64,000 nucleotides of DNA from Limnobaculum xujianqingii. Its GTDB lineage: Bacteria > Pseudomonadota > Gammaproteobacteria > Enterobacterales > Enterobacteriaceae. Of this stretch, positions 1 through 64,000 are shown in pieces; position 1 is the first letter of the stretch; every line of letters starts with the position of its first letter. A program made the position numbers and the translations under genes. The DNA is taken from contig NZ_JABMLK010000002.1 of NCBI RefSeq assembly GCF_013394855.1, positions 372,001 through 436,000 of the forward strand. Direction: 5' to 3'. The notes beneath the pieces are model-generated. The model ran no database searches and was not told the origin of the DNA. It saw nothing but the letters and a program-made list of their open reading frames with translations.

Positions 1-953
1 TAACCCATGTTTTTCTTCAATTCGATTTGTTGCTGAGCACTGTCCGGACCAAAGGCTTTAGACTCGGTCAGAATGACTTTAGGTGGAATGGTGCCATCTT
101 TCTTATAGGCCTGCAGAGCATCAAATGCAGGGCCAGCCATATTTGGGGTCAACTCAACGGTTAAGTTAGCTTCACCAGCCTGCATAGCTTTAAAGATGTC
201 CGGTACGGCATCAATGGAGATGATCTTAATATCGCTGCCTGGTTTTAAACCTGCTTCTTTAATGGCTTGAATTGCACCGATGGCCATATCATCGTTATGT
301 GCGTAGACCGCACAAATGTTTTTGCCGCGGTCTTCGGCTTTAATAAAGCTTTCCATTACCTCTTTACCCTTACTGCGGGTAAAGTCACCAGACTGAGTAC
401 GAACGATTTTTATTGAAGGCGTTGAAGCTATAGCATCAGCAAAGCCTTTTTTACGGTCTAACGCTACGCTGGCACCAACGGTACCTTGTAATTCAACAAC
501 GTTACAGGTTTTGCCTGCCATCTCTTTCACTAACCAATCACCAGCAACTTTGCCTTCGTAAACGTTATCAGCAGTAACCACTGACATATAAAGCGACTTA
601 TCTTTAGCGGTAATATTGCGGTCTAACAGGAATACGGGGATTTTTGCATCTTTAGCTTCTTCCAGTACTGGTTCCCATCCGGTTTGTACTACCGGAGCAA
701 TAAAGATGGCGTCAACGCCCTGAGCGATAAAAGAGCGTACTGCTTTAATCTGGTTTTCCTGCTTTTGCTGAGCATCAGCAATCTTTAGGGTAATACCGCG
801 CTGTTTAGCCTGTTCTTTTGCGACAGACGTCTCTGCAGCCCGCCAGCCTGATTCAGAACCAATTTGTGAAAAGCCAACGGTAAGGGATTGTGCATAAGCT
901 GCGCCGGAAAGAAGTGTTGCGATAGAACTTACGAGCAATAAGCGTTTTAGCAT
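1..953 (-). CDS. ytfQ: Periplasmic sugar-binding protein of ABC transporter (YtfQ, galactofuranose type); stop codon off the edge
   Basis: This is the solute receptor of a pentose/hexose ABC importer; E. coli YtfQ binds galactofuranose. Translating the minus strand from the ATG at 953-951 gives a signal peptide (MLKRLLLVSSIATLLSSG, then AAYAQ) followed by a periplasmic-binding-protein fold. Recognisable YtfQ stretches include VGFSQIGSESGWRAAET, GVDAIFIAPV, VFLLDRNI, VELQGTVGASVALDRKKGF and VYAHNDDMAIGAIQAI. The last readable residues are KKNMG, as at the E. coli C-terminus (KKNMGY), so only the final codon and stop lie outside the window. About 318 residues, the usual length. The ATPase and permease genes (ytfR, ytfT, yjfF in E. 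coli) would lie to the left. It faces the same way as hofC upstream but is separated by 340 bp, so it probably has its own promoter. Confidence 0.93.
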   Translation of the reverse strand, partial: MLKRLLLVSSIATLLSGAAYAQSLTVGFSQIGSESGWRAAETSVAKEQAKQRGITLKIADAQQKQENQIKAVRSFIAQGVDAIFIAPVVQTGWEPVLEEAKDAKIPVFLLDRNITAKDKSLYMSVVTADNVYEGKVAGDWLVKEMAGKTCNVVELQGTVGASVALDRKKGFADAIASTPSIKIVRTQSGDFTRSKGKEVMESFIKAEDRGKNICAVYAHNDDMAIGAIQAIKEAGLKPGSDIKIISIDAVPDIFKAMQAGEANLTVELTPNMAGPAFDALQAYKKDGTIPPKVILTESKAFGPDSAQQQIELKKNMG

Positions 954-1293
954 GTTACTTTCCTCTAATAAAATTTAGCGGGTTGGTAAAGCAGTAAAAT
1001 GATTGCTACTACAATTTTGCAAAACTCACAGAATAAAAAGAGAGCAACTTCTCATATAGTTACAAATAGCAGAATAGTGAATATAAATAACCCAATATGT
1101 ATGGTCTTCTGAATTATAGTTGTAACCTTATTTTTGTGATTATAATTTTTTTGTATTTTGTTTTTTATAGTGTTTTTAATAATGTGCTCGCAAAATATGA
1201 GACATGAGTTTTTATTTGAGCTTATGTGTGGCTAATTATTATTGGCTATCTGCCGTTGGTCTTTTAATGAAAAATAGAGCTTCTGATTTTGTA
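954..1293. other. AT-rich intergenic region, presumed ytfQ promoter
   Basis: These 340 bp hold no credible reading frame. The sequence is strongly AT-rich with several T-runs on the plus strand. It should contain the ytfQ promoter and the end of the hofC transcript, but I could not fix a particular promoter or terminator. Confidence 0.5.
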
Positions 1294-2484
1294 TTATCCC
1301 ATTACATTACCCAGCTGAAATATAGGGAGATAGATGGCAATAACTAGCCCACCAACAATGATGCCAAGTACTAGCATCAATACAGGTTCTAAACGAGAAG
1401 AGAGGTTCTCAGCCTGACTTTCAGATTCAGCCTCATAGATACCAGCGAGTTTATCCAGCATCACATCTAACATTCCTGACTCTTCTCCAACACGTATAAG
1501 CTGATAACAAAGCGGTGGAAAAAGAACTTGTTGGTGTAATGCTTTAAATAGCGGTGTTCCTTGTTCAATCAGTTTTATTGTTGTTGTTAGTGCATTCAGA
1601 AACTGAATATTTCCGGAAGCGTTGGCTGCTGATTTTATTCCAGCTATCAGCGAAATGCCTGCATGTTGTGTCATTGCCAGCGTGCGGAATATTTTTGCCA
1701 GTGCACTTATTTGCAGCAACTTCCCACATAGCGGCAGGTTTAATAGTATTTTCTGTTCTTTCTCTTTCCAGTTGTCCTGTGTTTTCAATTTTTTGATGTA
1801 ATAGCCATACAGTAAAACAGGAAAGGAGCCGATAAATATCCCGTAATCAATAATAGCTTCTGATAGCGAGATAATAGATTGGGTAAACCAGGGAAGGGGA
1901 GCATTAAACGAACGATAAATCTCGGCAAATGAAGGTAGCACAAAGATCAGCATTAAAAGCGTAACTATGCTGGCAACTGCAAGAATAAACAGTGGATAAC
2001 GTAGTGCTTTACGTACCTTTTTCTGTAGTTTTAATAACTTATCCTGCTGTTCGGCAATTAAAAAGCAGCATTCATCCAGTTTACCAGTAAGTTCACCCGT
2101 GGCTATTAACTCTCTAAATAGTGGAGGAAATGCATAGGTGTGTTCATTTAATGCCAGCGAGAATGACTTTCCCTGTGAAATAGCCATTTGCAGCTCTTTT
2201 AACAGGTAGCGCCATGCCGGATGAGGGTGTTCAGCGGCAATTAACAATAAGCAGTTAGATAATGGTAATCCAGCCTGAAGCATGGTAGCTAATTGGCGAG
2301 TAATAATTGAGAGAGCAGTTAACTGCCAGCAATTTTTTCCTAACCTTATACTGGCCTCTATTTTTATGGGAATAACGCCCTTAAGTATTAGCATTTGTCG
2401 TGCATTGATGATGGATGAAGCAGGGATTTCGCCACTTAGGCCATCAACACTACGCCAGATGTAGAGTCGGGAGTTATTCATCAT
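1294..2484 (-). CDS. hofC: Type IV pilus / type II secretion inner-membrane platform protein HofC (GspF/PilC family)
   Basis: HofC is the polytopic inner-membrane platform of the type IV pilus machine encoded with ppdD and hofB. The 396-residue product matches the family length (about 400) and has the duplicated T2SSF layout: a cytoplasmic domain (about residues 60-170), a hydrophobic segment (RYPLFILAVASIVTLLMLIF), a second cytoplasmic domain, and a C-terminal membrane segment (VLMLVLGIIVGGLVIAIYLPIF). Family hallmarks are the ATMLQAGLPL and AMTQHAGISL stretches, which mark the two repeats, and GEESGMLD. It begins 10 bp after hofB ends, on the same strand, as in E. coli. In E. coli the system is poorly expressed in the laboratory. 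No obvious damage is seen in this gene, unlike ppdD. Confidence 0.92.
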   Translation of the reverse strand: MMNNSRLYIWRSVDGLSGEIPASSIINARQMLILKGVIPIKIEASIRLGKNCWQLTALSIITRQLATMLQAGLPLSNCLLLIAAEHPHPAWRYLLKELQMAISQGKSFSLALNEHTYAFPPLFRELIATGELTGKLDECCFLIAEQQDKLLKLQKKVRKALRYPLFILAVASIVTLLMLIFVLPSFAEIYRSFNAPLPWFTQSIISLSEAIIDYGIFIGSFPVLLYGYYIKKLKTQDNWKEKEQKILLNLPLCGKLLQISALAKIFRTLAMTQHAGISLIAGIKSAANASGNIQFLNALTTTIKLIEQGTPLFKALHQQVLFPPLCYQLIRVGEESGMLDVMLDKLAGIYEAESESQAENLSSRLEPVLMLVLGIIVGGLVIAIYLPIFQLGNVMG

Positions 2485-2494
2485 AAAATATCCA

Positions 2495-3970
2495 TTATGA
2501 ATTATCGGACTCTGAGGATGAGCCCAATGTTCGATAGAGTTCAGTTAAAGAGGTTGTGCCTTGTTTTACCAATGCGATACCTGCCTGTAAAAGTGAAGTC
2601 ATACCGTGATGACAGGCTAACTGATGCAACTGGGTAGCAGATTGGCCTTTAAGTAACCCGTGACGGATACCCTCATTGATAACCAACATTTCATATAGCC
2701 CTGTTCGCCCATAGTAACCGCCGACACAATGTTCACAGCCAGATGCATCAAAAGTACGGCAACTAATGGTACCTTGTTCAAAATGAATTTTATCGGGTTC
2801 AGGGCGTTGCTGTTTGCAATGAGGGCATAAACAGCGAATAAGGCGCTGTGCAACGATAAGTTTCAGGCTGGAAGCTAACAGGTAGCCAGGTATCCCCATC
2901 TGGCCCAGACGAGTTAAGGTTTCTGCAGCAGAGTTAGTATGTAAGGTTGCTAATACTAAATGCCCGGTTTGGGCCGCTTCTACTGCGATTTCCGCCGTTT
3001 CTTTATCGCGAATCTCTCCTACCATCAGCACATCAGGGTCCTGACGCAGAAAAGCCCTTAATGCCGTATTGAAAGTGATACCAATTTTGCTGTTTACCTG
3101 AGTTTGGTTAATACCGGCTGTGGGAATTTCCACCGGATCTTCCACACTACAGATATTGCGGCTGGTATCATTCAGCAGACGTAGCCCGCTATATAGAGTA
3201 ATGGTTTTGCCACTACCCGTTGGTCCGGTAACCAAAATCATGCCCTGAGGTTGATGAAGCATCTGAATATACAATTGTTGTTCAGTGTCAGACATACCCA
3301 AGGTATCAATTGACTGTTGATGTTGTTCTGATTCCATAACCCGTAGAACGACTTTTTCACCATCAGAAATGGGTAATGTGGATATTCGTAGAGCACGCTC
3401 CTGTTTATCGTGCTGAAAAGTGAGCTGTCCATCTTGTGGCAACCGCCGTTCGGCAATATTTAACTGCGCCATGATTTTTAGTCGGGCAACTAACTGGGGG
3501 GCCAGAACCACGGGCGGTGAAGCCGTTTCTTGCAAAGCCCCATCAATGCGCAGGCGAATACGAAAGTGGCTGGCATAGGGCTCAAAGTGAATATCTGAAG
3601 CCCGACGCTTTAGAGCTTGATGGATAACCTGATTGATAAACTGTACTACCGGTTCATCATCATGTTCCTGAGTCGTTGAGATCTCAACAGGTTGCTGTTG
3701 TCCGGCGGCTTCCAGCAATGCTTTATTTGGCCGATGATGGTTTAGTGTGCTGAGATATTGCTCAACTTTGATACGTGGCCAGTATTCAATTTTAACCTGC
3801 CTCCCACAGGTAAAGGTGAGGGAGGCAGTGACTTGATGAAGAGGTTCTCCTGGTACGGCGGCGATGGTCAGGTATTGTGGGTTTAGCGCTACCGGAACGA
3901 CCTGATGGCGTAAACATTCAGTAATGATTTCTTCACTTATCTGTTGAGTCATTAAACTGAGATCACTCAT
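2495..3970 (-). CDS. hofB: Type IV pilus assembly ATPase HofB (GspE/PilB family)
   Basis: HofB is the cytoplasmic hexameric ATPase that powers pilin polymerisation. The 491-residue sequence has the N-terminal T2SSE domain, then the Walker A motif GPTGSGKT (about residue 246), an Asp-box region (SVEDPVEI), Walker B (DPDVLMVGEIRD) and the His-box region (GHLVLATLHTNSAAET). A tetracysteine zinc site follows: CLCPHC and, further on, CEHCVGGYYGRTGLYEM. It is slightly longer than E. coli HofB (about 460). The ATG at 3970 overlaps, as ATGA, the TGA that would end full-length ppdD, which supports this start and implies translational coupling to the intact pilin gene. hofC follows 10 bp downstream. 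Confidence 0.94.
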   Translation of the reverse strand: MSDLSLMTQQISEEIITECLRHQVVPVALNPQYLTIAAVPGEPLHQVTASLTFTCGRQVKIEYWPRIKVEQYLSTLNHHRPNKALLEAAGQQQPVEISTTQEHDDEPVVQFINQVIHQALKRRASDIHFEPYASHFRIRLRIDGALQETASPPVVLAPQLVARLKIMAQLNIAERRLPQDGQLTFQHDKQERALRISTLPISDGEKVVLRVMESEQHQQSIDTLGMSDTEQQLYIQMLHQPQGMILVTGPTGSGKTITLYSGLRLLNDTSRNICSVEDPVEIPTAGINQTQVNSKIGITFNTALRAFLRQDPDVLMVGEIRDKETAEIAVEAAQTGHLVLATLHTNSAAETLTRLGQMGIPGYLLASSLKLIVAQRLIRCLCPHCKQQRPEPDKIHFEQGTISCRTFDASGCEHCVGGYYGRTGLYEMLVINEGIRHGLLKGQSATQLHQLACHHGMTSLLQAGIALVKQGTTSLTELYRTLGSSSESDNS

Positions 3971-4020
3971 GGGTTACTTACATCATCAAAACGGAAGATG
4001 TCATTACAGGCCTGGACCAT
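3967..4020 (-). pseudogene. ppdD: Out-of-frame C-terminal tail of ppdD
   Basis: Immediately after the ppdD stop, another frame reads MVQACNDIFRFDDVSNP and then TGA. This matches the C-terminus of E. coli PpdD (QQACEDVFRFDDAN). Removing one T from the GATTAAT at the junction would give QND-NMVQACNDIF and restore a full-length pilin. The TGA overlaps the hofB ATG as ATGA, the spacing expected of the real gene end. The tail supplies the second Cys of the C-terminal disulfide. Confidence 0.8.
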
Positions 4021-4021
4021 A

Positions 4022-4417
4022 TTAATCGTTTTGCTTATCGCTGGAGCATTTGCGCTGCCATTGCAGGCCGCCAGATGCATTATCGAGAGTAGGTGTAAGG
4101 TCAACGCTTAATCCAGACAGGGCATTTTTGCCTGCAAGTGATATCACACCATTAGCCACAGCAATTCGGGAAACGTAGCGGGTTTCTTTCGTCGCTGCGA
4201 TACCAGCGTTGCCGTTATTACACTGACTGAGTTCACCACTTTCTAGAGCACAGAGCTCGACTGCGGTTTTGTAAGGCACCATTGCCTGTAACATATCGGT
4301 AAGGGCTGCTTTTTGAATATATCCCTGATAGGCGGGTAATCCAATGGCGGTCAGAATGGCAATGATTGCAATAGCGATCATTAGTTCGAATAGGGTAAAG
4401 CCAGCTTGTTGATTCAT
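4022..4417 (-). CDS. ppdD: Type IV major prepilin PpdD, truncated by a frameshift near its C-terminus
   Basis: The product is a type IV prepilin. Its leader MNQQAG is followed by FTLFELMIAIAIIAILTAIG, which has the G|F prepilin-peptidase site, Glu at mature position 5 and the hydrophobic assembly helix. The body is close to E. coli PpdD (KAALTDMLQ, VPYKTAVELCALESG, TRYVS). The frame stops after CSSDKQND, giving 131 residues, short of E. coli PpdD (about 146). The missing end lies just downstream in another frame (see 3967-4020). The visible Cys pair ELC...SQC is kept, but the Cys in QRKC loses its partner. Either the gene is truncated by a one-base insertion or the base is a sequence error. 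ppdD is first in the ppdD-hofB-hofC order; nadC, which precedes it in E. coli, is absent. Confidence 0.85.
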   Translation of the reverse strand: MNQQAGFTLFELMIAIAIIAILTAIGLPAYQGYIQKAALTDMLQAMVPYKTAVELCALESGELSQCNNGNAGIAATKETRYVSRIAVANGVISLAGKNALSGLSVDLTPTLDNASGGLQWQRKCSSDKQND

Positions 4418-4663
4418 ATTTTTACTCCTGAATAATTGAAAGTGCTGACATCATATTCAGGCCTGAAAGGAAGAAAATGGAGAATCTAACGTTTAGGAAA
4501 CTGGCTTCAGATAATGTTGTGATAACGTATTTCTTGCATCAAATAGTGGGAGACGTTTTGCATATTTGGTCGGGTGAGTATTTCACGTAAAGAGAAATCA
4601 GTACGCAGAAGTGGCCGGTATATTTATAATCAGGTGATAACAGCAGGGTAATTGAGGCATTAA

Positions 4664-5212
4664 ATGAAGTTAGAGCAAGGATGGATAGTTGGTGTTAAGC
4701 GTGTACCGTCCCCCCATTTTGATGAAAGGCCTGAAGGGGAGATACCCTCGCTGCTGGTGATCCACAATATTAGCCTGCCACCTGGCGAGTTCGGTGGCCC
4801 CTATATTGACCAACTGTTTACCGGTACTTTAAATCCGCAAGAACATCCTTATTTTGCTGAAATTCAACATCTACGAGTCTCGGCTCATTGCCTTATTCGG
4901 CGTGACGGTCAGATTGTTCAGTATGTCCCCTTTGATAAACGTGCCTGGCACGCTGGCGTCTCTCTGTTCGAAGGCCGGGAACGTTGCAATGACTTCTCCA
5001 TTGGTATCGAACTGGAAGGAACCGACACCACGGACTTCACCCCGGCACAATATCAAAGCCTGCAACAGCTAACCCAACAGTTAATTCAACATTACAACAT
5101 CGTACCGGAAAGAATCACCGGCCACAGCGACATCGCCCCCGGCCGCAAAACCGACCCCGGCCCACACTTCGACTGGCAACGTTATAAAAAACAAATTAAG
5201 ACCGGTAACTAA
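4664..5212 (+). CDS. ampD: 1,6-anhydro-N-acetylmuramyl-L-alanine amidase AmpD
   Basis: AmpD is the cytoplasmic zinc amidase that removes the stem peptide from anhydro-muropeptides during cell-wall recycling; its loss derepresses ampC in species that carry it. The 182 residues match the E. coli length (183). Amidase_2 landmarks are LVIHNISLPP with the first zinc His (about residue 34), CLIRRDGQIVQYVPFDKRAWHAG, and the C-terminal GHSDIAPGRKTDPGPHFDW, which carries the second zinc His and the catalytic Lys/Asp region. The gene is divergent from ppdD. In E. coli ampE follows directly; here it is missing and a hairpin element lies in its place. Confidence 0.96.
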   Translation: MKLEQGWIVGVKRVPSPHFDERPEGEIPSLLVIHNISLPPGEFGGPYIDQLFTGTLNPQEHPYFAEIQHLRVSAHCLIRRDGQIVQYVPFDKRAWHAGVSLFEGRERCNDFSIGIELEGTDTTDFTPAQYQSLQQLTQQLIQHYNIVPERITGHSDIAPGRKTDPGPHFDWQRYKKQIKTGN

Positions 5213-5286
5213 ATTTGAACTAATGGATTCCAAGCCTTGAGTTTGTGGTCTTGGCTTTTTTTGGGGTGTTAGCAATGGTTATCAGA

Positions 5287-5457
5287 GGGAGAGGCCGCCG
5301 TGGGGGTCGACTTGGCGTAAGCCAACGAAGCGCCCCTAGGCGGACTAGGCCCGATGCACTCAGGGCTTATGTATTAATGGGTTACCGACCGAGCACAATG
5401 ATAATTTAGAGATACAGTTTTTACGGTCGGAATATCCATTAAGGCTGATTTGTTGGG
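5287..5457. repeat. Dispersed intergenic hairpin element, copy A
   Basis: This non-coding element lies between the convergent ends of ampD and aroP. It has two strong foldings. One is nested: CCGCC (5295-5299) and GGGG pair with CCCC and GGCGG (to 5343) around an inner TTGGC-GTAA-GCCAA hairpin (5312-5325). The other is a 7-bp stem CCGACCG/CGGTCGG (5385-5391 with 5424-5430). Read on the minus strand, it aligns with copy C at 33757: both show GGATATTCCG-CCGTAA, then GAGTGC between GCCC and GGGC arms, then CTAGGGGC. Copy B (23341-23452) shares the GGGAGAGGCCG start and the AGCTGAT-type end in the same orientation. Confidence 0.75.
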
Positions 5458-5519
5458 TGTTTCAAATCCCCCTTAAATTTACTAAAGGCAGTCCAACGCT
5501 CTTTCAAAACACCAGATAC

Positions 5520-5551
5520 AAAAATCCCCGCCAACTTCAGCAGGGATTTTT
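5520..5551 (-). terminator. Rho-independent terminator of aroP
   Basis: AAAAATCCC and GGGATTTTT form an inverted repeat with a 14-nt interior, ending about 22 bp past the aroP stop. On the minus strand the stem is followed by a U-rich tail. The symmetric A/T flanks would allow it to act in both directions. Confidence 0.7.
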
Positions 5552-5573
5552 CATCAAAAAACAGCAACAGTTC

Positions 5574-6914
5574 TTACTTCACCGTCTTCCGAGTAATCAA
5601 ATACCCAATCCCTAAAATAATCAGCCAAACCGGAATCAGTTGTACTGAAATACGAATTCCTGGCGTCATATACATAATGACCAATACACCAGCCAGGAAC
5701 AGCAAACACAGATAGTTACTGAATGGGTAGAGAATTGCTTTAAATTTCGGCGTCACGCCTTCACGATTTTTAGCTGCGCGGAACTTCAGGTGCGACAGGC
5801 TAATCATCGCCCAGTTAATTACAATACTGGAAACCACCAATGACATCAGAATACTGATAGCTTCTTTAGGGATTAAGTAGTTAACGACAATACCGATAGC
5901 TGCCACCGTGCTGGAAAATATAATAGCATTAACCGGCACGCCGCGACTGCTGGTTTTCGCCAGTGCCTGAGGTGCGTTTTTCTGCAGAGCCAGACCGTAA
6001 AGCATACGGCTATTACTGTATACACAACTGTTATATACCGATAGTGCGGCAGTCAAAACGACGATATTCAGAGCTGTAGCCACCATGCTGCTGTTTAGGT
6101 GATGGAAAATCATCACGAATGGGCTACCGCCTTCTACTACTTTGGTCCACGGATAGAGCGAAAGCAGAACGACTAACGAACCAATATAGAAAATCAGAAT
6201 ACGGTAAAGTACCTGATTGATAGCTTTTGGGATGGTTTTTTCCGGGTTATCAGCTTCAGCCGCGGTAATACCAATCAACTCCAGACCGCCGAAAGAGAAC
6301 ATAATAATAGCAGTAGCCATTACTAAACCTTCAAAGCCAAAAGGCATAAACCCGCCCTGCGACCAGAGATTACTGATTCCAGCTTCCGGACCACCAGTAC
6401 CGGTTGCCAATAACCAAATACCAAATGCAATCATACCGATGATGGCGGCAACCTTGATAATGGCAAACCAAAACTCCATCTCTCCATAAACTTTAACTGT
6501 GGAGAGGTTAATCAGATTGATTAATACAAAGAAGAAAGCCGCAGAAGCCCAGGTAGGTATATCTGGCCACCAGTATTGAACATAAATACCCACGGCAGTT
6601 AGCTCTGCCATGCTGACCAGTACGAATAGCATCCAGTAGTTCCAGCCTGACAGGAAACCGGCAAACGGCCCCCAGTATTTATAAGAGAAGTGACTGAAAG
6701 TACCTGCTACCGGCTCTTCAGTAATCATTTCACCCAACTGACGCATAATCAGAAAAGCAATGATGCCGCCAATAGCGTAGCCTAATATAACCGACGGCCC
6801 CGCCATATTGATGGTCTGGGCGCTACCTAAAAACAGGCCAGTGCCGACGGCACCACCTAAGGCAATTAACTGAATATGGCGATTTTTAAGACCGCGTTTG
6901 AGCTGATCACTCAT
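5574..6914 (-). CDS. aroP: Aromatic amino acid permease AroP (amino acid-polyamine-organocation family)
   Basis: This is an inner-membrane proton symporter for Phe, Tyr and Trp. The 446-residue sequence is a 12-helix APC-family permease. It opens with LKRGLKNRHIQLIALGGAVGTGLFLGS, whose GGAVGTGLF is the substrate-binding unwound TM1, and contains EEPVAGTFSHFSYKYWGPFAGFLSGWNYWMLFV and FSFGGLELIGITAAEADNPEKTIPKAINQV. It is a little shorter than E. coli AroP (457). PheP is a close paralogue, but the position beside pdhR favours aroP. It is divergent from pdhR across about 860 bp, with a TyrR-like box 104 bp upstream of the start codon, in line with TyrR control of aroP in E. coli. Confidence 0.92.
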   Translation of the reverse strand: MSDQLKRGLKNRHIQLIALGGAVGTGLFLGSAQTINMAGPSVILGYAIGGIIAFLIMRQLGEMITEEPVAGTFSHFSYKYWGPFAGFLSGWNYWMLFVLVSMAELTAVGIYVQYWWPDIPTWASAAFFFVLINLINLSTVKVYGEMEFWFAIIKVAAIIGMIAFGIWLLATGTGGPEAGISNLWSQGGFMPFGFEGLVMATAIIMFSFGGLELIGITAAEADNPEKTIPKAINQVLYRILIFYIGSLVVLLSLYPWTKVVEGGSPFVMIFHHLNSSMVATALNIVVLTAALSVYNSCVYSNSRMLYGLALQKNAPQALAKTSSRGVPVNAIIFSSTVAAIGIVVNYLIPKEAISILMSLVVSSIVINWAMISLSHLKFRAAKNREGVTPKFKAILYPFSNYLCLLFLAGVLVIMYMTPGIRISVQLIPVWLIILGIGYLITRKTVK

Positions 6915-7017
6915 TATTATTCTTTCCTCACAGGCTTTTTTGTATTCATTTAGCGGTTTGTTCTTATTGGGTTTTCAGAATGATGTTTGAATATCAGATA
7001 AGTGATAATCATCATTC

Positions 7018-7035
7018 TGTATAAAAAGATTTACA
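7018..7035. promoter_or_regulatory. TyrR box upstream of aroP
   Basis: TGTATA-AAAAGA-TTTACA matches the TyrR consensus TGTAAA-N6-TTTACA at 11 of 12 fixed positions. It lies about 104 bp upstream of the aroP start codon. E. coli aroP is repressed by TyrR with aromatic amino acids, so the site fits its neighbour. Confidence 0.65.
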
Positions 7036-7053
7036 GTCGCCAATAAAAAGTTT

Positions 7054-7107
7054 TTAGATACCGTCTATCAGTGCGGCAAGAATAGTGGTAAACAAAAATG
7101 TTTGCAT
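7054..7107 (-). CDS. Possible 17-residue hydrophobic small protein upstream of aroP
   Basis: On the minus strand an AAGGAAG Shine-Dalgarno stands about 8 nt before ATG and opens a frame reading MQTFLFTTILAALIDGI, then TAA. The peptide is mostly hydrophobic with one acidic residue, like many enterobacterial membrane micropeptides. It lies upstream of the TyrR box, so it is not necessarily in the aroP transcript. I do not recognise it. The ribosome-binding site is the main support; a frame this short can occur by chance. Confidence 0.3.
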   Translation of the reverse strand: MQTFLFTTILAALIDGI

Positions 7108-7736
7108 TATTTTTCTTCCTTCAACGCTTTATTCTCTTCTTTTCTGTGTAATAAATTAAAAACGATAACTGTAAAATCGTCTATTTTTCAATGAAATAAT
7201 ATCGTTGTTTTAACCTGAGTCGCTGAGTGTTCAACCACGTTGTAATGGTAAACAGCTTATTTCATCCCTCTCATTAACAACAGATGTCATATAAAGGTGT
7301 TTTTACTGGTTTTTGTCATCTATTACACCAGATAAAAATAATGTGCTTTTAGTGCTAAAAATAGCATCTGATAAAGGCTTTTCCTTCATTTACTGATGTT
7401 ATTAACCGGGCAGTTGCACAGATCTTCAGTAAATTTTTTGGAAGGGGATAGTTGAATACTTCCATTCATTCACTTCAGTTTAATTGAATTTAATTTCTTT
7501 ATTTTTGATTTTATATTCAAAAATTGGTTTGCTGATCCGCTTCAGTTTCAGTTTTTATTCGTTTCAAAAACGTTAAATCCTTGTGGGTGTTGCTGAATCG
7601 TTTATACCTCTGCAGAGGTACGTCAGTTAACGATATCCTGTATAAATCACAGTGATAGGTGAGGTTTTATGATTTAGGTCAAAGGCTATATGGACACAAG
7701 GTGAATAATTTGTTACTTTATCGTCACACTTTTGAT
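7108..7736. other. aroP-pdhR intergenic region with one 16-bp palindrome
   Basis: About 630 bp without a credible gene, AT-rich throughout. The only strong symmetric feature is the perfect 16-bp palindrome TACCTCTGCAGAGGTA at 7605-7620, about 130 bp before the PdhR operator. The pdhR promoter should lie near 7680-7740. Confidence 0.5.
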
Positions 7737-7751
7737 ATTGGTATTACCAAT
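7737..7751. promoter_or_regulatory. PdhR operator
   Basis: ATTGGTATTACCAAT is a perfect inverted repeat matching the PdhR box (ATTGGT-N3-ACCAAT). It ends 27 bp before the pdhR start codon, so it is expected to give pyruvate-relieved autorepression of pdhR-aceE-aceF(-lpdA). Confidence 0.9.
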
Positions 7752-7778
7752 TGACTTCGGGGCATTTTGAGAAGCATT

Positions 7779-8543
7779 ATGGTTTATAGCAAGGTTCGTC
7801 AACCCAAGTTATCCGACGTGATTGAGCAACAGCTCGAGGCGCTGATTCTTGAAGGAACCCTCCGTCCCGGGGAGAAACTTCTTCCTGAACGTGAGTTAGC
7901 TAAACAATTCGATGTTTCCCGCCCGTCATTAAGAGAAGCCATCCAGCGTTTGGAAGCCAAAGGATTATTGTTACGTCGCCAGGGGGGCGGTACTTTTGTA
8001 CAAACCAACCTGTGGCAAAGTTTAAGAGATCCTTTAAGCGAGCTGTTGGCCGATCATCCTGAATCCCAGTTTGACCTGTTAGAAACACGGCATGCCTTAG
8101 AAGGTATTGCGGCCTACTACGCAGCTTTACGCGGTACTGATGAAGATTTTCAACGTATCCGTGAATATCACCAACAAATCGAAGTCGCACAGGCTTCTGG
8201 TGATAAGCAAAACGAAGCTGAAGCCGTAATGCAGTATCAAACAGCGGTAACCGAAGCCAGCCACAATGTGGTACTGCTTCATCTGCTGCGCTGCATGACG
8301 CCGCTGTTAGAACAAAATGTCCGCCAGAATTTCGATTTACTCTATTCCCGCCGTGAAATGCTGGAAAGAGTGAGTAATCACAGGGCTAGCATATTCGAAG
8401 CTATTGTTGCACGTGAACCAGAAAAAGCGCGTGAAGCATCGCATCGGCATTTAGCCTTTATTGAGGAAGTGCTGCTCGACCTCGACAGAGAACACACTCG
8501 CCGCGAGCGATCGCTGCGGTTGTTACAGCAGCATAGGGATTAG
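7779..8543 (+). CDS. pdhR: Pyruvate-responsive repressor PdhR (GntR/FadR family)
   Basis: PdhR represses the pyruvate dehydrogenase operon and releases DNA when it binds pyruvate. From the ATG at 7779 the protein is 254 residues, the same as E. coli, and starts [18 protein letters not shown]; an upstream TTG (7767) is in frame but not needed. The N-terminal GntR winged helix includes [36 protein letters not shown], and the C-terminal FCD domain carries the effector-binding helices ([35 protein letters not shown]). It is first in the pdhR-aceE-aceF-lpdA cluster and has its own operator just upstream. Confidence 0.97.
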
Positions 8544-8567
8544 AGCTTTCGGCTCACCACAACACCG

Positions 8568-8623
8568 AGCCTGTCTTAATAACGTCTGCGTCCCTCTGGT
8601 GTAAGACGCTATTAAGACAGGCT
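8568..8623. promoter_or_regulatory. Long inverted repeat between pdhR and aceE
   Basis: Two 20-nt arms (8568-8587 and 8604-8623) are complementary at 19 of 20 positions, with a 16-nt loop. The left arm begins AGCCTGTCTTAATA. No long T-run follows, so it is not a typical terminator. It sits 24 bp after the pdhR stop and 38 bp before the aceE ATG, inside the operon. It may be an mRNA processing or stability structure setting the regulator-to-enzyme ratio, or a partial terminator. Confidence 0.7.
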
Positions 8624-8661
8624 TTGAATAACTAACGTAAAGATAGAATAAGGAAACAACC

Positions 8662-11328
8662 ATGTCGGAAATTGTAAATCAAGACGTGGATCCGATTGAA
8701 ACCCGCGATTGGTTGCAGGCGATCGAATCGGTCATCCGTGAAGAAGGCGTTGAGCGAGCTCAATACCTGATTGATCAGGTTATGGCGTCTGCACGTAAGG
8801 CCGGCGTCAATTTACCTTCAGGTGAAGGTTTCGTCAGTGATTACATTAATACCATCCCACTGACTGAAGAACCTACCTATCCAGGTAACCTTGATTTAGA
8901 ACGTCGTATCCGTTCTATTATTCGTTGGAATGCGGTAATGACCGTGCTGCGTGCTTCCAAGAAAGATCTGGAACTGGGTGGCCATATGGCATCATTCCAG
9001 TCTTCAGCGACCATTTATGATGTGTGTTTTAACCACTTCTTCCGTGCTCGTAACGCTAAAGATGGCGGCGATCTGGTGTTCTTCCAGGGCCATATTTCTC
9101 CGGGGATCTACTCTCGTGCTTTCCTTGAAGGCCGTCTGACCGAAGAGCAAATGAATAACTTCCGTCAGGAAGTTCACGGTAAAGGTCTTTCTTCTTATCC
9201 TCACCCTAAACTGATGCCGGAATTCTGGCAGTTCCCAACCGTTTCCATGGGGCTGGGGCCAATCAGCGCCATTTATCAGGCTCGTTTCCTGAAATATCTG
9301 CATAACCGTGGCCTGAAAGATACTTCTGCACAAACCGTTTACGCTTTCCTGGGTGATGGTGAAATGGATGAGCCAGAATCTAAAGGCGCTATCACCATTG
9401 CGACCCGTGACAAACTGGACAATCTGGTGTTCATCATCAACTGTAACCTGCAGCGTCTTGATGGCCCGGTTACAGGTAACGGTAAAATTGTTAACGAACT
9501 GGAAGGCATCTTTAAAGGCGCCGGCTGGGACGTAATTAAAGTTATGTGGGGCAACCGTTGGGATGACCTGCTGCGTAAAGACACCACTGGTAAACTGATT
9601 CAGTTAATGAATGAAACCGTTGATGGTGACTATCAGACATTCAAGTCAAGAAACGGTGCTTACGTTCGTGAACACTTCTTCGGCAGATATCCGGAAACCA
9701 CTGCGCTGGTCAAAGATATGACCGACGACGAAATCTGGGCTCTGAACCGTGGTGGTCACGATCCAAGAAAAGTGTATGCCGCACTGAAGAAAGCACAAGA
9801 AACTCAGGGCAAACCAACCGTGATTTTAGCTCACACCATTAAAGGTTATGGTATGGGTGAAACCGCAGAAGGTAAAAACATCGCTCATCAGGTTAAGAAA
9901 ATGAACATGGAAGGCGTTCGCCAATTCCGCGATCGTTTCAATGTGCCTGTTGCTGATGCAGATATTGAAAATCTGCCGCTGCTGACGCTGGATAAAGATT
10001 CTGAAGAGTACAAATACCTGCATGAACGCCGTAATGCGTTAGAAGGCTATCTGCCAAGTCGCTTGACTGAGTTTAGTCAGCCGCTGACCATTCCTGCATT
10101 AAGCGAATTCGGCCAACTGCTGGAAGAGCAAAATAAAGAAATCTCTACCACTATCGCCTTCGTTCGTGCCCTGAACGTTATGCTGAAAGATGCTTCAATC
10201 GGTCCACGTTTAGTGCCGATTCTGGCTGATGAAGCGCGTACCTTCGGTATGGAAGGTCTGTTCCGTCAAATCGGTATTTATAGCCCTAAAGGCCAGCAAT
10301 ACGTTCCTCAGGACCGTGAGCAAGTGGCTTACTATAAAGAAGATGAGAAAGGTCAGATTCTGCAGGAAGGTATTAACGAGCTGGGTGCAGGTGCATCATG
10401 GTTGGCTGCTGCGACATCATACAGCACCAATGATTACCCAATGATTCCGTTCTACATCTACTACTCCATGTTTGGTTTCCAACGTATTGGTGACCTGTGC
10501 TGGATGGCAGGGGATCAGCAAGCACGTGGCTTCCTGGTGGGTGGTACTTCTGGTCGTACTACGCTGAATGGTGAAGGTCTACAGCACGAAGATGGCCACA
10601 GCCATATTCAGGCACTGACTATCCCTAACTGTATCTCTTATGACCCAACTTACGCTTATGAAGTGGCTGTTATCATGCATGACGGTTTACAGCGTATGTA
10701 TGGCAATCAGGAGAACGTTTATTACTACATCACTACCCTGAACGAAAACTACCATATGCCAGCAATGCCGGCAGGTGTGGAAGAGGGTATCCGTAAAGGT
10801 ATCTATAAACTGGAAACCGTAGCGGGCAATGGTAAAGGTAAAGTTCAACTGATGGGTTCAGGTTCTATCCTGCCTCACGTACGTGAAGCGGCTCAGATTC
10901 TGGCTAAAGACTACGGCATCAGCTCTGATGTTTACAGCGTAACGTCATTCACCGAACTGGCTCGTGATGGTCAGGACTGTGAGCGTTGGAACATGCTGCA
11001 TCCATTAGAGACGCCACGCGTACCTTATGTAGCTCAAGTAATGAATGATGCACCAGCCGTAGCTTCAACCGACTATATGAAGCTGTTTGCTGAACAGATT
11101 CGTAACTTTATTCCAGCCAGCGAGTTCCGCGTACTGGGTACTGATGGCTTCGGTCGTTCAGACAGCCGCGAAAACCTGCGTCACCACTTCGAAGTTGATG
11201 CTTCCTACGTTGTGGTTGCTGCACTGGGTGAACTGGCAAAACGTGGCGACGTACCGGCCAGCGCTGTGGCTGAAGCGATTACCAAATTTGGTATCGATGC
11301 AGACAAAGTTAACCCACGTCTGGCATAA
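8662..11328 (+). CDS. aceE: Pyruvate dehydrogenase E1 component AceE
   Basis: AceE is the thiamine-diphosphate-dependent homodimeric E1 that decarboxylates pyruvate and passes the acetyl group to AceF. At 888 residues it is almost identical in length to the E. coli enzyme (887) and colinear with it. The TPP/Mg motif is LGDGEMDEPES (about residue 230), followed by NCNLQRLDGPVTGNGKI. Other landmarks are GHMASFQSSATIYDVCFNHFF near the N-terminus and GRTTLNGEGLQHEDGHSHI in the pyrimidine-binding half. An AAGGAAACAACC ribosome-binding site precedes the ATG. The gap to aceF is 14 bp. It is part of the PdhR-controlled operon. Confidence 0.99.
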   Translation: MSEIVNQDVDPIETRDWLQAIESVIREEGVERAQYLIDQVMASARKAGVNLPSGEGFVSDYINTIPLTEEPTYPGNLDLERRIRSIIRWNAVMTVLRASKKDLELGGHMASFQSSATIYDVCFNHFFRARNAKDGGDLVFFQGHISPGIYSRAFLEGRLTEEQMNNFRQEVHGKGLSSYPHPKLMPEFWQFPTVSMGLGPISAIYQARFLKYLHNRGLKDTSAQTVYAFLGDGEMDEPESKGAITIATRDKLDNLVFIINCNLQRLDGPVTGNGKIVNELEGIFKGAGWDVIKVMWGNRWDDLLRKDTTGKLIQLMNETVDGDYQTFKSRNGAYVREHFFGRYPETTALVKDMTDDEIWALNRGGHDPRKVYAALKKAQETQGKPTVILAHTIKGYGMGETAEGKNIAHQVKKMNMEGVRQFRDRFNVPVADADIENLPLLTLDKDSEEYKYLHERRNALEGYLPSRLTEFSQPLTIPALSEFGQLLEEQNKEISTTIAFVRALNVMLKDASIGPRLVPILADEARTFGMEGLFRQIGIYSPKGQQYVPQDREQVAYYKEDEKGQILQEGINELGAGASWLAAATSYSTNDYPMIPFYIYYSMFGFQRIGDLCWMAGDQQARGFLVGGTSGRTTLNGEGLQHEDGHSHIQALTIPNCISYDPTYAYEVAVIMHDGLQRMYGNQENVYYYITTLNENYHMPAMPAGVEEGIRKGIYKLETVAGNGKGKVQLMGSGSILPHVREAAQILAKDYGISSDVYSVTSFTELARDGQDCERWNMLHPLETPRVPYVAQVMNDAPAVASTDYMKLFAEQIRNFIPASEFRVLGTDGFGRSDSRENLRHHFEVDASYVVVAALGELAKRGDVPASAVAEAITKFGIDADKVNPRLA

Positions 11329-11342
11329 GAGGTAAAGATTAA

Positions 11343-13217
11343 ATGACTATTGAAATCAAAGTGCCGGATATCGGCGCTGACGAAGTAGAAGTAACCGAAC
11401 TGCTGGTGAAAGTGGGTGACACCGTTGAGGCTGAGCAATCACTGATTACCGTTGAAGGTGATAAAGCTTCAATGGAAGTTCCTTCACCACAGGGTGGTGT
11501 AGTTAAAGAAATTAAAGTACAGGTGGGCAGTAAAGTGTCTACCGGTACGCTGATTATGATCTTTGATGGTGCTGATGCAGCGCCAGCTCCAAAAGCAGAA
11601 GCTCCGGCTGCTGCTCCGGCAGCCACTGCTCCAGCGGCTTCAGCAGCTAAAGATGTTCAGGTTCCTGACATCGGTGGTGATGAAGTTGAAGTGACCGAAG
11701 TATTGGTGAAAGTAGGCGATAAAGTTGAAGCTGAACAATCACTGATTACCGTTGAAGGCGATAAAGCCTCAATGGAGGTTCCGGCGCCGTTCGCTGGTGT
11801 GGTTAAAGAGATTAAAGTACAAGTGGGTAGTAAAGTGTCTACTGGTACCTTGATTATGGTATTTGAAGTCGCGGGCGCTGCGCCTGCTGCGGCAAGTGCA
11901 CCGGCTCCAGCGGCTGCTCCTGCAGCAACGGGTGGCGTATCAGCTAAAGATGTTCAGGTTCCGGATATTGGCGGTGACGAAGTAGAAGTGACCGAACTGC
12001 TGGTGAAAGTAGGCGATAAAGTTGAAGCTGAACAATCACTGATTACTGTTGAAGGCGATAAAGCCTCAATGGAAGTCCCGGCTCCGTTCGCTGGTACGGT
12101 TAAAGAGATCAAAGTTCAGGTAGGCAGCAAAGTGTCTACTGGCTCGCTGATTATGGTGTTTGAAGTTGCGGGCGCTGCGCCTGCTGCGGCAAGTACACCA
12201 GCTCCGGCAGCCGCTGCTCCGGCTCCTGCAGTTGCAGCGGCTAAACCAGCGGCACCGGCTGCTTCTGGTAGCAATGAGTTTGCCGTGAACGACGCTTATA
12301 TTCACGCGACTCCGGTTATTCGTCGTTTGGCTCGTGAGTTTGGCGTTAACCTGGCGAAAGTGAAAGGTACGGGTCGTAAAGGCCGTATCCTGAAAGAAGA
12401 CGTTCAGGCCTACGTGAAAGATGCAGTGAAACGTGTTGAATCTGGTGCGGTTGCTGCTTCTGGTGGTTCTCTGCCAGGTCTGCTGCCGTGGCCGAAAGTT
12501 GATTTCAGCAAGTTTGGTGATATTGAAGAAGTTGAACTGGGTCGTATCCAGAAGATCTCTGGTGCTAACCTGCATCGTAACTGGGTGATGATCCCTCATG
12601 TTACGCAGTTTGATGAAACTGATATTACTGATGTTGAAGCTTTCCGTAAGCAGCAAAACGTTGAAGCCGAGAAGAAAAAGCTGGATGTGAAAATCACTCC
12701 GCTGGTGTTCATTCTGAAGGCAGTTGCAAAAGCGCTGGAAGAAATGCCTCGCTTTAACAGCTCGCTGTCTGAAGATGGTCAGAAGCTGACGCTGAAGAAA
12801 TACATCAACATTGGTGTAGCTGTTGATACACCAAATGGCCTGGTGGTTCCGGTATTCCGTGATGTGAATAAGAAAGGTATCGTTGAACTGTCTCGTGAAC
12901 TGGCTGAAATCTCCAAGAAAGCACGTGCCGGCAAGCTGACAGCGTCCGATATGCAGGGTGGTTGTTTCACCATTTCCAGCCTGGGTGGTATCGGTGGTAC
13001 TGCGTTTACACCAATCGTTAACGCACCAGAAGTGGCTATCTTAGGCGTATCTAAATCGTCAATGAAGCCGGTTTGGAACGGTAAAGAGTTTGCACCACGT
13101 CTGATGCTGCCACTGTCTCTCTCCTACGATCACCGCGTGATCGACGGTGCTGATGGTGCGCGTTTCATCAGTTTCATTAACGATGCGATGTCTGACATTC
13201 GCCGTTTAGTGATGTAA
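11343..13217 (+). CDS. aceF: Pyruvate dehydrogenase E2 component AceF (dihydrolipoyl acetyltransferase)
   Basis: AceF forms the 24-meric core of the complex and transfers acetyl groups to CoA. The 624-residue protein has three near-identical N-terminal lipoyl domains (about residues 2-75, 105-180 and 205-280), each with the lipoylated Lys in [10 protein letters not shown]. Ala/Pro-rich linkers join them. A peripheral-subunit-binding domain follows ([20 protein letters not shown], about 320-355), then the catalytic domain with the active-site [17 protein letters not shown] (HxxxDG) near the C-terminus. The three lipoyl repeats make the DNA internally repetitive at 11.35-12.17 kb, which is normal for enterobacterial aceF. 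A strong terminator follows at once. Confidence 0.99.
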
Positions 13218-13222
13218 TTTGA

Positions 13223-13247
13223 GGGCCGGCCAGTGGCCGGCCTTTTA
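13223..13247 (+). terminator. Rho-independent terminator after aceF
   Basis: A GC-only stem GGCCGGCC/GGCCGGCC closes a 3-nt loop and is followed by TTTT, six bases past the aceF stop. It should reduce read-through into lpdA, which has its own 180-bp leader. Confidence 0.85.
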
Positions 13248-13399
13248 ATTCTTGTTTTTGTACGGAATTATTGGGAACTCTTGTTTGCAGAATTGTTATG
13301 TTTCTGTAAACTGAAGTGGTCACACAGGTTCCGGCAATGCACGCTATGATGAAACAGAACCAACGCCGGTCGGCCGGGAAAAAATTTAAGAGGTCATAG

Positions 13400-14824
13400 A
13401 TGAGTACTGATATTAAAACTCAGGTTGTGGTACTTGGAGCAGGTCCCGCAGGTTATTCAGCAGCTTTCCGCTGCGCGGATTTAGGTCTGGACACCATTAT
13501 CGTTGAACGTTATTCCACTCTGGGTGGCGTATGTTTGAACGTAGGTTGTATCCCTTCAAAAGCGCTGCTTCACGTTGCTAAAGTAATTGAAGAAGCGAAA
13601 GCACTTGCCGTACACGGTATTGTTTTTGGTGAGCCAAAAACTGATATCGATAAGGTTAGAGTCTGGAAAGAAAAAGTTATCGACCAACTGACTGGCGGTC
13701 TGGCGGGTATGGCCAAGATGCGTAAAGTTCAGGTGGTTAATGGCTATGGTAAGTTTGTTGGTCCGAATACCATTGCGGTTGAAGGTGAAAATGGCGTAAC
13801 TAACATTAATTTTGACAACGCTATTATTGCTGCGGGTTCGCGTCCTATCCAGTTGCCATTTATCCCTCATGAAGATCCACGCGTTTGGGACTCTACCGAT
13901 GCGTTAGCACTGAAGACTGTACCTAAGCGTCTGCTGGTTATGGGCGGCGGTATTATCGGCCTGGAAATGGGTACCGTTTATCACGCTCTGGGTTCTCAGA
14001 TCGACGTAGTAGAAATGTTTGATCAAGTGATCCCTGCTGCAGATAAAGATGTGGTTAAAGTATTCACCAAGCGTATCAGCAAGCAATTTAACCTGATGCT
14101 GGAAACCAAAGTCACTGCGGTTGAAGCGAAAGAAGACGGTATCTATGTGACAATGGAAGGTAAGAAAGCGCCTGCCGAGCCACAGTGTTACGATGCGGTT
14201 CTGGTTGCCATTGGTCGTGTGCCAAATGGAAAACTGCTGGAAGCGGGTAAAGCAGGTATCGAGGTTGACGATCGCGGCTTTATCCATGTTGATAAGCAAA
14301 TGCGCACTAACGTTCCTCATATTTTTGCTATCGGTGATATTGTTGGTCAGCCAATGCTGGCACACAAAGGTGTCCATGAAGGCCACGTAGCCGCAGAGGT
14401 TATCTCTGGTAAGAAACACTACTTTGATCCGAAAGTTATTCCATCTATTGCCTATACCGAGCCAGAAGTGGCATGGGTTGGTCTGACAGAGAAAGAAGCA
14501 AAAGAGAAAGGGATTAACTATGAAGTCTCCACTTTCCCTTGGGCGGCCTCTGGTCGTGCGATTGCTTCTGACTGTGCAGACGGTATGACTAAGCTGATTT
14601 TTGATAAAGACTCTCACCGTATCATCGGTGGTGCCATTGTTGGTACCAACGGTGGTGAACTGTTAGGTGAAATTGGCTTAGCAATTGAAATGGGCTGTGA
14701 TGCTGAAGATATCGCATTAACTATTCATGCTCACCCAACATTGCATGAATCAGTTGGTCTGGCTGCGGAAGTTTATGAAGGTACAGTGACCGACTTACCT
14801 AATCCAAAAGCTAAGAAAAAGTAG
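13400..14824 (+). CDS. lpdA: Dihydrolipoamide dehydrogenase LpdA (E3)
   Basis: LpdA is the FAD flavoprotein that reoxidises dihydrolipoamide with NAD+; it is shared by the pyruvate and 2-oxoglutarate dehydrogenase complexes and the glycine cleavage system. The 474 residues match E. coli. Features in order: the FAD dinucleotide fold VVVLGAGPAGYSAAFRCADLG, the redox disulfide GGVCLNVGCIPSKALLH, the NAD fold LLVMGGGIIGLEMGTVYHALG, the second FAD motif HIFAIGDIVGQPMLAHKG, and the interface active-site His in HAHPTLHES. An AAGAGGTCATAG ribosome-binding site precedes the ATG. The 180-bp gap and strong terminator after aceF imply separate transcription as well as limited read-through. Confidence 0.99.
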   Translation: MSTDIKTQVVVLGAGPAGYSAAFRCADLGLDTIIVERYSTLGGVCLNVGCIPSKALLHVAKVIEEAKALAVHGIVFGEPKTDIDKVRVWKEKVIDQLTGGLAGMAKMRKVQVVNGYGKFVGPNTIAVEGENGVTNINFDNAIIAAGSRPIQLPFIPHEDPRVWDSTDALALKTVPKRLLVMGGGIIGLEMGTVYHALGSQIDVVEMFDQVIPAADKDVVKVFTKRISKQFNLMLETKVTAVEAKEDGIYVTMEGKKAPAEPQCYDAVLVAIGRVPNGKLLEAGKAGIEVDDRGFIHVDKQMRTNVPHIFAIGDIVGQPMLAHKGVHEGHVAAEVISGKKHYFDPKVIPSIAYTEPEVAWVGLTEKEAKEKGINYEVSTFPWAASGRAIASDCADGMTKLIFDKDSHRIIGGAIVGTNGGELLGEIGLAIEMGCDAEDIALTIHAHPTLHESVGLAAEVYEGTVTDLPNPKAKKK

Positions 14825-14847
14825 TCAACAGACTATCCAGTCATATT

Positions 14848-14874
14848 AAAAAAACCGCTTCGGCGGTTTTTTTA
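14848..14874 (+). terminator. Rho-independent terminator after lpdA
   Basis: AAAAAAACCGC-TTC-GGCGGTTTTTTT forms a GC stem with a short loop and a U-tract, about 25 bp past the lpdA stop. The A/T flanks are symmetric. Confidence 0.9.
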
Positions 14875-15211
14875 TGTCGAAAATTTACTGAATTATTCAT
14901 TACTACCACCTTTCCATTTTGGTTTTGACTTCCGCATTATTCTTCCCTGATTGAACTGATATAACCATTTTTTTGCTAAAAATGACCGGCTATCATTTTT
15001 CGTTATAGAAAATATGTTAAATGATTAGTCAGTTATTTAATTTTGATAATTATCTTTGTGATAACACGCAGGGTTACTTTTGTATTCAATGTGTTTTAAA
15101 GCTATACATTTTTGCATGTAAAACAATCGATTATTTTAGTTAGTCGGTTTTTTTCTCCATTTGTGCCTTTTTTATCATTTTGTGCCACAGGTCATGATTT
15201 TAACATTTACT

Positions 15212-15246
15212 TATAATATGCGTTGATAATTCGCGTCGCGAAAAAT
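15212..15246. promoter_or_regulatory. chiP promoter -10 element and NagC/Mlc-like operator
   Basis: TATAAT at 15212-15217 is a perfect -10 hexamer, but no good -35 stands 17 bp before it, so an activator may be needed. Twelve bases further is the palindrome TTCGCG-T-CGCGAA (15230-15242) with AT-rich flanks, resembling operators of ROK-family repressors such as NagC. It would overlap or just follow the transcription start. E. coli chiP is under NagC control, so the assignment fits, but it rests on motif shape only. Confidence 0.5.
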
Positions 15247-15297
15247 ATGCTTGAGCTTACTAAACATTACAAAAGCTCATTCAGTGGGGATTCTGAG

Positions 15298-15342
15298 ATG
15301 AGCAATTTTAACGATGTGATATCTTGGAGACTTCGAGGATGA
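15298..15342 (+). CDS. 14-codon leader reading frame coupled to chiP
   Basis: An ATG at 15298 stands 6 nt after a GTGGGGA Shine-Dalgarno-like stretch and opens [14 protein letters not shown]. Its TGA (15340-15342) overlaps the chiP ATG (15339-15341) as ATGA. The chiP ribosome-binding site (CTTCGAGG) lies inside this frame. The layout is typical of translational coupling, so the leader could control chiP translation. I know of no described chiP leader peptide; chance occurrence is possible. Confidence 0.45.
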
Positions 15343-16733
15343 GAGCAATTAATAGTTTCAAGCGCAAGTATTTGGCATATGTTATCGCAGGAGCCACTTT
15401 AGCTTCAGGACAATTTTTTATTCCTGAAGCAGCGGCAGAAGGTAAAGGCTTTGTTGAAGATTCGAGCCTGACCGGTGGTATTTATTACTGGCAGCGTGAA
15501 CGGGATCGCAAAGACGTTAGCACTGGTCATTATGAAACTAACCTGTCTCACTCAACCTGGAACGCTAATCTGGATTTTTCCTCCGGTTATGCAGCCGATA
15601 TGTTTGGTCTGGATGTTGCGGTATTTACTGCCATTGAAATGGGTGAAGCGCACGACAGTGGACATCCAAACGAAATTGCATTCTCTTCGAAAAACCGTAC
15701 TTACGAAGAAGATTACTCCGGTGATAAGAGCGGAGTCAGTTTGTACAAAGCTGCGGCTAAATTTAAATATGGTCCGGTTTGGGCGCGAGGCGGATATATT
15801 CAACCAAGTGGTCAAACTCTGCTGGCTCCACACTGGAGTTTGCTGCCAGGTACCTATCAGGGTGCTGAAGCAGGTGCTAACTTTGATTTTGATAAAGCAG
15901 GTGCACTGAGCTTCTCCTATATGTGGGCTAATGAGTACAAAGCACCATGGCACACTGAAACAGATAATTTCTATCAGAATGATAAAAAAACCAAAGTAGA
16001 TTATCTGCACTCTATCGGTGCTAAATATGATTTCAAAAATGACTTTGTGTTAGAGGCTGCTTTTGGTCAGGCGCAGGGTTATGTCGATCAGTACTTCGGT
16101 AAAGGTTCTTACAAGTTTGATGTGTTGGGTAACCCATTAAGCACCAGCTATCAGTTCTACGGTACCAGAGACAAAGTAACCGGTGGTGGTGTTAACGATA
16201 TTTATGACGGCTTAGCCTGGACTCAGGCGCTGACTATGGGCTACAAAGCGGGCCAGTTTGATTTCCGTTTAGAAGGTACCTGGGTTAAAGCCGAAGGTAA
16301 TCAGGGCTTCTTCCTGCAGCGTATGACGCCAACTTACGCCTCTTCTAACGGTCGTTTGGATATCTGGTGGGATAACCGTTCAGACTTCAACGCCAACGGT
16401 GAAAAAGCCGTATTTGCTGGCGTAATGTATGACCTAAGCAAGTGGGATTTAGCCGGATGGGCAGTGGGTGGTTCTTATGCTTACGCATGGGATGCTAAAC
16501 CAAGTACCAATGATGCCTATGACCAGAGCCAGCGTGTTAAAGAGAGCTCTTATAGCCTGGATGCGTTATACACCGTACAGGAAGGTCGTGCGAAAGGTAC
16601 ACTGTTTAAACTGCACTTTACCCAGTATGACAACCATTCAGATAACCCAAGCTGGAGCAATGGCTACGGCAACATGTTCCAGGACGAACGTGACGTTAAG
16701 TTTATGGTTATTGCACCATTCACTATTTTCTAA
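15339..16733 (+). CDS. chiP: Chitooligosaccharide outer-membrane porin ChiP (OprD family)
   Basis: ChiP is a substrate-specific outer-membrane channel for chitooligosaccharides. The start chosen is ATG 15339 ([15 protein letters not shown]), giving 464 residues, close to E. coli ChiP (468); a TTG 15 bp upstream is in frame but has no clear advantage. The signal peptide ends near PEAAAEG. The mature part shows alternating amphipathic strands and the OprD-type ending [19 protein letters not shown] with a terminal Phe, typical of outer-membrane barrels. It is followed by chiQ and a secreted chitobiase, a chitin-degradation block inserted between lpdA and acnB. In E. coli chiPQ is repressed by NagC and by the sRNA ChiX; I did not find a convincing ChiX pairing site here. 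Confidence 0.93.
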
Positions 16734-16741
16734 TGCCTTCA

Positions 16742-16774
16742 CCTCAGCCTGATTTTTCAGGCTGAGGTTTTTTT
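16742..16774 (+). terminator. Strong terminator between chiP and chiQ
   Basis: CCTCAGCCTGA and TCAGGCTGAGG form an 11-bp perfect stem with a 4-nt loop followed by seven T residues. It lies between the chiP stop and the chiQ start (16 bp further). It should strongly reduce chiQ expression from the chiP promoter, an unusual layout for a pair treated as one operon in E. coli. Confidence 0.9.
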
Positions 16775-16789
16775 ACAGGATTATCCGCC

Positions 16790-17119
16790 ATGAAAAAAGT
16801 TTTACTAGTTATTGCGATGACCGTTGCTTTAGGCGCCTGTGCCCCACAAACAGAAACCGTGCAGGAAGATGTTTCGCTGAGAGATGCTTACAGTGCCTGC
16901 ATTAATACTTCTAAAGATTCTCCGGAAAAACTTCAGGCCTGCCAGTCAGTGTTGGATGTTTTAAAGAAAGATAAAAAACATCAAGAGTTTGCCGAGAAAG
17001 AAAGTGTTCGCGTACTGGATTATCAACGTTGCCTGCAGGCAGCTAAAACCGGTAATGGTCAGGCATATGAGAAGCAATGCGATAAGGTCTGGCAAGAAAT
17101 TCGCGCAAATAATGGTTAA
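16790..17119 (+). CDS. chiQ: Chitin-associated lipoprotein ChiQ
   Basis: ChiQ is a small lipoprotein encoded after the chitoporin; its role is not established. The 109-residue product begins MKKVLLVIAMTVALGACAPQ, a lipoprotein signal with lipobox LGAC. The mature part is helical, hydrophilic and has four further Cys (YSACINTSK, LQACQSV, YQRCLQAAK, EKQCDKV), which could form two disulfides in the periplasm. Length matches E. coli ChiQ/YbfN (about 108). It starts 16 bp after the chiP terminator and ends 22 bp before the chitobiase ATG, so it may be cotranscribed with the latter. Confidence 0.88.
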   Translation: MKKVLLVIAMTVALGACAPQTETVQEDVSLRDAYSACINTSKDSPEKLQACQSVLDVLKKDKKHQEFAEKESVRVLDYQRCLQAAKTGNGQAYEKQCDKVWQEIRANNG

Positions 17120-17141
17120 TTAAAAATGGAGCAAGATAAGC

Positions 17142-19820
17142 ATGAATAAGTTCAAACTAAGTACCCTTGCAGTCTTAGCCGCCACCTGCGGTTTTGTTGG
17201 TAGCGCTAATGCGGACCAAAAAACCGTCGATCAGTTGAGCCATCTTAAAGTTAATTACAAGATTGTTGATAATCTGGCGGCTGAGCACGGCGTAGATTGT
17301 AGTGCGCTGGGCGCCGACTGGGCATCTTGTACTAAAGTCATGATTACTCTGACTAACCCTTCTGCAGAAATTAAAGGTAAAGATTGGGCGATCTATTTCC
17401 ATAGCATCCGTCAGATCCTGCGGGTTGATAATGACCAGTTCAAAATTAGTCTGGTAACCGGTGACTTACACAAGCTGGAACCAACTGATAAGTTCACCTC
17501 TTTCCCTGAAAACAAAGCCATCGAAATTCCAATTATTGCTGAATACTGGCAGATCTTTAAAACTGACGCGATACCACGTTGGTATGCGGCTGCTGAAGGT
17601 GCAAAAGCAAAAGTTATCGCCAGCACTGACACCGAAGATTTGAGTAAATTCAGCGATCCACTGGCTGGTGAAGATTATGGTGATGTATGGAAACGTACTA
17701 AAGACGACCATAACATCCTGATGAATACCGCTAATCGTTTTGATAAAAACGCAGACGTGAAAGTATTGCCTGCCGCGGATCTGCGCGGACAAATCATTCC
17801 AACGCCAATGGAAGTGAAAGTTCACGAGAAAGATGTGGATCTGAGCAAAGGCATCTCTCTGGAAGCGAAAGATCTGGATCAAGTCGCCGCTGACGTTGTA
17901 CTGAAGCACTTTAAAGCACTGGGTGTTGCTACCAATGCTTCTGGTTACCCGATCAAAGCAGCAATTTCAGCTGATGTATTTAAAGGCCCAATGGCCGTTT
18001 CTGGTGCCTATGAGCTGAAAATCGGAGAGAAAGGCGCTGAAATTACCGCGTATGATAAGGCCGGTGTATTCTATGGTCTGCAATCGATTCTTTCCCTGTT
18101 ACCTGTTGATGGCAGCAAGAAAATTGCTACGCTGGATGCTAAAGATGCGCCACGTTTTGAATACCGTGCGATCTTCCTTGATGTGGGACGTCACTTCCAT
18201 ACCAAGCCAGCAGTACTGCGTCTGTTAGATCAAATGTCGACCTACAAGCTGAACAAGTTCCACTTCCACTTAAGTGATGATGAAGGCTGGCGTATCGAGA
18301 TCCCAGGGCTGCCTGAATTGACCGACGTAGGCAGTAAGCGCTGTCACGATCTGGATGAGAAGAGCTGCCTGTTGCCTCAGTTAGGTTCAGGTCCGGATAG
18401 CAACAATAACGGTAGCGGTCACTTCACCCGTGCTGACTATATCGAGATTGTAAAATATGCTAATGCTCGTCAGATTGAAGTGATCCCTGAAATTGATATG
18501 CCGGCTCACGCCCGCGCCGCTATCGTATCAATGGAAGCGCGTCACGATCGCCTGATGAAAGAAGGCAAAGAGAAAGAGGCAAATGAGTTCCGCCTGCTGG
18601 ATCCTACAGATACCTCTAATACTACTTCCGTTCAGTTTTATAACCGTATGAGTTACCTGAACCCATGTCTGGATTCATCCAAACGCTTTGTAGATAAAGT
18701 GATTGGTGAAGTTGCCGCGATGCACAAAGAGGCCGGTCAGCCAATCGGCACCTGGCATTTTGGTGGCGACGAAGCGAAAAACATTCGCTTGGGTGCAGGC
18801 TATCAGGATCTGAATGCAGAGAAGAAAGAAGCATTTAAAGGCACTATCGATCAGAGTAAAGAAGACAAACCTTGGGCTAAATCTCAGGTCTGTCAGACGA
18901 TGATCAAAGAAGGTAAAATTGAAGATTATGAACATCTGCCAAGCCATTTTGCACAAGAAGTCAGCAAGCTGGTTAATGCTCACGGCATTGAAAGAATGCA
19001 GGCATGGCAAGATGGTCTGAAAGATGCCAAAGATTCTAAGGCATTTGCAACCAAGCGCGTTGGCGTTAACTTCTGGGATACCCTGTACTGGGGCGGTTTT
19101 GACTCAGCTAATGACTGGGCAAACAAAGGCTATGAAGTGGTTATCTCTAACCCGGATTACGTCTATTTAGACTTCCCGTATGAAGTGAACCCACAAGAGA
19201 GCGGTTACTACTGGGGCACACGCTTTAGCGATGAGCGCAAAATATTTAGCTTTGCACCAAACAACTTACCGCAAAACGCAGAAACCTCCGTTGACCGTGA
19301 TGGCAATGCGTTTGCCGCTAAGAGCGATAAAGAGTGGCCGGGAGCTTATGGTATCTCCGGACAATTGTGGAGCGAAGTAGTACGTACCGATAATCAAATG
19401 GAGTACATGATCTATCCACGTATGATGCCGCTGGCAGAACGCGCATGGCACCGTGCTGCATGGGAAATGGATTACCAGAAGGGTAAAGAGTTCAAAGGTG
19501 GCGAAACCACATTTGTTGATAAAGCGTCATTGCATAACGACTGGGTCCGTTTTGCTAACATTGTTGGTCAGCGTGAACTGGCAAAACTGGATAAAGCCGG
19601 TGTTGCTTACCGCTTACCAGTACCGGGTGCAAAAGTGGTGAATGGCAAACTGGAAGCAAACGTTGCTCTGCCAGGGGTTATCATCCAATACACCACCGAT
19701 AACGGTAAGAGCTGGAAACGTTATGATGACAGCGCAAAACCAGAAGTGAAGGGTGATGTGTCTGTACGCAGCCAGAGCCATGATGGTAAGCGCTTCAGCC
19801 GTTCCGGCAAAGTAAACTAA
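17142..19820 (+). CDS. chb: Chitobiase / beta-N-acetylhexosaminidase (GH20), exported
   Basis: This enzyme hydrolyses chitobiose and short chitooligosaccharides to GlcNAc by substrate-assisted catalysis. The 892-residue protein starts with a Sec signal peptide ([20 protein letters not shown], cleavage near ANA|DQ). Domains follow the Serratia marcescens Chb order: an N-terminal carbohydrate-binding-like domain (about 30-190), a GH20b domain, the catalytic barrel and a C-terminal immunoglobulin-like domain ending [18 protein letters not shown]. The catalytic Asp-Glu pair is in [14 protein letters not shown] (residues 543-544), close to D539-E540 of Serratia Chb. Other barrel landmarks are [32 protein letters not shown] and MQAWQDG. 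It lies 22 bp after chiQ. The symbol follows Serratia usage. Confidence 0.95.
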
Positions 19821-19835
19821 GCAGTTAGTTAATAA

Positions 19836-19865
19836 CGTTCTCTGTTTTGGCCACGGCAGAGAACG
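19836..19865. promoter_or_regulatory. Inverted repeat after chitobiase gene
   Basis: CGTTCTCTG and CAGAGAACG form a 9-bp perfect stem with a 12-nt loop, 15 bp after the chitobiase stop. No T-run follows. It probably protects the mRNA 3' end or works with the terminator that follows. Confidence 0.5.
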
Positions 19866-19901
19866 TGAACTTAGTGGCTACTTTCTCATAGGAGTGGTGA
19901 A

Positions 19902-19934
19902 CCTCTGGTGCTATAGGTGCCAGAGGTTTTTTTA
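19902..19934 (+). terminator. Rho-independent terminator of the chitobiase transcript
   Basis: CCTCTGG and CCAGAGG form a 7-bp stem followed by TTTTTTT, about 80 bp past the chitobiase stop. Confidence 0.8.
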
Positions 19935-20019
19935 TTTATAAGCAATAAAGGGGGAATAACGATTGGATAGTATAGGTATCCGGAGATAAGTTTTACCTGT
20001 TATGTTCGAGCCTGACTAT

Positions 20020-20310
20020 TTAACTTCCTTCATCTTTAAAGCTAAAGAAAAAGAACATGGAAAGCAGGGAGCCAATAGAGATCAAAACGATTAACAGGTA
20101 GTGCAGACCAAACTCCAGAGAGGAGAGTAGTGGATTCCATTCAACTTCCGATTCAACTTCATGCAGCGGTAATTCAATTTCACCGGCAGGATGATAAATA
20201 TCAGCATTAAAATGGTAAATCGAGAAGCGAGCTATCACCAGCAAAATGATTGTAATGATAATAACTAACAGTATGTAATGATAGGGTTTTAAACCCCGTT
20301 TGAGGTTCAT
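20020..20310 (-). CDS. Small two-helix membrane protein of unknown function
   Basis: I do not recognise this 96-residue product. It has two clear membrane segments: YILLVIIITIILLVIARFSI (about residues 12-31) and FGLHYLLIVLISIGSLLSMF (about 67-86). Between them is an acidic loop (GEIELPLHEVESEVEWNP), and the C-terminus is FKDEGS. A basic N-terminus (MNLKRGLK) suggests N-in, C-in with the acidic loop in the periplasm. An AAGGATG ribosome-binding site stands 8 nt before the ATG. It is convergent with the chitobiase gene and divergent from acnB, so it is transcribed alone. Confidence 0.65.
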   Translation of the reverse strand: MNLKRGLKPYHYILLVIIITIILLVIARFSIYHFNADIYHPAGEIELPLHEVESEVEWNPLLSSLEFGLHYLLIVLISIGSLLSMFFFFSFKDEGS

Positions 20311-20661
20311 TCTGGCATCCTTGCTTGAATGATGTGATAAGCCTCAAATATACCTGATTACCCCTTTAAAAACTAATGCTATTTTTTTTGCGAAAATGTA
20401 AAAAAAATGTAATAAAATACTATACTCGATGGGGCCGGTTAAGGTAGTTTGGAGCAAGGCGTAATTTGCTTCATAAAGACCATAATGCGCATATAGACTT
20501 AGTGTGATTAGATTAACAAATTGCAGGTATATCACTAGGCTAACGGCGTGCGCTGGTGCAATTTATCCGAAGTGAGAATATACCGCTGATTAACAAAATT
20601 GTGGTCTTTAACGCTATAAAGTTCACTGCTTAATATAACAATGATAGTGGGGGAAGTCGTC
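20311..20661. promoter_or_regulatory. Intergenic promoter region between the small membrane protein gene and acnB
   Basis: About 350 bp without a credible gene. It must hold divergent promoters for the membrane-protein gene and acnB. An A/T-rich tract lies at 20380-20430. A GGGGGAA ribosome-binding site at about 20648-20655 precedes the acnB GTG. Confidence 0.5.
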
Positions 20662-23262
20662 GTGCTAGATGAATACCGTAAACACGTTGCTGAGCGTAGT
20701 GCCGAAGGCATTGTGCCAAAACCGTTGAATGCTGAGCAAATGGCCGGTTTGGTGACGTTATTAAAAAGTCCACCTGTTGGAGAAGAAGCCTTTCTTCTCG
20801 ATCTGTTAACTAATCGCGTACCGCCGGGTGTAGATGAAGCAGCTTATGTTAAAGCGGGTTTCCTGGCTGCTATTGTTAAGGGTGAAGCAACATCACCACT
20901 GATTTCACCAGCAAAAGCCATTGAGTTACTGGCTACTATGCAGGGTGGGTATAACATCCAGCCGCTGATCGATGCACTGGATGATGAAAAGCTGGCTCCG
21001 ATTGCGGTAAAAGGCTTATCCCATACTCTATTAATGTTTGATAACTTTTATGATGTTGAAGCAAAAGTCAAAGCCGGAAATAAATACGCTCAACAGATTA
21101 TGAAGTCCTGGGCCGATGCCGAATGGTTTCTCTCGCGCCCGCCGTTAGCCGATAAGCTCACCATGACCGTATTTAAAGTCAGCGGTGAAACCAATACTGA
21201 TGACTTGTCACCAGCTCCTGATGCCTGGTCTCGTCCTGATATTCCTCTGCACGCGCTGGCGATGCTGAAAAACCCTCGCGATGGCATTGTGCCGGATGAG
21301 CCAGGAAAAGTAGGTCCAATCAAAAAACTGGACGAATTGAAGCAGAAAGGCTTCCCGCTGGTCTATGTAGGTGACGTAGTGGGCACCGGCTCTTCCCGTA
21401 AGTCAGCGACTAACTCCGTTTTATGGTTTATGGGCGACGATATCCCATTTGTACCAAACAAACGGGGTGGCGGTGTGGTGTTAGGTGGCAAGATTGCACC
21501 TATTTTCTTTAACACGATGGAAGATGCAGGCGCTCTGCCGGTTGAAGACGTTGATGTTTCTAAACTGAATACCGGTGATGTGATTGATATCTATCCGGTG
21601 AAAGGTGAAATTCGTCGCCATGATAACAATGAACTGCTGGCAACTTTTGCACTGAAGACCGATGTTCTGTTAGATGAAGTGCGTGCCGGTGGTCGAATTC
21701 CATTAATTATCGGACGTGGTTTAACCACCAAAGCCAGAGAGTCACTAGGTTTACCTCGCAGTGAGGTGTTTGTTCAGGCACAGTCAGCCGATGCCTCCAG
21801 CAAAGGTTATACTCTGGCACAGAAAATTGTGGGTAAAGCCTGCGGCGTGAAAGGCGTGCGTCCTAAAGAGTACTGCGAACCTAAGATGACCTCAGTAGGA
21901 TCTCAGGATACCACTGGCGGTATGACTCGTGATGAGCTGAAAGACCTGGCCTGTCTTGGCTTCTCTGCCGATTTAGTCATGCAGTCATTCTGTCATACTG
22001 CTGCTTATCCTAAGCCGGTAGACGTTCAGATGCATCACTCGCTGCCTGATTTCATTATGAATCGTGGTGGTGTATCTCTGCGTCCGGGTGATGGCATCAT
22101 TCACTCATGGTTAAACCGTATGTTACTGCCGGATACCGTGGGTACCGGTGCTGACTCCCATACCCGTTTCCCAATAGGTATTTCCTTCCCGGCAGGCTCC
22201 GGTCTGGTAGCGTTTGCTGCGGCAACAGGGGTTATGCCTCTGGATATGCCGGAATCTGTACTGGTGCGTTTCACCGGTAAAATGCAGCCGGGTATTACGC
22301 TGCGTGATTTAGTGCATGCGATTCCTTATTATGCGATCCAGCAAGGTATGTTGACCGTAGAGAAACAGGGTAAGAAGAATATCTTCTCTGGTCGTATTCT
22401 GGAGATTGAAGGTTTACCGGATCTGAAAGCAGAACAAGCCTTTGAGCTGGCCGATGCCTCGGCAGAGCGTTCAGCAGCAGGTTGTACCATCAAGCTGAAC
22501 AAAGAGCCGGTGGAAGAATACCTGAGATCTAACATTGTTATGCTGAAGTGGATGATTGCTGAAGGCTATGGCGATGAGCGTACTATCGGTCGTCGTATTG
22601 AGGCAATGGAGAGCTGGTTAGCCGATCCTCAGTTACTGGAAGCCGATGCTGATGCAGAATATGCAGCGGTACTGGAAATCGATCTGAACCAAATCAAAGA
22701 GCCTATCCTTTGTGCACCAAACGATCCGGACGATGCCCGTCTGCTGTCTGAGGTTACTGGCGATAAGATTGATGAAGTATTTATCGGTTCATGTATGACC
22801 AATATCGGTCACTTCCGCGCAGCCGGTAAGTTACTGGAAAAAGTGAAGGGTAAACTTCCAACTCGCTTGTGGGTGACTCCACCAACCAAGATGGATGCAA
22901 CCCAGTTGAGCGAAGAAGGGTATTACAGCATCTTTGGGCAAAGCGGGGCGCGCATTGAAATGCCGGGCTGCTCTTTGTGTATGGGTAACCAGGCACGAGT
23001 CAACGAAGGCGCTTCAGTGGTATCCACTTCCACACGTAACTTCCCGAACCGCTTAGGTAATGGCGCTAACGTCTATCTGGCTTCCGCCGAGCTGGCAGCG
23101 GTAGCTGCACTGCTTGGTCGCCTGCCAACGGTAGAAGAGTACCTGGGCTACATGGCTGAAGTCGATAAAACTGCGGATGACACCTATCGCTACCTGAATT
23201 TCGACCAGTTAAACGAGTACACCAAAAAAGCCGAAGGCGTAATCTTCCAAACGGCTGTTTGA
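20662..23262 (+). CDS. acnB: Aconitate hydratase B
   Basis: AcnB is the major TCA-cycle aconitase, interconverting citrate and isocitrate with a [4Fe-4S] cluster; the apo-form binds its own mRNA. The start chosen is GTG 20662, giving [16 protein letters not shown] like E. coli [16 protein letters not shown] and a length of 866 (E. coli 865); the GGGGGAA ribosome-binding site favours it over the ATG at 20641. The N-terminal HEAT-like domain ([28 protein letters not shown]), swivelling domain and catalytic domains are colinear with E. coli. Cluster ligands are seen in [16 protein letters not shown] and [15 protein letters not shown]. It is followed by a terminator and then yacL, as in E. coli. 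Confidence 0.98.
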
Positions 23263-23281
23263 TAGCACGCTGTTCTACAAT

Positions 23282-23309
23282 AAAACCACGCCCCAGGGCG
23301 TGGTTTTTT
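23282..23309 (+). terminator. Rho-independent terminator after acnB
   Basis: ACCACGCCC and GGGCGTGGT form a 9-bp GC-rich stem with a 2-nt gap, then a T-run; it lies 20 bp past the acnB stop. Confidence 0.9.
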
Positions 23310-23340
23310 ACATAAAAAGTCTTTCAGAAAGCAAATCGTC

Positions 23341-23452
23341 GGGAGAGGCCGTCATACACCGTTGCTAAGTACAAATGATCTTCTGGTCGGGCACAATGCA
23401 TATATGCGTATGAAGTTATTACAGTCAGAATACCCGCTAAAGCTGATAAGAG
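23341..23452. repeat. Dispersed intergenic hairpin element, copy B (short form)
   Basis: This stretch between acnB and yacL shares both ends with copy A (5287-5457): GGGAGAGGCCG at the start, then GCACAATG...TTATTACAGTCAGAATA against A's GCACAATG...TTTTTACGGTCGGAATA, and AAAGCTGAT against AAGGCTGAT at the end. The central nested hairpin of copy A is missing, so it looks like an internally deleted copy. Its basal stem is weak (CTGGT with GTCAG, with wobbles). Confidence 0.6.
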
Positions 23453-23600
23453 TATTTCCTACTATATTTCCCCTCTGACATTGCAATACCCCAAAAAGAT
23501 CATAGTACCTAACCCCATTCCATGACTATTATAGAGATATCATCTACGGGATTATCCCGCAGTAAAACTAACGGAAACCGCACCGCGACAGGAGCATATT

Positions 23601-23963
23601 ATGGACTATGAACTCAGGCTGGATGTTACTGGTCAGGTCTTTGCCAGTTTCTCTATGGGCCATGAAGCTATTGGCCACTGGCTAAATGAAGAGGTGAAAG
23701 GCAACTTAGCCCTGTTAGATGAAGTAGAGCTGGCTATACAACAGGTTCGGGGTAGTGAACGCCAATGGCAAAAAATTGGTCATGAATATACGCTGTGGCT
23801 GGATGGAGAAGAGGTAATCGTACGTGCCAATCAAATCGATCTGGAAGGTGATGAAATGGAAGAGGGCATGTTTTATTACGATGAAGAAAGTCTCTCCTGC
23901 TGTGGCGTAGAGGATTTTCTTGAGGTGCTCAAAGGCTATCGTGAATTTATAGCAGGAGGCTAA
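23601..23963 (+). CDS. yacL: UPF0231 family protein YacL
   Basis: A 120-residue conserved protein with no established function. It begins [42 protein letters not shown] and is strongly acidic towards the end ([36 protein letters not shown]). Length and sequence match E. coli YacL, which also follows acnB. An ACAGGAGCATATT ribosome-binding site precedes the ATG. Its last four bases overlap the end of the convergent yddG. Confidence 0.93.
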
Positions 23964-24850
23964 CTATTACCGGCGTTATTCCTGCTGGCAGACCAGCAAA
24001 GCAGAGAACCTAAAATAACCATCACCAGCCCGGACCAAAAGCTGTTGCCCGGCCAGGTGCTAAGCCACAGGCTGGCAATCAGAATAGAGAACAGCGGCGT
24101 AAAGTACGAAAGCGCTGCCACCAGCGTCATATTGCCCTGACGCATTGCCTTATCCCAGCAAAGATAAGCAATGGCAGTGGTTCCCCCCATAAGCAGTAAT
24201 TCCAGTAATGTGGCCGTAGAAGGCATCTTCGTTGGAAGACCGGAAAACACAAAAGTCATTCCCCACAGGCAGACTGAGGTGGCTAACAAGAATAATGGTA
24301 AAACACCTTTTCCCTGACAGTATATTCTTACCAGATTAGAATAAAGGGCCCAGGACAGAGCCGCGATTAGCGCCAGTAGATAAGCAACAGGGTTTTCCCT
24401 TGCATGGGTAATAAATTGCTGAAGGCTCAGCGTGCCACCGCTCACCACCCAAACGACACCGCAAAATGCCAGGAATACTCCTGGCCATAGCCACCAGCGA
24501 GCCTTTACCTTTAATAACGGCATGGCAAAAGCCAGCGTCAGGCTTGGCCAAAGGTAATTGATTAATCCAATTTCTAACGTTTGGGCGCGATTGGCTGCCA
24601 TACCAATTGCCAGAGCAAAACAGACCATATAAACCACAAACAGTGCACCACAGCCCCAAAGATAGGTGGATCGCTGTTCTCTGACCTTTGGCAGACCAAT
24701 GACACACAGCACCAACAAGCCACTTACGCTATATATTGCGGCACCGGCACCAAAAGGGCCTAAGGCTTCAGAGATACTGCGAGTTAAGGCTACGCTCATA
24801 CTCCACAGTAAGATCGCAATAACGCCGCACAGAGTGGCAAGTTTGTTCAT
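23960..24850 (-). CDS. yddG: Aromatic amino acid exporter YddG (EamA/DMT family)
   Basis: This is a ten-helix drug/metabolite transporter of the inner membrane. The 296-residue sequence has two EamA repeats. It resembles E. coli YddG, which exports aromatic amino acids, in [54 protein letters not shown] and [16 protein letters not shown] followed by [10 protein letters not shown]. Another EamA exporter cannot be fully excluded. It is convergent with yacL, with a 4-bp overlap. In E. coli yddG is elsewhere on the chromosome. Confidence 0.82.
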
Positions 24851-25330
24851 AGAGTCAGATATAGTGAAAAAGAGATAATGGGCATGGAGTTTACCATTAT
24901 CTTATCTGTTTAGTAGATCTGACGTTTGAGAGTAGCAGATAATTTTATATTTATATTAACAGGGATATTTGCGCTTTCCTGAAAAATAGCTATTAAATAT
25001 TAATTTTCATCAATCGTTGTGTATATTTATTTATAGCGGTTAAGTTTTATAAATAAATGAATTTAGCATCATTGATAACTGCTAAATATATTGGTTTTTA
25101 CTATGTAAAATCTAATTTTACGCCATCAAAACACCCATTTATTTTTTGTCTTTTTTCTTGTTGTTTTTTAGCATCCTGATTTATCACTATGTTATTTATT
25201 TGAATTTTTTAATAACAATATTTTTATATAATTAAAAAATATATCAAATTATTTTTATAATTCTTTTTTAATTTTTCAAATGATAATGAAAATCAATAAC
25301 CTTATTTTTTATATGGTTATTGTTTTTTAA
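24851..25330. other. Very AT-rich intergenic region
   Basis: About 480 bp between the divergent yddG and ydhY, with long A/T tracts between 25000 and 25330. No credible gene is present. Such composition is typical of H-NS-bound silenced DNA upstream of an anaerobic operon, which is inference only. Confidence 0.5.
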
Positions 25331-25344
25331 TTGATAACGATCAC
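25331..25344 (+). promoter_or_regulatory. FNR box of the ydhYVWXUT operon
   Basis: TTGAT-AACG-ATCAC matches the FNR consensus TTGAT-N4-ATCAA at 9 of 10 positions. A TATTAA hexamer at 25370-25375 could be the -10 element, which places the FNR site near -41.5 of a start at about 25380, the class II activating position. E. coli ydhY is FNR-activated, so the site fits. Confidence 0.8.
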
Positions 25345-25381
25345 GGATTATTATCATAAAGAGGGTGATTATTAAATCAGA

Positions 25382-25397
25382 TACCCACTTAGAGGTA
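25382..25397. promoter_or_regulatory. NarL/NarP 7-2-7 site over the ydhY transcription start
   Basis: TACCCAC-TT-AGAGGTA is an inverted pair of NarL/NarP heptamers with the 2-bp spacing preferred by NarP and NarL (consensus TACYYMT-N2-AKRRGTA, one mismatch). It overlaps or just follows the predicted start, a repressing position. E. coli ydhY is repressed by NarL/NarP with nitrate or nitrite. The same sequence forms a 10-bp hairpin with one mismatch. Confidence 0.7.
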
Positions 25398-25475
25398 TCA
25401 GATTTTCCCTTGTTTTATAAAAATAATTTTAATTGCGTTGTTATTTTAGCGAGTACGGAAGAGGATGTGAATTAA

Positions 25476-26105
25476 ATGCCTAATAATGCTGAACGCCCAT
25501 TGTTAGCAATGGGTTTAACACGACTCGAGTTTTTACGTATCTCAGGTAAAGGTCTTACCGGATTGGCAATAGCACCTTCTCTGTTATCTCTTTTTGGTTG
25601 TAAACAAGAGGATGTTGATAACGGTACGGTTGGCTTAATAACAACGCCAAAAGGTGTGTTGGTAACACAGAGAGCGCGATGTACCGGTTGTCATCGCTGT
25701 GAAACCTCCTGCACAACCTTCAATGACGGCTCTGTCGGTACCTTTTTTTCCCGAATTAAAATTCACCGCCACTATTTCTTTGGTGATAACGGTGTCGGCT
25801 CCGGCGGCGGCCTGTTTGGTGATTTAAATTACACAGCGGATACCTGCAGACAGTGTAAAGACCCTCAATGTTTGAAAGTCTGTCCTATTGGCGCTATCTC
25901 CTATAACGAAAAAGAGGGCTGTATCGCCGTCGATCATAAACGTTGTATTGGATGCAGTGCCTGCACCACAGCCTGTCCATGGATGATGGCCACCGTAAAT
26001 ACTGAAACCAAGAAATCATCAAAATGTATTTTGTGTGGTGAATGCGCTAATGCCTGTCCTACCGGGGCATTAAAGATCATTGAGTGGAAAGATATCACTG
26101 TTTAA
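25476..26105 (+). CDS. ydhY: Ferredoxin-type electron transfer protein YdhY
   Basis: YdhY is expected to carry electrons for the YdhV oxidoreductase. The 209-residue protein has an N-terminal hydrophobic stretch (GLTGLAIAPSLLSLFGC) and no clear twin-arginine motif. Four [4Fe-4S] Cys clusters follow: CTGCHRCETSC, CRQCKDPQCLKVCP, CIGCSACTTACP and CILCGECANACP. The layout matches E. coli YdhY (208 residues) and DmsB/HybA-like subunits. It is first gene of ydhYVWXUT, about 95 bp after the predicted start. ydhV follows after 54 bp. Confidence 0.92.
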   Translation: MPNNAERPLLAMGLTRLEFLRISGKGLTGLAIAPSLLSLFGCKQEDVDNGTVGLITTPKGVLVTQRARCTGCHRCETSCTTFNDGSVGTFFSRIKIHRHYFFGDNGVGSGGGLFGDLNYTADTCRQCKDPQCLKVCPIGAISYNEKEGCIAVDHKRCIGCSACTTACPWMMATVNTETKKSSKCILCGECANACPTGALKIIEWKDITV

Positions 26106-26135
26106 TCGGCAACATCCGAAAACAGCTCCTTTTGA

Positions 26136-28259
<2,124 letters not shown>

Positions 28260-28276
28260 ATCAGAACGGTGGAAAT

Positions 28277-28981
28277 ATGCGTGAATCGACTGAAGACCTC
28301 TCCTTGATTAATGAAGGCGCTGTTAATACTACGGCAACCGAGGCGGTTGATAGCGGTAAACGGCGCTGGATAACGGCGATAAGGGATGAGGCCGGTACTC
28401 TTCAACAGGATATTGAGTCAGCACAGCAACAACTGGCTGAACAACAAGATTCTCCTGCTGATGTGGTGGTCGATTTTATCCGGCAGAGTTCCATCGCAGG
28501 CGCGCTGGTGCCCCGAAGTATGTTACTGGAGCCTCCTTACTCGATGTCAGAACCGGATCTGGCACAAGTACTGGAAGAGATCGAGCATACCGAAGCCTTT
28601 GCCGACATTATGATCAGTGCCGGAGCCAGGGATGATTATTACTATTCTAGCCAAAGTATTTCGGTGAATTACGCCAACATGTGCGTGCTGGTGATTGAGA
28701 AAGATGTTTGTCGAACCATCGCACAAGCGGTGAGGTTTGAATGTGAAACCTATCCCCGTCCTTACAAAGTTGCGATGCTGACTCAGGCTCCTTACTTTTT
28801 TGAACCGGAACAGATTGAAGCGGCTTTGACGGCGATTGACACTCATCCTGATTATGCAGATATCCGGCCGGTAGCTTCATCTGACGGGCAGGCGTACTTG
28901 TTCAGTGAGCGGTTTATGAGTTACGGAAAAGCTTATGGACTGTGTGAATGGTTGGAAGTTGAGCAGTTTCAAAATCCATAA
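28277..28981 (+). CDS. ydhW: YdhW, uncharacterised protein of the ydh oxidoreductase operon
   Basis: A 234-residue soluble protein with no recognised catalytic motif. The N-terminus is variable and acidic with a helical stretch (GTLQQDIESAQQQLAEQQ). The remainder is colinear with E. coli YdhW (about 215 residues): VVDFIRQSSIAGALVPRS, LAQVLEEIEHTEAFADI and the end YGKAYGLCEWLEVEQFQNP. It starts 17 bp after ydhV. Its constant position between the AOR-like enzyme and the second ferredoxin suggests an accessory or assembly role, which is inference. Confidence 0.88.
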   Translation: MRESTEDLSLINEGAVNTTATEAVDSGKRRWITAIRDEAGTLQQDIESAQQQLAEQQDSPADVVVDFIRQSSIAGALVPRSMLLEPPYSMSEPDLAQVLEEIEHTEAFADIMISAGARDDYYYSSQSISVNYANMCVLVIEKDVCRTIAQAVRFECETYPRPYKVAMLTQAPYFFEPEQIEAALTAIDTHPDYADIRPVASSDGQAYLFSERFMSYGKAYGLCEWLEVEQFQNP

Positions 28982-29198
28982 CGCATCAAAATGGCCAGAC
29001 AGTACAACGTTGCGTATGGATTACAGGGTGTAATGACAATTAAAAAACAGAAGATTCAGGTCATTATTCATAAGCAGTACCTTGCTATTTCATCATATTA
29101 GAAATAGAGAATGGCGGAGAAAGAGAGATGAGCAATGCATTGTTAACGTTGTGGATGATGCCGGGATACTGCAGTCAACAGAATCAGGGGATAAGCAG

Positions 29199-29867
29199 AT
29201 GACCTACACTCGGCGTAAATTTGTCATCGGTATGGGTACGGTTATATTTTTCTCCGGCCCGGGCCAAAGCTTACTTGCAGCATCAAACAAAACCAATCAG
29301 GTTCGTTACGCCATGATTCATGATGAGACTCTGTGCAATGGCTGTAATCTGTGTGCCAGAGCCTGTCGCAAAGTGAATCATGTTCCCGATCGGGGAAGCC
29401 GTCTATCCATTGCCCATATTCCGGTTTCCGACAATGAAAACGAAACCCAATATCACTTTTTCCGCCACTCCTGTCAGCATTGTGAAGATGCGCCCTGTAT
29501 TGATGTTTGCCCAACGGGAGCCTCATGGCGTGACGATCGGGGAATTGTGCGGGTAGATAAACAACGTTGTATTGGATGTAGTTACTGCATTGGTGCATGC
29601 CCTTATCAGGTTCGTTACCTTAATCCGGTGACTAAAGTGGCGGACAAGTGCGATTTCTGTGCCGAATCCCGACTGGCAAAAGGTTTTGCCCCTATTTGCG
29701 TTAATGTTTGCCCGCAGAACGCGTTAATTTTTGGCCGTGAAGACAGCGAAGTGGTACAGAACTGGCTAAAAAATAATAAATACTATGAGTACCAGTTAAA
29801 AGGTGCCGGTGCTCCTCATCTTTATCGCCGTTTTGGTCAACATCTGATTAAAAAGGATAATGTATGA
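29199..29867 (+). CDS. ydhX: Twin-arginine exported ferredoxin-like protein YdhX
   Basis: YdhX is a four-cluster iron-sulfur protein probably working outside the inner membrane with the cytochrome YdhU. From ATG 29199 (MTYTRRKFVIGMGTVIFFSG) it has a twin-arginine signal, TRRKF, and an AGGGG ribosome-binding site 8 nt upstream. The longer frame from 29082 adds 39 poorly supported residues, although E. coli annotation also uses an upstream start. Cluster motifs are CNGCNLCARAC, CQHCEDAPCIDVCP, CIGCSYCIGACP and CDFC...ICVNVCP. The end (PHLYRRFGQHLIKKDNV) matches E. coli. The gene is preceded by a 217-bp gap after ydhW and overlaps ydhU by 4 bp (ATGA). Confidence 0.9.
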   Translation: MTYTRRKFVIGMGTVIFFSGPGQSLLAASNKTNQVRYAMIHDETLCNGCNLCARACRKVNHVPDRGSRLSIAHIPVSDNENETQYHFFRHSCQHCEDAPCIDVCPTGASWRDDRGIVRVDKQRCIGCSYCIGACPYQVRYLNPVTKVADKCDFCAESRLAKGFAPICVNVCPQNALIFGREDSEVVQNWLKNNKYYEYQLKGAGAPHLYRRFGQHLIKKDNV

Positions 29868-30649
29868 ACGCGATGCCAAATGCTGAACAGTTTCAGTCCC
29901 AGCTAAGTCTCTACATTCCCGTATTTACGCCAGAGTTCTGGCCGGTATGGTTGGTGATTGCAGGAATAGCGTTAGCAGGGATGTTATTGGTGCTGGCGCT
30001 GCATGCCTTTTTACGTTTCAGGCAAGCTAACCGACAAATGCAGGACCACGGCGAGAAAGTTTATCTCTACTCGAAAGCCGTGCGTTTATGGCACTGGTCT
30101 AATGCCCTGTTATTTATTCTGTTACTGTGCAGCGGTTTGATTAACCATTTCAATTTAGTTGCTCCGGCAGCGGTTAAAAGCCTGATTGGGGTACACGAAA
30201 TTTGCGGGTTTCTATTGTTAGCCTGCTGGATTGGTTTTGTGCTGATTAATGCATTGGGGGGTAATGGTCATCATTATTTGATCAAGCCTCAAGGTTGGTT
30301 GGGGCGTGCTATAAGGCAGGTGAACTTCTATCTGTTTGGCATTATGAAAGGAGAAGAGCATCCTTTCCCTGCGACTCAAAGCTCTAAGTTTAATCCCCTA
30401 CAACAGGTTGCCTATCTGGGAGTCATGTATGGACTGGTGCCTCTGCTGCTGATTTCAGGATTGATCTCCCTCTATCCGGAGGCTTTGGGTTTACAGCAGA
30501 TTGGTATTCGATACTGGATCCTTCAGGCTCATTTCTTACTGGCAGTGTTTAGTCTGTTTTTTATATTTGGTCATCTGTATTTGTGTACTACAGGGCGTAC
30601 ACCAACAGAAACCTTCAAATGTATGATTGATGGTTATCATCGTCACTAA
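29864..30649 (+). CDS. ydhU: Cytochrome b-type membrane subunit YdhU
   Basis: YdhU resembles the cytochrome b subunit of thiosulfate reductase and formate dehydrogenase and would link the complex to quinones. The 261-residue protein has an N-terminal anchor (FWPVWLVIAGIALAGMLLVLALHAFL) and four further helices. Candidate haem His residues lie in VRLWHWSNALLF, LINHFNL, GVHEICGFLLL and QAHFLLAVFSLFFIFGHLYLC. It overlaps ydhX by 4 bp and ydhT by 1 bp, so the three are translationally coupled. Confidence 0.92.
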   Translation: MNAMPNAEQFQSQLSLYIPVFTPEFWPVWLVIAGIALAGMLLVLALHAFLRFRQANRQMQDHGEKVYLYSKAVRLWHWSNALLFILLLCSGLINHFNLVAPAAVKSLIGVHEICGFLLLACWIGFVLINALGGNGHHYLIKPQGWLGRAIRQVNFYLFGIMKGEEHPFPATQSSKFNPLQQVAYLGVMYGLVPLLLISGLISLYPEALGLQQIGIRYWILQAHFLLAVFSLFFIFGHLYLCTTGRTPTETFKCMIDGYHRH

Positions 30650-31674
30650 TGCTGCTGATTACCCGCAAAGAGCTAAGGGCCTGGCGAACAGGCCCGAAAA
30701 TTTACCGCTGGTTTCTCAGGAATTTTCCTGAGGGCGGGCGTTACGCTGATGTCCACAATGCTTTGATTCGGCATGGCTATGTTGACTGGGCTACCAGTCT
30801 GGTTGAGTACGCCTATTCCCTGTGGCTGGAAAAAGAGAACTTTGCCCTGCAGGAAACGGATGCCACCGACCTGCTGGCCGATGTGTTAAGCCATCGGCTG
30901 ATGACCGTTGATATCTCTTCATCTTTGTTTCTACCCTCACTGCATTCTTCAACACCAAATGATTTCAAGTCGGCCGTTGCCAATCAATATGCAGGGCGGC
31001 AAGCGAGTGGTGCAGACTATTTCAGCGTAATGAATATTGATAATGGTAGCCAGATTAGCAATAGCGGCGATGAAGCCCGGATAGGTAGCACCGGCAGTAG
31101 CGTAAGAATCGCCAGCTCTGGAGTAAACAGTCAGATTGGCAGTTGTGGCGAATATGGCTGGATTAGCAGCTCAGGCTACTCAACTCAGGTTGCCAGCTGT
31201 GGCTATGGTGCCCGAGTTGGCTGTGTCGGACATGATGTTCGGGTCGGGAGTTCAGGGGACAGGGCGCGTATTGCCGCTGCAGGGAATTCGGCCAAGATTA
31301 GCAGCTCCGGGCGAGGCGTAAAAATAGGCAGCGCAGGAATGCGAGCACGTATAAGTAGTGTGGGAGATAGCTCTAAAGTGGCCAGTGCTGGCGATCTCTC
31401 ACATATTTCCAGCTTTGGCACCGAAGCCAGAGTGGTTAGTGCCGGAAATGATGCACGTATTGTGGCAATGGGAATGGGTTCACTGATAGCTTGTGCTGGC
31501 TCGATTGACTATGTGGTATTAGGAAAAGGAGGCTGTGCTTCTATTCCCTATTTTGATGGTGAACGGATTCGTTTTGCTGTTGCTTATGAAGGGGAAGGAA
31601 ACATTAAGGCCGGAGTGAAATACTGCCTGAATCACCAGCATCAGTTTGTAGAATGGGATAGCGAAATCCGGTGA
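30649..31674 (+). CDS. ydhT: YdhT, uncharacterised protein with a nonapeptide-repeat solenoid
   Basis: The function is unknown. The 341-residue product is clearly longer than E. coli YdhT (about 270). The N-terminal part (MLLITRKELRAWRTGPKIYRWFLRNFPEGGRYADVHNALI) resembles the small N-terminal domain seen in several E. coli cytoplasmic proteins. After a linker, residues 132-284 are 17 perfect-length nonapeptides of consensus x-x-[AS]-[RKQ]-[IV]-[GAS]-S-x-G, for example DEARIGSTG and SSVRIASSG. Such regular short repeats normally form a beta-solenoid. The C-terminus ends KYCLNHQHQFVEWDSEIR. It starts 1 bp inside the ydhU stop (TAATG). No signal peptide or cofactor motif is seen. Confidence 0.88.
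   Translation: MLLITRKELRAWRTGPKIYRWFLRNFPEGGRYADVHNALIRHGYVDWATSLVEYAYSLWLEKENFALQETDATDLLADVLSHRLMTVDISSSLFLPSLHSSTPNDFKSAVANQYAGRQASGADYFSVMNIDNGSQISNSGDEARIGSTGSSVRIASSGVNSQIGSCGEYGWISSSGYSTQVASCGYGARVGCVGHDVRVGSSGDRARIAAAGNSAKISSSGRGVKIGSAGMRARISSVGDSSKVASAGDLSHISSFGTEARVVSAGNDARIVAMGMGSLIACAGSIDYVVLGKGGCASIPYFDGERIRFAVAYEGEGNIKAGVKYCLNHQHQFVEWDSEIR
31042..31500 (+). repeat. 17 tandem 27-bp (nonapeptide) repeats inside ydhT
   Basis: 459 bp = 17 x 27 bp without any indel. Each unit encodes nine residues with Ile/Val at position 5 and Gly at position 9. Units differ at the DNA level, so the array is old and kept at protein level rather than recently amplified. Confidence 0.85.
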
Positions 31675-31692
31675 TATCAGGGATATCACCGG
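31668..31692. terminator. Inverted repeat between convergent ydhT and hemL
   Basis: CCGGTGATATC and GATATCACCGG form an 11-bp perfect stem around AGG. It includes the ydhT stop codon and ends 12 bp from the hemL stop. There is no T-run on either side, so it is either a weak bidirectional terminator or a 3'-end protecting hairpin. Confidence 0.6.
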
Positions 31693-31703
31693 AGAGTAAT
31701 CAC

Positions 31704-32990
31704 TTACGCAGCCAGTTTTGCAAAGCAGCGTTCAGCGGCATCAATAGTGCGTTGAATATCTTTCGCTGAATGAGCCAGTGACATAAAGCCCGCTTCAAAT
31801 GCTGATGGCGCCAGATAGACACCTTCCTGCAGCATCAAATGGAAGAAGCGCTTAAAGCGTTCAACGTCGCATTTCACCACGTCCTGATAACAGGTTACGC
31901 TGTCAGTATCAGTGAAGAAAATACCAAACATACCGCCAACGTAGTTCATCACCAGAGGGATACCTTGTCTTTTTGCTGCTTCCAGTAAACCATTAGCTAA
32001 CTGCTCGGTTCTTTCTGCCAGCTGTGAGTAAACACCCACATCGGTAAGCTGGCTCAAGCAGGCATAACCTGCGGCCATTGCGATAGGGTTACCTGACAGG
32101 GTTCCTGCCTGATATACCGGACCAGTTGGAGCCAGAGCGGCCATTACATCGCGACGACCACCAAATGCACCAACTGGCATACCGCCACCGATGATTTTAC
32201 CTAAGCAGGTCAGGTCTGGCGTAACGTTGTAGTAAGCCTGAGCTCCGCCCAGCGCAACACGGAAGCCGGTCATCACCTCATCAATAATTAACAGTGCGCC
32301 GTACTGGTCACACAATTGACGTAAGCCCGGCAGGAAGTCGGCAGCCGGAGGAATACAGTTCATATTGCCAGCTACGGGCTCAACAATAATACAGGCGATA
32401 GAGTCAGGATTTTGTTCAAACGCCTCACGTACAGTATTGAGATCGTTATAAGTACAGGTCAGGGTATGTTTAGCAAAATCAGCTGGTACGCCCGGAGAGT
32501 TTGGCTGGCCTAAAGTTAGTGCGCCCGAGCCTGCTTTTACTAACAAACAGTCGGCGTGGCCGTGGTAGCAACCTTCAAATTTAATGATTTTATCGCGACC
32601 GGTAAATCCTCGAGCCAGGCGAATAGCGCTCATAGTGGCTTCAGTACCAGAGTTAACCATCCGTACCATATCCATGGATGGAACCAGTTCGGTAACCAGG
32701 GTTGCCATCTCCACTTCCATTTCGGTTGGTGCACCAAAGCTTAAACCGCGCTGTACAGCTTCAATGACTGCGTCACGAATAACATCATTATTATGGCCAA
32801 GGATCATTGGACCCCATGAGCCTACATAGTCGATATAGGCTTTACCATCAGCATCATACAGGTAAGCACCGTCAGCACGTTCAACAAACAGTGGTACTCC
32901 GCCCACGCCGGTAAATGCACGTACTGGTGAGTTAACTCCGCCGGGGATGACCTGCTGGGCCTGTAGATAAAGACTTTCTGATTTACTCAT
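31704..32990 (-). CDS. hemL: Glutamate-1-semialdehyde 2,1-aminomutase HemL
   Basis: HemL is the cytoplasmic PLP enzyme that turns glutamate-1-semialdehyde into 5-aminolevulinate, the second step of the C5 haem pathway. The 428 residues match the family (E. coli 426). Landmarks are the N-terminal [45 protein letters not shown], the Asp motif [19 protein letters not shown], and [19 protein letters not shown] with the PLP lysine in GKIIGGG. It is divergent from erpA. The E. coli gene clcA, normally between hemL and erpA, is missing. Confidence 0.98.
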
Positions 32991-33366
32991 GAAGAGGCTC
33001 CTGCCTTGTTATCGGAATAGGTTATATCCGCCTATTCTAAAAGAACTGAGGATAAATATCAGCTTTAGAATCTTTACCAGTCTTGTCAAAGGGTTTCAAT
33101 AGTTTGAGTATTATTGAAAAAAGGGAGGTAAAGGCAGGAAAAAATAAAGCGTAATTTGACGCATTTTGTTACCGGCGTTGGTGGTAAAATGAAGCAATCA
33201 GGCGTAGCTTACGGGCTATGTTTTTCTTATGCCTCTTGTTGATTTATTGTGGAATGAGGCGCGACTGCGTATAATACTTGAACGTTTTAGTCAACTATTA
33301 GATAATTATAAGATTATCAGACTCGCCCGTGTCGCGAGTCTGAACCAGATAAGCCGGAGACAATTG
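32991..33366. promoter_or_regulatory. hemL-erpA divergent promoter region with a hairpin in the erpA leader
   Basis: These 376 bp hold both promoters. The clearest feature is CAGACTCGC/GCGAGTCTG (33318-33326 with 33334-33342), a perfect 9-bp stem with a 7-nt loop ending 24 bp before the erpA ATG, so it lies in the erpA 5' leader. It could affect erpA translation. In E. coli erpA is controlled by IscR; I could not identify an IscR site with confidence. Confidence 0.5.
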
Positions 33367-33711
33367 ATGAGTGATTCAACTGCTTTGCCCCTCGAATTTA
33401 CCGATGCGGCAGCAAATAAAGTAAAGGCGCTGATTGCGGATGAAAGCAATCCTGAATTAAAACTGCGTGTTTATATTACCGGTGGTGGTTGTAGCGGCTT
33501 CCAGTATGGTTTCACCTTTGATGAAAAGGTTAACGACGGCGATATGATTATCGAGAAACAGGGTGTTTCTTTGGTTGTTGACCCAATGAGCCTGCAGTAT
33601 CTGGTTGGCGGTGCGGTTGATTATACTGAAGGTTTGGAAGGTTCTCGTTTTATTATTCAGAACCCAAATGCGAAGAGTACTTGTGGGTGTGGATCGTCGT
33701 TTAGTGTTTAA
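33367..33711 (+). CDS. erpA: Iron-sulfur cluster insertion protein ErpA
   Basis: ErpA is an A-type carrier that delivers Fe-S clusters to apoproteins, in E. coli essential for IspG/IspH in aerobic growth. From ATG 33367 ([20 protein letters not shown], after CCGGAGACAATTG) it is 114 residues, as in E. coli. The in-frame extension upstream to 33229 is not supported. The three conserved Cys are in [12 protein letters not shown] and the C-terminal [11 protein letters not shown]. It is followed by the large hairpin element, then convergent yadS. Confidence 0.98.
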
Positions 33712-33756
33712 GTTTTAGCATTGCGAATTTGCTGGTAAATGTTGTAAATCGGCATT

Positions 33757-33960
33757 TGAGGATATTCCGGCCGTAATGACTGTGTGCTTATATTTGTATT
33801 GAGTGCGGCCGGAAGACCATCTGTACTTGGGCCCGAGTGCGTTGGGCCTGGCCGGGCTAGGGGCAGTTATGAAACACCTGGTGGTGTTTCACCCTTCGGG
33901 CCAACGCAAGCGTTGTTCAAACAGGCTTTGCCTGTTTGTCCGGCAGCTAAAGCTGCTACG
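33757..33960 (+). repeat. Dispersed intergenic hairpin element, copy C (multi-hairpin)
   Basis: Between the convergent ends of erpA and yadS lies a string of hairpins. In order: CCGGCCG/CGGCCGG (33767-33773 with 33806-33812); GGCCC/GGGCC (33830-33834 with 33844-33848) with GAGTGC in the loop; GAAACACC/GGTGTTTC (33871-33890); CCC-TTC-GGG (33892-33900); CAACGC-AA-GCGTTG (33902-33915); AAACAGGC-TTT-GCCTGTTT (33919-33937); GCAGC-TAAA-GCTGC (33943-33956). The first two align with copy A (reverse orientation) and the later ones with copy D. Open frames crossing it are by-products of the palindromes. Confidence 0.8.
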
Positions 33961-34129
33961 ACCCCAACGCCCGACCCTCCCAACGATTGACTGTTTTAAG
34001 AAAAAATTTCAACTGCCAGACGTTGTTATCAATCTGGAATAACCTTTACCTGTTTTTTCTGGCTTAATCTAAGTCAATCCCTGAATTTTCGGACAATTAA
34101 CTCTTCAATTTTTTTACTGATTCTATTTC

Positions 34130-34744
34130 TTACTTTTCCAAACTAAACGTTGGGAGTTTCAGGCTCCAGCGGATGGCGGCCAGGCGGATGGTGAGGGTGA
34201 TGACCATGCCTATCATACCGGATTCTTCCAGGCCCAGATTGAAGTAATAGTGGGCGGTGGCGTGCACACAACCGCCGATAATACAGGCAGTGGCGTAGAC
34301 TTCGGTGCGTAGAATCATTGGGATTTCACGGGCCAGTACATCGCGGATGATACCGCCGCCAACGCCGGTTAATACACCCATGCAAGTTGCCACCAGTGGA
34401 CCGGTTCCGGCCAGAAAGGCTTTGTTAACGCCAATACCGACGAACACCGCGAGGCCGATGGCGTCCAGTACCGGTAAGATCCATTTTGGCAGGCTGCGGG
34501 GGTGGCGAACCAGCAGAATAGTGAACACACAGGTTACCAGTGCTACCACTAAATCGGTGGGGTCTTTAACCCAGAATACCGGGCCATTGGCTAATGCCAT
34601 ATCGCGGATAGTTCCACCGCCTACTGCTGTTACCACACCAAGTACTAAAACCCCAAATGGGTCCATGCGTAACTTTCCCGCTAACAGTACGCCAGAAATA
34701 GCAAAAACAGCAGTTCCAAGAATATCCAGCCAATAAACCAACAT
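34130..34744 (-). CDS. yadS: TRIC/UPF0126-family membrane protein YadS
   Basis: A 204-residue inner-membrane protein of the bacterial TRIC channel family. The two halves repeat each other: residues 1-90 contain VLVLGVVTAVGGGTIRDMAL, and residues 95-180 contain CMGVLTGVGGGIIRDVLARE. The GGGxIRD motif in each is the family hallmark, and about seven hydrophobic helices are visible. Bacterial TRIC homologues conduct K+; the role of YadS itself is not established. It is followed (same strand, 29 bp upstream) by btuF, as in E. coli. Confidence 0.92.
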   Translation of the reverse strand: MLVYWLDILGTAVFAISGVLLAGKLRMDPFGVLVLGVVTAVGGGTIRDMALANGPVFWVKDPTDLVVALVTCVFTILLVRHPRSLPKWILPVLDAIGLAVFVGIGVNKAFLAGTGPLVATCMGVLTGVGGGIIRDVLAREIPMILRTEVYATACIIGGCVHATAHYYFNLGLEESGMIGMVITLTIRLAAIRWSLKLPTFSLEK

Positions 34745-34773
34745 ATAACAGGTACTCCAATCCTATGGTGTAT

Positions 34774-35628
34774 CTAGGGTGTAGATGATATTTCAGACAT
34801 CTTTTGGCATATGACTTCAGCGGCCTGTATTATCCTTGGTCCGCTGCGGTTAAACCAGTCTTCCGGAACGGTAACGACAGGAATATCTAACTGACCGCGC
34901 CAGAATGCTTGAACGTTTTTAATTTTTTCCTGTTCACCCGCAATCACTATTAACTGTGGTTTGCGGGTAAGTACCTGCTCACGACTAACCTGAGGCCAGG
35001 GGACCGGGCTGTCGGCAAAGATATTTTTTCCACCGCACAGAGAAATGACTTCGCTCTGTAATGTCTTGCCTGAGGCAGTAAACAGCGGCTGATTACTAAA
35101 TTGTAGAAACACTCTGACCGGTTCGCCTTTTCGCTGATAGCGCTGTTCCAAAGCCTGTTTGTCAGTCAGCAGTTTAGCGGCGGCCTGATGGGCTACTGCT
35201 GGTTTTGGGCTGTAGCTGGCTAACTGGTTCAGATTATCCGCAATTTCCTGAATAGTTTGTGGGTCGGAATAGAATAGCGAAATACCAAATCCGGATAGCT
35301 GATCCAGGACTTTCTGTGGATTGCCACCACGCCAGGCCAGTATCAGGTCGGGCTTTAGCGCCAGTACACGCTCCAGATTTATACCCTGCCAGGAAGCCAC
35401 TTTTTCTAACTTGCTGGCTTCAGGAGGGTAGTCTGAATGATCACTGGCGGCTATCAACACCTCACTCATTCCAGCGGCATAGGCCAGCTCGGTGGTATGA
35501 GGTGCCAGGCTGATAACCCTCTGTGGGGTAGCCTTTGCCTGATGAGAGCCCATAAACAAGCCAACCGCTGCTAGCAGAACTAACAGCGGCATGGTCAGGT
35601 ATTTTTGTCGTAAAGGCTGAACGGTCAT
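34774..35628 (-). CDS. btuF: Vitamin B12-binding periplasmic protein BtuF
   Basis: BtuF presents cobalamin to the BtuCD importer. The 284-residue sequence begins with an extended signal peptide ([18 protein letters not shown], cleavage near AKA|TP). The mature protein is a class III binding protein: [56 protein letters not shown], and [29 protein letters not shown] segments. Its ATG overlaps the mtn stop by 1 bp (TAATG), so the two are translationally coupled, as in E. coli. Confidence 0.95.
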
Positions 35629-36329
35629 TATTGTTGTTCTGCCAGTGCCTTAAGCATAGTGCCAACCATCAGAGAAGACTGCTGGGCGGCTAACACCAGA
35701 AACTCATCAAAGCTTAGATGAGATTCCCGATCGGCAACGTCAGAAATAGCACGAACCACCACAAAAGGTGTACCAAACTGATAGCAAACGTGACCAATGG
35801 CGGCGGCCTCCATCTCAACGGCAATGACGGAAGGGAAGGTGGCACGAATACGTGCCAGCGGCTCAGCACCGTTAATAAAAGCATCACCGCTGCAAATCAG
35901 GCCACGAACCGCATGCAGGTCGCACTGTTGAATACAGCGTTCCGCCAGAGTAATTAATTTTGGATCTGCCGGAAAAGCAGCCGGGCAACCCGCCATTTGA
36001 CCTGGCTCGTAGCCGAATGCAGTGACATCGGCATCGTGATAGCGAACTTCGTCTGATACCACGATATCACCCACTTTAAGTGTTGATGCCAGACCACCAG
36101 CAGAACCGGTATTAATGACTACATCGGGCTTACAGGTTTCCAGTAACAGAGTAGTACCCAGCGCAGCGGCGACTTTACCGATACCAGATTTTAATAAAGC
36201 TACGTCAATACCATTTAAACGACCGGTATAAATTTCGCAGCCAGCGCGTTTAATGGTTTCACCGTGTTCGATTTGAGAACGCAGCAGGGCAACTTCTTGC
36301 TCCATGGCGCCAATAATACCTATTTTCAT
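35628..36329 (-). CDS. mtn: 5'-methylthioadenosine/S-adenosylhomocysteine nucleosidase
   Basis: Mtn (Pfs/MtnN) cleaves adenine from MTA and S-adenosylhomocysteine in methyl recycling and autoinducer-2 production. The 233 residues match E. coli (232). Landmarks are [16 protein letters not shown] with the catalytic Glu region, [38 protein letters not shown], and [16 protein letters not shown] followed by VRAISDVAD, which carries the catalytic Asp. It is divergent from dgt. Confidence 0.97.
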
Positions 36330-36588
36330 CGCGATCTCCTGCTAAGTTCGATGCATAAATTGGCGCGTAGTCTATCATGCTAATGAGCGAAATGAGTCGC
36401 TTCAAATGCAGAGATTTTTACCTGCTTTTGATTAATCTTTAATCCGTGAGCGGATAATGTATGATTGTGGCTGAAAATGTCATATCGCGATGAAACAGAA
36501 CAGCTTTGGTTTTCATCAGGATAGAATCAAAAAGGCAGGGCTCCGGGGGAAGAACGTAGCACTGCCACCAGCAGAATGGGAAGAGGCT

Positions 36589-38088
36589 ATGTCCGGGATT
36601 GATTTTGGCAAGCGAATAACAGTGCAGCGTCCTTTTAGTTCATCATCGCCAGCCCCGGTGGGGGAATACGAAATTACCCGCCAGTTTGAAAGCGATCGCG
36701 GGCGTATTATCAATTCTGCGGCTATTCGCCGATTACAGCAAAAAACACAGGTATTTCCACTGGAGCGCAATGCGGCGGTACGTAGTCGTTTGACCCATTC
36801 TATGGAGGTACAACAGGTCGGTCGTCATATTGCTAAAGACATCTTCCACCAGTTGAAAAAAGAAGGGAAAATTGAGCAACTGGGGTTGGACAAAACCTTA
36901 GAGGCTTTTGAAAGTATCGTTGAAATGGCCTGTCTGATGCACGATGTGGGTAATCCTCCTTTTGGTCATTTTGGTGAAGCAGCAATTAATAACTGGTTTG
37001 GCAAACGCCTGAACGCTGGGGCCGGTAAGCTATGTCACTACAATTGCCTGCGGCTGGAAGATGACCAGCCAGAATTAAACCAACTGCGCTTGCGCATTTG
37101 TCAGGACTTAAGCAATTTTGAAGGAAATGCTCAGGCGATTCGTCTGGTGCATACGCTGCTGAAACTGAACCTCACCTATTCTCAGGTTGCCTGCATACTG
37201 AAATACACCAAACCCGCTTACTGGTCAGACAGCGTTCCGGCCGAGTTCAGCTATCTGATGAAAAAGCCTGGCTATTATTTGGCGGAAGAAGCCTTTGTAA
37301 CCGAGCTGCGTTATAAGCTGGGCATGGAAGAGTTCAGCCGTTATCCGCTGACTTATATTATGGAAGCGGCAGATGATATTTCTTATTGCATTGCCGATCT
37401 CGAAGATGCGGTAGAGAAAAGCATTCTGACCATTGAACAGCTGTATGACCACTTGAAATGTGCATGGGGAACGGTATCAACAGGGGATCTGTTTGATAAA
37501 ACCGTTGGCAGTGCCATTCGTAAAATGGAGCAGGGCAGCGGTTATCGTCATCGCGAAGATCAATTTTTTATGTACCTGCGGGTATATACCGTCGGTCAGT
37601 TAGTGCCTAAAGCGGCTCAGCGCTTTATTCAAAATTTACCGGCGATTTTTGCCGGAAACTTTAATCAGGCATTGCTGGAAGATGGTGATGAAGCCTTTAA
37701 GTTATTGAGCGTCTATAAAGATGTGGCGCTGAAATATGTCTTTAGTCATGAAGAGGTTGAACAATTAGAACTACAGGGCTACCGGGTGATCAACGGCCTG
37801 CTGGATATTTACAGCCCGTTGCTGGATATGCCTATGGCTGATTTTACCCGATTGGTAAAAGAGAATAGTCACCGAAGCTATCTGATAGAGACCCGATTGT
37901 TTCATAAGCTCTCCACCAAACACTGTATGGCCTATAAAGAGGCTATGGCTAAATTAGTGCATTTGCCTGAATCACAGTTGGAGATTCGGGAGTTCTATTA
38001 TCGTGCCAGACTGATTCAGGATTACATCAGTGGCATGACCGATCTCTATGCTTATGATGAGTACCGTAAATTAATGGCGGCAGAGTAA
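36589..38088 (+). CDS. dgt: Deoxyguanosinetriphosphate triphosphohydrolase Dgt
   Basis: Dgt hydrolyses dGTP to deoxyguanosine and tripolyphosphate. The start chosen is ATG 36589 ([16 protein letters not shown]), which follows GGGAAGAGGCT and aligns with E. coli MAQIDFRKKI; it gives 499 residues (E. coli 505). The longer in-frame start at 36490 adds 33 unsupported residues. HD-domain metal ligands are in [12 protein letters not shown] and [45 protein letters not shown] is typical of the family. In E. coli degP follows; here cdaR comes directly after 245 bp. Confidence 0.96.
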
Positions 38089-38258
38089 CGCTCTGTCACC
38101 AGTTTTACTGTTTCCTGCCATATCCCGCTTTATCTTCTCCCTGTTTCAGGGAGATATGCCACTATTGTTATCAAATTGATATTTTTTCTATACAAATTGC
38201 TGTTTTCTCCGTGCATAAATGTGACTGTTTCCGCAATTTGAACAAATAGAATACAAAT

Positions 38259-38274
38259 TTGTGCATTTGCACAA
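38259..38274. promoter_or_regulatory. Probable CdaR operator upstream of cdaR
   Basis: TTGTGC-ATTT-GCACAA is a perfect inverted repeat 59 bp before the cdaR ATG, followed by AATGCT. A near-copy with the same AATGCT end lies in the garD-gudP intergenic region (42120-42135). Sharing between the regulator gene and its target operon suggests a CdaR site; the E. coli CdaR consensus was not available to compare. Confidence 0.6.
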
Positions 38275-38333
38275 TGCTCTGAGTAAAAACAGCAATTAGT
38301 CTTGAGGGTCAGAACCACTTCAGGGATACCGCC

Positions 38334-39488
38334 ATGTCTTTTTATCACCTTGATGCCAAACTCGCTCAGGATATCGTCGACAGAACGATGCAGATTATTG
38401 ACAGCAACATTAATGTGATGGATGCCAAAGGAACCATTATCGGTAGTGGCGACATTAACCGTATTGGTGAGTTACATGAAGGGGCATTGCTGGTTCTTTC
38501 GCAGGGGCGAATAGTAGAAATTAATGAAGCAGTAGCCGCCAGCCTTCATGGGGTTCGTCCGGGTATCAATCTACCTCTGAGGGTTGAAGGTGATATCGTT
38601 GGGGTGATTGGCCTGACGGGGGAACCTGACGTTTTACGCCAGCATGGTCAACTGGTCGGCATGGCAGCAGAGATGATGCTGGAGCAGGCGCGGTTGATGA
38701 ATATGCTGGCACAGGATAGCCGGATGCGCGAAGCGCTGGTATTAAACCTGATCCGCAGCGATGAGTTACCCACATCACTGATGGAGTGGGCACAGCGTTT
38801 AGGCATTGATCTCTCTCAGCCGCGAGTCGTAACCCTGATCGAGCTGGACAGCGGTCATCTGGGCGTAGATGTCTCGATGAAAGAGCTGCAACAGTTGCAA
38901 AGCCTGTTAACGGTTCCGGATCGGGATAATCTGATCGCTATCGTCTCGCTAAATGAAATGGTGGTGCTGCAACCTGCTTTAAATAGCCATGGACGTTGGG
39001 ATGCGGAAGAACATCGTAAGCGAGTCGATAGTCTTCTGCTGCGTATTTCTGAAAGCAGTCGTTTGAATGTCAGAGTCTCTTTGGGTAACCATTTCTCTGG
39101 TCCGGGCTGCGTTGCCCGCTCTTACAGTACTGCCAAAGCGGCAATGTCAGTGGGTAAGCAGCGAATGCCTGAACAACATAGTTATTACTATCAGGATTTG
39201 ATGCTGCCGGTGTTACTCGATAGCCTGCGCGGCGGCTGGCAGGTTAATGAACTGAATCGACCTCTGTCCAGGCTGAAAGCCATGGATAATAACGGCTTAT
39301 TACGTCGCACCTTATTGGCCTGGTTCAAACATAATATGCATCCTGGAGCTACGGTTAAATCTCTCTATATTCATCGCAATACGCTGGATTATCGCTTAAA
39401 TCGTATCTCAGAAATTACCGGATTAAATCTGAAGAAGTTTGATGACCATATGCAGCTGTATATTGCGTTACAGCTGGATGATGAATGA
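38334..39488 (+). CDS. cdaR: Sugar diacid regulator CdaR (SdaR)
   Basis: CdaR activates glucarate, galactarate and glycerate catabolic genes in response to glycerate. The 384 residues match E. coli (385). The N-terminal sugar-diacid recognition domain reads HLDAKLAQDIVDRTMQIIDSNINVMDAKG and GELHEGALLVLSQGRIVEI; the middle resembles a GGDEF-like PucR linker; the C-terminal PucR helix-turn-helix is VKSLYIHRNTLDYRLNRISEITGL. Here the gene sits 0.75 kb from garD and directly beside the whole gar/gud cluster, instead of being unlinked as in E. coli. Confidence 0.96.
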   Translation: MSFYHLDAKLAQDIVDRTMQIIDSNINVMDAKGTIIGSGDINRIGELHEGALLVLSQGRIVEINEAVAASLHGVRPGINLPLRVEGDIVGVIGLTGEPDVLRQHGQLVGMAAEMMLEQARLMNMLAQDSRMREALVLNLIRSDELPTSLMEWAQRLGIDLSQPRVVTLIELDSGHLGVDVSMKELQQLQSLLTVPDRDNLIAIVSLNEMVVLQPALNSHGRWDAEEHRKRVDSLLLRISESSRLNVRVSLGNHFSGPGCVARSYSTAKAAMSVGKQRMPEQHSYYYQDLMLPVLLDSLRGGWQVNELNRPLSRLKAMDNNGLLRRTLLAWFKHNMHPGATVKSLYIHRNTLDYRLNRISEITGLNLKKFDDHMQLYIALQLDDE

Positions 39489-39653
39489 TTGGTCTTATCA
39501 ACAGACTACCGGTTTTTTTGTGGTTTATCGCAACAGAAAAATATGCGATGTTTCTCGAAGGGTTGTAGTGTGTATCTTGGTTTAAAAAATATGAGGCGCT
39601 ATACTGATTAAAATCTCAACAGGGAAAGAAACTAAGGAAAAGGGGGATATAGC

Positions 39654-39860
39654 GTGACAACAAAAAGCATGGCGACAAAATTATTGCCAGTTCGATCTGA
39701 GCCTGAACGTCAAGAGCAGGCTGATAGTTACGAGCGTTGGTTTCGCGACAAAGTTGAATCTGCAATGAATAGCACTAAGCCCAGAATTCCTCACAAAAAA
39801 GTAATCGCTGAAATGCAGTCGCGTTTAAACGCAAAGCGGAAAGGACATAATGTGGGTTGA
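39654..39860 (+). CDS. Antitoxin of a ParE-type toxin-antitoxin pair
   Basis: The product is a 68-residue charged protein starting at GTG 39654, behind a strong AAGGGGG ribosome-binding site 7 nt upstream; an in-frame ATG at 39669 is the alternative. The central part SYERWFRDKVESAMNSTKPRIPHKKVIAEMQSRL resembles stability-determinant/RelB-like antitoxins. The last 11 bp overlap the start of the toxin gene, the usual layout of such pairs. The pair sits between cdaR and garD. Confidence 0.75.
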   Translation: MTTKSMATKLLPVRSEPERQEQADSYERWFRDKVESAMNSTKPRIPHKKVIAEMQSRLNAKRKGHNVG

Positions 39861-40119
39861 ATGGACAGAAGAAGCTCAGGAAGAGCTATGGACAATAATT
39901 AATTATATCGACGATCGTAATTCTCAGGCAGCCCTTCATCTTTATCGAGATATCATAACTTCAGCAGAAATGTTACTTCCTTACCCCTATATGCATCGTC
40001 AGGGGAGAATTTTGGGTACCAGAGAGATAGTGGTTCATCCCAACTATATTGTGGTTTATCGAGTGACCAGTTGTGTTGAAATCATTAGTGTCCTTCACGC
40101 CAGGCAAGAATATCCATAG
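39850..40119 (+). CDS. RelE/ParE-family toxin
   Basis: An 89-residue toxin-like protein. It starts MWVEWTEEAQEELWTIINYIDDRN and ends GTREIVVHPNYIVVYRVTSCVEIISVLHARQEYP, a classic ParE-type pattern with REIVVHPNYIVVYRV strands and the HARQ.YP C-terminus. ParE proteins poison DNA gyrase while RelE proteins cleave mRNA; sequence alone favours the ParE branch. The 11-bp overlap with the antitoxin gene gives coupled translation. Confidence 0.85.
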   Translation: MWVEWTEEAQEELWTIINYIDDRNSQAALHLYRDIITSAEMLLPYPYMHRQGRILGTREIVVHPNYIVVYRVTSCVEIISVLHARQEYP

Positions 40120-40229
40120 TGAGATAAATAACGCAGGGAATTGGGATATTTTCAGGGTTTGATTTATTAAGTTTATCAATAGACTGAAAGGTCAGTGCAT
40201 AATGACTGACCTTTCTTTAATAAAAGAAA

Positions 40230-41792
40230 TCAGGTCACCGGAGCTGGATTAAACACCGCCAGCGCATTATGTAATCCCCAATGATCTGACCATGGTTTTT
40301 TACGTCCGCTGGCAACATCCAACAACAGGTGGAACAGTTCCCAACCAACTTGCTCAATGGTTGCATCACCGGTAGCGATAGTACCTGCATCAATATCCAC
40401 CAAATCGAACCAACGCTTGGCCAGTGCGCTACGGGTGGACATCTTGATTACCGGTACCGCAGCCAGACCGTAAGGCGTTCCGCGACCAGAAGTGAATACC
40501 TGCAAGGTGATACCAGAAGCTAGCTGCTGGGTTCCACAAACAAAGTCACTGGCTGGGGTTGCAGCATAAATAAGCCCGCGTTTAGTAGGGCGCTGACCGG
40601 GAGATAGCACTTCAACAATGGCGCTTTTACCTGATTTAGCAATCGAACCTAAGGCTTTCTCAACCACGTTAGCCAGACCGCCTTTCTTATTGCCCGGTGA
40701 AGGGTTGGCGCTACGGTCGGTCTCACCGCTGTTCAGGTAGTTATCGTACCAGGCCATTTCACGCAATAAGTCTTTACCCACTTCTGGCGTTACGGTACGA
40801 GGCGTAAGTAAATGGATCGCATCACGAACCTCTGTAACTTCAGAGAACATCACGGTAGCGCCACAGCGCACCAGCAGGTCGGAGGCATATCCAACTGCCG
40901 GGTTGGCGGTAACGCCGGAGAACGCGTCACTGCCGCCGCACTGCATACCCACCACCAGCTCTGAAGCCGGGCAAGTTTCTCTCTGGCGCTTATTCAGCCG
41001 CAGCAGATGTTTTTCCGCGACAGACATGATCTCTTTGATCATGGCTTCGAAGCCAACATGCTGCTCATCCTGCAGGCGAATGATAGGACTATCAGTGAGA
41101 ATGATGGTTTGTACGTCCGGCGTGCCTTCCAGCAATCTTTCTGGCTGGAGCTTTTCACAACCCAGACCGATCACCATCACTTCGCCACCAAAGTTCGGGT
41201 TCAGTGCCAGGTTATGTATCGTTCGGATAGGAATAACTGCCGCTGGTGCATTAATCGCAACCCCGCAACCATAAAGGTGGTTCAGGCCAACAACGCCGTC
41301 AACATTAGGGTATTTAGGGAGCAGGTCCCGTTCGATTAGTTTCACTACATAGTCAACAACACCAGCAACACACTGAACGCTGGTGGTAATACCTAACAGA
41401 TTTTTGGTGCCGACACTTCCATCTGCATTACGGTAGCCTTCAAAGGTGTAACCTTCTAATGGAGGAAGTGCATCAGGAACTTTAGTGGATAATGGCAGGG
41501 TTTCTAATGCAGGAGCCTGAGGAAGTGTCACCAGCGACTCTTCAATCCAACTACCCTGAGGAATATCGTGTACAGCGTAACCAATAATTTCCCCATAGCG
41601 CACAATAGCGGCATCTTTGGCGATGGTTTGCAGAGCAACTTTATGTCCCTGAGGGACATATTCAGTTAACTCTAAACCACAGCCAAATCTGGTGCCGGCA
41701 GGCAGCCCATTATCATTCACTACAATCGCCACATTGTCCTGCTCGTCGACTTTAATATAAAGCGGAGCAGCAAGATTGTTGTCTTTATTCAT
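40230..41792 (-). CDS. garD: Galactarate dehydratase GarD
   Basis: GarD dehydrates galactarate to 5-dehydro-4-deoxy-D-glucarate. The 520-residue enzyme (E. coli 523) belongs to the UxaA/GarD family, with a small N-terminal SAF domain ([17 protein letters not shown], then [22 protein letters not shown]) and the large catalytic part ([75 protein letters not shown]). It is divergent from gudP, with a shared intergenic region carrying the probable CdaR site. Its product is the substrate of GarL. Confidence 0.97.
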
Positions 41793-42340
41793 TATAAATA
41801 CCTTCAGTGTTAAAGAGTTTTAACAGGTGATAATTTTAAAAGTATTGTAATTAGCGGCGGTTTAGCGAATTTTTTCTATTTACATTTATATTCTGTTTAT
41901 ATTTTTACTGCCTATCTTTGCAAATAACAATGGCTATTTTTTTTACTGATTTAATAAATGAATAATTGGCGATTGATATGTGACAAGTATCAACTTTCTG
42001 GACTATTTTTTCACTGATTTTTGGGTGAAAGCAAATGTAACAACAAAATGATTTTATTGGTATTTTTTATATAATCACCTAAATTAATGCGCAAAAAATG
42101 GTCTGAATTACATAAATGATTGTGCATATGCCCAATGCTTTAGCTAACCCGAAACAATTAGTATCCTCCCAGCGGTTTTATGAATTTTTAATTTTTCTAT
42201 TTTCTTATTTCTGACGAAATAAATCTGCGGGTTTATTTATTACTTGCTCGAAGAATAATTTTTATCACAACCATTATCACTAACAATATTAAAAAATGAT
42301 GGATAAGTTGACCGAATAACTTTATCTACAGGAGAATACC
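41793..42340. promoter_or_regulatory. garD-gudP divergent promoter region with probable CdaR site
   Basis: About 550 bp, AT-rich and gene-free. The only motif I can name is TTGTGC-ATAT-GCCCAA at 42120-42135, matching the palindrome before cdaR at 11 of 12 arm positions and followed by the same AATGCT. It lies about 330 bp from garD and 205 bp from gudP, so it could serve both. A TACAGGAGAATACC ribosome-binding site precedes the gudP ATG. Confidence 0.6.
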
Positions 42341-43675
42341 ATGGAGTCTACAAAGTCGGTGACAGGGGTAGGGGAAAAACCCACTCACGTTCGCTTTTGG
42401 ATCGTTGTTATGCTGTTTGTGGTCACCGCAATTAACTATGGCGATCGCGCAACCTTATCGATCGCTGGTGCCCCAATGTCTACCTCACTGGGGCTGGATG
42501 CTATCGGCATGGGATATGTGTTCTCTGCATTCTCATGGGCCTATGTACTGGGCCAATTACCGGGCGGCTGGTTACTGGATAAGTTTGGTTCTAAACGCGT
42601 TTATTTCTGGAGTATCTTTATTTGGTCAACCTTCACGCTATTACAGGGCGCTATTGGATTCCTGAGCGGTATGTGGGCACTGGTATTACTCTTCTCATTG
42701 CGTTTTCTGGTTGGTTTAGCTGAATCCCCATCATTCCCGGGTAACAGTCGAATAGTTGCTGCGTGGTTCCCGGCACAAGAACGTGGTACCGCAGTTGCTA
42801 TCTTTAACTCGGCGCAATATTTCGCAACGGTAATCTTTGCTCCAATCATGGGCTGGCTGACTCATACTTTAGGCTGGCAGTTTGTGTTCTACTTCATGGG
42901 TGGTCTGGGTATCGTCGTTAGCTTTATCTGGCTAAAAGTGATCTACAACCCGAAAGAGCACCCAAGCATCAACCAGGGTGAAATCGACCATATCGAACGT
43001 GGTGGTGCGCTGACCAATATGGATCAGCAGAGCGCTAAGAAAGATGGCGGCCCTAAACTTCACTACATCAAACAACTATTAAGTTCACGTATGCTGGTGG
43101 GTATTTATATCGGTCAGTATTGTATCAACGCATTAACTTACTTCTTTATTACCTGGTTCCCGGTTTATCTGGTCCAGGCTCGCGGTATGTCCATTCTGAA
43201 AGCCGGTTTCGTAGCGTCTGTTCCAGCGCTATGTGGTTTTGCCGGTGGTATTCTGGGCGGCATTATCTCTGACTATCTGATGAAGAAGACAGGCTCCATT
43301 ACGCTGGCAAGAAAACTACCAATCGTACTGGGTATGCTGTTATCTATCTCAATGATCTTCTGTAACTATGTTGAATCTGAAATGATGGTAGTTGGCTTTA
43401 TGGCACTGGCATTCTTCGGTAAAGGTATTGGTGCATTAGGTTGGGCAGTTATGGCAGATACCGCACCTAAAGAGATCAGTGGCCTGAGCGGCGGTCTGTT
43501 CAATATGTGCGGCAACATCTCCGGTATCGTAACGCCAATTGCTATCGGCTACATCGTACACACTACCGGCTCATTCAACGGTGCTCTGGTTTACGTTGGT
43601 ATCCATGCGGCAATCGCTATTGTCAGCTATCTGTTTGTGGTTGGTAAGATTCAGCGTATTGAACTGAAAGTGTAA
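42341..43675 (+). CDS. gudP: Glucarate/galactarate:H+ symporter GudP (MFS)
   Basis: GudP imports D-glucarate and related aldarates. The 444-residue protein (E. coli 450) is a 12-helix member of the anion:cation symporter family. Landmarks are [54 protein letters not shown], the family motif [25 protein letters not shown], and [25 protein letters not shown]. The paralogue garP is similar, but the neighbourhood (gudX and gudD directly downstream) favours gudP. It is first of six codirectional genes. Confidence 0.93.
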
Positions 43676-43694
43676 TCATCGGGAGACAAGTACT

Positions 43695-45029
43695 ATGCAT
43701 ATGCAAGATACACCAAAAATTGTTTCCATGCGGGTTGTTCCGGTTGCCGGTCATGACAGCATGTTGATGAATATCGGTGGTGCTCATGGCGCTTACTTCA
43801 CTCGCAATATTGTGATTATTAAAGACAACGCCGATCATACTGGCGTAGGTGAAGCCCCCGGTGGTGAAGTAATTTATAACACGCTGGTGGAGGCTATCCC
43901 TCACGTGGAAGGTCAGTCGGTAGCAATTCTTAATCGACTGGTCGATAAAATGCACCAGGGCAATTTGAATTCAGATTATGACACCTTTGGCAAAGGCGCA
44001 TGGACCTTCGAATTACGGGTCAATGCGGTAGCTGCTGTAGAAGCAGCACTACTGGATTTGATGGGCCAACATCTTGGCGTTCCGGTTGCGGAATTGCTGG
44101 GGCCAGGCAAGCAGCGTGATGAAGTTACCGTGCTGGGTTATCTGTTCTACATCGGCGATAGCGAACAAACCGATCTGCCTTATCTGGCACCAGAAATCGG
44201 TAAGCATGACTGGTATCGTCTGCGTCATCAAAAGGCTATGGATACCGCATCAGTGGTGGAACTGGCTGCTGCCGCTAAAGACCGCTATGGCTTCAAAGAT
44301 TTTAAAATGAAAGGTGGTGTGCTGGCAGGTGAAACGGAAATTGAAACGGTCACTGCGTTAGCCAAAACTTTTCCGGATGCACGAATCACATTAGATCCTA
44401 ATGGTGCCTGGTCACTGGATGAGGCTATCCGCTTATGTAAAGGTATGGACCATGTTCTTACCTATGCGGAAGACCCTTGTGGTGCCGAAAATAGTTATTC
44501 TGGTCGCGAAATCATGGCTGAGTTTCGTCGGGCAACCGGATTACCGACGGCAACTAATATGGTAGCGACTAACTGGCGTGAAATGTGTCACTCCATCATG
44601 TTACAGGCGGTAGATATTCCGTTGGCAGATCCACATTTTTGGACATTAACTGGTGCTTCCCGCATTGCTCAAATGTGTAACGAATGGGGTCTAACCTGGG
44701 GTTGCCACTCTAACAATCACTTTGATATTTCACTGGCGATGTTTACCCACGTAGGTGCTGCGGCACCGGGTAACCCAACCGCACTGGATACCCACTGGAT
44801 CTGGCAGGAAGGCCAGCATCTGACCAAAGAGCCAATGCAAATCGTTAACGGCAAAATTGCCCTGAGCGATAAGCCCGGTTTAGGTATCGAGCTGGATATG
44901 GATCAGATAGAGAAAGCCCATGAACTGCATAAAAAAATGCCATCCGGTGCACGTAATGATGCCATGGCGATGCAGTATCTGATCCCGGGATGGACCTTTG
45001 ATAAAAAACGTCCGGCAATGGTGCGTTAA
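43695..45029 (+). CDS. gudX: Glucarate dehydratase-related protein GudX
   Basis: GudX is an enolase-superfamily paralogue of glucarate dehydratase with low activity in E. coli. The 444 residues are colinear with the next gene, gudD. Both keep the pattern [37 protein letters not shown] with the KxK base, [15 protein letters not shown] with a metal ligand, [21 protein letters not shown] and [15 protein letters not shown] with the catalytic His-Asp pair. The key residues are intact, so activity is not ruled out by sequence. It starts 19 bp after gudP. Confidence 0.93.
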
Positions 45030-45117
45030 TGATGATTTGCCGATGGGTTGTTAACACCAGCCTGTCGGCTAAAACAGACTTAATTTATTGAATAATACAG
45101 AACAAGGTGGATTAATT

Positions 45118-46455
45118 ATGAGTTCTTCAGCATCCCCAATTATTACCGAAATGCAGGTGATCCCGGTTGCCGGACACGACAGCATGTTGTTAAACCTTAG
45201 TGGTGCTCATGCGCCTTACTTCACACGTAATATTGTTATTATGAAAGACAATGCCGGTAATACCGGTGTAGGTGAAGTTCCGGGTGGAGAGAAGATCCGC
45301 CAGACGCTGGAAGATGCTAAGCCATTAATCATCGGTAAAACTCTGGGTGAATATAAAAATGTCATGAACGCCGTTCGTGCACAGTTCTCCGACAGAGATT
45401 CCGGTGGTCGGGGTACTCAGACATTTGACCTGCGCACCACTATTCACGTAGTAACCGCGGTGGAAGCGGCAATGCTTGACCTGCTGGGACAGCATTTAGG
45501 GGTAACCGTTGCTTCTTTACTGGGTGATGGTCAACAGCGTGATGAAGTGGAAATGCTGGGCTATCTGTTCTACATCGGCGACCGCAAGAAAACCGATCTG
45601 CCTTATCAAAGCCAGCCGGATGACAAATGCGATTGGTATCGCCTGCGTCATGAAGAAGCGTTAACACCGGACAGCGTAGTGCGTCTGGCGGAAACCGCTT
45701 ATGAAAAGTATGGTTTCAATGACTTTAAATTAAAAGGCGGCGTACTGGCAGGAGAAGAAGAGGCTGAGTCTATCATTGCTCTGTCTAAACGTTTCCCACA
45801 GGCGCGTATCACGCTGGACCCTAACGGTGCCTGGTCGCTGGATGAAGCAATTCGGATTGGTAAATACCTGCGTGGTTATCTGGCTTATGCGGAAGATCCA
45901 TGTGGTGCGGAAGCGGGCTATTCTGGTCGTGAAATCATGGCTGAATTCCGTCGCGCGACGGGCCTGCTAACAGCAACCAATATGATTGCCACCGACTGGC
46001 GTCAAATGGGGCATACCATTCAGCTTCATTCGGTGGACATTCCACTGGCTGACCCACATTTCTGGACTATGCAAGGTTCGGTTCGCGTAGCGCAAATGTG
46101 CCACGAATGGGGCCTGACCTGGGGTTCTCACTCCAATAACCACTTTGATATTTCACTGGCGATGTTTACTCAGGTTGCCGCTGCGGCACCGGGTAAAATC
46201 ACCGCTATTGATACTCACTGGATCTGGCAGGAAGGTAATCAGCGCATCACCAAAGAGCCACTGCAAATTAAAGGCGGCATGGTACAGGTGCCGAAGAAAC
46301 CGGGTCTGGGTGTTGAGATCGATATGGATCAGGTATTTAAAGCCCATGAGCTGTATAAAAACATGGGACTGGGTGCCCGTGATGATGCAATGGGTATGCA
46401 GTATCTGGTTCCAAACTGGACCTTTGATAACAAGCGTCCTTGTCTGGTTCGTTAA
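45118..46455 (+). CDS. gudD: Glucarate dehydratase GudD
   Basis: GudD dehydrates D-glucarate (and L-idarate) to 5-dehydro-4-deoxy-D-glucarate. The start is ATG 45118 ([23 protein letters not shown]) behind an AAGGTGG ribosome-binding site; the in-frame TTG at 45088 is unsupported. The 445 residues match E. coli (446) and include [20 protein letters not shown] with the KxK base, [50 protein letters not shown] and [12 protein letters not shown]. It feeds GarL, as GarD does for galactarate. Confidence 0.97.
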
Positions 46456-46562
46456 TCAAAGAGGGGCTGCGGTCATTGCCGTAGCCCATCTGAAACGCTA
46501 TCACTCAGGCTCAATTAATACTGAATCACCAGCCACTGCGCTGCAGATAATAAAAAGGATTC

Positions 46563-47333
46563 ATGATGTCTAAATCTACCGTTGTTAACCAATTTCGTCA
46601 GGATCTCCTGGGTGGTAAAACATTAATTGGTTGCTGGGCTTCACTTGCCAGTCCGATTACTACCGAGGTTCTGGGCTACGCCGGTTTTGACTGGCTGCTG
46701 CTGGACGGCGAACATGCACCAAACGACGTAACTACTTTTATTCCTCAACTGATGGCGTTAAAAGGCAGCGATAGCGCAGCCATTGTACGCCCTCAGTCGA
46801 ACGATCCGGTCACCATTAAGCGTTTACTGGATATTGGTTTCCATAACCTGCTGATCCCATTTGTTGAGTCTGAAGAAGAAGCACTACAGGCAGTCGCTTC
46901 CACCCGCTATCCACCACAGGGTATTCGTGGCGTGTCGGTATCTCATCGCAGCAACTGTTATGGCACCGTAACTGATTACTTCAGCAAGATTAACGACAAT
47001 ATCAGCGTGATGGTTCAAATCGAAAGCCAGCAAGGCGTAGATAATCTGGATGCGATTGCTGCGGTAGATGGCGTGGACTGCATATTTGTGGGACCAAGCG
47101 ATCTGTCGGCTGCGCTGGGCTATTTAGGTCAGGCAGGACATCCGGAAGTGCAAAAAACTATCCGTCATATTTTTGACCGTGCAAAAGCGCATGGTAAAGC
47201 CTGCGGCATTCTGGCTCCGGTTGAAGCAGATGCGCGTCGCTACCTTGAATGGGGCGCAACGTTTGTTGCCGTTGGCAGCGATCTTGGCGTTTTCCGTACT
47301 GCCACTCAGGCACTGAAAGACAAATATAAGTAA
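46563..47333 (+). CDS. garL: 5-keto-4-deoxy-D-glucarate aldolase GarL
   Basis: GarL is a class II aldolase (HpcH/HpaI family) splitting 5-dehydro-4-deoxy-glucarate into pyruvate and tartronate semialdehyde. The 256-residue length matches E. coli. Landmarks are [33 protein letters not shown] with the metal-site Glu region, [43 protein letters not shown], and [36 protein letters not shown]. It is in the gud/gar operon, unlike E. coli where it is in garPLRK. Confidence 0.96.
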
Positions 47334-47413
47334 TTGTCTGACGACAATTCTGTTTTACCCCTTCTTCTGTGGTGAGTGCCACAGGATTGAGAACGAACTA
47401 TGAGGAATATGTA

Positions 47414-48298
47414 ATGAAAATCGGTTTTATTGGCTTAGGGATTATGGGCAAACCAATGAGCAAAAATCTGTTGAAAGCAGGTTACTCATTAGTGGTAATG
47501 GATCGCAATGCGGATTCAATTGCTGAAGTGGTTGCTGCCGGTGCGGCCTCTGCGGCAACGCCAAAGGCGGTAGCAGAGCAAAGTGATGTGATCATTACCA
47601 TGCTGCCAAACTCACCGCAGGTAAAAGAGGTTGTTCTGGGAGAGAACGGCGTTATTGAAGGTGCGAAAAAAGGCGCTATTGTCATTGATATGAGCTCTAT
47701 CGCTCCTCTGGCCAGCCGTGAAATCTGTGCAGCGCTGGCTGAGAAAGGCGTAGAAATGCTGGATGCGCCAGTGAGTGGCGGTGAGCCAAAAGCCATTGAT
47801 GGCACTCTGTCCGTCATGGTTGGTGGTAATAAAGCAATTTTTGATAGCTGCTTTGACATTATGAAATCGATGGCAGGCTCTGTGGTTCATACTGGCGATA
47901 TTGGTGCCGGTAACGTGACCAAACTGGCTAATCAGGTGATTGTTGCGCTGAATATTGCGGCTATGTCTGAAGCGCTGGTACTGGCTACCAAAGCGGGAGT
48001 TAATCCGGATCTGGTGTATCAGGCCATTCGTGGTGGATTAGCGGGCAGCACTGTACTGGATGCCAAAGCACCGATGGTAATGGATCGTAACTTTAAGCCT
48101 GGTTTCCGTATCGATCTGCATATTAAAGATCTGGCGAACGCGCTGGATACATCACACGGTGTTGGTGCTCAACTGCCACTGACTGCGGCAGTGATGGAAA
48201 TGATGCAAGCACTGAAAGCTGATGATATGGGAACTTCTGACCACTGTGCTTTAGCCCGTTACTATGAGAAGTTGGCTAAAGTTGAAGTTACCCGGTAA
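47414..48298 (+). CDS. garR: Tartronate semialdehyde reductase GarR
   Basis: GarR reduces tartronate semialdehyde to D-glycerate with NADH. From ATG 47414 (MKIGFIGLGIMGKPMSKNLLKAG, after GAGGAATATGTA) it is 294 residues, as in E. coli; the longer in-frame ATG/TTG upstream is not supported. The N-terminal Rossmann motif is GLGIMGKPM. The substrate-binding DAPVSGGEPKAIDGTLSVMVGG and catalytic GNVTKLANQVIVALN (with the active-site Lys) are typical beta-hydroxyacid dehydrogenase motifs. Confidence 0.97.
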   Translation: MKIGFIGLGIMGKPMSKNLLKAGYSLVVMDRNADSIAEVVAAGAASAATPKAVAEQSDVIITMLPNSPQVKEVVLGENGVIEGAKKGAIVIDMSSIAPLASREICAALAEKGVEMLDAPVSGGEPKAIDGTLSVMVGGNKAIFDSCFDIMKSMAGSVVHTGDIGAGNVTKLANQVIVALNIAAMSEALVLATKAGVNPDLVYQAIRGGLAGSTVLDAKAPMVMDRNFKPGFRIDLHIKDLANALDTSHGVGAQLPLTAAVMEMMQALKADDMGTSDHCALARYYEKLAKVEVTR

Positions 48299-48387
48299 TA
48301 ACCGTTTGCCCGCCTTCACAGGTGAATGGCGGGTAGAAATATCGTATCTATCGTTGGTCATTCAATAATCTTATATATGGATAGGTT

Positions 48388-49530
48388 ATGAAAATAGTCA
48401 TCGCACCGGATTCCTACAAAGAAAGTCTGAGCGCACTGGACGTTGCGACCCAGATTGAAGCTGGATTTCGTGAGATTTTCCCACAGGCCGAGTATGTAAA
48501 ATTACCGGTTGCCGATGGGGGCGAAGGAACAGTAGAAGCGATGGTAGCCGCGACATCAGGAAAAGTTCTTACAGTAGATGTGACCGATCCATTAGGTGAA
48601 CGAGGCTCTGCTTTTTTAGGACTATCCGGTGACGAGCGCTATGCCATTATTGAGATGGCGGCAGCCAGTGGACTTGAGCGAGTTCCAGCCAGTCAGCGTA
48701 ATCCAATGATAACCACCTCTTTTGGAACGGGTGAGTTGATTGTTGAAGCCCTTAACAGCGGTGTAAAACACTGCATTATCGGTATTGGTGGCAGCGCTAC
48801 TAATGACGGTGGTTCAGGGATGGTTCAGGCACTGGGTGCTAAATTGCTTGATGAGAACGGCCAACAAATTGGATTTGGTGGTGCAGAGCTTGCCCGCTTA
48901 CATCGTATTGATGTTAGCCAGATGGATAAGCGTATTGCCAACTGTCGGTTTGAAGTTGCTTGTGATGTAACTAATCCATTAACCGGTACTCAAGGCGCTT
49001 CAGCGATATTTGGTCCACAGAAAGGCGCAACGCCAGAGATGATCGAACAGCTGGATGCTAACCTGCTTCACTACGCAAAAATTATTCAGCGCGATCTCGG
49101 GCTGGATGTGAATGATGTTCCGGGAGCAGGCGCTGCGGGCGGTATGGGGGCTGCTTTACTGGCTTTCCTTGGTGCCGAACTGCGTCCGGGGATTGATATT
49201 GTTACCGAAGCCGTTGGGTTGGATGCGGTGGTTAGGGAAGCGGATCTGGTGATTACCGGTGAAGGCCGGATTGATAGCCAAACGGTTAACGGCAAAGTCC
49301 CTATTGGGGTAGCCAGAGTGGCTAAACGTTATCATAAACCCGTGATTGCTATTGCAGGCAGCCTGAGTAGCGATGTGGATATTGTCTATCAACACGGTCT
49401 GGATGCGGCATTTAGCGTGCTGTATAAAATCAGTTCGTTGGATGAAGCGCTGGCTCAGGCGGCGGATAATGTCAGGATGACAGCCAGGAATGTGGCGATG
49501 GTGTATCACCTGGGATTGTCTGCAAAATAA
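48388..49530 (+). CDS. garK: Glycerate 2-kinase GarK
   Basis: GarK phosphorylates D-glycerate to 2-phosphoglycerate, which enters glycolysis. The 380 residues (E. coli 381) start MKIVIAPDSYKESLSALDVATQIEAGFREIFP, then LPVADGGEGTVEAMV, GIGGSATNDGGSGMVQALGAKLLD, GAGAAGGMGAALLAFLGAELRPGIDIV and ITGEGRIDSQTVNGKVPIGVARVAK, all typical of the GK1 glycerate kinase family. It is the last gene of the gudP-garK run, about 90 bp after garR, and is followed by the large hairpin element. Confidence 0.97.
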   Translation: MKIVIAPDSYKESLSALDVATQIEAGFREIFPQAEYVKLPVADGGEGTVEAMVAATSGKVLTVDVTDPLGERGSAFLGLSGDERYAIIEMAAASGLERVPASQRNPMITTSFGTGELIVEALNSGVKHCIIGIGGSATNDGGSGMVQALGAKLLDENGQQIGFGGAELARLHRIDVSQMDKRIANCRFEVACDVTNPLTGTQGASAIFGPQKGATPEMIEQLDANLLHYAKIIQRDLGLDVNDVPGAGAAGGMGAALLAFLGAELRPGIDIVTEAVGLDAVVREADLVITGEGRIDSQTVNGKVPIGVARVAKRYHKPVIAIAGSLSSDVDIVYQHGLDAAFSVLYKISSLDEALAQAADNVRMTARNVAMVYHLGLSAK

Positions 49531-49570
49531 TAGTTTTATTTGTAGATGATTTAGTTTTGAGTAAGTTTCG

Positions 49571-49860
49571 CCCGTAATAATGCAGTGTCTCATTTGACTA
49601 CAGTGCAACGGTCGAGCAAGGGGCGTTAAAAGGCGAACGCCCCCTGCACCCCCGCGCCTTCGCACCCGAATCCAGGTCGCTGGGCGCGACTCCCTTCCTC
49701 TTTCGTTCGGGTTTACGCACCGGCACTGATTCGGAGTACTCGCCTCATCCATGAGGCTCGGCCCTCTGGGCCAGCACGTTGTGCTGTTCAAAATTGCTCC
49801 TGCAATTTTGTCAGGCGAAGCAGTGCCTCGCCAAACATCCATGTTTGGCGTGCTACCCTC
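49571..49860 (+). repeat. Dispersed intergenic hairpin element, copy D (multi-hairpin)
   Basis: Between the convergent ends of garK and emrB. A left part (49571-49643) aligns with the start of copy C (CCGTAAT...GTGC, then A-GGGGC-GTT) and ends in GGGGCGTT/AACGCCCC (49620-49643). A right part has consecutive hairpins: GCCTCAT/ATGAGGC (49742-49757), GGCCC/GGGCC (49760-49772), AGCAC/GTGCT (49773-49785), AAAATTGC/GCAATTTT (49790-49809), AGGC/GCCT (49813-49828), CGCCAAACAT/ATGTTTGGCG (49829-49850). Linkers CCA, TGTTCAAA and TTTGTC match copy C while the stems differ in paired fashion. Confidence 0.8.
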
Positions 49861-49930
49861 TCTCAGTCGTCAGCTGAATTCCAGTGCTCTGAAAGGTCAA
49901 GGGATAAGACCAGAAGAGAAGACCATTAAT

Positions 49931-49970
49931 AAAAAACAACCTGTGTAGCGACGACATCAGGTTGTTTTTT
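49931..49970. terminator. Bidirectional terminator between garK and emrB
   Basis: AAAAAACAACCTG and CAGGTTGTTTTTT form a 13-bp perfect inverted repeat with a 14-nt loop. A-run and T-run flanks on both sides allow termination of transcripts from either direction. Confidence 0.85.
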
Positions 49971-50014
49971 ATTCAGACAAATAAGAATATAAACAACAGG
50001 TTTATTGTTTATAG

Positions 50015-51577
50015 TTAATGCTCAGCACTCCGATGCGCAGCTCCGCCACCAATAATAAACGGCGGTTTAGCAAACCAGACAAATACCAGTAACAGCAGGA
50101 AGATTCCACCAAACAGCCAGAAGATCTCATTGGCAGAAATGATTAGCCCCTGATTGGTTATCTGATTGTTGAGATAAGCGTTAATCTGTTCCGGCGACAT
50201 ACCCATTTTCCCCATAGATTCATAGGTCTGCAGTGATAGCGGATTATGCGGGTTAATGGCCTCAGTTAAACGGGTATGATGCAACGCCTCCCTTTGAGTC
50301 CAGGAAGTGGTAGTAATGGATGTACCTACCGAACCTGCCAGCGTACGTAAAAAGTTAGACAGACTGGACGCTGCTGCGATTTTTGATGGTTCCACATCGG
50401 AAAGCGTAATGGTCGTCAACGGCATAAAGAAGCAGGCAATGGCAAAGCCCTGTACAAACTGCGGCCAGGCCACGGCGGCAAAGTCCATTGCTGGTTCAAA
50501 GGTATAGGCACGCCAGTAGAAGCAACCGGCATACACAATAAAGCTAAAGGTAACCAGTCGACGTAAATCGATTTTAGGACCATATTTACCGATGATCGGC
50601 GCTAATAATAGCGGAATTAATCCAATTGGTGCAGCTGCCAGGCCTGCCCAGGTGGCGGTATAACCATATACCACTTGCAATAGCTGTGGCTGTAACACAA
50701 TTGAACCGATATAAAGCATAAATGCCAGACTGATACACAGGCACCCTATGGTGAAGTTTCTCGATTTAAACAGCGATAAATCCACTATCGGGTGGTCGTC
50801 GGTTAGCTCCCAAATAATCAGGAAGGTGATCGCCACAACGGCTACCACTGATAACACGATGATTTCAGTTGAGTGGAACCAGTCCAGCTCTTTGCCCCGG
50901 TCAAGCAGCATCTGGAAGCAGCCAATCCCTACCACCAGCAATACCAGCCCAACAGTATCAATAGGTCGGATTTCCGTTGGTGTTTCCCGATCTTTTAAGA
51001 TACCCCAGGTAATGATAACCACAGCGATACCGACCGGAACGTTAATATAGAAAATCCATCCCCAGTGGTAGTTATCGCTAATCCAGCCTCCCAGTATTGG
51101 CCCAAAAATAGGTGCTACCGTTACCGTCATTGACCAGAGAGCCAGCGCCATACTGCGCTTGAGCGGAGGATAGTTATTTAGCAGCAGGCTTTGCGACAGT
51201 GGCATAATCGGCCCGGCCACCAGCCCCTGAATAACCCGGGAAATAATAAGCATCTCCAGGCTGTGTGACATTCCGCATAGCCATGAAGCTACCACAAACA
51301 GCGTAATGGAAGCCATAAACAGGCGAACTTCACCGACGCGTTTAGCAAACCAACCGGTTAATGGAATGGAGATAGCGTTAGCTACACCAAAAGAGGTGAT
51401 AACCCATGTACCCTGAGAAAGGGATGAGCCCAGATCGCCAGAAATAGTTGGAATAGCCACGTTGGCGATGGTTGAATCCAACACCTGCATAAATGTAGCC
51501 AGTGCCAGAGCCAGTGTGATCCAACCTAATTGAGCCCCTTCAAGGGGCTTTAGCGGTGCGTTATTCATGTTTGGCAT
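50015..51577 (-). CDS. emrB: Multidrug efflux MFS transporter EmrB (DHA2 family)
   Basis: EmrB is the 14-helix inner-membrane proton antiporter of the EmrAB-TolC pump. The 520-residue sequence is colinear with E. coli EmrB (512). Landmarks are LEGAQLGWITLALALATFMQVLDSTIANVAIPTI (motif D1), SRVIQGLVAGPIMPLSQSLLL, ALWSMTVTVAPIFGPILGGWISDNYHWGWIFYINVP (motif C), and the end ISANEIFWLFGGIFLLLLVFVWFAKPPF. Its ATG overlaps the emrA stop by 1 bp (TGATG), so it is coupled to emrA. Confidence 0.96.
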   Translation of the reverse strand: MPNMNNAPLKPLEGAQLGWITLALALATFMQVLDSTIANVAIPTISGDLGSSLSQGTWVITSFGVANAISIPLTGWFAKRVGEVRLFMASITLFVVASWLCGMSHSLEMLIISRVIQGLVAGPIMPLSQSLLLNNYPPLKRSMALALWSMTVTVAPIFGPILGGWISDNYHWGWIFYINVPVGIAVVIITWGILKDRETPTEIRPIDTVGLVLLVVGIGCFQMLLDRGKELDWFHSTEIIVLSVVAVVAITFLIIWELTDDHPIVDLSLFKSRNFTIGCLCISLAFMLYIGSIVLQPQLLQVVYGYTATWAGLAAAPIGLIPLLLAPIIGKYGPKIDLRRLVTFSFIVYAGCFYWRAYTFEPAMDFAAVAWPQFVQGFAIACFFMPLTTITLSDVEPSKIAAASSLSNFLRTLAGSVGTSITTTSWTQREALHHTRLTEAINPHNPLSLQTYESMGKMGMSPEQINAYLNNQITNQGLIISANEIFWLFGGIFLLLLVFVWFAKPPFIIGGGAAHRSAEH

Positions 51578-52743
51578 CAGTTGCCAGCGTTGGCATGGAT
51601 AATATCGGTAATCAATGTATTCACCGGCGTCAGGTCATAAGTGAGCGCATTAGTTTCATAGGCGACTCCCTGACGTGGTTTTTCAGCCAGTACCAATCCA
51701 TTTTGATCGGCAGTATCTACAGTGACTTCCATTGACAGACCAATACGCAGCGGATGCTGTGCAACCTGTTGTGGGTCAAGCTCAATACGTACCGGCAGGC
51801 GCTGTACTACTTTAATCCAGTTTCCGGTCGCGTTTTGTGCCGGAAGTAAAGAGAAGGCGCTACCGGTTCCCATATCCAGTCCGGCGACAGTACCGGTATA
51901 TTCCACATCATCACCATAGAAGTCACTGGTAATCTGGACCGGCTGGCCAATGCGCATATTAGCCAGTTGGGTCTCTTTAAAGTTAGCATCAACCCAAACT
52001 TGATCGGCTGGTACAATCACCATTAGCGGAGTACCCACAGCGATTTGTGAGCCAACCTGAGCGCTGCGGCGTGAAACGTAACCATTTATAGGGGAAACTA
52101 CCTTAGTGCGCTGTAAGGTTAACCAGGCATCCCGCAGCTGAGATGAAGCATGCAGTACCGAAGGGTGCTGTTCGAGTGGAGTATTAAGCACCAGTGCGTT
52201 GTTGGCCTGATATTGCTGTAATGCCACTTCCAGTTCAGCACGAGCGCTGATGGCCGCGTCTCTGGCATGTTGCAGCTCTTCTTTACCAATGGCTGCCGCT
52301 TTACCCAGAGTTTCTCTGCGTACCAGATCTGCTGTAGCTTGATTCAGTGCGGTTTTCTTCAGCTCAATATTAGCCTGAAACTGGCGGTTATTAATAATGA
52401 GTTGATGAGTTTGACGTACGCTATTTGCCAGCGCGGTTTTTGCGCGCTCAAAGGCTTGCTGTGCGTCCGTTGGGTCCAGCGTAAGCAGAACATCTCCCTG
52501 TTTTACCCGATCGGTATTATCCACATGGATAGTGGTTACGTTTCCGGCTATCTGGGCCATAATCTGAATCTGATTACCGGCCACATAAGCATCGTCAGTT
52601 GTTTGATGATGACGTAACGCCACAAACCAGTAGATGGCATAACCCGCGCCAATAATGATAAACAGCACAGATGCTATTGCCATTGCCAGCTTACGAGTTT
52701 GCTTTTTGTTTCTTGGTTGCGGGGAGAGCGTTTCCGCGGACAT
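51577..52743 (-). CDS. emrA: Multidrug efflux membrane-fusion protein EmrA
   Basis: EmrA is the periplasmic adaptor linking EmrB to TolC. The 388-residue protein (E. coli 390) has an N-terminal membrane anchor (LAMAIASVLFIIIGAGYAIYWFV), then the DDAYVAGNQIQIMAQIAGNV lipoyl motif, a long coiled-coil hairpin (about residues 95-210), and the second lipoyl half with VVSPINGYVSRRSAQVGSQIAVGTPLMVIVP followed by VDANFKETQLANMRIGQPV. It is downstream of emrR on the same strand. Confidence 0.96.
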   Translation of the reverse strand: MSAETLSPQPRNKKQTRKLAMAIASVLFIIIGAGYAIYWFVALRHHQTTDDAYVAGNQIQIMAQIAGNVTTIHVDNTDRVKQGDVLLTLDPTDAQQAFERAKTALANSVRQTHQLIINNRQFQANIELKKTALNQATADLVRRETLGKAAAIGKEELQHARDAAISARAELEVALQQYQANNALVLNTPLEQHPSVLHASSQLRDAWLTLQRTKVVSPINGYVSRRSAQVGSQIAVGTPLMVIVPADQVWVDANFKETQLANMRIGQPVQITSDFYGDDVEYTGTVAGLDMGTGSAFSLLPAQNATGNWIKVVQRLPVRIELDPQQVAQHPLRIGLSMEVTVDTADQNGLVLAEKPRQGVAYETNALTYDLTPVNTLITDIIHANAGN

Positions 52744-52853
52744 TTGGTTCTACCTCAAATAAGTTTGCCCTGAATGGTATGAAGCCATTCAGTTACCCTG
52801 AAATTCAGCGCTATAGTTTATGGGTATTTTGTGCAATAAGGCAGTGATAAACT

Positions 52854-52904
52854 GCTGTAATTTAGCAGTATACGATGGGATCGCATATTTAGCTAAATTA
52901 CAGC
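52854..52904. promoter_or_regulatory. 13-bp inverted repeat between emrR and emrA
   Basis: GCTGTAATTTAGC (52854-52866) and GCTAAATTACAGC (52892-52904) are perfect complements with a 25-nt interval, nine bases from the emrR stop. There is no T-run, so it may be a processing/attenuation hairpin, or an operator with two distant half sites for EmrR. Confidence 0.6.
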
Positions 52905-52912
52905 ATTAACAA

Positions 52913-53419
52913 TCAGGCGTGATCGATAGTTTCCAGGCGGGTAAGCAGTTTGCGATTTAATGATTCAAGTTGAGCGCGTTCTTCTTCAGAGAAAACGTCC
53001 CAAATTTTAATTAAATTAGCATGTTGCTGCGGGAACATACCGCTAAGAAAGTCCTGTCCGGCTTGAGTCAGAAACAGGTGCAGACAACGGCGGTCCTTGC
53101 CACTCTCTTTACGAACGATCCATCCTTTTTTCTCCAGATCGTCAGCAATGCGGGTAGCATTAGTTCTGGACGAGCCGAGAGCCAGACTTAATTCAGATGG
53201 TTGAATTGATTTGTCTTTTTGTGCATTTAATATGACCAACGCCATAAATAGCGTTTCATTTATCCCCTGAGCCTTGAAATTCTTATTACGATATTCAAGT
53301 AACTTTGAGTGGGTATGCATGCTAAGACGGGTTAACTGGATTTCCTGGCGCGGAAACTCTTCCTGTGTTGTTGCGTACAGGCTTAAAATACTTTCAGTAG
53401 GCGAAAATGAACTTTCCAT
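52913..53419 (-). CDS. emrR: MarR-family repressor EmrR (MprA)
   Basis: EmrR represses emrRAB and is released by uncouplers and other hydrophobic drugs. The 168 residues (E. coli 176) form a MarR winged helix: [35 protein letters not shown], then [51 protein letters not shown]. It is first in emrR-emrA-emrB. Confidence 0.95.
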
Positions 53420-53711
53420 GTGCTACATTCTCCTCGTTAGCGTTGCATAATAATAACGTTGATAATACCCATAAGTAAATATTTCAAATATTGTAACGTG
53501 GTGTTTATTAGTTTAATCGGATTAATTAAGCCCATTTATACAACGCTTTGACAATGTTTTTTTTATAATATTTTTTATCTGTTATTGTATAGATAGTGAA
53601 TAAGGCAATAATCACGCGGTTTGTGGAGTAGGCAGTTAAAAGTATTGATGGGTTGCGCCTGACAGATTTGTGATCTGAACAGGCTTTTTTTAGATATATA
53701 AAACTTTTTGC

Positions 53712-54428
53712 TTACCAAAGCGTGGATGACCAGAAAACACGCCCAATAATATGAATGCGTTGTTCAAATTCGTCTCTGGTTAGCTGCTCATCGGGATAAT
53801 CTGTGTTGTTAAAGCTTTTAATGATCATCCCACCGTCCGGACGAGGGATCAGTTGCTTTACTCTGATCAGATTACCATCCCGGATAGCGTACAGATCGCC
53901 ATCAATAATAGTTGAATTGTTGGCAGTATCGATACCTACCACATCTCCGCTACGTAACATTGGCGCCATACTATTACCGATAACCCGAACAACTCGCGCA
54001 TTGCGGGCATTAACTCCCATTCTACGCAAAGTATATCGGCGAAACGGCAGGGCATAGATTTCATGCTCATTATCCGCCATTGCACCATCGCCACAGGCTG
54101 CTTCCACATTCAACATTGAGACTTCGACGAATTCGTCTTTGTCGCGATTCATTGATTCCCATTCTTCAACCCGTAGGCTGCTGGCCTTGATTTCACTGTC
54201 GTAGATATCAACGGACTTAATGGGAACCGATTCATCACCAAATAACAACCATTGTGGGCTGACATCTAACGCTTCTGCCAGTCTGTCCAAATTACGTGGC
54301 GACCGGGTCTGCCCCGATTCAATTTTATTAATTGATTGTTGGCTGACCTGAATCTTTTCTGCCAGGGTTTTTTGACTTAAACCCAACTGTTCGCGCCGCT
54401 TTGCAACGCGTTCTGCTAACGTCTGCAT
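53712..54428 (-). CDS. Phage CI-like repressor with S24 autocleavage domain
   Basis: This is a lambdoid-type lysogeny repressor. From ATG 54428 (MQTLAERVAKRREQLGLSQK) it has 238 residues; an upstream in-frame ATG (54440) adds four. The N-terminal Xre helix-turn-helix reads TLAEKIQVSQQSINKIESGQTRSPRNLDRLAEAL. A linker with a possible autocleavage site (AACGDG) leads to a LexA-like peptidase: catalytic Ser in GNSMAPMLRSGDVVGID and catalytic Lys in RDGNLIRVKQL. It is divergent from the Q-like gene, and three matching operator-like sites lie between them. It appears intact, so it could still be RecA-inducible. Confidence 0.9.
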   Translation of the reverse strand: MQTLAERVAKRREQLGLSQKTLAEKIQVSQQSINKIESGQTRSPRNLDRLAEALDVSPQWLLFGDESVPIKSVDIYDSEIKASSLRVEEWESMNRDKDEFVEVSMLNVEAACGDGAMADNEHEIYALPFRRYTLRRMGVNARNARVVRVIGNSMAPMLRSGDVVGIDTANNSTIIDGDLYAIRDGNLIRVKQLIPRPDGGMIIKSFNNTDYPDEQLTRDEFEQRIHIIGRVFWSSTLW

Positions 54429-54463
54429 AGTGATTCTCATAATAGATAAATGGTGGATATGAC

Positions 54464-54550
54464 AACTAAATATAGTTCTACTATAACAACTAATATATGT
54501 TGATCAACCTTTAATTTTCGATTACTATAGCTTCACAACCAATTGTTGTT
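54464..54550. promoter_or_regulatory. Three operator sites for the phage repressor
   Basis: Three 14-bp sites with the pattern AAC-N8-GTT lie in the 140-bp gap between the repressor and the Q-like gene: AACTAAATATAGTT (54464-54477), AACTAATATATGTT (54488-54501) and AACCAATTGTTGTT (54537-54550). The first two are nearly identical. GTTGATCAAC at 54499-54508 is a further palindrome. The spacing (24 and 49 bp centre to centre) and divergent genes fit a CI operator region. Confidence 0.65.
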
Positions 54551-54567
54551 AATGTCCGGGGGGATAA

Positions 54568-54927
54568 ATGCACAATATCAAGACAACTTTAGAGATGTGG
54601 GGCAACTGGGCTCGTTGTAATGTCGGCACTGAATATTCCAAAGTAAATGTCACTTTCCAGTCTGTTTTACCGGACAGCAGTTCGACATTTTTTCGCACTG
54701 ATGATGAGCAGGGCATGGTGGTTGATTCTGCTGTTGCCGGACTTCGTCATTATGACCAGTTAGCTTATAAGTTAGTGATTGCACACTATGTTTACCGAAT
54801 TAGTCAGTCGAAATTAGCGAAGCAACTGGGTAAGGCCCAGAGCTATATCTCTGGGATTTTAAGAGTAGCGGAAGCTTTTATTGCCGGACAAATTTTTGTT
54901 CAAACGGGAGAGGCGGTTTCTGTCTGA
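54568..54927 (+). CDS. Phage antitermination protein Q-like
   Basis: The 119-residue protein begins MHNIKTTLEMWGNWARCNVG. A helix-turn-helix-like end follows (YDQLAYKLVIAHYVYRISQSKLAKQLGKAQSYISGILRVAEAFIAGQI). This matches the short phage Q antiterminator family, in which a WGxWxR start is followed by a DNA-binding YYV...SxxYIxxxLxxAEG region. A GGGGGGATAA ribosome-binding site precedes the ATG. It is the only early-right gene left, placed directly after the CI operators. Its target would be the promoter and terminators between it and the lysis genes. Confidence 0.75.
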   Translation: MHNIKTTLEMWGNWARCNVGTEYSKVNVTFQSVLPDSSSTFFRTDDEQGMVVDSAVAGLRHYDQLAYKLVIAHYVYRISQSKLAKQLGKAQSYISGILRVAEAFIAGQIFVQTGEAVSV

Positions 54928-55032
54928 TGTCATCTTTTTAAGTTTGATTTCTACGTTTATGTGCTGCCAAAAGGCGGCACTTTTCATTTTTAAGCTCCCC
55001 ATAAATAAAGTTGTTAAAACAAATAAAAGGTG

Positions 55033-55060
55033 TTGATTTAATCTGATTATCAGGTATAGT
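55033..55060 (+). promoter_or_regulatory. Candidate late promoter (pR'-like)
   Basis: TTGATT (55033-55038), 16 bp, TATAGT (55055-55060). It lies between the Q-like gene and the first of two terminators, the position of the late promoter pR' in lambdoid phages. Confidence 0.5.
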
Positions 55061-55106
55061 AAGCAGTATAAAGTCACAAAGTTGTATCCAAAGAGTGCTT
55101 CCACAA

Positions 55107-55140
55107 ATGCCCGCTATTGAATGCGGGCATTTTTGTTTTT
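55107..55140 (+). terminator. First terminator before the lysis genes (tR'-like)
   Basis: ATGCCCGC and GCGGGCAT form an 8-bp stem followed by TTTTTGTTTTT, about 45 bp after the predicted pR'-like start. In lambdoid phages Q lets polymerase pass such a terminator. Confidence 0.8.
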
Positions 55141-55326
55141 ATCACCTATGGAGCATTGTTTTGTGGCCTTATTTGATACGAATAAGCACAAATGGAAAAC
55201 AAGCCCGAATGGCAAAAGGTGTCATAAATGCTGTCCGTCAACAGCCCTGGTACTTATTAACAAAAATTGTTAAACCACAGGATGCCGTACATTAACCATG
55301 TGTGACGTATCAATCTGTCAAATTTA
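55141..55326 (+). other. Inter-terminator region, no firm gene
   Basis: These 186 bp lie between two strong terminators. One frame reads from ATG 55149 (MEHCFVALFDTNKHKWKTSP, then four Cys near NGKRCHKCCPS, stop near 55274). Another frame crosses the first terminator. Neither has a convincing ribosome-binding site or a known family match, so I do not call a gene. Confidence 0.3.
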
Positions 55327-55352
55327 GCCCCGCTTTGCGGGGCTTTTTTATT
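55327..55352 (+). terminator. Second terminator before the lysis genes
   Basis: GCCCCGC-TTT-GCGGGGC followed by TTTTTTATTT, 28 bp before the holin start codon. Holin expression therefore needs read-through. Confidence 0.85.
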
Positions 55353-55379
55353 TCTCCCGTTTAGGAGTTGAAAGAATAA

Positions 55380-55697
55380 ATGCCAATAAAAGAGCCTGAA
55401 AACTTCAGTTTATTTAGCTACTTACTCGTACTGATTATGACTTTGCTGGGTGCTATCGCCAGCTATGCCTATCGAATCCTTAATGGTGAAGAGTTTCGCT
55501 GGTCGATCCTTCTTCTGCAAGCCATCGTGGCTATCTTCGCCGGTGCGTTGGTATTGCTGGCTGCCAATTACTATCACTGGGCAGCTGAATTTGCCGGTGG
55601 TATTGCAGGATTATCCGGCTGGTCTGGTGCGGAGTTTATTAAAACCCTGGAGAAGCGCTTTCTGAAGCGGGTCCATGGAGGAAATCATGATAACTAG
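55380..55697 (+). CDS. Phage holin (LydA-like)
   Basis: A holin controls release of endolysin across the inner membrane. The 105-residue protein has two or three hydrophobic segments: FSYLLVLIMTLLGAIASYAY, WSILLLQAIVAIFAGALVLLAA and a glycine-rich AGGIAGLSGWSG. A basic tail (KTLEKRFLKRVHGG) follows. This layout is typical of LydA-type holins of P1 and related prophages. A TTTAGGAGTTGAAAGAATAA ribosome-binding region precedes ATG. Its end overlaps the lysozyme gene by 11 bp. Confidence 0.82.
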   Translation: MPIKEPENFSLFSYLLVLIMTLLGAIASYAYRILNGEEFRWSILLLQAIVAIFAGALVLLAANYYHWAAEFAGGIAGLSGWSGAEFIKTLEKRFLKRVHGGNHDN

Positions 55698-56112
55698 TCA
55701 GCATGGTGTGGACCACATTAAGTCTTTCGAATCCTGCCAGCTAAAAGCATATCTCTGCCCGGCAAACGTCTGGACTATCGGCTATGGCCATACCGCAGGT
55801 GTTAAATCCGGGGATCAGATTAGCCAGATGCAGGCGGAACGTTATCTGAAGGCCGATTTGGTTCGTGTAGAACAGGATATTCAAAAAATTGTTCGAGTTC
55901 CTTTAACTCAGGGACAGTTCGATGCGTTGGTTTCTTTCGCATTTAACTGTGGAACACGAGCGCTTAGCACTTCAACCCTGTTACGCAAGCTTAACCAGCG
56001 AGATTACACCGGCGCTGCTGAAGAGTTTTCCCGTTGGGTGTATGCCAATGGAAAACGATTGGGCGGGTTAGAGCGTCGACGCCGTCTGGAAAAACGGATG
56101 TTTGAGTCATGA
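55687..56112 (+). CDS. Phage endolysin, GH24 lysozyme with Glu-Cys-Thr active site
   Basis: The endolysin cleaves peptidoglycan in the periplasm. The start chosen is ATG 55687 (MITSQHGVDHIKSFESC) behind GGAGGAAATC, giving 141 residues; the ATG at 55675 is in frame but overlaps the ribosome-binding site. The catalytic pattern is SFE-(8 residues)-C-(5 residues)-T, reading through AYLCPANVWTIGYGHT, with Cys in place of the Asp of T4 lysozyme; this variant is known in P22-type enzymes. No signal-anchor helix is seen, so it should depend on the holin. It overlaps holin by 11 bp and Rz by 4 bp. Confidence 0.92.
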   Translation: MITSQHGVDHIKSFESCQLKAYLCPANVWTIGYGHTAGVKSGDQISQMQAERYLKADLVRVEQDIQKIVRVPLTQGQFDALVSFAFNCGTRALSTSTLLRKLNQRDYTGAAEEFSRWVYANGKRLGGLERRRRLEKRMFES

Positions 56113-56534
56113 GTTTTACCAGTAAATGGATTACTGCCGCATTAGCGGCTTTATGCATTGTGATGTTGCTGTTTTATTGCCGTTGGTTGAGTCACCAGCT
56201 CAATCAGCTAAGAAATGAGAAGCAACAGGCAGTGGTGGCGTTAGCAGAAGAACGGGCCTATTCAGCCAAAATCAGGACCCAGTACATGCAAATCCAGGAG
56301 GTGATGGATGGTGTTGCAGAGCAAAAACAACAGAGTGAAAAACGTACTGCAGCATTGCAACGGGCACTGGTACAAAGCCAACTGGAGAGTCCCTGCGTTG
56401 CTGTTCCCGTTCCTGATGCTGTTACTCAGCGGCTGCGTGAGCGAGCCGCCGAAGTCAACGCCACCGCTGCCGGTGCCAACAAGTCTGTTCAAGCTTTGTC
56501 TGGTACCGGAATACCAGGTTCAACATTACGGTGA
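56109..56534 (+). CDS. Inner-membrane spanin subunit Rz
   Basis: The 141-residue protein has an N-terminal signal anchor (WITAALAALCIVMLLFYCRWL). A long periplasmic coiled coil follows (QLNQLRNEKQQAVVALAEERAYSAKIRTQYMQIQEVMDGVAEQKQQSEKRTAALQRALVQSQL). Position right after the endolysin (ATGA overlap) and the embedded Rz1 frame identify it as the i-spanin that fuses inner and outer membranes in the last step of lysis. Confidence 0.88.
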   Translation: MSFTSKWITAALAALCIVMLLFYCRWLSHQLNQLRNEKQQAVVALAEERAYSAKIRTQYMQIQEVMDGVAEQKQQSEKRTAALQRALVQSQLESPCVAVPVPDAVTQRLRERAAEVNATAAGANKSVQALSGTGIPGSTLR

Positions 56535-56625
56535 TTATCCTGGTTATATCGCCGAGCTTTTCGCCGTTATTGAGCAATGTAATAGACAAATTAATGGGAT
56601 TCAGAGGATTTTGGGTACTCATTGA
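56308..56625 (+). CDS. Outer-membrane lipoprotein spanin subunit Rz1, embedded in and extending beyond Rz
   Basis: In the +1 frame inside Rz, an AGGAGG Shine-Dalgarno stands 6 nt before ATG 56308. The product has a lipoprotein signal ALLFPFLMLLLSGC (lipobox LLSGC) after an unusually long 27-residue leader. A proline-rich mature part (VSEPPKSTPPLPVPTSLF) is typical of Rz1. The frame runs 91 bp past the Rz stop, so the mature lipoprotein of about 62 residues is longer than lambda Rz1 (about 40). It pairs with Rz as the o-spanin. Confidence 0.85.
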   Translation: MVLQSKNNRVKNVLQHCNGHWYKANWRVPALLFPFLMLLLSGCVSEPPKSTPPLPVPTSLFKLCLVPEYQVQHYGDYPGYIAELFAVIEQCNRQINGIQRILGTH

Positions 56626-56660
56626 GAGGACATACTATTTTGATTATGTTTGGGATAACT

Positions 56661-58814
56661 ATGTTGACTAATATTCCGGAATTTCAATCTACTGAAGATT
56701 TAACGACTGCCCAGTGGGATACCGAAACTAATACCCTTATTTTTCATTTAGCGCAACAGCAGGGCGAAAAAGGAGATAAAGGAGATAAAGGTGATAAGGG
56801 CGATACAGGAGCAACGGGGATTACGGGTGAACCGGGCCCAAAGGGAGATAGCGCTTATCAAACATGGCTAAATTCAGGTCATATTGGTTCTGAAGAGGAT
56901 TTTGTGAACTGGGTTGCTGATATCCAGTTGCGTGAAGAGTTAGCTGCATATGATGGTGCTAAATTAGTTGGTTGTTGTCCATCAATTGAAGTCTTAAGAA
57001 CTATTACGCCGACTCACCATGGACAAAAAATCGAAGTAGCAAATTATTATGCTGATAGCGTTGGTGGTGGTGGGTATTTTTATTATGATGCTGGCGATCA
57101 ACATAGTTTAGATAATGGTGGAAATATTATTATCTCTAATGGTGCTCGCTGGAAATCGTTAAAAAATGCATTTGTTCCGGAAGATTTCGGTGCGCGAGGT
57201 TGCGATGCTGAGACCGATACATTAGCACTACAACGATTGTTTGACGCAAAGGTAAAAATAGCACCGGTAACCGGTCATTATCACCTGAAAAATTTAAATC
57301 GTCCTGTTGGTAATTTTAAATCATGGATGACCTATAACTATATTTTGAAGATTGATGGTTTTTCCGGTGAAGCTGATTTTAGCCAGGCTACATTTACGTT
57401 ACCTGTAGGCGTTGCTCGTATTACTGCAATTGTTGTGCTTAATAGTACCGGAAGAATTCATTTCCCCATTATTCAGGGAAATATGCAGAATACGGTTATG
57501 CCATCAATTTATATTGATGATTGTGCTGTGCGTATTGGGGCAGGATGTAAATATCTGGAAATAGTCATTGATGGTATTGACCATTATCCTGGACATGGAA
57601 TTATTGTCCGCCATTATGAGCAAGATGGTGTATCGAATCTGACAGAAGGCATTCCCAATAATATTACTATTATTGCTAAAGGTGTTCATCACTGCTGGCA
57701 ATCGGGAATTGTTCCCATTCATGGGATTCAATTCGTATTATTGATTTTGATGTACAGAACTCAGGCTCCACTGAGAACATGAATTCTCAAGCCGCAACGG
57801 TTGGTCATAATATTCACACTGAACCAGTAGCTGACTCTGGGGGAATAAATAATTTATTGCGTAACGTATGGATTCTAAATGGCAACGGGCTAAAAGCTCG
57901 GATGCATGGATTGATGTGCCATACCGCAATAGATAATTTCGTTATTGAAGGGTGTAATTTCCAATATAACTTGATGGATGGTGCTCGTTTTGAAGCGTCA
58001 GCTCATAAAATCAGATCTTGCAATAATACATACAGCAATAATGGTTACCGTGGTGTGACATTTAATTGTGGTAGTTTAACCGCTGCTGGTTTTCCATTGC
58101 TTAAGCATGATGCCAAATTTGATGACACATTTGAGTTTAACGGAGATGATGGATTTGTTGATATGAGCGGCAGCCATGGGGTGATTATTTCAGGAACCTT
58201 TGGACGAAATGCTGGTAATGGTATCACCGTTCAGGAGAATGGAGAGCAGCAGATTGTAAATGCTATTATTTATGATAATGGGCGAAATGCAGTTACTCAA
58301 AAATATGGTATCGCTTGCGGAAAAACGAGTCTTTCAAATATCCAAACATATAATTCAGACCCTACGGTTTATAAGCAAATTCCATTTTTATTTCGTAAAA
58401 ATTGTAAGGCAAGGAATATTACTACAGATTATTCAACAGTTGATTATGTTCTTAATGATTTGCATCAGACCTATCTTCCTGAAAACGACAGTAGTTTGCG
58501 CTTAGTTGGGGATTCAAGTCGTATTGTTGGTCGACGTTGTTATATTGATAATCGAGGCATTGGAACATGGTATATGTCTGATGTATATGATGCTATTCAT
58601 ATTGGTTTCACGTCGTCTGGAACTATGATGTTTCCTGGGGGCATCATCAAATAACCTAATGGTTACTTTTACGCTTACTATTACCTCTGGTGTTGGATAC
58701 GTTAAAGTCAGATCGGGTACTGTTAATGATACCAATCAGTATGTAGTTCAATCAGGTAATATTTATCAATTAACTTATATTTCGCCGACCAATCTTCAGA
58801 TAACCAAGCTTTAG
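56661..58814 (+). pseudogene. Phage tailspike with collagen-like region and beta-helix, broken by two compensating frameshifts
   Basis: One long tailspike-like gene lies in three pieces. The first (56661-57782; MLTNIPEFQSTEDLTTAQWD) has a collagen-like stretch of GDK triplets (GEKGDKGDKGDKGDTGATG), then a PEDFGARGCDAETDTLALQ segment typical of pectate-lyase-like spikes. The second (open from 57680, ATG 57779, to 58654) continues the beta-helix. The third (58659-58814) ends VQSGNIYQLTYISPTNLQITKL. Adding a G to the GGG at 57723-57725 joins VPIHG to DSIRIIDFDVQNSGS; removing one G from the run at 58637-58641 joins MMFPG to ASSNNLMVTFTL. The repaired frame gives about 717 residues. Real decay, slippage or sequence error are all possible. 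Confidence 0.8.
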
Positions 58815-58890
58815 ATAAGTTTATTATCTGGTTATTGGCATGCTTCAGTGTGTCTTTTTTAGAGTGAATATAATTATAAAGGAGCATTAA

Positions 58891-59637
58891 ATGGCTTTAA
58901 CAACCGAACAAGAACAAGCATTGCTAGCATTATTAGATGAAAAGAAAATGACACTATCTGAATTACCAGCTGCAACGGATTTAAGTACAGAAGATCTGCT
59001 GCTTATTCGCCAGGGCATTATTGATAAATCGGTTAATAATAATGTATTAAAGAAATACTTTACTCCATCGGCATCTTCTTTCACTGAATCTGGAATTGTG
59101 AAATTAAGTAATGCGATTAACAGTGATGATGAAAATATTGCAGCGACTTCTAAAGCAGTTAAATCAGCTCATAATGCTGCTTTGCAAGCTAGCCAGGATG
59201 TTGTTACTAATGCATTAAGTAAAAGTGCGAATTTATCTGATGTTAGCGATCCTGTGGAAGTTCTGAAAAACCTTGGTTTATCAGAAAAGGCTGCAACACG
59301 AAAAATTGGAAATAGTGAAGCTCAAATTCCAGACATGTCGTTTTTCAAATCATCGAACTTAGAGTTTGGATGGCAAAAACTACCATCGGGAATAATCATA
59401 CAATGGGGATGCTGTAAGAGTGCAGGCTCGGGTTCTATCGAAGCTGGTGCTCTAAACAGTTTTCCGATTGCTTTTCCTAATAAATGTCTGGCTGTGACAA
59501 CTACCCATACTGGACACTCCCCAGTGGTAGTAGGGGCTACATCTGTTTATGTTGTCAGTAATGCTCTTTTTAGGTGCTATCGTTCTGGTTCAGGAACGAA
59601 TGAGGTTTCTGTCTATTATATTGCTGTGGGCTATTAA
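58891..59637 (+). CDS. Phage tail fibre, expressed orientation of an invertible cassette
   Basis: The 248-residue fibre has a constant N-terminal part (MALTTEQEQALLALLDEKKM; SFTESGIVKLSNAINSDDENIAATSKAVKSAH, the tail-fibre repeat motif). A variable C-terminal part begins at NLGL (residue about 127). The variable end (EFGWQKLPSGIIIQWG...FPNKCLAVTTTHTG...NEVSVYYIAVGY) resembles the gp53/gp37-like C-terminal fibre domain. The recombination site lies in the codons for VLKNLGLSE. A TATAAAGGAGCATTAA ribosome-binding site precedes ATG. In the opposite orientation the same N-terminus would carry the tail-collar end encoded at 60048-60500. No fibre chaperone gene follows. Confidence 0.88.
   Translation: MALTTEQEQALLALLDEKKMTLSELPAATDLSTEDLLLIRQGIIDKSVNNNVLKKYFTPSASSFTESGIVKLSNAINSDDENIAATSKAVKSAHNAALQASQDVVTNALSKSANLSDVSDPVEVLKNLGLSEKAATRKIGNSEAQIPDMSFFKSSNLEFGWQKLPSGIIIQWGCCKSAGSGSIEAGALNSFPIAFPNKCLAVTTTHTGHSPVVVGATSVYVVSNALFRCYRSGSGTNEVSVYYIAVGY
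59261..59286 (+). promoter_or_regulatory. Invertase crossover site, left
   Basis: A 26-bp site with near two-fold symmetry: TTCT and AGAA ends and the core AAAACCTTGGTTTA (59267-59280), like the gix/pix/cix sites of Gin, Pin and Cin. The central dinucleotide is TT. It lies inside the fibre gene in frame as K-N-L-G-L. Confidence 0.85.
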
Positions 59638-59639
59638 CA

Positions 59640-60047
59640 AAATAAATTACATGTATCTAGCTAAAAAACTGCATTTTATCTAATTGAGTTTAAGCATGAA
59701 TATGACGATGTAATAGCTTAGCCTAATTCTACAGGCTTGCCTATATGGTTATATAAACTAATTAAGAGTGCAGAAAGCATCTAACTATCTAAGTTAATGA
59801 GATTATAAAGAATAGTGGTCTTTAAAATGGCTAATAAATAGCTTATTAAAGAAGAAAAATATAATTTGATGAATGGCTTAATTATATTGACGCTGTAAAC
59901 GTATTTGATACATTTACAGCATTTGATATAAAATGGTCTATACAATCAAATATAAATTAACTGAGACTCGGTACTTGTATCATATTTTTTATTGAGTAAT
60001 AAACGATACAAGTACCATTTATTATTAGGTTAAATAATTATTTAAAA
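59640..60047. other. Centre of the invertible segment, two inverted repeats, no gene
   Basis: About 400 AT-rich bp without a credible gene. It holds GCTGTAAA/TTTACAGC (59892-59920) and the perfect 12-bp repeat GGTACTTGTATC/GATACAAGTACC (59970-59981 with 60005-60016). The latter could end transcripts from either orientation, although it lacks a T-run. Confidence 0.6.
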
Positions 60048-60500
60048 TCACTGAGCTCTTACTATATATGAAAACGCAACGCTACGAGGACGAGTTTCAT
60101 TTGCTGTTCTGACGACACGGGACGCATCAAAAGACCAATTTGGTGCACCATACCCAGTTGATCCTGTGGATAAAGTTAATCCTACAGATTGTAAAGTATC
60201 CATTTGTCGGAATGCTCCAGATTGAACGCCATGCTCAAGCAATTGGGTTCTTCCAAATACTCCCTCTATATTTTGAATAGTATCAGTCTGAAAAGACATT
60301 AATGTGCGGCCAGGCCCATCATCCCATCCTCGAATAAATTCACCTCTTAAATCGGGTAAAATACCAGATGGGTAAATAAGTGCTAACTTAGGATACTTTT
60401 TTATATCAAACGTGGTGCCATTGCATTTCAGATAACCAAATGGCAATGTCGCTGACGGATATGGAATGGGGACACCAATAGGTAAAAAACACGATTCCAT
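60048..60500 (-). CDS. Silent alternative 3' end of the tail fibre (tail-collar domain)
   Basis: The minus-strand frame encodes 150 residues beginning MESCFLPIGVPIPYPSATLPFGYLKCNGTTFDIKKYPKLALIYPSG. It continues LPDLRGEFIRGWDDGPGR and ends RPRSVAFSYIVRAQ: the phage tail-collar domain with the C-terminal fibre motif. It has no fibre N-terminus and no ribosome-binding site. The codons just before M read N-L-G-L, exactly as in the expressed fibre at its crossover site, and are preceded by a stop in the present orientation. Inversion would make a fibre of about 280 residues with this end. Confidence 0.88.
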   Translation of the reverse strand: MESCFLPIGVPIPYPSATLPFGYLKCNGTTFDIKKYPKLALIYPSGILPDLRGEFIRGWDDGPGRTLMSFQTDTIQNIEGVFGRTQLLEHGVQSGAFRQMDTLQSVGLTLSTGSTGYGAPNWSFDASRVVRTANETRPRSVAFSYIVRAQ

Positions 60501-60520
60501 TAAACCAAGGTTTTAAAGAA
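60495..60520 (-). promoter_or_regulatory. Invertase crossover site, right
   Basis: A 26-bp site with core TAAACCAAGGTTTT (60501-60514), the reverse complement of the left core, and TTCC/AGAA ends. It covers the first codon of the silent fibre end and ends 65 bp before the invertase GTG. Confidence 0.85.
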
Positions 60521-60585
60521 TATATCTTTTTTCCTCCTCTCATATTTGAGACTATCCTCTACAAAGATGATAAGGGGAAAAATGG

Positions 60586-61146
60586 GTGCTAATTGGATAT
60601 GTCAGAGTGTCAACAAATGACCAACAGACCGATTTACAGCGAGAATCGCTTAATCGTGCAAATTGTGAGCTGATTTTTGAAGATAAAATTAGTGGAACTA
60701 AGTCTGAACGACCAGGATTAAAAAAGCTATTAAAAAGGGTTAAAACTGGTGATACGGTGGTTGTATGGAAGTTAGATCGGCTTGGACGAAGTGTTCGGCA
60801 CTTGATAACTTTAGTTGCTGATTTAAAAACTCGTGGGGGACATTTTAAGAGTATTACCGATAATATTGATACCAGTAGTGCTGCCGGTCGGTTCTTTTTT
60901 CATGTAATGTCAGCTTTGGCTGAGATGGAACGAGAATTGATAGTTGAACGTACGCTGGCGGGATTGGCTGTTGCTCGGACTCAAGGAAGAATTGGGGAAT
61001 GCCCAAGGAGATTATCTTCTGTACAGATAGAACAGTCACAGAGATTATTGGATAAAGGGCACTCTCGTAAGGAGCTGGCGTTAATTTATAATGTCAGCCT
61101 CGCAACTATTTATAAATATTTACCAGCATCGAATGCCAGACAATAA
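60586..61146 (+). CDS. Site-specific DNA invertase (Gin/Pin/Hin family serine recombinase)
   Basis: The invertase switches the fibre cassette. The 186-residue protein starts at GTG 60586 (MLIGYVRVSTNDQQTDLQ), with AAGGGG about 10 nt upstream. The catalytic Ser is in RVST (residue 9). Other motifs are KLDRLGRSVRHL (active-site Arg pair), IDTSSAAGRFFFHVMSALAEMERELIVERT (E helix) and the C-terminal Hin-like helix-turn-helix SRKELALIYNVSLATIYKYLP. It reads away from the invertible segment. A Fis-bound enhancer is expected within its 5' part but was not located. Confidence 0.95.
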   Translation: MLIGYVRVSTNDQQTDLQRESLNRANCELIFEDKISGTKSERPGLKKLLKRVKTGDTVVVWKLDRLGRSVRHLITLVADLKTRGGHFKSITDNIDTSSAAGRFFFHVMSALAEMERELIVERTLAGLAVARTQGRIGECPRRLSSVQIEQSQRLLDKGHSRKELALIYNVSLATIYKYLPASNARQ

Positions 61147-61259
61147 TATTTTGTTCAGTGAAAATAGAACTATAATTTTTTCATAAAGATAGGAGATATA
61201 AATATCACGCCATATTATTTTACTATCTGTATATATTGTCTCTATTTTTTTAATTTTAT

Positions 61260-62825
61260 TCAAACATGATGCCCATACCCCACATCACAACTCCCTTTCT
61301 TTTTACCTTTCTTTGGTGTTTTAAACAAAAATGCCAGTGGGATAAATATCAGGCACACAGCTGCCATCAGGTAGAAAATATCCAGGTAGCTAAGCAGGCG
61401 AGCTTGAGCGAAGGCGATCTCTTTTATGTTTTCCAGCGATACGCTTAAATCAACACTTTCAGTAACCCGATCGCTAATGCGGCTGTAATGCATATTGGTT
61501 CGGCTGTGGAGCATGTTTGCCATTAATGTCAGGCCAACGCTGCCGCCGATATTACGCATCAGAGCAGCAAAAGCGGCGGCTTCGTTACTTTTGTTAGCCG
61601 GGAGTCCTTCATAGGCCAGCAGGCTTACCGGAATTAACATCACCGGGAACCAGATCACCTGCAACAGTCGGGCCCACACGAAGGTGGCGAAATCAACGCT
61701 TAGTGTCATTTGCGACATATGCCAGGTTGAAATCGCGGTACCCAACAGGCCAACAACCACTAAACATTGCGGATAAGCTATTTTATTAGTAATCGCACCG
61801 ACGATTGCCATAGGCACAATCACCAGAAGACCGCCGATGCCCAACATCACGCCGGCAATAGCTGCCGTGTAGTTAAACAGTTCCTGTGTCATTTGTGGCA
61901 GGACCTGAGTGGTGCTATAGCTGAGAAAGCCGATTAAGAAGATGATCAGGCTGCTGATGGTAAAGTTGCGATGACGCAGCAATCGGATATCCATAATCGG
62001 CTGAGGATGGAACCATTCCCATATCACCAAAAAACTGAGAGAAACCGCAGCGGTAACAGCCATGGTGCAAATGAAGCTGGAAGAGAATCCATCGTTGATT
62101 TCATATCGGTCAAGAAACAGCTGTAAGGTACCAAATCCGATAATCACCAGTGAAATACCGACGTAATCGATATTACTTTTTTGCAGTTTGCGTTGTTTAC
62201 GCTCTTCTTTCAGAAGTGGTGGTTCTACGATGAAATAATAGCTGAGTATCAGAGAGACGATACCAATCGGCACATTGATTAAGAAGATCCAATGCCAGGA
62301 CATATTTTCTGTTAACCAGCCGCCCACAAAAGGTCCGATAGCTGGAGCAACCAGAATGGTAATGCCATACAGTGCAAAAGCATGCGGGCGTTTCTCTATT
62401 GGAAATGAGTCGGTGATCATCGATTGTTCAACCGGCGCCAGTCCGCCGCCACTCAAGCCTTGCAGTACTCGGGCAATAATTAAGAACTCAATACTGGTGG
62501 CGATACTGCAGAGCAGAGAGCCAATAGTAAATCCGGCAATGCTCAACATATAGTAACGCTTTCGACCAATAGTATTGGACAACCAACCGCTCATCGGTAG
62601 CACTAATGCGTTAGCGACAATATAGCTGGTTAATACCCACAGCGATTCGCTGTAGGAAACGCTAAGCGAGGCTGAAATATGATAAAGCGAAACGTTGGCA
62701 ATGGTGGAGTCCAGCAGCTCCATAAATGTGGCAATAGAGGCGATAATAGCCATTAGCCACGGGCTGCGGTTTCCGGCAGCGGAGCGGGGGAGGTGCGCCG
62801 TGCTGCTATTATTTGATGTGGACAT
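61260..62825 (-). CDS. Second EmrB-like multidrug efflux transporter (DHA2 MFS)
   Basis: A 521-residue, 14-helix MFS antiporter. It has LMAIIASIATFMELLDSTIANVSLYHI (motif D1), ARVLQGLSGGGLAPVEQSMI, LYGITILVAPAIGPFVGGWLTENMSWHWIFLINVPIG (motif C) and a lysine-rich tail. It is clearly diverged from the emrB at 50 kb (for example MELLDSTIANVSLYHISASLSVS against MQVLDSTIANVAIPTISGDL), so it is a separate paralogue and I give no gene name. It overlaps the adaptor gene by 17 bp. Substrate unknown. Confidence 0.92.
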   Translation of the reverse strand: MSTSNNSSTAHLPRSAAGNRSPWLMAIIASIATFMELLDSTIANVSLYHISASLSVSYSESLWVLTSYIVANALVLPMSGWLSNTIGRKRYYMLSIAGFTIGSLLCSIATSIEFLIIARVLQGLSGGGLAPVEQSMITDSFPIEKRPHAFALYGITILVAPAIGPFVGGWLTENMSWHWIFLINVPIGIVSLILSYYFIVEPPLLKEERKQRKLQKSNIDYVGISLVIIGFGTLQLFLDRYEINDGFSSSFICTMAVTAAVSLSFLVIWEWFHPQPIMDIRLLRHRNFTISSLIIFLIGFLSYSTTQVLPQMTQELFNYTAAIAGVMLGIGGLLVIVPMAIVGAITNKIAYPQCLVVVGLLGTAISTWHMSQMTLSVDFATFVWARLLQVIWFPVMLIPVSLLAYEGLPANKSNEAAAFAALMRNIGGSVGLTLMANMLHSRTNMHYSRISDRVTESVDLSVSLENIKEIAFAQARLLSYLDIFYLMAAVCLIFIPLAFLFKTPKKGKKKGSCDVGYGHHV

Positions 62826-63885
62826 TAGGCACTACCGACATACCGGGAGACAAAGGATGCTCGGCGTCATTAATTCTTGGGTCAGTAAACAGGATTTTTA
62901 CCGGTACACGTTGAACTACTTTAATATAGTTACCGGTGGCATTTTCTGCCGGTAGCATGCTGAATACCGGGCCTGTTCCCCGCTGAATGCTGTCTATTCT
63001 GGCGCTGTACTTATATTGAGGATAGGCATCAATTGAGACTTCCACTTCTTGCCCCGGGCGCATATTGGCGAGCTGGGTTTCTTTAAAGTTTGCGGTTATC
63101 CAGACGTTATTTGAAACCACTGATAGCAGAGTTCTGCCCGGATCGATATAGCTTCCCAGTTCCACGCTGCGTTTGGTGACATGTCCACTTTGTGGCGCAA
63201 TAATTTTAGTATAGGAAAGCTGTAATCTTGCATTTTCAATTTCGACTTCCAGCTGTTTTAGCTGGGCGTTGTTTTCTTCCAGCGCGGCTTTACCTTTATT
63301 GAGTAGCGCCTGGTTATAAATTACGGACTGACGTGCGGCATCTAACCGACCCGCGCTGGCTTTAAATGCCGCATGCTGCATACTGAGCTGGCTTTGACTC
63401 CAGGTTTGCTGAGATTTTTGATAGCGGTCATAGTCATCTTTATCTCGCTGATACTCAGCCTCTGCAGATTTCACGTTAGCCTGAGTCTGTTTTAAGTTAG
63501 CTTCCAGCGCTTCAATTTGATTATGTAGCTGTGGCGTCTGTGCTAATGCGACGTTCTGGGCTGCAATAGCTTTATTTAGCAGATTTTGATAGTCGCGGGC
63601 ATCAAGTTCAATTAACACACTACCAGCTTCTACATACTGATTATCTTCCACCAGAATACGATCTACCCGGCCAGGTACGGCGGCAGATACTTTTGCAATA
63701 TTGGTATCAATAAAAGCGTCATCGGTACTTTCATAATCTTTCAGAAAAAACCAGTAATAACCAAAGGAAGACAGCCCGATGATAAACAACAATAATATAT
63801 AAAGTGTGAATACTTTCTTCTTATTATTCTTGTTTATTTTCGTATTGGTTGTTGTTGACGATATTGTGTTGTTGTCGGGCGACAT
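62809..63885 (-). CDS. Second EmrA-like membrane-fusion (HlyD family) protein
   Basis: The 358-residue adaptor has an N-terminal anchor (FTLYILLLFIIGLSSFGYYWFFL), then STDDAFIDTNIAKVSAAVPGRVDRILVEDNQ, a coiled-coil hairpin (about residues 95-215), and KIIAPQSGHVTKRSVELGSYIDPGRTLLSVV with VWITANFKETQLANMRPGQEVEVSID. It is first gene of the pair on the minus strand and overlaps the transporter. No dedicated regulator is visible before the right edge. It is expected to connect its transporter to TolC. Confidence 0.92.
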   Translation of the reverse strand: MSPDNNTISSTTTNTKINKNNKKKVFTLYILLLFIIGLSSFGYYWFFLKDYESTDDAFIDTNIAKVSAAVPGRVDRILVEDNQYVEAGSVLIELDARDYQNLLNKAIAAQNVALAQTPQLHNQIEALEANLKQTQANVKSAEAEYQRDKDDYDRYQKSQQTWSQSQLSMQHAAFKASAGRLDAARQSVIYNQALLNKGKAALEENNAQLKQLEVEIENARLQLSYTKIIAPQSGHVTKRSVELGSYIDPGRTLLSVVSNNVWITANFKETQLANMRPGQEVEVSIDAYPQYKYSARIDSIQRGTGPVFSMLPAENATGNYIKVVQRVPVKILFTDPRINDAEHPLSPGMSVVPNVHIK

Positions 63886-64000
63886 GCTGATTTTGTTCCC
63901 TTTGTTAAAACGAAATTCCTTTGCTAATTACCTGACGAATAAATAAGGTGTTTCTTATTTTTTATTATCCAAAAGGTACTTAAAAATAATTGATATTAAG
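63886..64000. other. Right-edge intergenic sequence
   Basis: These 115 AT-rich bases upstream of the EmrA-like gene should hold its promoter. Nothing more can be named. Confidence 0.4.

Follow-up and report, generated by a model that had tools for sequence, protein, structure and literature searches.

The multi-hairpin element at the centre of this study, which we call copy C, is probably a nested mobile repeat, in which a cassette of the RrB type lies inside a miniature insertion element of the YPAL type. It is located in the window, the whole 64-kb stretch of DNA that was analyzed, between a plus-strand open reading frame (ORF; 33229-33711) and a minus-strand ORF ending at 34130, a position where two gene ends meet. 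A 160-aa ORF beside it presumably encodes an ErpA-like protein, a resemblance recognized by eye. A scan of 33600-34200 revealed neither a promoter nor a terminator pattern.

The fold of copy C begins with a hairpin, P1, and continues as a long branched hairpin in which the stacked stems P2, P3 and P4 enclose small hairpins (Table 1). The RNA fold of the plus strand has an energy of -102.9 kcal/mol, compared with -77.05 ± 5.02 kcal/mol for shuffled sequences (z = -5.15), and the DNA fold of the minus strand gives a z-score of -5.84; on each strand tested, copy C folds better than 200 of 200 shuffles. An earlier note on this DNA, made from the sequence letters, had described a multi-hairpin element at 33757..33960, a string of seven short hairpins. 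The hairpins are borne out, having beaten all shuffles, but the end at 33960 is too early, as 3' arms extend to 33985 and the core to 33993, and the image of a string alone has to be given up, since the long-range stems P2 to P4 enclose most of the hairpins.

Table 1. Features of copy C and related copies in the window. R1 is a covariance model built from 21 long copies of the outer repeat, copy C among them; R2 is a model of the inner module built from nine diverse copies, mostly with fixed loops.
Feature	Position	Strand	Remarks
Whole outer repeat, copy C (long form and AT-rich tails)	33725..34037	+	ends approximate, set by eye
Long-form core, copy C	33762..33993	+	R1, 245.8 bits
P1 stem, copy C	5' arm 33765..33773, 3' arm 33806-33814	+	
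P2 long-range stem, copy C	5' arm 33840..33846, 3' arm 33979-33985	+	
P3 long-range stem, copy C	5' arm 33850..33857, 3' arm 33969-33976	+	
P4, copy C	5' arm 33860..33863, 3' arm 33962-33965	+	
Inner module, copy C (tRNA-linked-repeat / RrB type)	33870..33940	+	
P5 hairpin, copy C (part of outer repeat)	33941..33958	+	
Copy A, short form without module	5275..5435	-	R1, 112.4 bits
Copy B, internal deletion	23329..23433	-	R1, 52.8 bits
Copy D, free inner module	49740..49812	+	R2, 77.3 bits; two GGA on - strand

The outer repeat is a high-copy repeat in its own genome. A DNA search returned at least 65 matches there (the best 40 of 149 candidates were scored), and the covariance search proposed in the earlier note returned at least 150 with R1 (1224 candidates; 148 over the whole model), far more than the four copies known before. 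One pair of R1 matches overlaps on opposite strands, and the R1 list is incomplete, because copy B is missing from it. The E-values of R1 and R2 are rough, and all copy numbers are lower bounds. Among the R1 matches listed, 24 are of a long form (230-236 nt) and 113 of a short form without the module (160-163 nt), the long form being the short form with a hairpin block inserted between P4 and P5. The earlier note had treated copies A to D as one element; A, B and C are indeed the same repeat, but copy D, which has a glycerate kinase ORF and an MFS ORF on either side, is the inner module alone, and grouping it with the others merges two different elements. R1 gave at least 55 matches per genome in three congeners and at most seven per genome in the other genera searched, with matches in 15 of 40 genomes overall. 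An exact pattern from the inner block occurred at 24 places in named genomes, all Limnobaculum allomyrinae. We considered and rejected a viral carrier: the outer repeat had zero matches in a phage collection (E 0.001), and one exact module pattern had zero matches in viral contigs.

By its ends and habits, the outer repeat appears to be of the YPAL type, while its interior is not that of a YPAL. In many copies, AT-rich tails extend the repeat, and the ends of these tails resemble those of Y. pestis RU-2, the sequence of which is printed with its ends in PMC2759123. Allowing up to 5 mismatches, an RU-2-like left end was found in 16 of 61 copies (40 short and 21 long) and in 2 of 420 control windows, a right end in 19 of 61 and 5 of 420, and both ends in 9 of the 61; the end sequences were picked after the copies had been seen, and the control windows come solely from the 21 loci with long flanks. 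Long flanking direct repeats (score >=12) accompany 9 of these 61 copies, compared with 0.28% of permuted flank pairs. The best of them measure 12 to 37 nt and often comprise a whole terminator-like palindrome; some may be pre-existing paired terminators. PMC2229807 describes YPAL targets as having dyad symmetry and their duplications as 3 to 26 bp long. By crude ORF calls, eight of the 21 long copies have a gene 3' end on both sides, and none has a 5' end on both sides. Among the loci examined, RU-2 matched only one (L242; E 0.05) and no Limnobaculum copy, so YPAL membership rests on ends and habits, and with an interior that RU-2 does not match we file the outer repeat as YPAL-type rather than as YPAL. 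We see it as a new subfamily within a known kind of element. Two side observations concern the YPAL elements themselves: YPAL/RU-2 has two hairpins with CATCC-type loops, like hairpin 1 of the module (sequence in PMC2759123), and enterobacterial plasmids also bear YPAL-type elements, with matches in 40 of 72,556 records (including L261).

The inner module can be assigned to the E. coli tRNA-linked-repeat / RrB family. R2 matches the K-12 rrnB T1-T2 spacer on the expected strand with 66.2 bits (E 2.4e-15) and the RtT repeats of the K-12 tyrT locus with 15.1 to 18.6 bits. The name tRNA-linked repeats refers to the rrnB-spacer and tyrT repeats, of which 22 are counted in E. coli (PMC8144298). As the 64-kb window contains no tRNA gene, its copies are relatives of the module and not tRNA-linked repeats themselves. 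In the own genome, R2 found at least 34 places (E 0.01), among them 25 in long repeats and 9 free modules, copy D included. Weak R1 matches in other genera are mostly the inner module alone, and R2 matches occur in 50 of 119 genomes at the family level and 110 of 274 in the gammaproteobacterial class (both E 1e-4), and in 72 of 398 across the phylum (E 1e-6), 34 of these 72 in other classes; the own genome is included in each count. Conservation of the RrB type is given for 31 species in 12 genera of Enterobacteriales in PMC8144298, and the spread of the module exceeds these genera.

The modules also show several local peculiarities. Two or three may stand in tandem with a period of about 73-75 nt (G403 C9:136127-136344 and C12:149017-149161; L208 and L238). 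One locus (L219, G175 C1:1262000-1279000) holds nine module matches within 17 kb, some of them within ORFs with Pfam SNF2/helicase and PglZ matches, possibly as in-frame read-through. Of 113 module matches, 41 lie inside mechanically called ORFs of at least 120 aa; Pfam matched two of six such ORFs submitted. The free modules of the own genome (L160-L166, 49740-49812) share a palindromic frame on the outside, about 100 nt long, that has extra CATCCNTG-loop type hairpins.

Modules were found beside tRNA, tmRNA and 5S genes, inside ERIC and inside a true YPAL. A tRNA or tmRNA gene lies within 110 nt in 10 of 29 class-level loci, and in 8 of these 10 its 3' end faces the module, which is on the opposite strand. 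At several loci, a copy of a tRNA 3' end has its T-loop split by the module at GATT^CGAA. Internal insertions of about 70 bp are known in ERICs, and in other Enterobacteriaceae genera we found ERIC split by modules between ERIC positions 30 and 42. In one genome (G394), a YPAL is split near its centre, at RU-2 79/82; its unsplit counterpart sits on a plasmid. The E. coli preT-yeiS site exists in three states: without ERIC (JJ1886, DH5alpha), with a 127-bp ERIC (14EC001, WP4-S18-ESBL-07), and with ERIC plus module (M217). Forty spread preT-yeiS rows comprised 2 of full length, 14 of the length of ERIC without the module, 23 of the length without ERIC, and 1 short match elsewhere, and an ERIC-plus-module query was covered to at least 80% in 631 of 5,426 E. 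coli genomes. Among four congeneric genomes compared at the window's own site, G001 and G003 lack the module, and the own genome (G000) and G002 have it.

The Limnobaculum repeat, ERIC, 5S and the tRNA copies all have the host bases TT^C at the junction. For base counts, 113 module matches were reduced to 106 by dropping repeated flanks and short ends; the loci used for loop and flank counts were chosen, mostly as best matches, and the counts describe good matches. The 5' flank of these 106 copies resembles TTRY (T in 82, T in 83, A in 72 or G in 28, C in 60 or T in 41), TT occurs within the last six bases before the module in 78, and the module ends in GTC in 87. In M217, the ERIC junction departs from a clean TT^C insertion, which counts against our best explanation. 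Insertion into palindrome loops was considered as a general rule and rejected; permutation supports it weakly, through stem (2.92 versus 2.71 ± 0.09) and folding energy (-17.55 versus -16.38 ± 0.21).

The stems covary strongly, including the long-range stems that the earlier note had missed. Its specific examples are confirmed: copies C and D keep their linkers while the stems change on both arms, and the first stem of copy C differs from that of copy A by a paired G-C to A-T change. Its general claim, that there is selection on DNA or RNA structure, is strongly supported as structural constraint by covariation against shuffled and slid controls. In 40 short copies, with a structure drawn by the analyst, 96.8% of cells pair and 141 cells carry changes in both partners; the structure reaches a covariation score of 0.291, compared with 0.112 after shuffling (0 of 500) and no more than 0.079 when partners are slid, and the number of further pair types shows no excess over shuffles (24 versus 26.4). 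The module alignment, 83 distinct rows drawn from 101 matches across many genera, is fitted to, and hence leans towards, the structure; here 93.8% of cells pair, and the score is 0.558, compared with 0.143 shuffled (0 of 500) and at most 0.077 slid. As a separate observation from by-eye reading (alignment columns 101 and 134-136), the P4 base that precedes GGG, which is G, C or T, seems tied to an opposite CCCCAA, CCCCCA or CCCAAA, in a correlation other than ordinary base pairing.

The kinds of mismatch tolerated in the module point to the level at which its structure is kept. G-U and A-C cells number 22 and 14 in the module (10 and 13 without the outer and loop-closing pairs), whereas in the acceptor and T stems of tRNAs at the same loci (30 distinct tRNAs) they number 20 and 0. 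There is thus no sign of selection on RNA pairing in the module, and the lack of a G-U excess indicates that the structure is kept, or copied, at the DNA level, where it looks to be maintained. This bears on the proposal that the elements are RNA genes or mRNA elements selected for RNA structure and spread by descent and recombination. We regard it as unlikely in the face of these pair counts, of identical sites with and without the module, and of nesting in unrelated repeats, even though E. coli transcribes and processes RrB (PMC8144298) and AaHKsRNA22 (Rfam RF02902) aligns end to end with the reverse strand of the module, with 24.9 bits, which is less than its gathering score of 39.8.

Complementarity might instead have arisen by arm-to-arm copying (template switching) together with gene conversion between copies, and not by selection. 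The scarcity of intermediate pairs agrees with such copying, as do the P3 stems, which fall into a handful of whole-stem types common to several copies; at the window ortholog, P3 differs between G000 and G002 and is the same in G002 and G003. Copying leaves the fixed loops and linkers across many families unexplained, however, and we consider it a doubtful account of the pairing. That the stems vary yet stay complementary while loops and linkers are fixed suggests to us an actor that recognizes the linkers and the loops of the hairpins, and most likely does so in DNA.

Among the fixed features are the loops of two module hairpins. On the reverse strand, a GGA loop is present in hairpin 1 of 94 and hairpin 3 of 96 of the 106 distinct copies (both in 93), compared with 2 of 106 for hairpin 2, and a C-G pair near the hairpin 1 loop is invariant in the 83 module rows. 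At tRNA-facing loci, the GGA strand is co-oriented with the tRNA. Hairpin loops of the NGGA type are the kind of site that CsrA prefers (SELEX consensus). CsrA is reported to bind E. coli RrB via GGA motifs, including two in loops (KD about 100 nM), and RrB deletion and overexpression are described as having modest phenotypes only (PMC8144298). With the structure kept or copied at the DNA level, a role through CsrA would follow in those copies that are transcribed; binding has been shown for E. coli RrB only, and copies elsewhere may have an effect through CsrA. The minus strand of copy C has no GGA, and this copy, its GGA loops lost, is probably inert for CsrA. More broadly, the module could be a mobile cassette across Pseudomonadota that carries ready-made putative CsrA sites and repeatedly wires new genes to CsrA: insertion into stable-RNA operons would place the sites on growth-rate-controlled transcripts, and ERIC or YPAL-type carriers would bring them to gene 3' ends. 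We put this forward as a tentative idea.

The same loops could also be contacts for an enzyme. If the elements are selfish DNA, an IS200/IS605-like or RAYT-like enzyme would recognize their hairpins and make its contacts at the fixed loops, and the resemblance to CsrA sites would be coincidental. Module pairing without G-U excess and the strong preference for 5' TTRY and 3' GTC agree with this reading, and the TTRY flank recalls the TTAC target of IS608. The own genome also has two Y1_Tnp (IS200/IS605, RAYT-like) matches, one with an internal stop, which counts against it, as does the binding of CsrA by E. coli RrB through loop GGA motifs (PMC8144298). Overall, we hold a purely selfish element to be a real but less probable possibility. 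The two Y1_Tnp matches lie at C1:2842015-2842377 and C1:2706901-2707260. Our searches found no mobilizing enzyme.

We therefore prefer a nested mobile repeat as the explanation of copy C and envisage its origin as follows. The outer YPAL-type element would have settled just downstream of the ORF at 33229-33711, where two genes end. The second element, a hairpin cassette of about 75 nt, would have come to sit at the foot of the apical hairpin P5 of the outer repeat. Such cassettes may enter at or next to TT^C in unrelated hosts, namely a T-loop copy of a tRNA, a 5S helix, ERIC and YPAL-type repeats, presumably moving as DNA with the help of a mobilizing enzyme. Where transcription of a neighboring gene runs into the reverse strand of a cassette, the RNA would contain two NGGA-loop hairpins and should bind CsrA.

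The core of this account links tRNA-linked repeats, ERIC-borne modules and YPAL, which have been described separately, into one nested system. No printed link among the three was found in the literature searched; other papers may exist. The RNA between the rrnB terminators, which many expression plasmids carry (PMC8144298), becomes a member of a dispersed family found in 110 of the 274 gammaproteobacterial genomes sampled. Growth of the CsrA network through insertion of small hairpin cassettes can now be tested, and filled and empty E. coli sites are supplied for working out the insertion reaction.

Comparison with known systems sharpens these assignments. The earlier note had recognized no named family, which holds for ERIC and Rfam and fails for the YPAL/RU-2-like outer repeat and the RrB-family module. 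The comparisons it had suggested gave no match of E. coli ERIC to copies C and D, a chance-level 11-nt match on copy A, and nothing from Rfam in the window at gathering score. ERIC, a 127-bp high-copy intergenic repeat of enterobacteria, is similar in kind, and some ERICs carry the module; the window copies lack ERIC sequence, and ERIC identity was rejected, as the 127-bp consensus with TATA ends was not found. Membership in AaHKsRNA22 was likewise rejected on its score, and that family is named as a single Aggregatibacter sRNA, unlike the dispersed module. HEARO, group II introns, attC and hammerhead were considered and checked via Rfam alone, with nothing at gathering score. REP/BIME and the CGTC/GTAG-tagged palindromes share the character of small dispersed DNA hairpins of unsettled function. 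They are single palindromes of 20-40 bp (PMC3733652), whereas the repeat measures 161-232 nt and the module about 71-75 nt, with several hairpins each; we rejected REP/BIME on length and hairpin number, the GTAG/CGTC tags being judged by eye. The outer repeat resembles YPAL/RU-2 in its end sequences, variable-length target duplications, dyad-symmetry targets and intergenic sites at gene 3' ends, and differs from the 168-nt Y. pestis RU-2 in its unrelated interior and in occurring as two forms, which measure about 161 and 232 nt when the tails are left out. The module, in turn, resembles E. coli RrA/RrB/RrF and RtT in its match to the sequence and fold of RrB, in its strand relation to the tRNA at many loci and in the duplication of the tRNA 3' end at several; unlike the E. 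coli tRNA-linked repeats, it also occurs inside ERIC, inside YPAL-type repeats and free in intergenic DNA.
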